This document shows, piece after piece, positions 1-35,063 of a DNA stretch of 35,063 nt; positions within the stretch are counted from its first letter, which is position 1; every line of letters starts with the position of its first letter. The notes under the pieces were generated by a model. That model was not told where the DNA came from. It searched no databases and worked only from the letters and a program-made list of their open reading frames with translations. This stretch comes from Myxococcales bacterium. Lineage in GTDB: Bacteria > Myxococcota_A > Polyangia > GCA-2747355. Where the stretch lies: NCBI GenBank assembly GCA_020431405.1, contig JAGQIK010000650.1, forward strand, positions 1 to 35,063, read 5' to 3'. The translations under genes and the position numbers were made by a program.

Positions 1-1
1 C

Positions 2-1846
2 AATCGCGCGCTGCGCTTCGTCAAGCAGATGTCGCTTTCCGTCGTCGACGGCGACTTCGCGCGCGACGTGCTCTCGCAGGACAACCTGCGCTTCGCCTGG
101 TTTCGCATGCCGCGCGAGCGCAACAACCCCGCCAGCTACAACGCGCGCACGCTCGGTCCCGACCGCTCGCGCCGCGGCGGCACGCTCTATCGCGGCTCCC
201 TCGACTCGATCATCGACAAGATGCGACAGCGCGCCGAGGCGCCGCGCCAACGACCGGCGGGCGGTGGCGGCGGCATATTGCTCGGCCTGGGGCTCGGCGT
301 GCTCGTCGCCGGCCTGTTCGCGCTGGCCCTCGTGCGCCGGCGCGGTCTGCTCTCCATCGCCATCGCCGCGGCGCTGCTGCTGCCTGCCGACGCCCACGCC
401 GACCCGTGCGGCATGGTGCCACCGGTGGTGCCCGGCGTGCAGGACCCCATCGAGCGCGTCGGCGCGCAGACGACCTACGTCTTCTACAAGCGCGGCATGG
501 AGACCTTCGTCATCCGCCCCGGCTTTCGCGGCAAGGCCGAAGAATTCGGCATGTTGATCCCGTTTCCCACGCCGCCGGCTATCCGCAAGGTGCCCGACAA
601 GATCTTCTCGCACATCGCGGCGGCCATCGATCCCCCCGAGGTCGTGGTGTGGGCCGCGATGGGCATCGGCACGCTCGGCACCATCGGCAAGGGCGGCGGC
701 GGCGGTGTAGGCGCTGGCTACGGTCGTGGGCTCGCCAAAGACGAGACCGTGCGCGTGCTGCGCAAAGAGGCCGTCGGCATGTACGAGGTCGCTGTGCTCG
801 CCGCGGGCTCGGCCAAGGCGCTCGAGCGCTGGATGACGCAGCACAAGTACAAGTACCCCAAGGGCATGGATCAGCCGGTGACGGACTATGTCAAAGCCGG
901 CTGGTGCTTCGTCGCCGTCAAGACACGCGTCGGCCCCAAGGCGCCGGTCAATCCGCGCCCTGGCATGCGCAAGGCCAAGACAGGGCTGCCGCCCGGCGGC
1001 AGCTGGGATGGTCACGTACAGGGCATGGGCTTTCGCTTCAAGACCGATGGCCTCGTCGTGCCGATGCGCCTGTCGGCCTTCAACAAGGGCCGCCTGCGCA
1101 ACATCGTCTACGTGCTCGCCGAAGGGCCGCGCCGCATCAAGCAGATCCCGCCCAAGTACGTCATGCGCCAGCTTCCCGGCTGGAAGCTCTACCGCAACGT
1201 CACGCGCCCGCTGCCGCTGCGCGTGATAGGCGGGACCTTCTCGCAGGTCGGCATTTCGCAGCGCCGCCACCTCCCCAAGCGGCGCGACCCACGCCCACAC
1301 AACGGCCAGGCCGCCGAGCTGTTTGCCAGCGACATCCTCGCCGCGCGGCTGCGACGGCTGGCGCACCCCTTCGAGGAGCGTGAAAAGACCTTGCTCGATA
1401 TCGGCGAGCGCCTCGGCCTGCGCGGCGCCAACATCGACGCGCTCAACGCCAAGACGCTGGCCAAGGCGCGCCAGCGCGCGATCCGAGCCGCGCTGCCATA
1501 CGTCAAGCGCATGACGCTCTCGGTGGTGGACGGCGACTTCGCGCGCGACGTCGTCGCCAAGCAGAACCTGCAGTTCGCTTGGTTCCGCATGCCCGCCGCG
1601 CGCAACGACGCCACGCACTACAACGCCCGCACGCGCGGCCCGTCCCCCGGACGCCCGAACGGCATCCTCTATCGCGGATCGCTCGAGCTTCTACAGCGGC
1701 AGCAACTGCAGCGCCGCCGCGCCGGGCTGCGCCGCCGCGCCAGCGCCCTTCGCAAGGCCGGCATCGCGGGCGGCGCCGGCGCGATCTGCACCCTCGCGCT
1801 GTTGCTCTTTATCACGCGCCGCAGGCGCACAGGGGAGCCTCGATGA
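2..1846 (+). CDS. DUF2330 family exported protein, two modules fused in frame (5' partial)
   Basis: The frame is open at the left edge, so the true start lies outside the window. Residues are counted from base 2. Residues 1 to about 110 match the C-terminal third of a DUF2330 protein (VVDGDFARD, FAWFRMP, LYRGSL, then a membrane helix at 92-111). No stop follows: the frame passes through an RRR patch and a second hydrophobic stretch ending AHA, then DPCGMVPP at residue 134 opens a complete second module, which again ends in a membrane helix plus RRRR. An in-frame GTG at 332 would give module two its own classical signal peptide, so the locus may make one polyprotein or an additional shorter product. 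The role of DUF2330 is unknown; this architecture implies an extracytoplasmic domain anchored by its C-terminus. The stop TGA overlaps the next start as ATGA. Confidence 0.85.
   Translation, partial: NRALRFVKQMSLSVVDGDFARDVLSQDNLRFAWFRMPRERNNPASYNARTLGPDRSRRGGTLYRGSLDSIIDKMRQRAEAPRQRPAGGGGGILLGLGLGVLVAGLFALALVRRRGLLSIAIAAALLLPADAHADPCGMVPPVVPGVQDPIERVGAQTTYVFYKRGMETFVIRPGFRGKAEEFGMLIPFPTPPAIRKVPDKIFSHIAAAIDPPEVVVWAAMGIGTLGTIGKGGGGGVGAGYGRGLAKDETVRVLRKEAVGMYEVAVLAAGSAKALERWMTQHKYKYPKGMDQPVTDYVKAGWCFVAVKTRVGPKAPVNPRPGMRKAKTGLPPGGSWDGHVQGMGFRFKTDGLVVPMRLSAFNKGRLRNIVYVLAEGPRRIKQIPPKYVMRQLPGWKLYRNVTRPLPLRVIGGTFSQVGISQRRHLPKRRDPRPHNGQAAELFASDILAARLRRLAHPFEEREKTLLDIGERLGLRGANIDALNAKTLAKARQRAIRAALPYVKRMTLSVVDGDFARDVVAKQNLQFAWFRMPAARNDATHYNARTRGPSPGRPNGILYRGSLELLQRQQLQRRRAGLRRRASALRKAGIAGGAGAICTLALLLFITRRRRTGEPR
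275..400 (+). other. Internal TM hairpin / signal-peptide junction between fused DUF2330 modules
   Basis: Within the first reading frame, bases 275-334 encode the closing membrane helix of module one, bases 332-343 encode V/M-R-R-R, and bases 344-400 encode a hydrophobic stretch ending in an A-H-A signal-peptidase-like site directly before DPCGM. Read as a fusion, the chain would cross the membrane outward to inward, turn at the Arg patch, cross back and be cut after AHA, releasing module two outside. Read as separate genes, GTG 332 would be the start of module two, but module one would then have no stop of its own. Confidence 0.55.
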
Positions 1847-3357
1847 TGCGTGTTCGTCGCCTCGCCTTCGCCTCAGCCACGTTGACCGCGGTCGCGGCCC
1901 TCACCTGGGATGGCGGCGGCGGCGCCCTCGCCGACCCCTGCGGCATGGTCCCGCCGGTCGTGCAAGGGATGCCTGATCCCATCGAGCGAGTAGGCGCACA
2001 GCGCACGTACGTTTTCTACCACGCCGGCGTCGAGACGTTCGTCATCCGCCCCGGCTTTCGCGGCAAGGCCGAAGAGTTCGGCATGCTGATCCCCTTCCCC
2101 ACGCCGCCGGCGATCCGCAAGGTGCCAGACAACGTCTTTTCGCACATCGCCGCCGCCATCGACCCGCCCGAGGTGGTGATCAACGTCAACCCGCCGCCGC
2201 CGATGGCGATGCCTTCCACCGCCGCGGCCGGCAACTCGGCGCCCAGCTCGGGCCTGCGCGTACGCCAGCAGAACGAGGTGCGCGTGCTGCGCAAGGAGGC
2301 GGTCGGCATGTACGAGGTCGCAGTGCTCGCCGCCGGCTCGGCCCAGGCGCTCGCGCGCTGGATGACGCAGCACAAGTACAAGTACCCCAAAGGCATGGAC
2401 CAGCCGGTCAACGACTACGTCAAGGCCGGCTGGTGCTTCGTCGCCGTCAAGACGCGCGTAGGTCCCAAGAGCAACGTCAACCCGCGCCCTGGCATGCGCA
2501 AAGCGCAAACGGGACTGCCGCCGGGCGGCAGCTTCACCGGCCACGTACAAGGCATGGGCTTTCGCTTCAAGACCGACGGCCTGGTCGTACCCATGCGCCT
2601 GTCGGCCTTCAACAAGGGCCGCCTGCGCAACGTCGTCTACGTGCTCTCTCCGGGCCCCAAGCGCATCAAGCGCATCCCGCAGAAGTACGTCATGCGCCAA
2701 CTGCCGGGCTGGAAGATCTATCGCAACCTCACGCGCCCGCTGCCGCTGCGCATCATCGGCGGCACCTTCAAGGACCTGCGGCCGTGGCACAAGAGCAACC
2801 TCAAGCAGCGCCGCAACCCAGAGCCGCACAATGGGCTCGCCGCCGAGCTGTTCGCCTCCGACGTGCTCGCATCGCGCCTGCGCCGCCTCTCGCATCCCTT
2901 CGAAGAGCGCGAGAAGGCGCTGCTCGACATCGGCGAGCGCCTCGGCCTGCGCGGCGCCGCCGTCGACGCCCTCAACGCCAAGGTCCTCGCCAAAGCCCGT
3001 CGCAAAGCGGTCAACAACGCGCTGCGCTACGTCAAGCAGCTGTCGCTGACCGTCGTCGACGGCGACTTCGCACGCGACACCGTCGCCAAGGCCAACCTGC
3101 AGTTCGCCTGGTTTCGCATGCCGGCCGCGCGCAACAACAGCAAGCGCTACAACGCGCGCACCATGGGCCCGCAGAACTACAACCCGCCAGGCGTGCTCTA
3201 TCGCGGATCGCTCGACGCCATCGACCGCGACACGCGCCGCGCCCAGCGCGCCCCCGCCACCACGCCGCGCCGTTTCATCGCCACCGCCGCGCTGGGCAGC
3301 ATCGGCGCGCTCGGCCTGGCGCTGCTGCTCTTCGCGCGGCGCCGCCGCCGACGCTAG
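1843..3357 (+). CDS. DUF2330 family exported protein (third module of tandem array)
   Basis: A 504-residue paralogue of the upstream module, similar along its whole length; long stretches are near identical, such as the CGMVPPV, PGFRGKAEEFGM and HPFEERE blocks. The signal peptide runs from M1 to about A30, with DPCGM beginning at residue 31. The mid-protein linker around residues 110-145 differs most: Pro/Ala-rich here, Gly-rich in the upstream copy. The C-terminus is a membrane helix followed by six Arg, so the protein is probably membrane-anchored with its bulk outside. ATG 1843 is chosen because AGGGGAG at 1831-1837 is a good ribosome site and because it overlaps the previous TGA (ATGA), which implies translational coupling. 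ATG 1846 is a possible alternative. The function is unknown. Confidence 0.88.
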   Translation: MMRVRRLAFASATLTAVAALTWDGGGGALADPCGMVPPVVQGMPDPIERVGAQRTYVFYHAGVETFVIRPGFRGKAEEFGMLIPFPTPPAIRKVPDNVFSHIAAAIDPPEVVINVNPPPPMAMPSTAAAGNSAPSSGLRVRQQNEVRVLRKEAVGMYEVAVLAAGSAQALARWMTQHKYKYPKGMDQPVNDYVKAGWCFVAVKTRVGPKSNVNPRPGMRKAQTGLPPGGSFTGHVQGMGFRFKTDGLVVPMRLSAFNKGRLRNVVYVLSPGPKRIKRIPQKYVMRQLPGWKIYRNLTRPLPLRIIGGTFKDLRPWHKSNLKQRRNPEPHNGLAAELFASDVLASRLRRLSHPFEEREKALLDIGERLGLRGAAVDALNAKVLAKARRKAVNNALRYVKQLSLTVVDGDFARDTVAKANLQFAWFRMPAARNNSKRYNARTMGPQNYNPPGVLYRGSLDAIDRDTRRAQRAPATTPRRFIATAALGSIGALGLALLLFARRRRRR

Positions 3358-3377
3358 GCGCGCGAGCGCGACAAGCA

Positions 3378-3583
3378 GGCCACGGGCCACAGACCACGGG
3401 CCACGGGCGCTCGTGCTAGCCCCGCCGGATCGAAGGAGCGCGATGTCAGTCGCAATACGCCGCTGCGAAGCGTGCCGCGCGCTCGCAGGCGGGCCTGTGG
3501 CCTGTGGCCTGTCGCCGGTGGCCTGCTGCCCGAGGCCCGAGGACCGAGGCCCGAGGCCCGAAGCTCGAAGCTCGAGCCCGAGG
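3378..3583. repeat. Degenerate heptanucleotide tandem repeats in three blocks
   Basis: Three runs with an exact 7-base period share the loose consensus CCYGWGG. Block A at 3378-3407 reads in the reverse sense (GGCCACG-type units). Block B at 3492-3525 has CCTGTGG units. Block C at 3529-3583 has seven consecutive units drifting from CCCGAGG to CTCGAAG. Blocks A and B are complementary and could fold into a hairpin. The region lies between the DUF2330 genes and the small lipoprotein gene at 3596; no gene is supported here. Confidence 0.75.
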
Positions 3584-3595
3584 TATCATCACCTC

Positions 3596-4006
3596 ATGCG
3601 CCAACTCCTCATCTTCGCCGCGCTCGCCGTCGTGATGGCCGCCGCTTTGCCCTTCGGCTGCGGCAAGGATCAACCGACCATCAACTGCACGATCCGCAGC
3701 GACTGCAGCGACCCGCGCCAGCGCTGCTCGGAGGGCGTCTGCGTCGCCGCGCAGTGCGAAAAGCCCGACGACTGCGGCGCCGCCGCCGATCACGACTGTC
3801 TCGACGGCGCGTGCCTCAAACACTGCAAGGACGAAGACATCGGCAAAGGCTGTCAGACCCACGGCGGCGAGATCGGGCTCTGCGCGCCGAGCAGCAGCGG
3901 CGCGGCACAATGCTACCCATCATGCGCTGTGGGCAAGACGTGCGCCTTCCCGTTCACCCGCTGCGAAGGAACGAGCAAGCTCTGCGATCTGCCCGCGGGC
4001 TGGTAG
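3596..4006 (+). CDS. Small Cys-rich putative lipoprotein, function unknown
   Basis: A 136-residue protein with a hydrophobic N-terminal segment ending in PFGC at about residue 22, a lipobox-like site although Pro at -3 is unusual. The mature part carries some 14 cysteines in short spaced pairs, such as CTIRSDC, CSEGVC and CLDGACLKHC, typical of the small disulfide-rich exported proteins common in Myxococcota. The ATG at 3596 is chosen because the signal peptide begins there and the sequence before it is heptamer repeat rather than coding. GAGG at 3580-3583 is a rather distant ribosome site. A function cannot be assigned; its role is probably outside the cytoplasm. Confidence 0.7.
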   Translation: MRQLLIFAALAVVMAAALPFGCGKDQPTINCTIRSDCSDPRQRCSEGVCVAAQCEKPDDCGAAADHDCLDGACLKHCKDEDIGKGCQTHGGEIGLCAPSSSGAAQCYPSCAVGKTCAFPFTRCEGTSKLCDLPAGW

Positions 4007-4056
4007 CCGCGGCGAGGACAGTTGCGCGCCGCGAGGCGCGCCTTAAGCTGGAAGGT

Positions 4057-5130
4057 ATGGCCGAGCACTACCTGGGACGCTGGTGGCACGAGGGCGACGA
4101 TGGGCGCATCGTCTGCGATCTGTGCCCGCGCCGCTGTCAGCTCAAAGACGGCCAGCGCGCCTTCTGTTTCGTGCGCCAGAACGTCGGCGGCCAGATGGTG
4201 CTCACCACCTATGGCCGCTCCACCGGCTTCTGCGTCGACCCCATCGAAAAGAAGCCGCTCAATCACTTCTATCCGGGCAGCTCGGTGCTCTCCTTCGGCA
4301 CCGCCGGCTGCAACCTCGGTTGTCGCTTCTGCCAGAACTGGGACATCTCCAAGGCGCGCGAGGTCGAGATCCTCAGCGCCGAAGCGCCGCCCGACGCTAT
4401 CGCGCGCACGGCGGCGCGCCTCGGCTGCAAGAGCGTCGCCTTCACCTACAACGATCCGGTGATCTTTGCCGAGTACGCCATCGACACCGCCAAGGCCTGT
4501 CACGAGCACGGCGTCAAGACGGTGGCCGTCACCGCCGGCTACATCACCGAAGAGGCGCGCGCAGACTTCTACCGGCACATCGACGCCGCCAACGTCGACC
4601 TCAAGGCCTTCACGCAGAGCTTCTATCACAAGCTCTGCTTCGCCGACCTGCAGCCGGTGCTCGACACGCTGCGCTTCCTGCGCCACGAGACCGACACGTG
4701 GTTCGAGATCACGACGCTGCTGATCCCTGGCCAGAACGACAGCGACGAGGAGCTGACCCTGCTTTGCGACTGGGTCACGGCCAACGTCGGCGACGCGGTG
4801 CCGCTGCACTTCACCGCGTTTCATCCCGACTACAAGATGAACGACATCGAGCGCACGCCGGCGTCGACGCTGCAGCGCGCGCGCAGCATCGCGCAGGCCG
4901 CCGGCGTCAAGCATGTCTACACCGGCAACGTGCACGACAAGCGCGGCCAGAGCACCTACTGCGCCGGTTGCGGCGAGCTCGTCATCGAACGCGACTGGTA
5001 CGTGCTCGGTCGCTACAACCTCACCGACGACGGGCGCTGTCGCTCGTGCAACAAGCAGCTGTCGGGACGGTTCGACGGACCGAAGGGCGAGTGGGGCGCG
5101 CGCCGACTGCCGGTGCGCATCAGCCCCTGA
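4057..5130 (+). CDS. amrS: AmmeMemoRadiSam system radical SAM enzyme
   Basis: A 357-residue radical SAM protein. The [4Fe-4S]/SAM motif is C85-x3-C89-x2-C92 within GCNLGCRFCQNW. It is preceded by an N-terminal Cys cluster (C20, C23, C27, C37) and followed by C-terminal CxxC pairs (CAGC, CRSC), all characteristic of the AmrS family related to pyruvate-formate-lyase activases. Motifs such as PLNHFYPGS and TYNDP also fit. AmrS proteins usually occur with AmrA (AMMECR1) and AmrB (MEMO1); neither is seen here. The substrate of the family is not established. The ATG at 4057 has GGAAGG immediately upstream with very short spacing, so initiation may be weak. It converges on the terB-like gene, the stops lying 11 bases apart. 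Confidence 0.92.
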   Translation: MAEHYLGRWWHEGDDGRIVCDLCPRRCQLKDGQRAFCFVRQNVGGQMVLTTYGRSTGFCVDPIEKKPLNHFYPGSSVLSFGTAGCNLGCRFCQNWDISKAREVEILSAEAPPDAIARTAARLGCKSVAFTYNDPVIFAEYAIDTAKACHEHGVKTVAVTAGYITEEARADFYRHIDAANVDLKAFTQSFYHKLCFADLQPVLDTLRFLRHETDTWFEITTLLIPGQNDSDEELTLLCDWVTANVGDAVPLHFTAFHPDYKMNDIERTPASTLQRARSIAQAAGVKHVYTGNVHDKRGQSTYCAGCGELVIERDWYVLGRYNLTDDGRCRSCNKQLSGRFDGPKGEWGARRLPVRISP

Positions 5131-5141
5131 GCGCGAGCGCG

Positions 5142-5588
5142 CTAGGCGTCGGTGGGCGTGGGAGGCGGCTCGTTGACCTCGCGCACCTGCACGACCTCCA
5201 TCGCCAAGCCCTTGCACTCTTCGTCCGACGCGCCGATGAGGTCGGCCACGCGGCGGATGTAGTGCGCTTCCTCGAGGTCGTGCACGTCGTCGGCGTCGCA
5301 GATCTTGGAGAGCAGCGCGAGCAAGCCGCGACGATCCTGCGACTCGGCCATCGTGAGGCCGTTGCAGGCGCTCTCGATGTCGAACTCTTCAGCCTCGAAG
5401 ACCGACAGCTTGGTCAGCACCGACTCCGGCAGCGACTCCGGATCGGTCTCCAGGAGCTCGGCGAGAACCTTGACGACCTCTTTCATCTCCGAGCCGTCGA
5501 GGGTGCCGTCCGCGTACGCGGCGCCCATCAGAAGCTCCGCGATCGTCTCGAGCTCGGGAAGGTCCAGTTGCCCTTGACCTAGCGTCAT
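5142..5588 (-). CDS. TerB-family (tellurite resistance-like) acidic protein
   Basis: A 148-residue acidic, helical, soluble protein. The motif A-Y-A-D-G-T-L-D-x-x-E near residue 25 is the TerB signature, and a second, related acidic segment (CDADD...LEEAHYIRRVADLI) appears around residues 96-118, giving the two-half TerB layout. TerB-like proteins bind metal at the acidic loops and occur in envelope-stress and tellurite-resistance systems, but isolated copies like this one have no established job. The start ATG 5588 has GGAG about ten bases upstream. The Pro-rich tail (EPPPTPTDA) is probably disordered. No other ter genes are present. Confidence 0.8.
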   Translation of the reverse strand: MTLGQGQLDLPELETIAELLMGAAYADGTLDGSEMKEVVKVLAELLETDPESLPESVLTKLSVFEAEEFDIESACNGLTMAESQDRRGLLALLSKICDADDVHDLEEAHYIRRVADLIGASDEECKGLAMEVVQVREVNEPPPTPTDA

Positions 5589-5611
5589 GTTCGGCGACTC
5601 CGTCGGCAGAA

Positions 5612-5779
5612 GTTAGGACCCGTGTAGGAATAAGTTGGTCAACTGAGGGCGCCGAGGCGCTCGCCTGGCAAGGCGCGAGGAGGAGCCATACTGGTGCGTA
5701 CGGCGACGACGAGCCACGCAGCCAGGCGAGATGGATCGGCGTTCTCAGTGAGCAAGTTATTCCTGCACGGGTCCGTAAC
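5612..5779. repeat. 168-bp imperfect palindromic element with long terminal inverted repeats (MITE-like)
   Basis: The ends GGACCCGTGTAGGAATAAGTTG (5616-5637) and CAAGTTATTCCTGCACGGGTCC (5753-5774) are inverted copies matching at 20 of 22 bases, extended outward by GTTA at 5612-5615 and GTAAC at 5775-5779. Inside, CTCGCCTGGC (5660-5669) pairs exactly with GCCAGGCGAG (5721-5730), and ACTGAG with CTCAGT. The whole segment could fold into one long hairpin. It fills the gap between the terB-like start and the end of the His-rich lipoprotein gene. No coding potential is evident. A non-autonomous mobile element or a structured RNA are both possible. Confidence 0.7.
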
Positions 5780-5815
5780 GGAAGCCTAGCCAAACCACAC
5801 GCTGCGTGTCCACCG

Positions 5816-6403
5816 TTACCCGTCGCTGGCCGCGTCGCTCGCCACCTGCGCGTCTTCATGCGCGTGCGCGGCGTCGCCGGCGTCGTCGTGCTGGTGACCG
5901 CCGTCGTCGCTGTGGCTGGTCAGCGGCGGCACGATCACCACCGTCACGGTGGCCGCCGCGGCGAGCGTCAGCTTGATGTAGTAGGTGCTCGACGCCGGCA
6001 GGTCATAGAGCTGCTTGAGCTTGACCTGCGAGCAGACCGAGACGCTGGCCGCCGCCGCCGTGGGCGAGACCGCCGCGCCGCTGCTGTCCTCGAGAGCCAG
6101 CTGCAGATCGGCGCTATCGCTGAAGATGCCGTACTCGCCCTCGTCCTTGCTGCCAAACCTGATGTAGACGGTCTTGCCCGCCTCGAGCGCGACCTTGCTG
6201 GCGCTGTGGAAGGCCGCCTCGCCGGCGCTCGTGTGGTCGGCGCCAGCCGCCACGTTGGGAAAGGGCCCGTACTGCAGGTGGTCACAGCCGTGGTTGTCCA
6301 CGGTGAGCACGCCGCCGCCGTCGTGTGTGTGGTCATGGTCGTCGCTGCAGGCGACAAACAGCAGCAGGCTCGAGGCCAACGCGAGATAGACGAACAAGCG
6401 CAT
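5816..6403 (-). CDS. His-rich putative lipoprotein
   Basis: A 195-residue protein beginning MRLFVYLA with a lipobox FVAC at about residue 19; after lipidation the mature protein starts CSDDHDHTHD. Both ends are rich in His and Asp (HDHTHD near the N-terminus, HSDD...HQHDD...HAHED near the C-terminus), which suggests divalent-metal binding, perhaps zinc, copper or nickel. The middle looks like a beta-rich domain (YIRFGSKDEGEYGIFS, YYIKLTLAAAATVTVVIV). The family is not recognised. ATG 6403 is preferred over an upstream start because it opens the signal peptide; no strong ribosome site is seen. A candidate promoter lies just upstream at 6435-6463. Confidence 0.75.
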   Translation of the reverse strand: MRLFVYLALASSLLLFVACSDDHDHTHDGGGVLTVDNHGCDHLQYGPFPNVAAGADHTSAGEAAFHSASKVALEAGKTVYIRFGSKDEGEYGIFSDSADLQLALEDSSGAAVSPTAAAASVSVCSQVKLKQLYDLPASSTYYIKLTLAAAATVTVVIVPPLTSHSDDGGHQHDDAGDAAHAHEDAQVASDAASDG

Positions 6404-6434
6404 AAGGGCACCATCGTGCTCGGGGTAGGCAGCA

Positions 6435-6463
6435 AGTATGCGTGCCAGCTGGATGTGCGGCAA
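6435..6463 (-). promoter_or_regulatory. Candidate sigma-70-type promoter for the His-rich lipoprotein
   Basis: On the minus strand, TTGCCG and CATACT are separated by exactly 17 bases, four of six matches to each consensus. The predicted start would fall some 25 bases before ATG 6403. This is pattern matching only. Confidence 0.3.
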
Positions 6464-6487
6464 TGCGGCGAAGTGTCGCACGCGGTG

Positions 6488-7204
6488 CTAGCCGTCGTGC
6501 TCCAGCGTCGTGGTGAAGCGCGAGAGGATCGCCGCGCCGTCTTTCGAGTCGCGCAGCGCGGCGAGCATCGCCTCGGGGTCGCGGCCCTCTTCGCGCAGCG
6601 TCTCGGCGCGCTGCTCGATGTACGCGCCCGTCACGGCCGCATCCCACTCGGGATGAAACTGCACCGTCCAGCAGCGCTCGCCGATGGCCATCGCCTGGCA
6701 CGGATCGGTCTCGTTGCCGCCCAGCAGGCGCGCTTCGCGCGGCGGCTCGAGCACCGACTCGACGTGCGACGACTGCACGCAGAGCTCGCTGCCGACGCCC
6801 GCGAACGGGGCCTCGCCGTGCGCGCTCGCCGCCAGCGACACCGTGACCGTGCCCATCTCGCGCCCGCGCGGGTTCGGCCCCACGCGCCCGCCGAGCGCGT
6901 GCGCGACGAGCTGATGGCCGTAGCAGATGCCGAAGATGGGCAGCTCGGACTCGATGGCGCCGCGCAACCAGCGCGCCGTGTTCTCCGACCAATCGGCGCG
7001 GTCGGTGACCATCGCCGCCGCCCCCGTCAGCACCACGCCGAGCACCTCGTGCGGCGCCGGCAACGGCGCGCCCTCGTAGACGTCGATCGCCCACGTGCGC
7101 GAAAGCGGCCAGCCAGCCGCTTCGCAGACCAGCCGATGATACGGACCGCGCCCGTCGATCAGGCACGGCCCCATGTTCAACACCAGCAGCTTCTTGTCAG
7201 CCAT
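6488..7204 (-). CDS. Class I glutamine amidotransferase domain protein
   Basis: A 238-residue single-domain class I GATase. The nucleophile C94 sits in GICYGHQ and the rest of the triad is H184 and E186 in FHPEWD. Such proteins hydrolyse glutamine or act on gamma-glutamyl compounds in the cytoplasm. A free-standing GATase without a synthetase partner is often annotated as GMP-synthase-like, and the true substrate is unclear. ATG 7204 (MADKKLL) is chosen; an upstream TTG would add eight residues. The 32-base gap after the VWA gene on the same strand suggests possible co-transcription. PuuD-type gamma-glutamyl-GABA hydrolases belong to the same superfamily, but the sequence here reads closer to the GMP-synthase-like group. 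Confidence 0.85.
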   Translation of the reverse strand: MADKKLLVLNMGPCLIDGRGPYHRLVCEAAGWPLSRTWAIDVYEGAPLPAPHEVLGVVLTGAAAMVTDRADWSENTARWLRGAIESELPIFGICYGHQLVAHALGGRVGPNPRGREMGTVTVSLAASAHGEAPFAGVGSELCVQSSHVESVLEPPREARLLGGNETDPCQAMAIGERCWTVQFHPEWDAAVTGAYIEQRAETLREEGRDPEAMLAALRDSKDGAAILSRFTTTLEHDG

Positions 7205-7236
7205 AGGTCGAGCCGAAACAGGCCGCAAAGCGGCGC

Positions 7237-9507
7237 CTAATTAATGATCGCTTGCTTGACCCAGCGGCGATAGGACGCGACGACCTGGTCGCCCTTGTTG
7301 ACGGTCACGCCGATGAAGATCAGCGAGTTGCTGGCGCCGTTGTAGTCGAAGCCCTGCGTGCGGCTGCGCGCCAGCTGCTGCGAGCCGAGCGCCACCGCCA
7401 GCGATGCGCTGATCGGCACGTACTCGAGGATCGCCGGGCTCGCCGCCGCGGTGATCGAGTCGATGATCAGCTGCAGCGTGGCGCCGAGGTTGGCCTGGCA
7501 GATGTCGGCCGCGATGCCGCCGGTGGCGTTGACGATCTCGGCCAGGCCGTGGGCCAGCTCCGGCTCGCTGGTGCAGGTCGCGCCGGTCTGGCTCGAGCAC
7601 AGCCCGCCGATCATGTGCACGACGGCCTTGGCCTCCGCGCCGTGGGTCGGGTCCGTGCCGCCGAAGAGCTGCAGCCACGGCTGGATGTAGGCCTGGATCT
7701 GACTCGCCTGCGCCGCTGGCGGGTTGCACGCGCCGGGCTTGCTGTAGGCCGAGTAGTAGGTCGAGCTGAGGAAGCCGCTCTTGCCGTTGTAGCTGCCGCC
7801 GCTCTTGATCTCGTTGGGCAGCTCGTCGGTGGCGACGATGATCACGAGCGTGGCGTCGGTTCGGATCTTCGACGGGTTGTTGGGCGCGCGCGGCAAGTGG
7901 CGCGTGACGGCCTCGTAGGCGTGCGCGAGGCTGTACTCCGAGCCGCCCTCGTAATAGGGCGGGTTTCGAATGCACGACTCGAAGATAGCCTGTTCGTTGG
8001 GGGCGAGGAAGCGATCCGGCCCGCCGTCGTCGGGGTCCGACTGCAGCGTGGGCATGATGTGACCGCAGAACTTACCGACGATGACACCGGTGCCGGGCCG
8101 CTTGACGCCGGCCACGGCCATGCGGAAGTCGAGACCGCTCTTGACCGCGCGCGCGAAGAAGTCGGTGGCGTTCTGCACGATGTCGTCGCGGTTGTCGTTC
8201 ATCGAGCCGGACTCGTCGACGACCCAGATGATGTCGGCGACGGGGTTGCGATCGAGCACGAAGGCGTCGCACTCCACCGTGTCCGAATCCGACGACGTCG
8301 CCAGGCCTGTCCCGTTGGAGAGGTCGTCGAGGTGGATGCCCGTGGCCTGCGCCGCGTCGTTGGCCTGCGCGCTCTCGGCGACGCCGCCCATCACCAGCAC
8401 GCGGCCGTCTTTGCGCAGCAGCGTCTGCATGCGGATGATGAACGTGCGCGCCGCCGGGCCGAAGTCGGCCGCCGGCAGGTTGCCGAGGGTCTTGCCTGCC
8501 AGCAGCGCGGCGAACACGCCGTTGCGCACGTCGCCCACCTTCACGTCGCCGGCCATCTGCACCTGCAGGTTGGTCGAGAGCACGGTGGCGAACTTGTCGT
8601 GGCTGGTGGTCGGCGACCCTGACGACAGCTGCGTCACGCTGCTCTTGCCGGGCAGATTGTTGGTGATGTCGGCGATCACCTGCGCCGAGATGGCGTTGAT
8701 GTCGGTCTGATTGGCCGGCCCCGGACGCGAGACGATGAAGCCGGCGACGTTCTGTGTCGCCTTCTTGAGGTCGAAGCTGGCGCCTGCCTCGAGCGCGCCG
8801 CCGCCCTGGATGGCGATCGGTCCGTAGGTCGAGTCGGTCTCGAGCGCCACCTTCCAGTCGCCCTCCTTCGAGGTGCCGAACTGGATCAGCTTGAGGCCCT
8901 TGAACTTGTCCTCGCCCGGCTTGTGACAGACGAACGTGGGCAGGTCCTTGTCGGGCTTGCCACCTGGGAACGTCGTGGCCTTGCCGGGGTCGGTCTCGCC
9001 GCCCGCGCAGAGGAACGCCACCGGCGGCGTGCAGTTGCCGCCCTGGCAGGTCTGGCCGGGGCCGCACTCGTCGGGCTTGAGCGCAGGGCAGTCGGCGCGC
9101 TGCTCGCCGCACTTGGTCACGCAGCAGCCGAGCTTGCCGTCGCCGTTGAGGTCCTCGTCGCCGTCGTCGATGCCGTCGTTGTCCGAGTCCGTGTCGAGGT
9201 AGTCAGGGATGCCGTCGCCGTCGGTGTCCTTGGTGCCCTCGACGCTGTCGGGCACGCCGTCGTTGTCCGAGTCGGTGTCGGCGTAGTCCGGCACGCCGTC
9301 GGCATCGCTGTCCTTGGTGCAGCCTTCGACGTCGTCGGGGATGCCGTCGTTGTCGGCGTCGCCGCCGGGGATACAGGGCGCGCCTGTGAAGCCGTCGCCG
9401 CCGCCGCCGCCGTCGGGTTGTGCGACGAAGTTCTCCGAGGTGCAGCGTGGCAGCGCCATCCCGACGACTGCGCAAGCGACCAAGAAAGCGGCGGAAAAGG
9501 TTTTCAT
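7237..9507 (-). CDS. Exported thrombospondin type 3 repeat / VWA domain protein
   Basis: A 756-residue exported protein. An N-terminal hydrophobic segment (residues 1-20) acts as a signal; Cys22 follows Arg, so it is a poor lipobox. Residues 50 to about 130 hold calcium-binding thrombospondin type 3 repeats with recurring DxDxDGxxD patterns, then Cys-rich sequence. The middle region (about 190-400) has no recognised domain. A von Willebrand factor A domain follows, with its MIDAS motif DESGS at about residue 430 and a later ATDE. The protein probably binds calcium and ligands at the cell surface. ATG 9507 is chosen because GGGAG lies at proper spacing and the signal peptide begins there. There is no MYXO-CTERM tail, so how it is held at the surface is unclear. 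Confidence 0.88.
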
Positions 9508-9529
9508 CACGACTCCCACGGCATAAGGC

Positions 9530-9545
9530 GCCTCCGATCGGAGGC
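9530..9545. promoter_or_regulatory. Perfect 16-bp palindrome upstream of the TSP3/VWA gene
   Basis: GCCTCCGATCGGAGGC is fully self-complementary and lies 22 bases before the start codon of the minus-strand VWA gene. It could be a dimeric regulator's operator or an mRNA leader hairpin. No regulator is identified. Confidence 0.35.
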
Positions 9546-9631
9546 CGATCTGATCAAGTTTCGTCGGCGGGGCGCCGCGACGCAAGGGACTTACGAGCCC
9601 TGCTCGGCGATCTCGCCCTCGGCGGGCCGAT

Positions 9632-10672
9632 CTAGAAGACCTTGATCTGCTTGCCGTCGACCTTGGCCAACACGTCGCGCACGCGCGCCGCGAGCTTGTC
9701 GATCTCGGCGTCGGTGAGGCCGAGCTGCACGCGCTGCTTGTCGATGGTCACGCCGCCGCGACCGCGCGGCGCCGTCGGCGGCACGGCCCTCGCGACGCCG
9801 CCCTCGACGACGAACTCGGCCACCACCCGCAGCGCCGCGCGCAACATCTGCGGCGTGAGCTGGCGCAAGCGCTCGACGCTGGCCCGCGACAGCTGCGGCA
9901 CGAAGATCTTGCTCCAGTCGGTGGAGAAGAACGCCATCGGGTTCTTGAGGAAGCTGCCGAAGGCGAGCCCGTTGTCGATGGCGAAGACGCGCGGATGCGC
10001 CGGGTCTTTGGCGATCATGAAGTTGGCGGTGCGGCTGTCGCGATGCTCGATGAGATACGTGAAGAGGTTGAGGTCGGCCATGTGGTGCCGGTAGCGCGTG
10101 TCGCTGGCGAAGCGCCGCTCGTTCCACACGCCGTCGTGCGTCGCACCACGCAGCCAGTACGACATCACACCAAACACGCACGAGAGCCCGTCGACATTGG
10201 GGCTCGCGTCGGTATCGAAGCGCCGCAGCGCGTCGGTCGGCACGCAACGCATCACCGTCGGCGGTACGACCCAGTCGTCCTCGGCGCGCCACAGCAGCGT
10301 TTGCAGCACGTAGGCCGCCAGCTCGCGGCGCGGATTGTTGTTGGCGCCGTCTAGCCCGCTCGGCGCGCGCTTCCACTTGGCCATCAGGATCAGGCGCCTG
10401 CCGCCCTGATCGGCGAAGCTGATGCGCATCTGCTGGGCACCCGTGGTGCCGCCGTAGGTGCCGCGCAGGTTGAGCAGCCGAAAGGGCGCGCGCACCAGCA
10501 GCTCGTTGATGCGGCGCGCCGGCATGCAGAACGAGCGCTCGCCCATCTTGGGGTCACGACATAGCTGGCTCGGCGGCGACGCGGGCAGCGGCGGGCCCGC
10601 GGCGCCGGTGCGGCAGCTGGCGAGCGTCAGCAGCAGCGCGCCAAACAGCAATCCGCGACAGACCGGCACCAC
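9632..10672 (-). CDS. Putative lipoprotein with protein/lipid kinase-like fold motifs
   Basis: A 346-residue protein with signal peptide and lipobox LASC (C20), so probably attached to the periplasmic or outer face of a membrane. The mature part shows the order of motifs of a kinase-like fold: a Gly/Thr-rich loop at 71-78 (GTYGGTTG), Lys at 99/101 in MAKWK, Glu117 in RRELAAY, H210-R211-D212 with N217 (catalytic-loop-like) and D233-N234-G235 (metal-binding DxG-like) followed by LAFGS. This layout recalls FAM20C or PI3/4-kinase-like families; the assignment is inferred from motifs only. The GTG start at 10672 lies one base after the stop of the upstream small lipoprotein gene, so the two are translationally coupled. 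Substrate and ATP source outside the cytoplasm are unknown. Confidence 0.72.
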
Positions 10673-10673
10673 G

Positions 10674-10922
10674 CTAGTTCGCTGCCTTGGCCGCTGGACA
10701 CTTGGGCCAGCCGCCATTCTCGGTGGTGGTGCGACGGATGCAGTTGGTCTTGGTCGCCTTCTCACAGTCCGCCTGCTTGGAGAACATCGGACACAGCTTG
10801 CCACCGCTCGGCGAGTACCACACGCCCTCGCCCGCACCGTAGACCTTGGGCTTCGTCTTCTGCACGCCAGCCGAGCAGCCGACGATCGCCGCCATCAGGG
10901 CGGCCACACAGAGCCATCGCAT
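10674..10922 (-). CDS. Small putative lipoprotein, function unknown
   Basis: An 82-residue protein: signal peptide MRWLCVAALMAAIVG followed by lipobox Cys16, then a short mature chain with four further cysteines (around CPMF, DCEK, NCIR, KCPA) that could form two disulfides. The start ATG 10922 has GAGGGA at good spacing. Its stop is separated by one base from the GTG start of the kinase-like lipoprotein, suggesting coupled synthesis and perhaps a partner role (inference). No family is recognised. It diverges from the TolC-family gene across an 83-base intergenic region. Confidence 0.7.
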   Translation of the reverse strand: MRWLCVAALMAAIVGCSAGVQKTKPKVYGAGEGVWYSPSGGKLCPMFSKQADCEKATKTNCIRRTTTENGGWPKCPAAKAAN

Positions 10923-11005
10923 CGCGTCCCTCGCTGTTCGCTGGTGGTCTGTGTTTCTGCCGCAAGATCGCGCTAGAGCAACAGGGACGTCTGTCGAGGT
11001 CTTGC

Positions 11006-12406
11006 ATGTACCATCCCGCCATGCGCCCGACACCCGCGTCATCGCCACTGCGCGCCATCGCCCTGCCCCTCGTCGTCATCGCCCTCGCGCTCGCGCCCGC
11101 CACAGCGGCGCGCGCAGCGGGCGACGCGCGACCGCTCACGCTGCACGCCGCCTACAAGCTGGCGCTCGGCAGCAACCCCACCATCGAGCTGCTCGACCAG
11201 CGCGTGCGCGCCGTCGAGGCCGCGCGCCGAGCCGCTTGGGTGGCGCTCAAGCCGACGGCCGGCGTGCAGCTCGCCTACACGTACTACAACCAGCGCATCG
11301 CCCTCGATCCAGCGGACTTCATCCCCGCAGGCCTCGTGCCGCCCGCCAACTTGCCCGGCGAGATCGTGATCCAGCAGCGCAACCAGCTCTCGCTCAGCGC
11401 GCAGGTCAACGTGCCGCTCTTTCGCGGCGCAGCCTACCAGGGCATCGGCGCGGCGCGACGGCAGGTCGCCGCAGCGCGCCTGCGCCGCGTGCGCTCGCGA
11501 CGCGACTTCCTGCTGCAGATCGCGCGCGCCTACTACGGCACGCTCAGCGCGCGCGAGGTGGTGCGAGCACTCGACGGCAAGGTCAAGCTCGACGAGCGCA
11601 ACATGCGCGCGGCCAAGGCCCGCCGTTCGGTGGGCGCCGCGCCGCGCTCGGACGTGATGCGCGCTGACCTGGTGCTCACGCAGGACCGTCAGGCGCTGCG
11701 TCGCGCGCGCATCGAGGAGCGCGCCGCCCAGAGGCAGCTCGCGATCCTGGTCGGCGTTCCAGGCCGCGTCGCGCCGGCGGCGCCCGCATCTCAGCCCGCC
11801 TCGCAGCCGGCGGCGGCCGCCGCCCCCGCGGTCTCGCTCTCGCGCGCGCTCGAGCGGCGCAACGACTATCGCGCCTCCGCTGTCGCCGTGGAGGCCGCGC
11901 GCAGCCAGCGCCGCGCCGTGTGGTGGTCGTTCGCGCCCAACCTCGATCTGACCTGGAGCTATCGCTTCTCGCAGGTCGCCGGCTTCGCCCCGAGCCGCGG
12001 CGCCTGGAATCTGGTGCTGGCGCTCACGCTGCCGCTCTACGACGGCGGCGAGCGCTACGCCAAGCTGAGCCAGACCGAGGCGCGCGTCGCCAGCGAGCGC
12101 GCGCAGCGACGCGTGCTGCGCCAGAACATCGAGCAGCAGCTGGTCACGCTGCGCGCCGAGGTCGTCGCGGCGCACAGCGGCGTGCTCGCTGCGCACAAAG
12201 CGCTCGCGCTGGCGACCACCACGGCGTCGGACATGAGCGAGCGCTACGCCGCGGGCAGCGCCACGCAGCTCGACGTGCTCGACGCCTCGCAGCGCCGGCT
12301 GCAAGCTGACCTCGATCTGACGCGCAGTCGCTATCGGCTGGAGGTGGCGCGGCTGGCGCTCGCGCACGCCGCGGGGCGCTTTCGCCCGCTGAGCGCATCG
12401 CGCTGA
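11006..12406 (+). CDS. TolC-family outer membrane efflux protein
   Basis: A 466-residue outer membrane channel protein of the tripartite efflux / type I secretion group. A signal peptide occupies roughly residues 1-38 (ending AARAAG), followed by LTLHAAYKLALGSNP, the usual start of an OEP domain. The two internally repeated halves each contain long helices with regularly spaced Ala, Arg and Gln and a strand segment (LSAQVNVPLFRG; WNLVLALTLPLYDGG), separated by a Pro/Ala linker near 255-275. The C-terminal part has the typical YAAGSATQLDVLDASQRR motif. ATG 11006 is chosen because GAGGT lies five bases upstream; ATG 11021 is the alternative. No adaptor or inner-membrane pump gene adjoins it, so its partner must be elsewhere. 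Confidence 0.93.
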   Translation: MYHPAMRPTPASSPLRAIALPLVVIALALAPATAARAAGDARPLTLHAAYKLALGSNPTIELLDQRVRAVEAARRAAWVALKPTAGVQLAYTYYNQRIALDPADFIPAGLVPPANLPGEIVIQQRNQLSLSAQVNVPLFRGAAYQGIGAARRQVAAARLRRVRSRRDFLLQIARAYYGTLSAREVVRALDGKVKLDERNMRAAKARRSVGAAPRSDVMRADLVLTQDRQALRRARIEERAAQRQLAILVGVPGRVAPAAPASQPASQPAAAAAPAVSLSRALERRNDYRASAVAVEAARSQRRAVWWSFAPNLDLTWSYRFSQVAGFAPSRGAWNLVLALTLPLYDGGERYAKLSQTEARVASERAQRRVLRQNIEQQLVTLRAEVVAAHSGVLAAHKALALATTTASDMSERYAAGSATQLDVLDASQRRLQADLDLTRSRYRLEVARLALAHAAGRFRPLSASR

Positions 12407-12479
12407 GCGCATCGCGATTGTGCTGGGCGAGGCCTGAGCGAGGCGGGTTGAGCGGGCGGGCTGAGCGGGCTGAGCGAGC
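12388..12479. repeat. 14-bp tandem duplication over the tolC-like stop, followed by TGAGCG-rich repeats
   Basis: GCTGAGCGCATCGC occurs twice back to back at 12388-12401 and 12402-12415; the gene's TGA stop is in the second unit. Downstream to about 12479 further TGAGCG-containing units recur with variable spacing. This fills the whole gap to the next gene's stop. Confidence 0.65.
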
Positions 12480-12483
12480 TGCG

Positions 12484-12918
12484 TTAACGCGCTTGGAGGC
12501 TGGCGATCAGCGCGGGCGACGTCTTGGCCAACGCGCGGCGGATGACGGTCTTGGGCGGCGTGGTGTGCGCTTCGCGCGTGCCCACCACCGCGAGCACCTC
12601 GCGCGCCATCTGCTGGTGAAGATGCAGCCGCAGCAGCGTATCCGAGCGGCGCAGCGCGCGGCGAGGAACGCGGCTGGGCATGCTCGTCGCCGACGGCGTC
12701 TGGGTCACCTGCGACGAGCTCAGCCGGCGTGGCTCGAGCTTGGCGCGCTTGGCGGTCGGGATCTCGTCGTCGTCCGTGGTGGACGCGCGGTCGCCGCCGA
12801 AGGGGCTCTCTGCTGGGGTATCTGCAGGCTCGGGCGTGATGGACTGGCGAGGACCGCCGATCCAAACCGCTCCGTCGAGTTGGCGCTGGATGCGCTCGAT
12901 CGACCCGTTGTGCTGCAT
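12484..12918 (-). CDS. Conserved-looking small protein of unknown function
   Basis: A 144-residue basic protein. It is supported as a gene chiefly by an excellent ribosome site (AGGAGGGAGG) a few bases before ATG 12918. The N-terminal half (about residues 25-80) is Pro/Ser/Thr/Asp-rich and probably disordered; the C-terminal half (about 85-144) looks helical with many Arg and Leu (RRALRRSDTLLRLHLHQQMAREVL). There is no signal peptide, membrane helix or recognised motif. It diverges from the MpaB-family gene across a lower-GC intergenic region of 160 bases that may hold both promoters, though no clear -35/-10 pair could be picked. Confidence 0.6.
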   Translation of the reverse strand: MQHNGSIERIQRQLDGAVWIGGPRQSITPEPADTPAESPFGGDRASTTDDDEIPTAKRAKLEPRRLSSSQVTQTPSATSMPSRVPRRALRRSDTLLRLHLHQQMAREVLAVVGTREAHTTPPKTVIRRALAKTSPALIASLQAR

Positions 12919-13078
12919 TGCCTCCCTCCTGACACCCGGTCATACGCGAGCACACCCCCGTGGGTTTGAGGTCGAGATCCGATTTTTTCGCCGGACTTTG
13001 GTTTCGCCAGCAATTACCTACATGTATGCGCGCGCTTTCCCTTGCGAGAGCCAGCCTCGCTTGCCAGATTTAGCCTGT

Positions 13079-14221
13079 ATGTACGCCCGCGTGCACGACG
13101 TGGAGCGCGGCCGCGCTCGCTACGGGAGCCTTTTCGAGCAGCTCGTCGCGGCCCTCGACCGCTGCGACCCGCTCGCCGACGCGGTGGCCGACGATGTCGA
13201 GCGCGGCGCCATCGAGGACCTCGACCGCTGCCTGCGCGGCGAGCGCGCGCAGCTCGCCTCGGTGGCGCGGCTGGTCAGCGCCGTACGGCAGCGGCCGGCG
13301 TGGGTCGACATCGAGCGCGTGCATCGCGGCGGACAGCTGCTGCTGCGCGCCGGGCCGCTCGGCGGCATGGTGCTCGGCGGCAAAGCCATCGTCTACGGCT
13401 ACGCTGCCCCCGCCGGCAACAAGCCGCTCGCCTTCTCGGGGCGGCTGCAGCAGCAGGCCAAGCGCCGGCTGGTCGAGACGCTGCGCTTCGTGCACGCGGT
13501 GTGCGAGCACCGCGGCATGGACGAAGGCGGCGCCGGCTTCGCCGCCACGCTGCGCGTGCGCGTGATGCACGCCAAGGTGCGACGGCTGCTCGGTCAGTCG
13601 GGCCGCTGGCAGCGCGAGCTGTGGGGCGAGCCTATCAACCAGCACGACATGATCGCCACGGTGCTGCTGTTCTCGATCATCGTCGTGCGCGGCCTCGAGG
13701 AGCTCGGGCTGCACGTCACGGTCGACGAGCGCGAGGACTACCTGCACCTGTGGCGCTACGTCGGCTTCCTCATCGGCTGCGAGGAGCAGCTGCTTCCGCG
13801 CGACGTGCCCGAGGCCGTTCGCGTCGCCTACGCGATCTACGATTCGCAAGGGCCGCCGGACGATGACTCGCGCGAGCTGACCAAGGCGCTCATCGCCTCG
13901 CCGCTGGAGGGCATCACCGACGCGCGCGAGCGCGCCGCGATCTTGCGGCGCCGTCCTTTCGCGGAGGGCATCTGCCGCGCGCTCGTCGGCGACGAGATCG
14001 CCGACGGTCTCGGTATCGCGCGCACGCCGTGGCGTCACGCCATCCGCGCCATCCGCGCGGCGACCAGCACCGCCGAGGTCGCGCGGCGCGTGCTGCCCGG
14101 CGGGACCTCGCTGGCCCTCTCGCTCGGGCGACGCGCCTGGCAACACGCCGTAGCCGAGGCGCTCGAAGGCAACCCGGCCACCTTCCTTCCGCCGGTGCGG
14201 CTGCTCGCCATCAGGCGCTAG
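13079..14221 (+). CDS. Oxygenase MpaB family protein (DUF2236)
   Basis: A 380-residue protein of the DUF2236 family, which includes fungal MpaB, latex-clearing oxygenase Lcp and many uncharacterised bacterial haem-binding proteins. Supporting features are the LRVRVMHAKVR segment with the conserved His164, the following INQHDMIATVLLFS and the YLHLWRYVGFLIGCEEQLLP block, all in the family's order. It may carry a b-type haem and oxidise an unsaturated or terpenoid substrate, but that cannot be read from sequence. The frame is open far upstream. ATG 13079 is preferred over ATG 13022 because codons between them are rich in A/T third positions, unlike the rest of the gene. No clear ribosome site is seen for either. 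Confidence 0.82.
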   Translation: MYARVHDVERGRARYGSLFEQLVAALDRCDPLADAVADDVERGAIEDLDRCLRGERAQLASVARLVSAVRQRPAWVDIERVHRGGQLLLRAGPLGGMVLGGKAIVYGYAAPAGNKPLAFSGRLQQQAKRRLVETLRFVHAVCEHRGMDEGGAGFAATLRVRVMHAKVRRLLGQSGRWQRELWGEPINQHDMIATVLLFSIIVVRGLEELGLHVTVDEREDYLHLWRYVGFLIGCEEQLLPRDVPEAVRVAYAIYDSQGPPDDDSRELTKALIASPLEGITDARERAAILRRRPFAEGICRALVGDEIADGLGIARTPWRHAIRAIRAATSTAEVARRVLPGGTSLALSLGRRAWQHAVAEALEGNPATFLPPVRLLAIRR

Positions 14222-14270
14222 CAGCGCCGCGCACGAGCCACCAGGTGGTCACACCGTGCGCGCGGACGAC

Positions 14271-14288
14271 GGCCCCCACGTGGGGGCC
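14271..14288. terminator. GC-rich perfect hairpin after the MpaB-family gene
   Basis: GGCCCCCACGTGGGGGCC is an 18-base perfect palindrome (7-bp stem, 4-base loop) 50 bases past the stop at 14221. No T-run follows, so it could instead be a protein-binding site; the CACGTG core is noted. Confidence 0.35.
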
Positions 14289-14332
14289 GCGACCGACACG
14301 GGCACGCCGTTCTTCCCTGTAATTTCTGACGT

Positions 14333-14361
14333 TTGACGTGGCATCGTTCCTGCTCTTTGAT
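14333..14361 (+). promoter_or_regulatory. Candidate promoter, readable as sigma-70 and as sigma-54 type
   Basis: TTGACG (14333-14338) and TTTGAT (14356-14361) are 17 bases apart, five and four matches to the sigma-70 boxes. Overlapping it, TGGCAT...TGCT at 14339-14354 has GG and GC exactly ten bases apart, the sigma-54 spacing. The local sequence is AT-richer than its surroundings. It lies about 80 bases before the Cys-rich lipoprotein gene. Confidence 0.4.
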
Positions 14362-14438
14362 CGCGATGATTCGGCCGGTCGGCCGGTCCCCAGGAGAGGT
14401 GCGGCCGGTCGTCGTACCGCGCACAAAGGCCAGCACCG

Positions 14439-15809
14439 ATGCCGGGCAGAGCAGACAACAAGAGCGCGTCGCCGGCAGCCGCAGCCGCGGTCGCCGCGAT
14501 GCTCGCGTTGCTGACGCTCGCGACGGGCTGCCTCGAGACCGACGGCCCGGCCCCCAAAAACGAGAAGCTGACCGGCTGCGACAAGAGCGGCCCCGCGCGC
14601 GGCGCCATCAAGCCCGAGATCCTCGCCGTCTTTCCTGGCTGCTGTCAGGGCATCGGCCACCTGATCCCCGACTTTCTAGTGCCCAAGGACTTCCGCGCGA
14701 TGCTGGCGCGCGAGGGCGAGTCGCTCTGCGTGCCCGATATCTTCGCCACCGACCCCGACTACACGCCGCGCAAGTGCACGTCCGTCTTCGGGCTGCCCGG
14801 CGCGTGCATCTCGAGCTGCGTGCCCGCCGTCGGCAATGCCGACGTCCCGCTGCCCGCAGCCAACTGCGACGCGGGCGACCTCTGCGCGCCCTGCAAAGAC
14901 CCGCGCACCGGCGAGGACACCGGCTCGTGCAAGATCGGAAAGCTCGCCTGCGAGACGCCGCCGGAGCGTCCCGGCTGCCACGACTTCGAGCCGTCGCTCG
15001 ACCTGTCGCCCTACCCCACCTGCTGTCAGGACAAGGGCGGGCGCGCCCACTGCGCGCCGGCGCGGCTGGTCAGCGAAGCCCAGCAGAAGGACCTCTCGCC
15101 CTGCGACTCCGGCGGCGAGCCGGGCTTCTGCGTGCCCGACAAGTTCCTCGCGCGCGGCGGCAAGTTCACACCCACCACGTGCAAGTCCATCGGCGGGCGC
15201 GAAGGGCGCTGCATCTCCGTCTGCGCGCCGAGCGTCGCCAAAGACATGGCCAACCTGCCCACCACCGGCTGCGACGCCGACGAGCGCTGCGCGCCGTGCT
15301 ACGACCCGCGCACCGGCATCGGCACCGGCGCGTGCACCATCGGCAACTGCGACGACGGTCCCAAAGAGCCGCCCAAGCCCTTCGAGCCGTGCGGCAAGGA
15401 CGGCGCCGACGACGCCTACTGCGTGCCGGCCGATCTGGTGCCCGCCGCCGACCGCCACCAGTTCGACAACATCGGCTGCAACGCCAAGCCCTGCGCCGAG
15501 CCGGGCGCGCTGTGCGTGCCGAAGAAGATCATCGACGCGGGGCCGACCTATCAGCCCAAGCACTGCGAAAACGATCTGCTCGGCTACCTGGCGCTCTTTC
15601 AGAAGCTCTTCACCGATCCCATCGCCGCCATCGGCGCGCTCAAGGAGTACAAGGAGGGGCGCTGCCTGTCGCGTTGTCTACCCAAGGTGCGCCCCAAGGC
15701 TGACCTGCTCGGTCAGAAGGACTGCGAGGCGGGCGAGGTCTGCGTGCCCTGCTTCGATCCCGAGAAGGCCAAGGAGGGCAAGATCCCGACGGGCGCGTGC
15801 GACCGATGA
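14439..15809 (+). CDS. Cys-rich putative lipoprotein with repeated CxPCxDP motifs
   Basis: A 456-residue protein. The signal peptide ends in a lipobox ATGC at about residue 31. The mature chain has three related Cys-rich units. Each pairs a segment with CVPD or CVPK and a later CxPCxDP block (C-A-P-C-K-D-P near 150, C-A-P-C-Y-D-P near 288, C-V-P-C-F-D-P near 440), and the first two continue into TGxxTGxC. The many disulfides imply an extracytoplasmic location. The family is not identified beyond myxobacterial-type Cys-rich lipoproteins. The start follows a modest AAAGG site. The stop overlaps the FadL-type gene as ATGA, so the two are probably made together and may associate at the outer membrane (inference). 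Confidence 0.82.
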   Translation: MPGRADNKSASPAAAAAVAAMLALLTLATGCLETDGPAPKNEKLTGCDKSGPARGAIKPEILAVFPGCCQGIGHLIPDFLVPKDFRAMLAREGESLCVPDIFATDPDYTPRKCTSVFGLPGACISSCVPAVGNADVPLPAANCDAGDLCAPCKDPRTGEDTGSCKIGKLACETPPERPGCHDFEPSLDLSPYPTCCQDKGGRAHCAPARLVSEAQQKDLSPCDSGGEPGFCVPDKFLARGGKFTPTTCKSIGGREGRCISVCAPSVAKDMANLPTTGCDADERCAPCYDPRTGIGTGACTIGNCDDGPKEPPKPFEPCGKDGADDAYCVPADLVPAADRHQFDNIGCNAKPCAEPGALCVPKKIIDAGPTYQPKHCENDLLGYLALFQKLFTDPIAAIGALKEYKEGRCLSRCLPKVRPKADLLGQKDCEAGEVCVPCFDPEKAKEGKIPTGACDR

Positions 15810-17572
15810 GGCGAGCGGCTGTCTTCGTCGTCGCGTTGATCGCCGCCCTAGCGCCATCGCTGGCGCCGCGGCACGCGCGCGCGGGCGGGCTCGAGATCGG
15901 CGACACCGGCGCGACGGCGCTCGGTCGCGGCGGCGCGTTTGTCGCCAAGGCCGACAGCCCGACGGCCATCAACTACAACCCCGCTGGCTTCGTCAAATTG
16001 CGCGGCCACCAAGGCGCGATCAGCCTCAGCGCCGTCAACTGGTCTTACGACTACACGCCGGCGACCAGCGGCGGCATCACGCCGCCGAGCGTGGCGCAGC
16101 AGAAGCCGTGGTTCGCCGCGCCGCTTCATCTGATGCTCTCCACCGACTTCGGCGTCTTCGAGCGGCTGACCTTCGCCGCCGGCATCTACGCGCCGCCCAC
16201 CACGCCGCGCAGCTTCCCCGATCGCGTCGACTCGGCGCCGGCGCCGCAGCGCTACGACCTGGTGAGCCTCGGCGGCGTGATCTTCTTTCCTTCGCTGGCC
16301 GTCGCCTTTCGCGTCACCGACTGGCTCGACATCGGCGTGAGCTTTCAGTGGGTGATGATGAAGACCACCACGCGATCGGTGGGCACCATCGGCGCCGCTT
16401 GCGACCAGCCGCTCGATCCCGCCTGCGACGTCGACATCGAGATCGGCGGCGCCGACTGGTTTTCGCCCACCGGCTCCATCGGCGCGCTGCTGCGCCCCAA
16501 CGCGCACTGGGAGATCGGCGCGCTGCTGCGTCTGCCCGCCAAGGCGACGCTGCGCGGCAAGGCCAAGATCACCTTCGGCCCCGGCGTCGACCGGCTGGAG
16601 AACGCCATCGGCAAGCCGCTGCTCGACCCGGAAAACCCCGACGCGACGGTGACCAACAACTTCCCGTTGATGGTGCGCCTCGGCGCGCGGCGCATCTTTC
16701 GGCGCGGCGGTCGCGAGGTCGCCGATGTCGAGCTCGACGTGGTCTACGAGCGCTGGTCGGCGGCGAGCGAGCGCGTCATCACGCTCGAGGCGCAGTCGCT
16801 CGGCGCGCTCAAGGAGCCCGACACCATCGACTTCGGGCTCAACGACACCGTCTCGCTGCGGCTCGGCGGCGCCTACCACTTCGTGCTCGCCAACCACATC
16901 GAGCTCACGCTGCGCGCCGGCGCCTTCGGCGAGACCGCGTCGACCAACGTCAGCGACACGCGCCTCTACATCGTCGGCCCCAAGCGCCTCGGTCTCACGG
17001 CCGGCCTCGGCCTGCGCTGGGGGCGGCTGACGTTCGATGTGGCCTACGCGCACTTCTTCATGCCCAAGCGCGTGGTCGAGCAGAGCAGCGTCACGGCGCG
17101 CGACATGAGCGGCGGTGTGGGGCCCACCATCGGCAACGGCACCTACAGCACGCGCTACCAGGCGCTCGCCTTTCAGGTCGGCTTCGCCTTTGGCGCCCCG
17201 CCCGGCGGCGCGACGTCGACGCGCCCGAGCAGCGACGACTACCCCACCGGCGGCATGGCGCGCCGACCGCCCGAGCCCAAGACCCGCACCGACGCCGCGG
17301 CGCCCACCCTGCCGCTGCGCCAGGTCAAGCCGGCCGCCGCCATCGACGACGGCTTGAGCTTCGACGCCGAGCCCGTCGACCGCGCCGACCCGGACCCGCC
17401 GGCGAAGAAGGTGCGCCCGCGCGCGCGCAAGGTCATCAAGCGGCGCGCGCGCCGCCGCGCGAGGCGCCGGCTGCGACGACGACGCAGGCTCTCGCGAGCG
17501 CAACGCCGGCGCGCCTACCGGCGCTGTCGTCGCCGCGGCGGTTCGAGACGGCGCTGCGCACGCCTACGCTAA
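15806..17572 (+). CDS. FadL/OmpP1-family outer membrane transport protein with Arg-rich C-terminal tail
   Basis: A 588-residue protein. A signal peptide (about residues 1-27) is followed by the diagnostic FadL N-terminus: GDTGATALGRGGAFVAKAD then SPTAINYNPAGF. FadL proteins are 14-strand barrels that take up hydrophobic compounds such as fatty acids or aromatics. The last barrel strand appears to end near residue 464 (ALAFQVGFAFG). Beyond it runs an extension of about 125 residues: a Pro/Ala/Asp-rich linker, then residues 534-588, in which 30 of 55 residues are Arg and four are Lys. That tail is very unusual for a porin, which normally ends at the barrel. ATG 15806 is chosen for the ATGA overlap with the lipoprotein gene. 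Confidence 0.88.
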   Translation: MRRAAVFVVALIAALAPSLAPRHARAGGLEIGDTGATALGRGGAFVAKADSPTAINYNPAGFVKLRGHQGAISLSAVNWSYDYTPATSGGITPPSVAQQKPWFAAPLHLMLSTDFGVFERLTFAAGIYAPPTTPRSFPDRVDSAPAPQRYDLVSLGGVIFFPSLAVAFRVTDWLDIGVSFQWVMMKTTTRSVGTIGAACDQPLDPACDVDIEIGGADWFSPTGSIGALLRPNAHWEIGALLRLPAKATLRGKAKITFGPGVDRLENAIGKPLLDPENPDATVTNNFPLMVRLGARRIFRRGGREVADVELDVVYERWSAASERVITLEAQSLGALKEPDTIDFGLNDTVSLRLGGAYHFVLANHIELTLRAGAFGETASTNVSDTRLYIVGPKRLGLTAGLGLRWGRLTFDVAYAHFFMPKRVVEQSSVTARDMSGGVGPTIGNGTYSTRYQALAFQVGFAFGAPPGGATSTRPSSDDYPTGGMARRPPEPKTRTDAAAPTLPLRQVKPAAAIDDGLSFDAEPVDRADPDPPAKKVRPRARKVIKRRARRRARRRLRRRRRLSRAQRRRAYRRCRRRGGSRRRCARLR

Positions 17573-17675
17573 GCACCTAAGATCAATCGGCATATCTGCG
17601 CTCTTGCGCCCGGCGTCATTTCCGAGGGAAACGGACGGCGGGTTCTTCGTATGGGCAGTGGATAAAGGGCAAGAG

Positions 17676-19340
17676 ATGACGTCTAGATTTCCAAGCTTAG
17701 CCATCACCGTCGGCGCGCTCGCGGCGACGCTCGCCGCCCCGAACAGCGCGCACGCGCAATGCGGCCAGGTCCCCGAAGTGGTCGTCGTGCTCGACCGCTC
17801 CGAGAGCATGACCGAGACCATCTCCGGTCAGACCAAGTGGGCGCTCGCCAGCGCCGCCGTCAACCAGCTCGCCGGGCAGTTCGCAGGTCAGCTCAAGTTC
17901 GGCCTGATGATGTTTCCGCGCTACCCCGACGCCACCGCCTGCACCGAAGGGCAGCTCAACGTGGCGCCGGCGCTCAACACGGCCACCGCCATCGCCGGCC
18001 AGCTCGCCGCCGCCGTGCCGTTCGGCCGCACGCCGGTCACCGCCTCGCTCGACGTGGTGCGCCAGCTGACCCCCAGCGGCGGCCCGACGCGCTCGGTGAT
18101 CCTCATCACCGACGGCGTGGAGACCTGCCGCGTGCCCGACCAGAGCGTGGCGAGCGGCACCTGCGTGCCGGTGCTGCAAGACGGGCGCAAGTGCAACGGC
18201 TGCGGCGTGCAGTTCTGCAACCTGCTCGGCTTCACCTGGACCAGCTGCCAGGGCGACCCGACGATCTTCACCTGCCCGCGCGGCGAGACCTGCAACGCCG
18301 ACGGCACCTGCTCGGGTGGCGGCAGCGGCAGCGTCGGCCCGACGCAGGCCGCCGCCGCGTTGCTGGCGGCCGGCGTGCGCACCACGGTGGTCGGCTTCGG
18401 CAGCGCCGTCGACCCCACCGCCCTCAACGCCCTCGCCGCCGCTGGCGGAACCGGCACCTATTACCAGGCCGGCAACCTCACGCAGCTGACCGCTGCGCTG
18501 GCGCAGATCGCGGCCGGCATCTCGTGCTGCGGCAACGGCCAGCTCGACCCCGGCGAGCAGTGCGACACCGCCATCGCCTCCGGTCAGGGCGCCTGCCCCG
18601 CCGGCTGCAACGACAACGACCCGTGCACGAAGGACACGCTGAGCGGCACCGCCTGCATGGCGACCTGCAGCAACACGCCGATCACGGCGCCGCAAAACGG
18701 CGACGGCTGCTGCCCGCCCGGCGCCACGCCGAGCAGCGACACCGACTGTGTCGACCCGTGCGGAAACGGCGTGCTCGACGCCGGCGAGCTCTGCGATCCC
18801 GGCATCGCCATCGGCCAGCCCGGCGCCTGCCCGCTCAACTGCGACGATCAGGACCCCTGCACCGTCGACAAGCAGCAGGGCGTGGCTTGCCAGGCGCAGT
18901 GCACCCACACGGCGCTCGCCGCCGACCCGAGCAAGAAGGACGGCTGCTGTCCGCCCAAGACGGTACAGGCCGACGACGCAGACTGCCTGCCGCCGTGCAC
19001 GCCCGACCGCACGACCAACTGCGTCGACCTCTGCGACGGCGTGACCTGCCCATCGGGCCAGATCTGTGTCGCCGGCAACTGCCAGCCCGCAGACAACAAG
19101 GACGCCGGTCCCGACGGCACGACCTCGCCCAGCAGCGACGGCGGCGCGAACGCCGACGCCAGCGCCACGCCCGACGCCGCTGGCTCGGCCGACACGTGGC
19201 CGGGGACGAGCTTCAACGCGGCCGACGGCGGCTGCAACTGCCGCACGAGCAGCGGCTCCGATCCCGCGGGCGCCGCCCCGCTGCTGCTGCTGCTCGCGCT
19301 CGCGCTGATCGCGCGCCGACGCCGACGCGACCGCCGCTAG
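17676..19340 (+). CDS. VWA domain, Cys-rich repeat protein with MYXO-CTERM sorting tail
   Basis: A 554-residue surface protein. The signal peptide ends AHA at residue 27. A VWA domain follows at once, with MIDAS residues D40, S42 and S44 (DRSES), a Thr in GRTPVTASL and ITDGVE. Two Myxococcales-type Cys-rich repeats lie near residues 284 (CGNGQLDPGEQCD) and 362 (CGNGVLDAGELCD). A low-complexity Asp/Ala/Ser stretch leads to the C-terminal MYXO-CTERM signal: C520-N-C522, a Leu/Ala helix, then RRRRRDRR. Such tails are sorted by myxosortase-type enzymes and retained at the cell surface via the Cys. ATG 17676 is supported by AAAGGG six bases upstream. It ends convergently 11 bases from the MATE gene. 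Confidence 0.9.
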   Translation: MTSRFPSLAITVGALAATLAAPNSAHAQCGQVPEVVVVLDRSESMTETISGQTKWALASAAVNQLAGQFAGQLKFGLMMFPRYPDATACTEGQLNVAPALNTATAIAGQLAAAVPFGRTPVTASLDVVRQLTPSGGPTRSVILITDGVETCRVPDQSVASGTCVPVLQDGRKCNGCGVQFCNLLGFTWTSCQGDPTIFTCPRGETCNADGTCSGGGSGSVGPTQAAAALLAAGVRTTVVGFGSAVDPTALNALAAAGGTGTYYQAGNLTQLTAALAQIAAGISCCGNGQLDPGEQCDTAIASGQGACPAGCNDNDPCTKDTLSGTACMATCSNTPITAPQNGDGCCPPGATPSSDTDCVDPCGNGVLDAGELCDPGIAIGQPGACPLNCDDQDPCTVDKQQGVACQAQCTHTALAADPSKKDGCCPPKTVQADDADCLPPCTPDRTTNCVDLCDGVTCPSGQICVAGNCQPADNKDAGPDGTTSPSSDGGANADASATPDAAGSADTWPGTSFNAADGGCNCRTSSGSDPAGAAPLLLLLALALIARRRRRDRR

Positions 19341-19351
19341 CTGGCCGCTAG

Positions 19352-20722
19352 CTACAGCCCGACGCGCGCCCACTTGCCGCGCCGGTAGGCCAACCACGAC
19401 GCGACCGCCTTGGGCACGAAGCTGAGCGGGAACGCCCACCACACGCCCACCACGCCGAAGCCGAGCGGAAATCCGAGCAGCCACGAAAGCGGCAGCTGGA
19501 ACGCGAGGGTCACGGCGACGTTGATGTACAGCCCCGTCATGGTCGCGCCCGCGCCCTGCAGCGCGCCGATGAAGGACACGTAGACGCCCACCAGCGGCAT
19601 GCACAAGCCGAGCTGCCGGATCCACTCCACCGAGAGGACCTCGAGGCGGCTTCCGGCGGCGACGTCGAAGGCGCTGACGATCGGCTCGGCGGCGAAGTAG
19701 ATCGAAAACGCCAGCACGGCCATCAGCGCCGTGCACACGCCGACGCCGACCTTGGTCGCCGAGCGCGCCCCGGCGATGTCGCGCGCACCGAGCGCCTGGC
19801 CAACCATCGCCGCCGTGGCCTGCGAGACGGCAAAGCCCGGCACGTAGGCGAGCCCCTGCACGCGAATGCCGAGGCCGTGCGCGCCGACGGCGACCTGCTC
19901 GATGCGGCCGACCATGCTGACGAGGCTGGCCAGCGCGACGTTGAGCGTGGCGACGTCGAGGGCTGCCGGCGTGCCCACGCGCGCGATGGTGCCGACGAGC
20001 TTGCCATCGGGACGCAGCGTCGAGAGGCGCAGTCGGATGCCGAGCGATCCGCGCAGAAAGACCGCCAGATAGATCGTCACGCCGATGGCGTAGGCGATCA
20101 CCGTCCCGTACGCGGCGCCGCGCACGCCAAGCGACGGCAGCCCGTAGTTGCCAAGGATCAGCCCGTAGTTGAGCCCGAAGTTGGCGACGTTGACGACGAT
20201 CGCGATGAAGAACGGCAGCCGCGTGTTGCCGATGCCGCGCAAGACGGCGGCAAAGAACAGCGACAAGTACTGGAAGAAGACAAACGTCATCATCGGCGCC
20301 AGGTACTGCATCGCCAGCTCGATCAGCGGCCCTTCGGCGCCGAGCGCTGCGAGGAGCACCGGCCCGAACAGATTGCCGACCAACGCCACGCCCACCGAGA
20401 CGATCACCACCAGCACGATGCCCTGGCCCAGCACGCGCTCGGCGCGCTCGGGCTGGCCTGCGCCATGCGCGCGCGCCGTCAGCGACGCGGCGCCGATGGA
20501 CAGCCCCGTGACGACGATGATCATGATGTAGACGATCTGCGTGCTGAAGCCGAGCGCCGTGAGCGCGTCCTTGGCGTCGGGCAGCCGGCCGCACATCGCG
20601 GTGTCCACCGTCAGCGCCAGCACCGAGAGCGTGTTGAGGCCGACGATGGGCAGCGCCAGGCGCACCAGGCGCGACAAGGCGCTGCGCGGCTCGCTGTCGG
20701 GAGGCTCGAGCGGGATCGCCAT
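19352..20722 (-). CDS. MATE family efflux transporter
   Basis: A 456-residue inner-membrane protein with about twelve hydrophobic segments in two six-helix halves, as in MatE-domain multidrug and toxin extrusion proteins. Typical family patterns include PIVGLNTLSVLALTVDT in helix 1 with the acidic residue, the GLSIGAASLTAR segment in helix 2, and ATAAMVGQALGARD in the second half, which repeats the first. MATE proteins expel organic cations or metabolites using Na+ or H+ gradients. The start ATG 20722 is separated by three bases from the stop of the TRAP binding-protein gene upstream, so co-translation is likely. The substrate cannot be told from sequence. Confidence 0.92.
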   Translation of the reverse strand: MAIPLEPPDSEPRSALSRLVRLALPIVGLNTLSVLALTVDTAMCGRLPDAKDALTALGFSTQIVYIMIIVVTGLSIGAASLTARAHGAGQPERAERVLGQGIVLVVIVSVGVALVGNLFGPVLLAALGAEGPLIELAMQYLAPMMTFVFFQYLSLFFAAVLRGIGNTRLPFFIAIVVNVANFGLNYGLILGNYGLPSLGVRGAAYGTVIAYAIGVTIYLAVFLRGSLGIRLRLSTLRPDGKLVGTIARVGTPAALDVATLNVALASLVSMVGRIEQVAVGAHGLGIRVQGLAYVPGFAVSQATAAMVGQALGARDIAGARSATKVGVGVCTALMAVLAFSIYFAAEPIVSAFDVAAGSRLEVLSVEWIRQLGLCMPLVGVYVSFIGALQGAGATMTGLYINVAVTLAFQLPLSWLLGFPLGFGVVGVWWAFPLSFVPKAVASWLAYRRGKWARVGL

Positions 20723-20725
20723 GCT

Positions 20726-21712
20726 CTAGCGGCGCGCTGCGAGCACCTTGCGCAGAAGGTCTTTGGAGAAGTAGCGCGGCACGAACGACTTGGTGACCGC
20801 GATGGCCGCCTTCTCCACGGCCTGTCGGTCCTTGTTGGCGTAGCTCGGCAACATCTGGATGCCGAGCTTCTTGAGCGTCGCCAGCGCGCGCTCGTTGTCG
20901 CGACGCGTGCGCTTGAGCAGCGCGCGATGATACTTGCGCGACAGCTCGCGGATCTTGTCACGCAGATCGGCGGGCACCTTGTTCCAGGCCTTCTTGCTGA
21001 CCACCGTAGCGCCGATGGCGATCGCCATCGACTCGGTGGACATGTACTTGACCTTGGCGTGCCACTGCAGCGCGGCGCAGCCGAGCGGCGAGTTGAAGAC
21101 GGTGTCGACCATGCCCGTGTTTAGCGCCGGCAGCACCGCCGGCAGGCTAAGCAGCCGCGGCGAGACGCCGAGCTTGCGCATCATCGCTTTGCTGATCGGA
21201 TCGTCGGTCCAGACCCAGACCTTGCGCTTGCGCAGATCGGCGAGGCTCTTGACGGGGTGCTTGGAGAACATGTGCACCTTGCCCACCTCGCCCCAGCCCA
21301 TCAGCACGTAGCCGCGCTTGAGAAAGCCCGCCTCGAGCCGCTTGCCCAGCGCGGCGCGCGCCTTGTCGAGCTTGTCGTACTCGCGAAACATGCCCGGCAT
21401 CTGCATGACGAGCACCTCGGGGTTGATCATCGCCAAACCGATGGCAGTGAAGGCGCCGCCGTCGAGCTGCCCGGTGCGCATCTTGCGCACCACGTCGCGC
21501 TCGTCGCCCTGCACCTGTCCCGGGTAGAGGCGCAGCTTGACCTGCCCTTTGCTCAGCTTGTGCACGCGCGCCTTGAAGCGCTGGAAGATGCGCGTCCAGA
21601 TCGAGCCGCGCGGCGCGACGGTGGCGATCTTGATCTCCACCGGCTTGGCCGTTGCGAGCGAGGAGAACAGCAGCACGAAGAGCAGCGGGAGCATCGAGCG
21701 AAGGCACCACAT
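20726..21712 (-). CDS. TRAP transporter substrate-binding protein (DctP family)
   Basis: A 328-residue periplasmic binding protein with a signal peptide (residues 1 to about 22, ending ATA) and the DctP pattern: IKIATVAPRGSIW near the N-terminus, RTGQLDGGAFTAIGLAMI, KSLADLRKRKVWV, and PALNTGMVDTVFNSP. DctP proteins capture acidic solutes and hand them to DctQ/DctM membrane subunits. Neither subunit is present here; a MATE exporter follows three bases downstream instead. It may serve a TRAP permease encoded elsewhere or have another role, for instance as a solute sensor (inference). ATG 21712 is used; ATG 21694 is possible. It diverges from the alcohol dehydrogenase operon. Confidence 0.9.
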   Translation of the reverse strand: MWCLRSMLPLLFVLLFSSLATAKPVEIKIATVAPRGSIWTRIFQRFKARVHKLSKGQVKLRLYPGQVQGDERDVVRKMRTGQLDGGAFTAIGLAMINPEVLVMQMPGMFREYDKLDKARAALGKRLEAGFLKRGYVLMGWGEVGKVHMFSKHPVKSLADLRKRKVWVWTDDPISKAMMRKLGVSPRLLSLPAVLPALNTGMVDTVFNSPLGCAALQWHAKVKYMSTESMAIAIGATVVSKKAWNKVPADLRDKIRELSRKYHRALLKRTRRDNERALATLKKLGIQMLPSYANKDRQAVEKAAIAVTKSFVPRYFSKDLLRKVLAARR

Positions 21713-21729
21713 GCCGGCAATCTAGCACG

Positions 21730-21759
21730 TTGACCGAGCTGCCGCGTGCGCCGTAGCCT
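21730..21759 (+). promoter_or_regulatory. Candidate promoter of the alcohol/aldehyde dehydrogenase operon
   Basis: TTGACC (21730-21735) and TAGCCT (21754-21759) are separated by 18 bases. The predicted leader would contain a GCCGCGGA/TCCGCGGC hairpin at 21775-21797 before the ribosome site GAGGA of ATG 21821. This is pattern matching only. Confidence 0.3.
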
Positions 21760-21820
21760 CGCGCAAACTCCTTCGCCGCGGAGAAGTCTTCCGCGGCAGT
21801 TTCTCTTTCAGAGGACTTCA

Positions 21821-22960
21821 ATGCAGCGCGTGAGCTTTCGCTTTCCGACCGCGATCCGCTTCGGCTCTGGTGCCCGCGCCTCGCTCGCCGAGCTGCGCGA
21901 CGCCCACGGCGTCGAGCGCCCGCTCCTCGTCACCGACGCGGGGCTGACCAAGACGCCGGCCTACTCGTTGGTGCAGTCGACCATGGACGAGGTCTGGGAC
22001 GACGCCTGGCACGTGTTTTCGGGCGTGCACCCCAACCCGCTCGAAGGCGACGCCGACGCCGGCTACGCCGCCTACAAAGAGGGCGAGTGCGACGCCGTGA
22101 TCGGCCTCGGCGGCGGCAGCGCGCTCGACGGCGCCAAGGCCATCGTGCTGCGCATCGGCGCGCCCGAGGGCCCGCTCACCGACGTCGACACGAGCAAGCT
22201 GCCCGACGTGATCGTGCCGTTGTGCGCGATCCCCACCACCGCCGGCACCGGCAGCGAGACCGGCCGCAGCACCGTCTTCACCGCCGCATCGCACGGGCGC
22301 AAGGTCGTCATCGGCTGCCCGGCGCTGCTGCCGCAGCTGGCGATCCTCGACCCCGAGCTGACCGTCTCGCTGCCCGCGCACCTGACGGCGGCCACCGGCA
22401 TGGACGCCATGACGCACGCCATCGAGTCGTTCGTCTGCCCGGTGTTTCATCCGTTCTGCGACGGCGTCGCGCTCGAGGCGGTCTATCGCGTGCGGCGCTT
22501 CCTGCCGCGCGCCGTCGCCGACGGCAACGACATCGAGGCGCGCGGCGAGATGCTCGTCGCCGCCGCCATGGGCGCCACCGCGTTTCAGAAGGACCTCGGC
22601 GCGGCGCACTCGCTGGCGCACCCGCTGTCGAGCGAGCACGGCGCACACCACGGCCTGGCCAACGCCATCGTGCTGCCGCACGTGGTGCGCTTCAACGGCG
22701 AGGTCGACTCGATGCAGTACGCGCGCGTCGCCATCGCGCTCGGGCTGCAGGTTGACGAAGACCCCGCCGAGCTGGTGGCGAGCTTCCTCGAGCAGTTCAA
22801 CGCCTCGATCGGCATCACGCAGCGCCTGCGCGACATCGGCGTGCCCGAGGACGCGCTGCCCACGCTGGCCAAAAAAGCGCTGCTCGATCCCTGTCACGCG
22901 ACCAACCCGCGCCCCTGCAGCGAAGCCGACCTGCTGGCGCTCTACAAGAAGAGCTACTAG
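21821..22960 (+). CDS. Iron-containing alcohol dehydrogenase
   Basis: A 379-residue group III alcohol dehydrogenase. The NAD(P)-binding GGGSALDGAKA and the PTTAGTGSE motif are clear. Metal ligands are the Asp and His in GMDAMTHAIESF and the two histidines in the SLAHPLSSEHGAHHG segment. These enzymes interconvert primary alcohols and aldehydes. ATG 21821 is supported by GAGGA six bases upstream and by the conserved FRFPTAIRFGSG start. The stop is three bases from the aldehyde dehydrogenase start, so it is the first gene of the operon. Pairing with a glutamine-synthetase-like ligase suggests that its substrate may be a gamma-glutamylated amino alcohol. Confidence 0.94.
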   Translation: MQRVSFRFPTAIRFGSGARASLAELRDAHGVERPLLVTDAGLTKTPAYSLVQSTMDEVWDDAWHVFSGVHPNPLEGDADAGYAAYKEGECDAVIGLGGGSALDGAKAIVLRIGAPEGPLTDVDTSKLPDVIVPLCAIPTTAGTGSETGRSTVFTAASHGRKVVIGCPALLPQLAILDPELTVSLPAHLTAATGMDAMTHAIESFVCPVFHPFCDGVALEAVYRVRRFLPRAVADGNDIEARGEMLVAAAMGATAFQKDLGAAHSLAHPLSSEHGAHHGLANAIVLPHVVRFNGEVDSMQYARVAIALGLQVDEDPAELVASFLEQFNASIGITQRLRDIGVPEDALPTLAKKALLDPCHATNPRPCSEADLLALYKKSY

Positions 22961-22963
22961 GCC

Positions 22964-24406
22964 ATGAGCAACGTACAGCTTCCCGACGCCCTGTTGATCA
23001 ACGGCGAGCGCCGCGAGAGCGGCTCCGGCGGCACCATCGAGCTCGTCGACCCGGCCACCGAAACGCCGCTCTGCACGCTGCCTGCCGCCGGCCGGAAGGA
23101 AGTCGACGAAGCGCTCGGCGCCGCGCGCGCCGCCTTCGACGGCAGCGGCTGGGACAACATCAACCCGACCAAGCGGCGCGAGGCGCTCTTCGCGCTGGCA
23201 CGCCTGATCCGCGAGCACGCCGACGAGATCGCCGAGATCGAGGCGCGCAACGTCGGCAAGCCGATCGGCGACGCGCGCTGGGAGATCAACGCCGGCGCGC
23301 GCTGCTTCGAGTACTACGCCGGCGGCATCTCGCGCTTCGGCGGCGAGACGATCCCGGTCAGCTCCGACGGCTTCGACTTCACCGTGCGCGTGCCGGTGGG
23401 CGTCGTCGCCGCCATCGTGCCCTGGAACTTCCCGTTCCTGATGGCCTGCTGGAAGGTCGCGCCGGCGCTCGCCACGGGCAACGCCGTGCTGCTCAAGCCG
23501 GCGAGCCTCACGCCGCTCTCGGCGCTGCGCATGGGCGAGCTCGCCTGGGAGGCGGGAGTGCCGGAGGGCATCCTGCAGGTCATCGCCGGACCGGGCAGCC
23601 AGATCGGCGACTACCTTGTCAGCCACCGCGAGATCAACAAGATCGCCTTCACCGGCGAGACCGGCACCGGCGCGCGCATCCTCAAGCAGGCCGCCGACGA
23701 CATCAAGCGCGTCTCGCTGGAGCTGGGCGGCAAGAGCGCCAACGTCGTGTTCGCCGACGCCGACATCGAGGCCGCCGCCAGGCAGTCGCCCATGGGCGTG
23801 TTCGCCAACACGGGGCAGGACTGCTGCGCGCGCAGCCGCGTGCTGATCGAGCGCTCGGCCTACGACGACTTCCGCGACGCCTTCGTCGCGGCGACCAAGG
23901 AGATCGTCGTCGGCGAGCCGCTCGACGAGTCGACGATGATCGGCCCGATGGTCTCGCGCGGCCAGCGCGAGACGGTCGAGGGCTACATCAACTTGGCCAA
24001 GGACGAAGGCGCGCGCGTGCTGTGCGGCGCCGACCGACCGCGCGACAAGGGCTTCTACCTCTCGCCGACCGTCATCGATGGCGTCGGCAACGACGCGCGC
24101 GTCAACCAGGAGGAGATCTTCGGCCCGGTGGTCTCGCTTATCCCCTTCGACGACGAAGCCGAGGCGGTACGCCTCGCCAACGCCACGCCCTACGGCCTGA
24201 GCGGCTCGCTGTGGACCAAGGACGTCTCGCGCGCGCTCCGGCTCGCGCGCTCGCTGCGCTCGGGCGTGCTCGGCGTCAACACCGTCAGCAGCGTCTTTCA
24301 AGAGGCGCCCTTCGGCGGCTTCAAGCAGAGCGGCTTCGGACGCGACCTCGGCATGGAAGCGATGAAGCTCTACACCGAGCTGAAGAACGTCTTCATCAAG
24401 CTCTAA
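22964..24406 (+). CDS. Aldehyde dehydrogenase family protein
   Basis: A 480-residue NAD(P)-dependent aldehyde dehydrogenase. The conserved Asn is in VPWNFPF, the general base is E253 in LELGGKS, and the catalytic Cys287 is in NTGQDCCARSR; EEIFGPVV and PFGGFKQSG are also present. The length is normal and the overall pattern fits the betaine-aldehyde / gamma-glutamyl-aminobutyraldehyde (PuuC) / GabD-like clade, though the substrate is not fixed by sequence. It starts three bases after the alcohol dehydrogenase stop and is followed 43 bases later by the ligase gene. It would oxidise the aldehyde made by the first enzyme to an acid. Confidence 0.94.
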   Translation: MSNVQLPDALLINGERRESGSGGTIELVDPATETPLCTLPAAGRKEVDEALGAARAAFDGSGWDNINPTKRREALFALARLIREHADEIAEIEARNVGKPIGDARWEINAGARCFEYYAGGISRFGGETIPVSSDGFDFTVRVPVGVVAAIVPWNFPFLMACWKVAPALATGNAVLLKPASLTPLSALRMGELAWEAGVPEGILQVIAGPGSQIGDYLVSHREINKIAFTGETGTGARILKQAADDIKRVSLELGGKSANVVFADADIEAAARQSPMGVFANTGQDCCARSRVLIERSAYDDFRDAFVAATKEIVVGEPLDESTMIGPMVSRGQRETVEGYINLAKDEGARVLCGADRPRDKGFYLSPTVIDGVGNDARVNQEEIFGPVVSLIPFDDEAEAVRLANATPYGLSGSLWTKDVSRALRLARSLRSGVLGVNTVSSVFQEAPFGGFKQSGFGRDLGMEAMKLYTELKNVFIKL

Positions 24407-24449
24407 CTCACGCTCTGTCGCCGCCGCGGCGAAGAGAGGCCCGATCTCC

Positions 24450-25805
24450 ATGCAGCTCCCCGACTGGTTCTCCAAAACGCCGCCGCACGGAACGGCCCCC
24501 ATCGACACCGTGCTGGTCGCCTTCCCCGACGTCTACGGCCGCCTGATGGGCAAGCGGCTGACCTACGATCACTTCGTCGACGTCGTGCTCGATGGCGGCA
24601 CCCACGCCTGCAACTACCTGCTCACCGTCGACATCGAGATGCACCCGCAGCTCGGCTTCTCGCTGGCGAGCTGGGACAAGGGCTACGGCGACTTTCACAT
24701 GGTCGTCGACCTCGACACGCTGCGCCCGACTCCCTGGGCTCCAGGCAGCGCGCTGGTGCTGTGCGACCTCTATCACGAGGACCACACGCCGCTGGCGCAG
24801 GCGCCGCGCACCGTGCTCAAGCGCCAGCTCGAGCGGCTCGCCGCGCAGAACCTCAAGGCCAACATGGCCTCCGAGCTCGAGTTCTTCATGTTCGAGGAGG
24901 ACTACCGCGAAGCGCAGATGTCGAGCCACCGCGACCTGATGCCCAGCTCGGACTACCTCATCGACTATCACTTGCTGTCCACCGAGCGCGACGAGGACGT
25001 CATGCGGCGTCTGCGCGAGGAGATGGGCCAGGCCGGCGTGGTCATCGAGGGCAGCAAGGGCGAGTGGGGCAAGGGCCAGCACGAGCTCAACCTGCTCTAC
25101 GCCGAGGCGCTCGAGATGGCCGACCGCCACGTGGTGTTCAAGCACGGCACCAAGGTCATCGCACAGCAGCAGGGACGCTCGATCACGTTCATGGCCAAGT
25201 GGCGCACCGAAGACGCCGGCTCGAGCTGCCACATCCACAGCAGCCTGTGGGACACCGACGCCGACACGGCGGCCTTCGTCACCGGCGATCAGCCCAGCGA
25301 GCTGTTCTCGAAGTTCCTCGGCGGCCTGCTCGCGCACGGGCGCGAGCTCTCGTACTGCTTCGCGCCGACGGTCAACAGCTACAAGCGCTATCAATCCGAG
25401 TCGTGGGCGCCGACGGCAATGGCGTGGGCACACGACAACCGCACCACCGGCTTTCGCGTCGTCGGCAGCGGGAGCTCGCTGCGCATCGAAAACCGCATGC
25501 CCGGCGCCGACGTCAATCCGTATCTGGCCTACGCCGCGACCATCGCGGCAGGCCTACGCGGCGTCGAGGGCGGGCTCGATTGCGGCCCGGCCTACAAGGG
25601 CAACGCCTACGTCGACAAGTCACTCGAGCGGCTGCCCGACTCGCTCGCCGACGCGGCGCGCCTGCTCGACGGCAGCGAGCTCGCGCACGAAGCGTTCGGT
25701 GCCGAGGTGGTCGAGTTCTACGTGCACACGGCGAAGCTCGAGTCGGAGGCGGCGCGCCGCCAGGTCACCGACTGGGAGCGCGCGCGCTACTTCGAGAGGG
25801 TCTAG
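24450..25805 (+). CDS. Glutamine synthetase family protein, gamma-glutamyl-amine ligase type (PuuA/GlnA4-like)
   Basis: A 451-residue member of the GS-I-like ligase family. Metal and ATP site residues are kept: E142 and E144 in SELEFF, E212 in GQHELN, H261 and H263 in CHIHSSLW, then PTVNSYKRY and the SLRIENRMPGADVNPYLA block. The DGSS loop that helps bind ammonium in true glutamine synthetase is not found in the N-terminal domain, and the C-terminus (VTDWERARYFERV) is that of PuuA-type proteins. The likely reaction is glutamate + ATP + an amine giving a gamma-glutamyl amide. GAGAGG lies ten bases before ATG 24450. Neighbouring alcohol and aldehyde dehydrogenases point to an amino alcohol such as ethanolamine (inference). 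Confidence 0.88.
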   Translation: MQLPDWFSKTPPHGTAPIDTVLVAFPDVYGRLMGKRLTYDHFVDVVLDGGTHACNYLLTVDIEMHPQLGFSLASWDKGYGDFHMVVDLDTLRPTPWAPGSALVLCDLYHEDHTPLAQAPRTVLKRQLERLAAQNLKANMASELEFFMFEEDYREAQMSSHRDLMPSSDYLIDYHLLSTERDEDVMRRLREEMGQAGVVIEGSKGEWGKGQHELNLLYAEALEMADRHVVFKHGTKVIAQQQGRSITFMAKWRTEDAGSSCHIHSSLWDTDADTAAFVTGDQPSELFSKFLGGLLAHGRELSYCFAPTVNSYKRYQSESWAPTAMAWAHDNRTTGFRVVGSGSSLRIENRMPGADVNPYLAYAATIAAGLRGVEGGLDCGPAYKGNAYVDKSLERLPDSLADAARLLDGSELAHEAFGAEVVEFYVHTAKLESEAARRQVTDWERARYFERV

Positions 25806-25808
25806 AGC

Positions 25809-26474
25809 ATGGGTAGGATCGTGATCACGGGCGCCAACCGCGGCATCGGCCTGGCGATGGCGACGCAATTCGCGGCGCGCGGCGACGACGTCGTCGCTGG
25901 CTGTCGCGAGGCGTCGAGCGAGCTTCGCGCCGTCGACGGCGTGCGGGTCATCGAAGGCCTCGAGGTCAGCGACGGCGACGCGGTGGCAGCGTTCGCCAAG
26001 GAGGTCGGCGCAGGCCGCATCGACGTGCTGATCAACAACGCCGGCATCCTCACCGGCGAGACGCTCCAGGACATGAGCTTCGAGCGCATCCAGCGCCAGT
26101 TCGAGGTCAACAGCATGGGCCCGCTGCGCGTGACGCGCGCCCTGCTCGACCGCATCGGCGAGGGCAGCAAGGTCGCGCTGATCACCAGCCGCATGGGCTC
26201 CATCGCCGACAACACGTCGGGCAGCCGCTACGGCTATCGCATGTCCAAGGCGGCCCTCAACGCCGCCGGCGTCTCGCTGGCTCACGACCTCAGGCCGCGC
26301 GGCGCGGCGGTGGCGATCCTGCACCCTGGCTTCGTGCGCACGGGCATGACCGGCGGCATGGGCCAGGTCGACGCCGACGAGTCGGCGCGCGGGCTCATCG
26401 CGCGCATCGACGCGCTGACGCTCGAGACCAGCGGCACGTTCTGGCATGCGCAGGGCGAAGTGCTGCCTTGGTAG
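25809..26474 (+). CDS. Short-chain dehydrogenase/reductase (SDR)
   Basis: A 221-residue classical SDR. The cofactor motif TGANRGIG is at residues 7-14, NNAG follows the fourth strand, and a Ser in ITSRMGS precedes the catalytic Y143-x3-K147 (YRMSK). The HPGFVRTGMTG segment closes the substrate pocket. It resembles the C-factor / sniffer-like short SDRs. It starts three bases after the ligase stop and is the last gene of the four-gene operon; its role there is unclear, since the two oxidation steps are already covered. A run of five T follows the stop but without a stable stem before it. Confidence 0.9.
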   Translation: MGRIVITGANRGIGLAMATQFAARGDDVVAGCREASSELRAVDGVRVIEGLEVSDGDAVAAFAKEVGAGRIDVLINNAGILTGETLQDMSFERIQRQFEVNSMGPLRVTRALLDRIGEGSKVALITSRMGSIADNTSGSRYGYRMSKAALNAAGVSLAHDLRPRGAAVAILHPGFVRTGMTGGMGQVDADESARGLIARIDALTLETSGTFWHAQGEVLPW

Positions 26475-26529
26475 TTTTTCGCACACACCAGCTGGGAAGA
26501 GCCGCGCACGACCCCGCGTAGGAACAAAT

Positions 26530-26586
26530 GACCGATCGCGGCCAAAGGTTGCAAACTCCCGCGTGCTGCCGGAGGCCGCATCGGTC
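26530..26586. promoter_or_regulatory. Inverted repeat upstream of the cytochrome c gene
   Basis: GACCGATCGCGGCC (26530-26543) and GGCCGCATCGGTC (26574-26586) are inverted copies differing by one inserted base, with a 30-base loop. It lies in the 145-base gap before the cytochrome gene and could be an operator, leader hairpin or terminator of the preceding operon. Confidence 0.35.
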
Positions 26587-26619
26587 GTCCCTCTCATCAC
26601 ATCCTGTTGCGATCGGATC

Positions 26620-27933
26620 GTGACGTCGCGAATCTCGCTGCCGCTCGCCCTCTGCTTGCTCGCGGTGCTCCTCTCGAGCCCAGCCTGCAAACGTCCCACT
26701 AAGCGGCGCCCCGGCGCAGAAACCAAGGCCAAGCCAGCGGCGATCCGCAGCGTGGCGCTGACGCCGCAGCCAGCGCAGGCGCGCGCCACGGCGGCGCTGG
26801 TCGCGCGCGGCAAGCAGCTCGTCGCGCAATACCAGTGCAACCGCTGTCACGCCGGCAGCGGCCACGGCACCCCGCCGCTGGCGAAAAACTGCGTCGGCTG
26901 CCACGCCGAGATCCTCGCCGATCGCTTCCCGCCGGCCGGCAAGGTCAAGCCCGACGTGGTGGCCAAGTGGAAGCGCGAGATCGTCGACCTGACGATGGCC
27001 CCCTCGCTGACGAGCACCGGCGCACGCGTGCGGCGCGCCTGGCTCGCGAAGTTCCTACAGCGTCCGCACGACCTGCGGCCGAAGCTGAGCGCCACCATGC
27101 CGCGCTTCGTCATCGACGCCGAGGCAGCGCGTGCTATCGCCGCGTACCTCGCGCCGCAGGCCGCGCCGGCGACGTCGGCCGTCGAAGGCGACCTGCGCCA
27201 CGGCCGCGCCGTGCTCGCTGCGAAGGGATGCATGACCTGCCACACCTTCAGCGGCCTACCCAGCCCCGTGGACGCCACGCAGATCCCCGTCAAGCTCAGC
27301 GCCGAGGCGACCACGCGCGGCATCATGCTCGCCCCCGACCTGCGCCACGCGCGCGAGCGGCTGCGCTACGACACGCTCGTCGCCTGGCTGCGCGAGCCAA
27401 CCAAGCTCAAGCGCGACAGCGCGATGCCCGACCTCAAGCTGAGCGCCGCCGAGGCGCGCGACGCCGCAGCGTTCATCCTGCGCGCCTACCTGGCGCCAGC
27501 CAAGCTGCCAACGGTGCCCGCGCGCCTGCCGCTGCTAAAACGCGCCGTCAGCTGGGCCGAGGTAGAAAAGAAACTCTTCAAGCGTATTTGCTGGCACTGC
27601 CACTCGGAGCCGGCCTACGCGCGCGGCGACGGGGGACCAGGCAACACGGGGGGCTTCGGATTCAAGCCACGCGGTGTGAACCTCGCCAGTTACGAGGCGG
27701 TCGCCTCGGGACGGCTCGACGACAAGGGCGAGCGCGAGAGCCTCTTTCGCCCGCTCGCGAGCGGTCCGCTGAAAGGCGTGCCGCGCATCGCGGCGGTGCT
27801 GCTGGCGCGCCAGCGCGAGGTGTCAGGCAAGCCCGTGCCCGGCCTGCGCGGCATGCCGCTCGGCCTGCCGCCCATGTCGCCGCAGGACATCCAGCTCGTG
27901 GAGAGCTGGGTCGCCCAGGGACGCCCCCGCTAG
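26620..27933 (+). CDS. Tetraheme c-type cytochrome, putative lipoprotein
   Basis: A 437-residue exported cytochrome. The GTG at 26620 starts a signal peptide ending in the lipobox-like SPAC at about residue 21. Four CxxCH haem-binding motifs are present: C73-C76-H77, C91-C94-H95, C204-C207-H208 and C324-C327-H328. The first two are closely spaced; the third and fourth each open a further cytochrome-like domain (MPDLKLSAAEARDAAAFILRAYL and MSPQDIQLVESWV are typical class I endings). It probably passes electrons in the periplasm or at the outer membrane. No oxidase or reductase partner adjoins it. The start is an inference: no ATG suits the signal peptide and no strong ribosome site is visible. 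Confidence 0.85.
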   Translation: MTSRISLPLALCLLAVLLSSPACKRPTKRRPGAETKAKPAAIRSVALTPQPAQARATAALVARGKQLVAQYQCNRCHAGSGHGTPPLAKNCVGCHAEILADRFPPAGKVKPDVVAKWKREIVDLTMAPSLTSTGARVRRAWLAKFLQRPHDLRPKLSATMPRFVIDAEAARAIAAYLAPQAAPATSAVEGDLRHGRAVLAAKGCMTCHTFSGLPSPVDATQIPVKLSAEATTRGIMLAPDLRHARERLRYDTLVAWLREPTKLKRDSAMPDLKLSAAEARDAAAFILRAYLAPAKLPTVPARLPLLKRAVSWAEVEKKLFKRICWHCHSEPAYARGDGGPGNTGGFGFKPRGVNLASYEAVASGRLDDKGERESLFRPLASGPLKGVPRIAAVLLARQREVSGKPVPGLRGMPLGLPPMSPQDIQLVESWVAQGRPR

Positions 27934-27952
27934 CGCTTCAATTCACATCTGA

Positions 27953-28094
27953 GAATTGGTAGTAACGAATCCGAATACATGAACGACGGAATCGAAGAAC
28001 GCGAATCGACAATGACAGGCGGATGGCGTTCTAGATTCGCGTTCCTTGTTCCGTCGTTCATGTATTCAAGTTCGTTGTTGCAAACTGCCAATTC
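27953..28094. repeat. 142-bp lower-GC long inverted repeat (hairpin element)
   Basis: Nested complementary arms: GAATTGGTAGT (27953-27963) with ACTGCCAATTC (28084-28094); a perfect 19-base arm GAATACATGAACGACGGAA (27973-27991) with 28049-28067; and GAACGCGAATC (27997-28007) with GATTCGCGTTC (28034-28044). The loop is 26 bases. The base composition is far lower in GC than anything else in the window. It sits between the cytochrome gene and the LEA14 membrane-protein gene and holds no gene. Confidence 0.8.
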
Positions 28095-28111
28095 GGCGTT
28101 GACGGTGACCT

Positions 28112-29506
28112 ATGGGAGTAGGTGAACAGTTCCTCGCGATCTTTCGCGCGCCCGCCGCGCTGGCCAAGCTGCCATCGCGCGCCACGCGCTACCTGCTGCT
28201 CTATCTCGTGGCGGCGGTGGCGCTGCTCGGCGTCACCGCGTGGCTGCTGATCCTCTTTCAGCACGACATCCGCGCCGGCATCGTCTCCTACCTGCTGCCC
28301 AAGAAGGCGCAGTTCGCCGCCGACCTGTTGATCGGTTTTCTCGTCAAGAGCCAAGCCAAGTCGGTGCTGATCAACGCCACCGCCTCCGCCACGCTCGTGC
28401 TCGTCTCGCTGCTGCTGTTTCCGATCAAAGAGAGGCTCTCGGCGAGCTTCGAGCAGGACGCCGAGCTCACCGGCAAGCCCAAAGACGAGTTCCCCACGTG
28501 GTTTCAGGCCCTCGAGGAGATCAAGATGATCGTGATCTACCTGACGGGCTTCATGGTGATCTTCTGGATCGGCTATCACCCCAGCCCGGCGCGCAAGATG
28601 GCGGCCACCGTGCTGTCGTACGCGTTCCTGTTCTTCCAGATCGCCGTCGACTTCATCTCGCCGACGCTGCAGCGGCATCGCATGCGCTACTCGCGCATCA
28701 TCGTCACGCTCTTCAAGAACCCGCTCGCCATGTTCGGCTTCGGCGCGTTCTTCGCGGCGCCGATCGTCGTCGCCGGTCTGATCGTCAAGGGCTCGACGAC
28801 GATGACCATGACCACCGCCGTGCTGCTGCTCTTTGGCGCCAACGTGATCAGCATCGTGTGGGCCGCCGTCGGCGGCACCTGGCTCGCCGCGCAGCTGCTC
28901 GAGCCCACCGAGCAGACCGGCATGATCCCGCTGCCGGCGCGGCTGGTGGGCTGGATCGTGATCGTCGGCTTCTTTTCGTACTCCGGCTACGTCTTCTACT
29001 CGCTAGGCATGCTGGTGCACCACAAGAGCCAGATCCTCAAGCTCGACTACGGCGTCGACCTCGACTCGTTCGCCTTCGAGCTGCCCAAGGCGAGTGGCGG
29101 CAAGAAGGGCGGCGGCTGGCTCGACAAGATCAAGGGCATCGCGTCGTCGGTGGTCGACAGCGTGACGTCCGGTCAGGTCAAGGTCGGCGCCAGCATCGTG
29201 GTCAACATCAAGAACCCCACCAAGTACGACGTAGAGCTGGAAAAGAACCGCATCGAGTTCAAGCACGGCAACACGGTGGTGGCCAAGACGATGATCACGC
29301 CGATCAAGATCCCGGCCGGCGCCGACATGAGCAAACGGCTGTCGTTCAACCTGGCGATCAACCCGCGCTCGCTGGTCAAAGGCCGCGACCTGTTCAAGAA
29401 CAAGTGGTCGATCACGATCTACTTCAAGCTCACGGACAGCTTCGACTTCCCGATCTATCTGCTCTCGCCCGACGGCGCCACCGGCAAGCCGAAGAAGAAG
29501 AAGTAG
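28112..29506 (+). CDS. Multi-spanning membrane protein with C-terminal LEA14-like domain
   Basis: A 464-residue protein. Roughly seven hydrophobic segments fill residues 25 to about 310 (for example YLLLYLVAAVALLGVTAWLL and FGFGAFFAAPIVVAGLIV). The C-terminal part, about 355-450, reads as a late-embryogenesis-abundant type 2 (LEA14/WHy) beta-sandwich: VVNIKNPTKYDVELEKNRIEF, then IPAGADMSKRLSFNLAI. LEA14 domains are linked to desiccation and stress but rarely fused to a large membrane domain. The start ATG 28112 follows immediately after the hairpin element. The end is a Lys run then three AAG-spaced TAG stops. Its role is unknown. Confidence 0.8.
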   Translation: MGVGEQFLAIFRAPAALAKLPSRATRYLLLYLVAAVALLGVTAWLLILFQHDIRAGIVSYLLPKKAQFAADLLIGFLVKSQAKSVLINATASATLVLVSLLLFPIKERLSASFEQDAELTGKPKDEFPTWFQALEEIKMIVIYLTGFMVIFWIGYHPSPARKMAATVLSYAFLFFQIAVDFISPTLQRHRMRYSRIIVTLFKNPLAMFGFGAFFAAPIVVAGLIVKGSTTMTMTTAVLLLFGANVISIVWAAVGGTWLAAQLLEPTEQTGMIPLPARLVGWIVIVGFFSYSGYVFYSLGMLVHHKSQILKLDYGVDLDSFAFELPKASGGKKGGGWLDKIKGIASSVVDSVTSGQVKVGASIVVNIKNPTKYDVELEKNRIEFKHGNTVVAKTMITPIKIPAGADMSKRLSFNLAINPRSLVKGRDLFKNKWSITIYFKLTDSFDFPIYLLSPDGATGKPKKKK

Positions 29507-29548
29507 AAGTAGAAGTAGCTGGCCAGCAGGCGGTGGTACTGTCGGCTG

Positions 29549-30835
29549 ATGGCCTCCGACACCCGCGCTGACGACCTTCGCGACCGGATCGCGGCGCAGC
29601 ACCTGCACGCCATCATCGAGGCCTCTCCGATCCCGCTCGTGATCACGCGCGCCAACGGCGGCGAGATCCTGTTCGCCAACCAGGAGCTGGCGAGCCTCGT
29701 CGGACTGAGCCTCGACCAGCTGATCGGCCGCGTCTCGCCCGACTTCTATCGCGACCAGGCCGACCGCCAGCGCTTGCTGACCATGCTGCGCGAGGACGGC
29801 GTCGCGCAGGGCATGGAGCTGCAGATCGTACGCAGCGACGGCACGCCGCTGTGGGTCTCTTTCACGATGGTCACCAGCGCCATCGACGGCGAGGGCGTGA
29901 TCATCGGCGGGCTCTACAACATCGACGACCGCAAGCACGCCGAGCAAGCGCTGCAGGAGGCGATGTCGAAGCTCGAGAAGGCGCACGCCGAGCGCGAGGC
30001 CTCGCGCGCGCAGCTGGTGCAGTCGGAGAAGATGGCCGCGCTGGGATCGATGGTCGCGGGCATCGCTCACGAGATCAACACGCCCATCGGCGCCATCAAC
30101 AGCACCAAGGACACGCTGGCGCTGGCCACCAAGAAGCTGCGCGCCAACCTCGACAAGGCCTTTCCCGAGCACGTCGAAGACCGCCGCATCAAATCGGCGC
30201 TCGCTGCGCTCGAAGACGCCTACCGCGTCATCGAGTCTGCCGCCACGCGCGTCGCTCAGATCGTGCGCCGCCTGCGCAGCTTCGCGCGCCTCGACGAAGC
30301 GCAGCTCAAGAAGGCCAACCTGCACGAGGGCATCGAGGACACGCTGGTGCTCACGCACCACCAGACCAAGAACCGCATCGAGATCGTCAAGCGTTTCGGC
30401 GCCGACGTGCCCGAGATCAACTGCTTCCCCGGGCAGCTCAATCAGGTCTTCCTCAACATGATCGTCAACGCCTCGCAGGCCATCGACGGCAAGGGCACGA
30501 TCACCATCGAGACGGCGCTCGTGCCGGGCACGTCTTCCGCCGGCTCGAGCAGCGAGCGCGTGCACGTTCGCATCAGCGACACGGGCTCGGGCATCGCGCC
30601 GGACAAGCTCGAGCGCATCTTCGACCCCGGCTTCACCACCAAGGGCGTCGGCGTCGGCACCGGGCTGGGGCTTTCGATCTGCTATCAGATCGTGCACGAC
30701 GCTCACAAAGGCGAGATCTTCGTGCACAGCGAGCTCGGCGTGGGCACCACGTTCACCATCGCGATCCCCACCGATCTCAAGGAGCCTGCCTTCGTGCCCC
30801 GGGAGCAAGCGGAGCAGACGGAGCGCAACGAGTGA
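29549..30835 (+). CDS. PAS domain sensor histidine kinase (soluble)
   Basis: A 428-residue cytoplasmic kinase. A PAS domain spans about residues 18-135 (IIEASPIPLVITRANGGEILFANQ to YNIDDRKHAE), then a coiled coil (about 135-165), a HisKA-type dimerisation helix with the phospho-acceptor H174 in GIAHEINTPI, and a HATPase domain with N-box NMIVNASQAI, DTGSGI and GTGLGLS. There are no membrane segments, so it should sense an internal signal. No response regulator is adjacent. Its TGA overlaps the GTG start of the lipocalin gene, implying coupled expression. No strong ribosome site precedes ATG 29549; the 42-base gap after the LEA14 gene suggests possible co-transcription. Confidence 0.93.
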   Translation: MASDTRADDLRDRIAAQHLHAIIEASPIPLVITRANGGEILFANQELASLVGLSLDQLIGRVSPDFYRDQADRQRLLTMLREDGVAQGMELQIVRSDGTPLWVSFTMVTSAIDGEGVIIGGLYNIDDRKHAEQALQEAMSKLEKAHAEREASRAQLVQSEKMAALGSMVAGIAHEINTPIGAINSTKDTLALATKKLRANLDKAFPEHVEDRRIKSALAALEDAYRVIESAATRVAQIVRRLRSFARLDEAQLKKANLHEGIEDTLVLTHHQTKNRIEIVKRFGADVPEINCFPGQLNQVFLNMIVNASQAIDGKGTITIETALVPGTSSAGSSSERVHVRISDTGSGIAPDKLERIFDPGFTTKGVGVGTGLGLSICYQIVHDAHKGEIFVHSELGVGTTFTIAIPTDLKEPAFVPREQAEQTERNE

Positions 30836-31473
30836 GCTTGACGCCGCGCGCCGCGCTCGCCGCGGTGATCGCCAGCGCGTGGCTCTCCGGCAGCGGCTGC
30901 GGCTGGACATCGGCCAACGCGCGCGACGCGCGCGACGTGCCGCGCGCCTCCGCCCTGCCGCAGGTGCCCCCGTCGACGTTGCGCGCGCTCGACGTCGAGC
31001 GCTTCCTCGGCAAGTGGCACATCGTGGCCACCAACTACGACTTCTGGAAGACGCGCACGCACGCCACCGTGACCTACCAGCGCATCGGCGCCGCCGGCGG
31101 CAAGCCGGTCAAGCTGCGCGACGTCGTCGCCTATCGCGACCTGCCGTGGTGTCCCGCCAAGCGGCCGAGCCCAGGCGACGTGGTCGGCGTCGACATCCAG
31201 GACCCGTCGCGCGCCGGGCACTTTCAGTGGCGCGGCGACGGCCTGCTGCACCTGATCCGCAGCCAGTGGTTCGTCGTCTGGGTCTCGCCCGACTATCAGC
31301 ACGCCGTCACCTGGTTCGCCGACTCCAACTTCGGCACCGGCTCGGGCACCGACGTCTACTCGCGCTCGCCGTCCATCACGGACGCCAAGCTCGGCGAGGT
31401 GCTGGACGAGGCGCGCCGCGATCCCTTCATCGCCGAGCGCTCGCGCGGCATGTTCTACGTGCCTCAGAACTAG
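30832..31473 (+). CDS. Lipocalin family lipoprotein (Blc-like)
   Basis: A 213-residue protein. The GTG start overlaps the kinase stop (GTGA) and has GGAG at good spacing. A signal peptide ends in a lipobox-like SGSGC at about residue 23. The lipocalin signature G-x-W (FLGKWHIVATNYDFW) opens the barrel, followed by THATVTYQRI and the SQWFVVWVSPDYQHAVTWFAD strand pair. Bacterial Blc lipocalins sit at the outer membrane, bind lysophospholipids or fatty acids and respond to envelope stress. Coupling to a histidine kinase is unusual and suggests that the two share a signal or output (inference). Confidence 0.87.
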   Translation: MSLTPRAALAAVIASAWLSGSGCGWTSANARDARDVPRASALPQVPPSTLRALDVERFLGKWHIVATNYDFWKTRTHATVTYQRIGAAGGKPVKLRDVVAYRDLPWCPAKRPSPGDVVGVDIQDPSRAGHFQWRGDGLLHLIRSQWFVVWVSPDYQHAVTWFADSNFGTGSGTDVYSRSPSITDAKLGEVLDEARRDPFIAERSRGMFYVPQN

Positions 31474-31601
31474 CTGCCAGGTGCCCGGCACCCGCGCTTC
31501 GAGGCGTTAGCTGCCAACCATCCCGCGCGACGCGTGCGGGCGCGCGCAGTTGCCCTCGGAACGTCGATTGCTTGTGTCCTTCGACGACAGAGGGACACAG
31601 C

Positions 31602-32042
31602 ATGTCGTATCGCAACCAGACAATTCGCCCGATCCCGCGTCCGTGCACCGTGTGCGAGGCTGACGAGACGAGCGCCTGTGCGCGCTGCGACCGTCCGCTC
31701 TGCGACGAGCATGCCCTCGCCGAGGGCGCCGTCTGCAGCACCTGCGCCGAGCACTCTCACGACACGCTCAGCTGGTTCGCCATCGTCGTGATGCCCCTGG
31801 TGCTCATCGGCGCGCTGGCCGGGCTCGCGATGGCTTACGCGCTGTGGCCTGACGTGACGGCCGGCTGGGAGATCGTATGGGCCGTCTTCGGCGCCGGCGT
31901 GCTCACCACCGGCGTGCGCCTGCTGCTCGGCAACGTGCTGCGCCGCCGCTTCAGCGGCAAGCGCCAGCCGCGCCGCTGGCCCACGCGCGCGCAGCTCGAC
32001 GCGTCATTCGCATCGGAAGGAGGCGGTCATGGCTCGTCGTGA
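31602..32042 (+). CDS. B-box-like zinc-binding membrane protein (copy A)
   Basis: A 146-residue protein. The N-terminus has a precise Cys/His array: C15, C18, C26, C29, C34, H37, C45, C48, spaced as in a cross-braced B-box-like finger holding two zinc ions. Two hydrophobic segments follow (about 55-80 and 85-108), then a basic Arg-rich C-terminus. The finger should face the cytoplasm. GAGGGA precedes ATG 31602. It overlaps the next gene by 14 bases and shares its exact Cys/His spacing with the gene at 32441, so these are duplicates. No function is known; the arrangement recalls membrane-tethered adaptor proteins. Confidence 0.8.
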   Translation: MSYRNQTIRPIPRPCTVCEADETSACARCDRPLCDEHALAEGAVCSTCAEHSHDTLSWFAIVVMPLVLIGALAGLAMAYALWPDVTAGWEIVWAVFGAGVLTTGVRLLLGNVLRRRFSGKRQPRRWPTRAQLDASFASEGGGHGSS

Positions 32043-32427
32043 AAGCTGTCCATACTGCGAGCGGCCCGGCTGTGAAGGCATCGCCAACGGACGGACGTGC
32101 GGCTTCGAAGTCTCGCCGCTCGCCCCGGTCGCCGACTTGTGCGACTGGCTCGACCAGCGGGCACGGGCCGCCGAGAAACACGCGGAGCACGAGCGCGGGC
32201 CCGATGAAGATGTTGTCCGCCCCGAGGGTCCGGCGCCCGCTGGCCTGCGCTGGCTGTCGCTGCTCGCGCTGCCGCTGTGTGTCGGCCTGTCGATGACGGC
32301 GGGCACAGCGCTTGGTTTCGAGCTGCCGCAGATCGCCGTCCCCAGCACCATGGTCGGCATCATCGTCGGCCTCGTCGTCGCGCACCGAGCGCCGCGCCTG
32401 CTGCAGCGCTGGTTCGACAAGCCCTAG
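32029..32427 (+). CDS. Small membrane protein with N-terminal Cys cluster
   Basis: A 132-residue protein between the two B-box-like copies. Its N-terminus has C7, C10, C15 and C24, a possible single zinc site, then an acidic linker (about residues 40-70, HAEHERGPDED) and two hydrophobic segments (about 73-95 and 102-120). The ribosome site AGGAGG lies within the end of the preceding gene, seven bases before ATG 32029, giving a 14-base overlap and strong translational coupling. It is not similar in sequence to its neighbours beyond its layout of Cys cluster followed by two membrane helices. No family is recognised. Confidence 0.78.
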   Translation: MARRESCPYCERPGCEGIANGRTCGFEVSPLAPVADLCDWLDQRARAAEKHAEHERGPDEDVVRPEGPAPAGLRWLSLLALPLCVGLSMTAGTALGFELPQIAVPSTMVGIIVGLVVAHRAPRLLQRWFDKP

Positions 32428-32440
32428 CAGAGGCTCACCG

Positions 32441-33190
32441 ATGCTGTATCGCGAGCAGACAATCCGCCCCATCCCCCGCCCCTGCACCGAGTGCAGCGCT
32501 GCGGAGTCGAGCAGCTGTCCGCGCTGCGACCGCCCGCTGTGTCACGACCACTCGCTCGCAGCTGGCACGGTCTGCACCGATTGCGTCAAGCGCTCCAACG
32601 ACCGGCTGGACTGGCTCGCCCTCGTCGGCACGCCGGTACTCGTGATCGTTGTCGTGCCGCTTATCGGCAGGGTGCTGCTCGAGACGACGCTGGGGCAAAG
32701 CTCGCGGGTCTTCGTCGTCGTCTGCGGCACCGTGCTGCTCGTCATCGGTGCGAGCCTGTTTCGAGCCTACCGAAGATCGCGCCTCGCCGACGGTCGGCGT
32801 CGCGCCCGTCGCTGGCCCGCGACAGCGCCCGCCGAGCACGCGTCGCTATCTGCTACGCCTGGTCGAGCAGCGCGATCTGCTCGTACAGATCGGCGACCTG
32901 ACCCTCCCAGTAGCGGTCCGTCCCCCACTGCGGAAAGGCGCGCGGGAAGGATGGGTCATCCCATCGCTCTGCGATCCACGCCGCGTAGCGCACGTACCTT
33001 AAGCCGCGCAGAAGCTCGATCAGCCGCAGGGTGGGATGCGCCAGCGGACGAAAGAGCTCGTAGCCGGCAAGCATCGAGTCGAGCTCGCGCGGGCAGTCGG
33101 CAGGTCGCGCGGGGAGCAGCAGCCACATGTCCTGCACCGCCGGCCCAACGCCGCAGTCGTCGAAGTCGAGGAAGTAGAACTGGTCGGTGA
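32441..33190 (+). CDS. B-box-like zinc-binding membrane protein (copy C) with aberrant read-through tail
   Basis: A paralogue of the gene at 31602. The first 48 residues carry the identical array C15, C18, C26, C29, C34, H37, C45, C48, and the YRxQTIRPIPRPC start is conserved. Two hydrophobic segments follow at about 62-82 and 87-106. Similarity ends near residue 135 (the RRWP motif, base 32819). The frame then stays open for some 110 more residues, which are Arg/Ser/Ala/Pro-rich and lie antisense to the 3' end of srkA (overlap 32853-33190). The tail looks like chance frame rather than selected protein. The original stop was probably lost in a deletion. Confidence 0.7.
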   Translation: MLYREQTIRPIPRPCTECSAAESSSCPRCDRPLCHDHSLAAGTVCTDCVKRSNDRLDWLALVGTPVLVIVVVPLIGRVLLETTLGQSSRVFVVVCGTVLLVIGASLFRAYRRSRLADGRRRARRWPATAPAEHASLSATPGRAARSARTDRRPDPPSSGPSPTAERRAGRMGHPIALRSTPRSARTLSRAEARSAAGWDAPADERARSRQASSRARAGSRQVARGAAATCPAPPAQRRSRRSRGSRTGR

Positions 33191-33872
33191 TCTGGCCGGC
33201 GCCGGCGGCGCGTCCGCGCAGCAGGTTGGCGCGATGGCAGTCGCCGTGCAGCGCGAAGGTCTCGACGCCCTGATAGAGCCGTTCGCCGATCCCGACGAGC
33301 CGCTTGACCGCGTCCTCGTAGCGCGCCTGCACGCCGGGCGACATGCCGCCGCGCGCGAGGATCTTCTCGAGGCACGCGGTGCCGTAGGTCTCGGGCGCGA
33401 TGCGCGGGCGATGCGCCAGCGAGAGCGACGCCGCGACGTTGTGGATGCGGCCCAGCAGCCGACCGAGCTGCTCGAACTCGTCGCCCGTCAGCTCGTCGGG
33501 ACAGCGCCCGCCCGTGCGCGGAAAGACCGCGAAGAAGATGCCGTCGTCGGTGGCGTGCAGCGTCTCGCCGTCCTCGAACGGCGTCGGCGCGCAGACGGGA
33601 ATCTCGGCCTCGCGCAGCGCGGCCAACAGGCGATGCTCGTCGCCGATGGCGTCGGCGCTCCAGCGCCCCGGCCGGTAGAACTTGCAGACCACGCGCGTGC
33701 GATCGTCGAGCTCCACCTCGTAGACGCGGTTTTCGAGGCTGTTGAGCGCGTAGCAGAGGCCCGTGGTGTAGTGGCCCGAGCGCTCGACGGCCGCCAGCAC
33801 GCGCTCGGGGGTGAGGCTGAAGAAGCTGCCCGCGCGTTCGTCGCGCGCCACCGCTGCGGTATCGGCGTTCAT
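32853..33872 (-). CDS. srkA: Stress response serine/threonine protein kinase SrkA (YihE family)
   Basis: A 339-residue cytoplasmic kinase of the APH-like fold. The SrkA signature is clear: FFSLTPERVLAAVERSG, LNSLENRVYEVEL, VVCKFYRPGRWS with the ATP-binding Lys, EIPVCAPTPF, GGRCPDEL, then the catalytic HGDCHRANLL and the metal-binding LDFDDCGVGP. In E. coli SrkA protects cells under stress and opposes MazEF-mediated death. ATG 33872 (MNADTA) is used; ATG 33902 would add ten residues. Its last 338 bases are overlapped on the other strand by the read-through tail of the zinc-finger gene. It diverges from the Ig-like MYXO-CTERM gene. Confidence 0.94.
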   Translation of the reverse strand: MNADTAAVARDERAGSFFSLTPERVLAAVERSGHYTTGLCYALNSLENRVYEVELDDRTRVVCKFYRPGRWSADAIGDEHRLLAALREAEIPVCAPTPFEDGETLHATDDGIFFAVFPRTGGRCPDELTGDEFEQLGRLLGRIHNVAASLSLAHRPRIAPETYGTACLEKILARGGMSPGVQARYEDAVKRLVGIGERLYQGVETFALHGDCHRANLLRGRAAGAGQITDQFYFLDFDDCGVGPAVQDMWLLLPARPADCPRELDSMLAGYELFRPLAHPTLRLIELLRGLRYVRYAAWIAERWDDPSFPRAFPQWGTDRYWEGQVADLYEQIALLDQA

Positions 33873-33924
33873 GCGCGGAACGTAGCACGGCGCCGGCGCC
33901 ATGCCGCCGCGCGACCACAAGCGT

Positions 33925-33941
33925 GGGGGGTGTCACCCCCC
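33925..33941. promoter_or_regulatory. GGGGGG/CCCCCC inverted repeat in the divergent intergenic region
   Basis: GGGGGGTGTCACCCCCC has eight-base arms around one central base and lies between the divergent starts of srkA (33872) and the Ig-like protein gene (34022). Because both genes point outward, it is not a terminator for either; an operator or a leader hairpin is more likely. Confidence 0.35.
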
Positions 33942-34021
33942 GCGGCTGCGATCTCGCGGCCGTAACCGCCTGAAATCAATGCGAGTAGTCGCGGCACATA
34001 CATTGCTCGATCTCTCTTGCC

Positions 34022-35005
34022 ATGCGTTTTTCAAAGCTGCCGACACTATTCTCCTTTTCCTGCCTGCTGCTGCTCGCCGGCGCCTCCAGCGCCCGCGCAC
34101 AGAAGAGCTTCGACGAGCCCTGCTCGACGCACAGCGAGTGCTCCTCGCAGATCTGCGCCATCGGCCAAGCCGGCGGCGCCGCCTACTGCAGCAAGAACTG
34201 CAGCACCGACGCCGAGTGCAGCGGCGGCAAGTGCAGCAGCAGCTCGGTGGGCCAGATCTGCCGCAAGAACGACACGGGCACCAACCCGGGCACAGGCAGC
34301 GGAAGCGGAACCAACCCCAACCCCAACGACAAGATCCCACCCACCGTCGCGATCTCGTCGCCCGCCGCGCTCGCCGTGGTCCCGCTGCAGACCAAGGTCG
34401 TCGTCGCCGCCACCGACGACAGCGGCATCACGCAGGTCGAGCTCAAGGTCGACGATCAGGTGGTGGGCACCAAGAACGCGGCGCCCTACGAGTTCGACAT
34501 CACGCTCACCGCCGGACAGCACCTCATCACCGCCGAGGCCACCGACGGCGCCAACAACAAGGGCGGCGCTTCCGTCGCGGTCACCGCCGACGCCAACGCC
34601 AACCCGACCAACCCGACCAACCCGACCAACCCCACCAACCCGACTAATCCGACCAACCCGACCAACCCCACCAACCCCACCAACCCCACGACGCCGCCCG
34701 CGTCGCCCGGCATGTTCGGCGCCAGCTGCAACGGGCCGCAGGACTGCATCAACGCGATGTGCGCCGATGACCCCGCGGTCGGCCGCAAGTACTGCACCGA
34801 GAGCTGCGTCTCCGGTCAGAACACCTGCCCTGGCGGCAGCAGCTGCATCGGCGGCCCCGGCGGCGGCCTCTGCGCACTGCCGGCTGGCGGCAGCGCCGAG
34901 CAGCAGGCCGGCGGCTGCGGCGTCGCCAGCGCTGCCAACGGGAGCTTCGCCGCCATCGCGCTGCTGCTGCTCGGCCTCGCGCTCTTCAGCCGCCGCCGCC
35001 GCTAG
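34022..35005 (+). CDS. Ig-like domain, Cys-rich surface protein with Asn-Pro-Thr repeat linker and MYXO-CTERM tail
   Basis: A 327-residue exported protein. A signal peptide (residues 1 to about 26, ending ARA) leads to a Cys-rich segment (about 35-85), a Thr/Gly/Asn linker, an Ig-like beta domain at about 102-192 (PPTVAISSPAALAVVPLQTKV, then YEFDITLTAGQHLITAEATD), ten Asn-Pro-Thr repeats (194-223) and a second Cys-rich segment (about 232-290). The C-terminus is a MYXO-CTERM signal: GGC299G, a hydrophobic helix, then RRRR. It should be sorted to the cell surface via Cys299. The repeat linker is probably an extended stalk. No clear ribosome site precedes ATG 34022. Confidence 0.88.
   Translation: MRFSKLPTLFSFSCLLLLAGASSARAQKSFDEPCSTHSECSSQICAIGQAGGAAYCSKNCSTDAECSGGKCSSSSVGQICRKNDTGTNPGTGSGSGTNPNPNDKIPPTVAISSPAALAVVPLQTKVVVAATDDSGITQVELKVDDQVVGTKNAAPYEFDITLTAGQHLITAEATDGANNKGGASVAVTADANANPTNPTNPTNPTNPTNPTNPTNPTNPTNPTTPPASPGMFGASCNGPQDCINAMCADDPAVGRKYCTESCVSGQNTCPGGSSCIGGPGGGLCALPAGGSAEQQAGGCGVASAANGSFAAIALLLLGLALFSRRRR
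34601..34690 (+). repeat. Ten tandem 9-bp units encoding Asn-Pro-Thr
   Basis: Units of the form AAYCCSACN run without interruption from 34601 to 34690, all in frame, with silent third-base changes only. This is a coding minisatellite inside the Ig-like protein gene, likely to vary in copy number between strains. Confidence 0.9.
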
Positions 35006-35028
35006 CTCCCTCCCACACGCCGCGTGCT

Positions 35029-35062
35029 AGCAGGGTGCTGAAGAACGCTTCAGCTCCCTGCT
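35029..35062. repeat. Strong hairpin at the right edge (15-bp arms)
   Basis: AGCAGGGTGCTGAAG (35029-35043), loop AACG, then CTTCAGCTCCCTGCT (35048-35062): 14 of 15 pairs match. It begins 24 bases after the stop of the Ig-like protein gene. It could be that gene's terminator or the start of an element that continues past the window. Confidence 0.6.
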
Positions 35063-35063
35063 G

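Follow-up and report, generated by a model that had tools for sequence, protein, structure and literature searches.

Described B-box-like fingers and HDOD proteins

B-boxes in prokaryotic membrane proteins have already been reported (PMC4506424, with reference to Burroughs, Iyer and Aravind, 2011), and the bacterial proteins of this kind closest to the locus studied here are those recognized by the Pfam model zf-B_box (PF00643) in the class Polyangia. Of 193 genomes examined from this class, 27 have proteins that pass the model's cut-off, and membrane B-boxes are therefore not unusual in the class; the initial annotation of this DNA had considered eukaryotic-type fingers on membrane anchors to be unusual in bacteria, a view that is not upheld by these counts or by the earlier report, given that the Pfam-positive proteins are often small membrane proteins. 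The 12 that we read begin with CxxHP...C..C....C..C, continue to a last Cys pair and in several cases are, as judged by eye, short with one or two hydrophobic stretches. Other relevant fingers are the ANCHR-like B-box (PF22586) and the HIT (PF04438) and AN1 (PF01428) domains, the latter two being cross-brace treble clefs with a CxxC ... CxxC-x4-C spacing similar to the one described below.

HDOD proteins are the second described group that touches the locus. They take part in signaling elsewhere, as in SadB, an HDOD protein that binds c-di-GMP (PMC6543031), though the mechanism of HDOD signaling proteins is not established (PMC6543031).

Organization of the A-C-B locus

The window, by which we mean the whole contig of 35,063 bases, comes from the genome of an uncultured Myxococcales bacterium (11.2 Mb in 733 contigs) and contains three co-directional genes, here called A, C and B. 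Gene A (31602..32042, +) encodes a small membrane protein of 146 aa with a B-box-like finger and a two-helix hairpin. Its finger occupies residues 15-48 (31644..31745, +) in the arrangement C-x2-C-x7-C-x2-C-x4-C-x2-H-x7-C-x2-C, and its membrane hairpin (31773..31931, +) consists of two hydrophobic helices, at residues ~58-79 and ~90-110; a tail rich in Arg and Lys comes next. Gene C (32029..32427, +) encodes an orphan small membrane protein of 132 aa with an N-terminal CPYC-x4-C-x8-C and two hydrophobic helices. Gene B, in its supported part (32441..32850, +), encodes a sister of A whose ligands occupy the same positions and which likewise has a hairpin; its finger again spans residues 15-48 (32483..32584, +). 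Each of the three proteins has two segments whose Kyte-Doolittle hydrophobicity exceeds 1.4. The initial annotation had described duplicates with identically spaced Cys/His arrays flanking a third small protein with a Cys cluster and two membrane helices, all overlapping or nearly so, and this description holds: 14 bases are common to A and C, and 13 bases separate C from B. A purine-rich stretch resembling a ribosome-binding site precedes the start of each gene, and with this spacing A, C and B are therefore probably co-translated. No RNA elements were found at gathering thresholds and no promoter in a promoter scan; the sole terminator-like site, no better than expected by chance, is on the opposite strand.

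On its 5' side the cluster is preceded by a PAS/histidine kinase gene and a gene with weak resemblance to lipocalins, and on its 3' side it meets a convergent gene outside the cluster (32853..33872, -) for an SrkA/YihE-type serine/threonine kinase, which scores 351 bits with NF008738 (cut-off 194) and matches Pfam APH. The open reading frame of B continues to 33190 and thus overlaps the last 338 bases of the kinase gene on the opposite strand. In this 3' tail (32853..33190, +) the GC content of the three codon positions is 0.86/0.43/0.71, the exact reverse of the 0.71/0.43/0.86 of the kinase gene and unlike the ~0.67-0.74/0.53-0.58/0.83-0.87 of A, C and the body of B. Because the tail has the codon composition of the kinase read backwards, the true end of B is uncertain; B is secure to about 32850, and the tail beyond it is doubtful. 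A longer B, a frameshift or a lost stop are alternatives for this 3' end, which is represented by one assembly.

Elsewhere in the window, two long tandem paralogues lie at the contig edge (29-3357, +) and have the stretch ADPCGMVPPVV... in common, the first of them having no NCBIfam match. Genes resembling alcohol dehydrogenase, aldehyde dehydrogenase, glutamine synthetase and SDR enzymes follow each other in a row (21746-26474, +), the glutamine synthetase-like gene scoring below every NCBIfam equivalog cut-off. A secreted protein rich in Cys, in which TNP is repeated about ten times (34022-35005, +), carries a MYXO-CTERM sorting signal at 20.1 bits (cut-off 20).

A and B share 43% identity across 127 aa (BLASTP, E 2e-30), with the ligands C15, C18, C26, C29, C34, H37, C45 and C48 at the same positions in both. 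Their fingers (first 55 residues) are 64% identical with a dN/dS of ~0.40, whereas their membrane parts are 27% identical with a dN/dS of ~0.94, and so the finger is constrained and the membrane part much less so. The two are sisters in the family tree (support 99/97) and local tandem duplicates. The AF2 model of A is of moderate confidence (pLDDT 71 for the whole protein and 66 for the finger) and predicts a finger followed by two long helices. Searches of the PDB and a structure library with this model gave no significant match, the weak and nonsignificant top matches including LIM, TRIM28 B-box and piggyBac cross-brace fingers.

The Cys residues of C (C7, C10, C15 and C24) are spaced like those in the second half of the finger, and only 5 of ~1,930 shuffles score higher than C against the family profile, a suggestive but weak indication that C may be a decayed half-finger paralogue. 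The gene shows codon periodicity. No convincing relative of C was found among 318 genomes of the class, the one weak match (2.8e-4) being limited to the middle and membrane part and interrupted by a stop. With C lacking convincing relatives and A and B being local sisters, a conserved A-C-B cassette was ruled out.

The finger family and its HDOD fusions

A profile search with the array, as suggested in the initial annotation, used a profile built from A, B and three relatives and found matches in at least 51 of 318 class genomes, including at least 31 of 179 of good quality; a broader profile matched at least 26 of 379 genomes across the phylum, with 6 of these, all weak, outside the class. 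These counts are lower bounds because only part of the first-look candidates were scored. The source genome has seven family matches. Scanning public genome contigs with A revealed no close relative, and peptide patterns gave no relative in viral contigs, on which basis a viral origin of A was rejected. Seven positions (C18, C26, R28, C29, C34, C45 and C48) are invariant in 25 diverse members, and three more, namely, C15, H37 and a Phe in the tail, are almost so; given these seven columns and the spread over at least 51 of 318 genomes, the array is far from chance. The majority of members are free-standing proteins, many of which have M-x-YR or a similar start and the ending R..FL.E.

No family member exceeds a finger cut-off in Pfam or NCBIfam, and the family is unnamed in the libraries searched. 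Against PF00643, A scores 9.9 bits (E 1.1; cut-off 24.1) and B has no listed match. Both proteins nevertheless have the B-box spacing with eight ligands, in register with the Pfam-positive proteins up to the last pair, which lies at a different distance, and like the bacterial PF00643 proteins of the Polyangia they are small, with a finger followed by hydrophobic helices. The spacing common to both groups is C-x2-[H/C]-x7-C-x2-C-x4-C-x2-[C/H]-...-C-x2-C. The ligand types differ: in the PF00643 proteins that were read, His is ligand 2 (CxxHP) and the third pair is CxxC, whereas in the A/B family His is ligand 6 (CxxH). The invariant Arg in CxRC and the conserved R..FL.E tail also set the A/B family apart from them.

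Profile-to-profile comparison (hhalign) of the family with the class's Pfam-positive B-box proteins gave a probability of 89% (E 2e-6), compared to 1.4% for reversed sequences and a mean of 3.6% for 60 shuffles that kept the ligand columns (maximum 55%, reached once). In this alignment the Cys residues of the second half are in register and H37 faces a Cys of the Pfam-positive proteins. The contrast with the controls indicates that the family is B-box-like by descent, with the His shifted from ligand 2 to ligand 6, and agrees with the initial description of the fingers as B-box-like and membrane-anchored. Weak matches of the finger to other models are mostly to cross-brace types, namely, ANCHR-like B-box, HIT, B-box and AN1. 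The ANCHR-like B-box matches the first half of the finger weakly, in 8 of 25 members at E <= 1 and with 14 bits against a cut-off of 27, and the A/B family has neither its FYVE domain nor its eukaryotic context. HIT and AN1 have weak matches in 7 and 3 of the 25 members, respectively, but A itself is unmatched, and the A/B family differs from them in its last ligand pair (CxxC) and in being bacterial and membrane-anchored.

Tandem copies recur in the family. One genome (G028) has a pair of sisters (100/99), and another (G090) has six free-standing finger-hairpin genes in tandem between prfB-like and aminopeptidase N-like genes (L054 9341-13670; G090:C11, ~299,300-303,700), five of which form one clade (99/96). 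Tandem duplication has thus occurred independently in at least three lineages. The deep branches of the tree are poorly supported. A further member has two fingers in a row, and a protein in another genome (L093 1195-2028; G312) combines a B-box-like finger and two hydrophobic helices with a second, RING-like Cys/His-rich stretch at its C terminus. Half-finger members occur in G081 (L107, L112 and L114) and G058 (L108) as proteins of ~105 aa in which only one CxxC ... CxxCE set of two pairs is present; they also have a hairpin and a conserved tail of the type FLATSLPRAYLPG, and are predicted to be a single-zinc-site version of the family.

In ~16 of 70 distinct matches the finger and hairpin are fused C-terminally to an HDOD domain. 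One fusion is encoded in the source genome, with HDOD N-terminal to the finger and membrane hairpin (L051 4285-5556, contig C58), and both fusions tested, this genome's among them, match Pfam HDOD (PF08668) at E ~1e-41. Further HDOD-finger loci are L010, L034, L035, L039, L041, L042, L045-L047, L049 and L050, together with L086, L088, L089, L092 and L095. One family of the class (f12) has such fusions commonly, and their finger has no Pfam name. HDOD proteins of the source genome and of many Polyangia thus carry the same C-terminal finger-plus-hairpin as A and B, whereas HDOD is absent from A, B and C themselves.

Neighboring genes were compared across genomes as a rough screen, in which many clusters are antisense ORFs. 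No conserved partner gene emerged, and none of the enzymes whose co-conservation the initial annotation had advised looking for (nucleases, ligases or proteases) recurs beside the family across lineages. The recurrent neighbors are Ser/Thr kinase, DUF507, AMP-binding and enoyl-CoA hydratase-like genes; because they occur mainly in one Kofleriaceae-type group, they reflect plain synteny and were ruled out as conserved partners. An anti-phage defense system was also rejected, with no PADLOC match for A, B, C or their neighbors at E <= 0.01. A-C-B is not conserved as a set and is not a new system. Of the undescribed system first suspected here, what stands is the subfamily and its HDOD fusion, both undescribed in the libraries searched.

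Predicted membrane docking and rival explanations

We propose, with somewhat more confidence than doubt, that A and B are B-box-like cross-brace fingers of the Polyangia that present a cytosolic protein-docking site on a membrane hairpin, and that these tandem-duplicated proteins probably serve as adaptors. The finger would fold around two zinc ions and, by analogy with other fingers of this type, may expose a surface on which a partner protein or peptide docks. The helical hairpin would fix the finger to the cytoplasmic membrane, on its inner face. Given that HDOD is cytosolic and that a basic tail follows the second helix, both ends of the hairpin are predicted to be cytoplasmic, and the hairpin could pair with others of its kind. 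A and B would then be free-standing forms of the module by which HDOD proteins are anchored. Since the three genes are probably co-translated and all carry hairpins, it is plausible that A, C and B assemble into a hetero-oligomeric membrane adaptor.

Other explanations address the partner, the chemistry or the very existence of such a function. A role in proteolysis has been proposed for B-box and AN1 domains elsewhere in prokaryotes (PMC4506424, citing Burroughs et al.), and the fingers might likewise present substrates to, or stabilize, a membrane peptidase, as the aminopeptidase N-like gene adjoining the six-copy array of G090 could suggest. That gene, however, is a single case on the opposite strand, and no peptidase lies beside A-C-B or among the neighbors recurring across lineages, and we consider the proposal unlikely. 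The eight thiol/imidazole ligands, which would face the cytosol, and the direct fusion to a signaling domain in relatives would also be compatible with a zinc- or redox-responsive switch, in which a finger opened by zinc loss or by oxidation of its thiols alters a partner, for example HDOD; yet the ligands look structural and no zinc-regulated or redox genes recur nearby, which leaves this quite unlikely.

It is also conceivable that the locus holds paralogues that multiplied locally, drift fast and have little function themselves, with C as a decaying copy minus half a finger. The orphan status of C, its Cys spacing and shuffle result, the half-finger members of G058 and G081 and the free drift of the A and B membrane parts are what such paralogues might show, but the constraint on the finger between A and B, the ribosome-binding-site-like stretch ahead of each gene and the codon periodicity of C speak against them, and we regard drift as decidedly unlikely. 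Just as improbable, in our estimate, is an extension of the docking proposal to a Polyangia-wide membrane signaling module, in which HDOD and free-standing finger-hairpin proteins would share one anchoring or docking module and mix through their hairpins, with local sets such as A-C-B tuning which partners are recruited.

Our preferred reading of A and B remains that of membrane-docking adaptors. The invariant ligand pattern and tail motif define a family unnamed in Pfam and NCBIfam and widen the range of bacterial B-box-like fingers. The family also ties the finger-hairpin module to HDOD signaling proteins, and would supply work on HDOD proteins in myxobacteria with a concrete hypothesis for their anchoring at the membrane.
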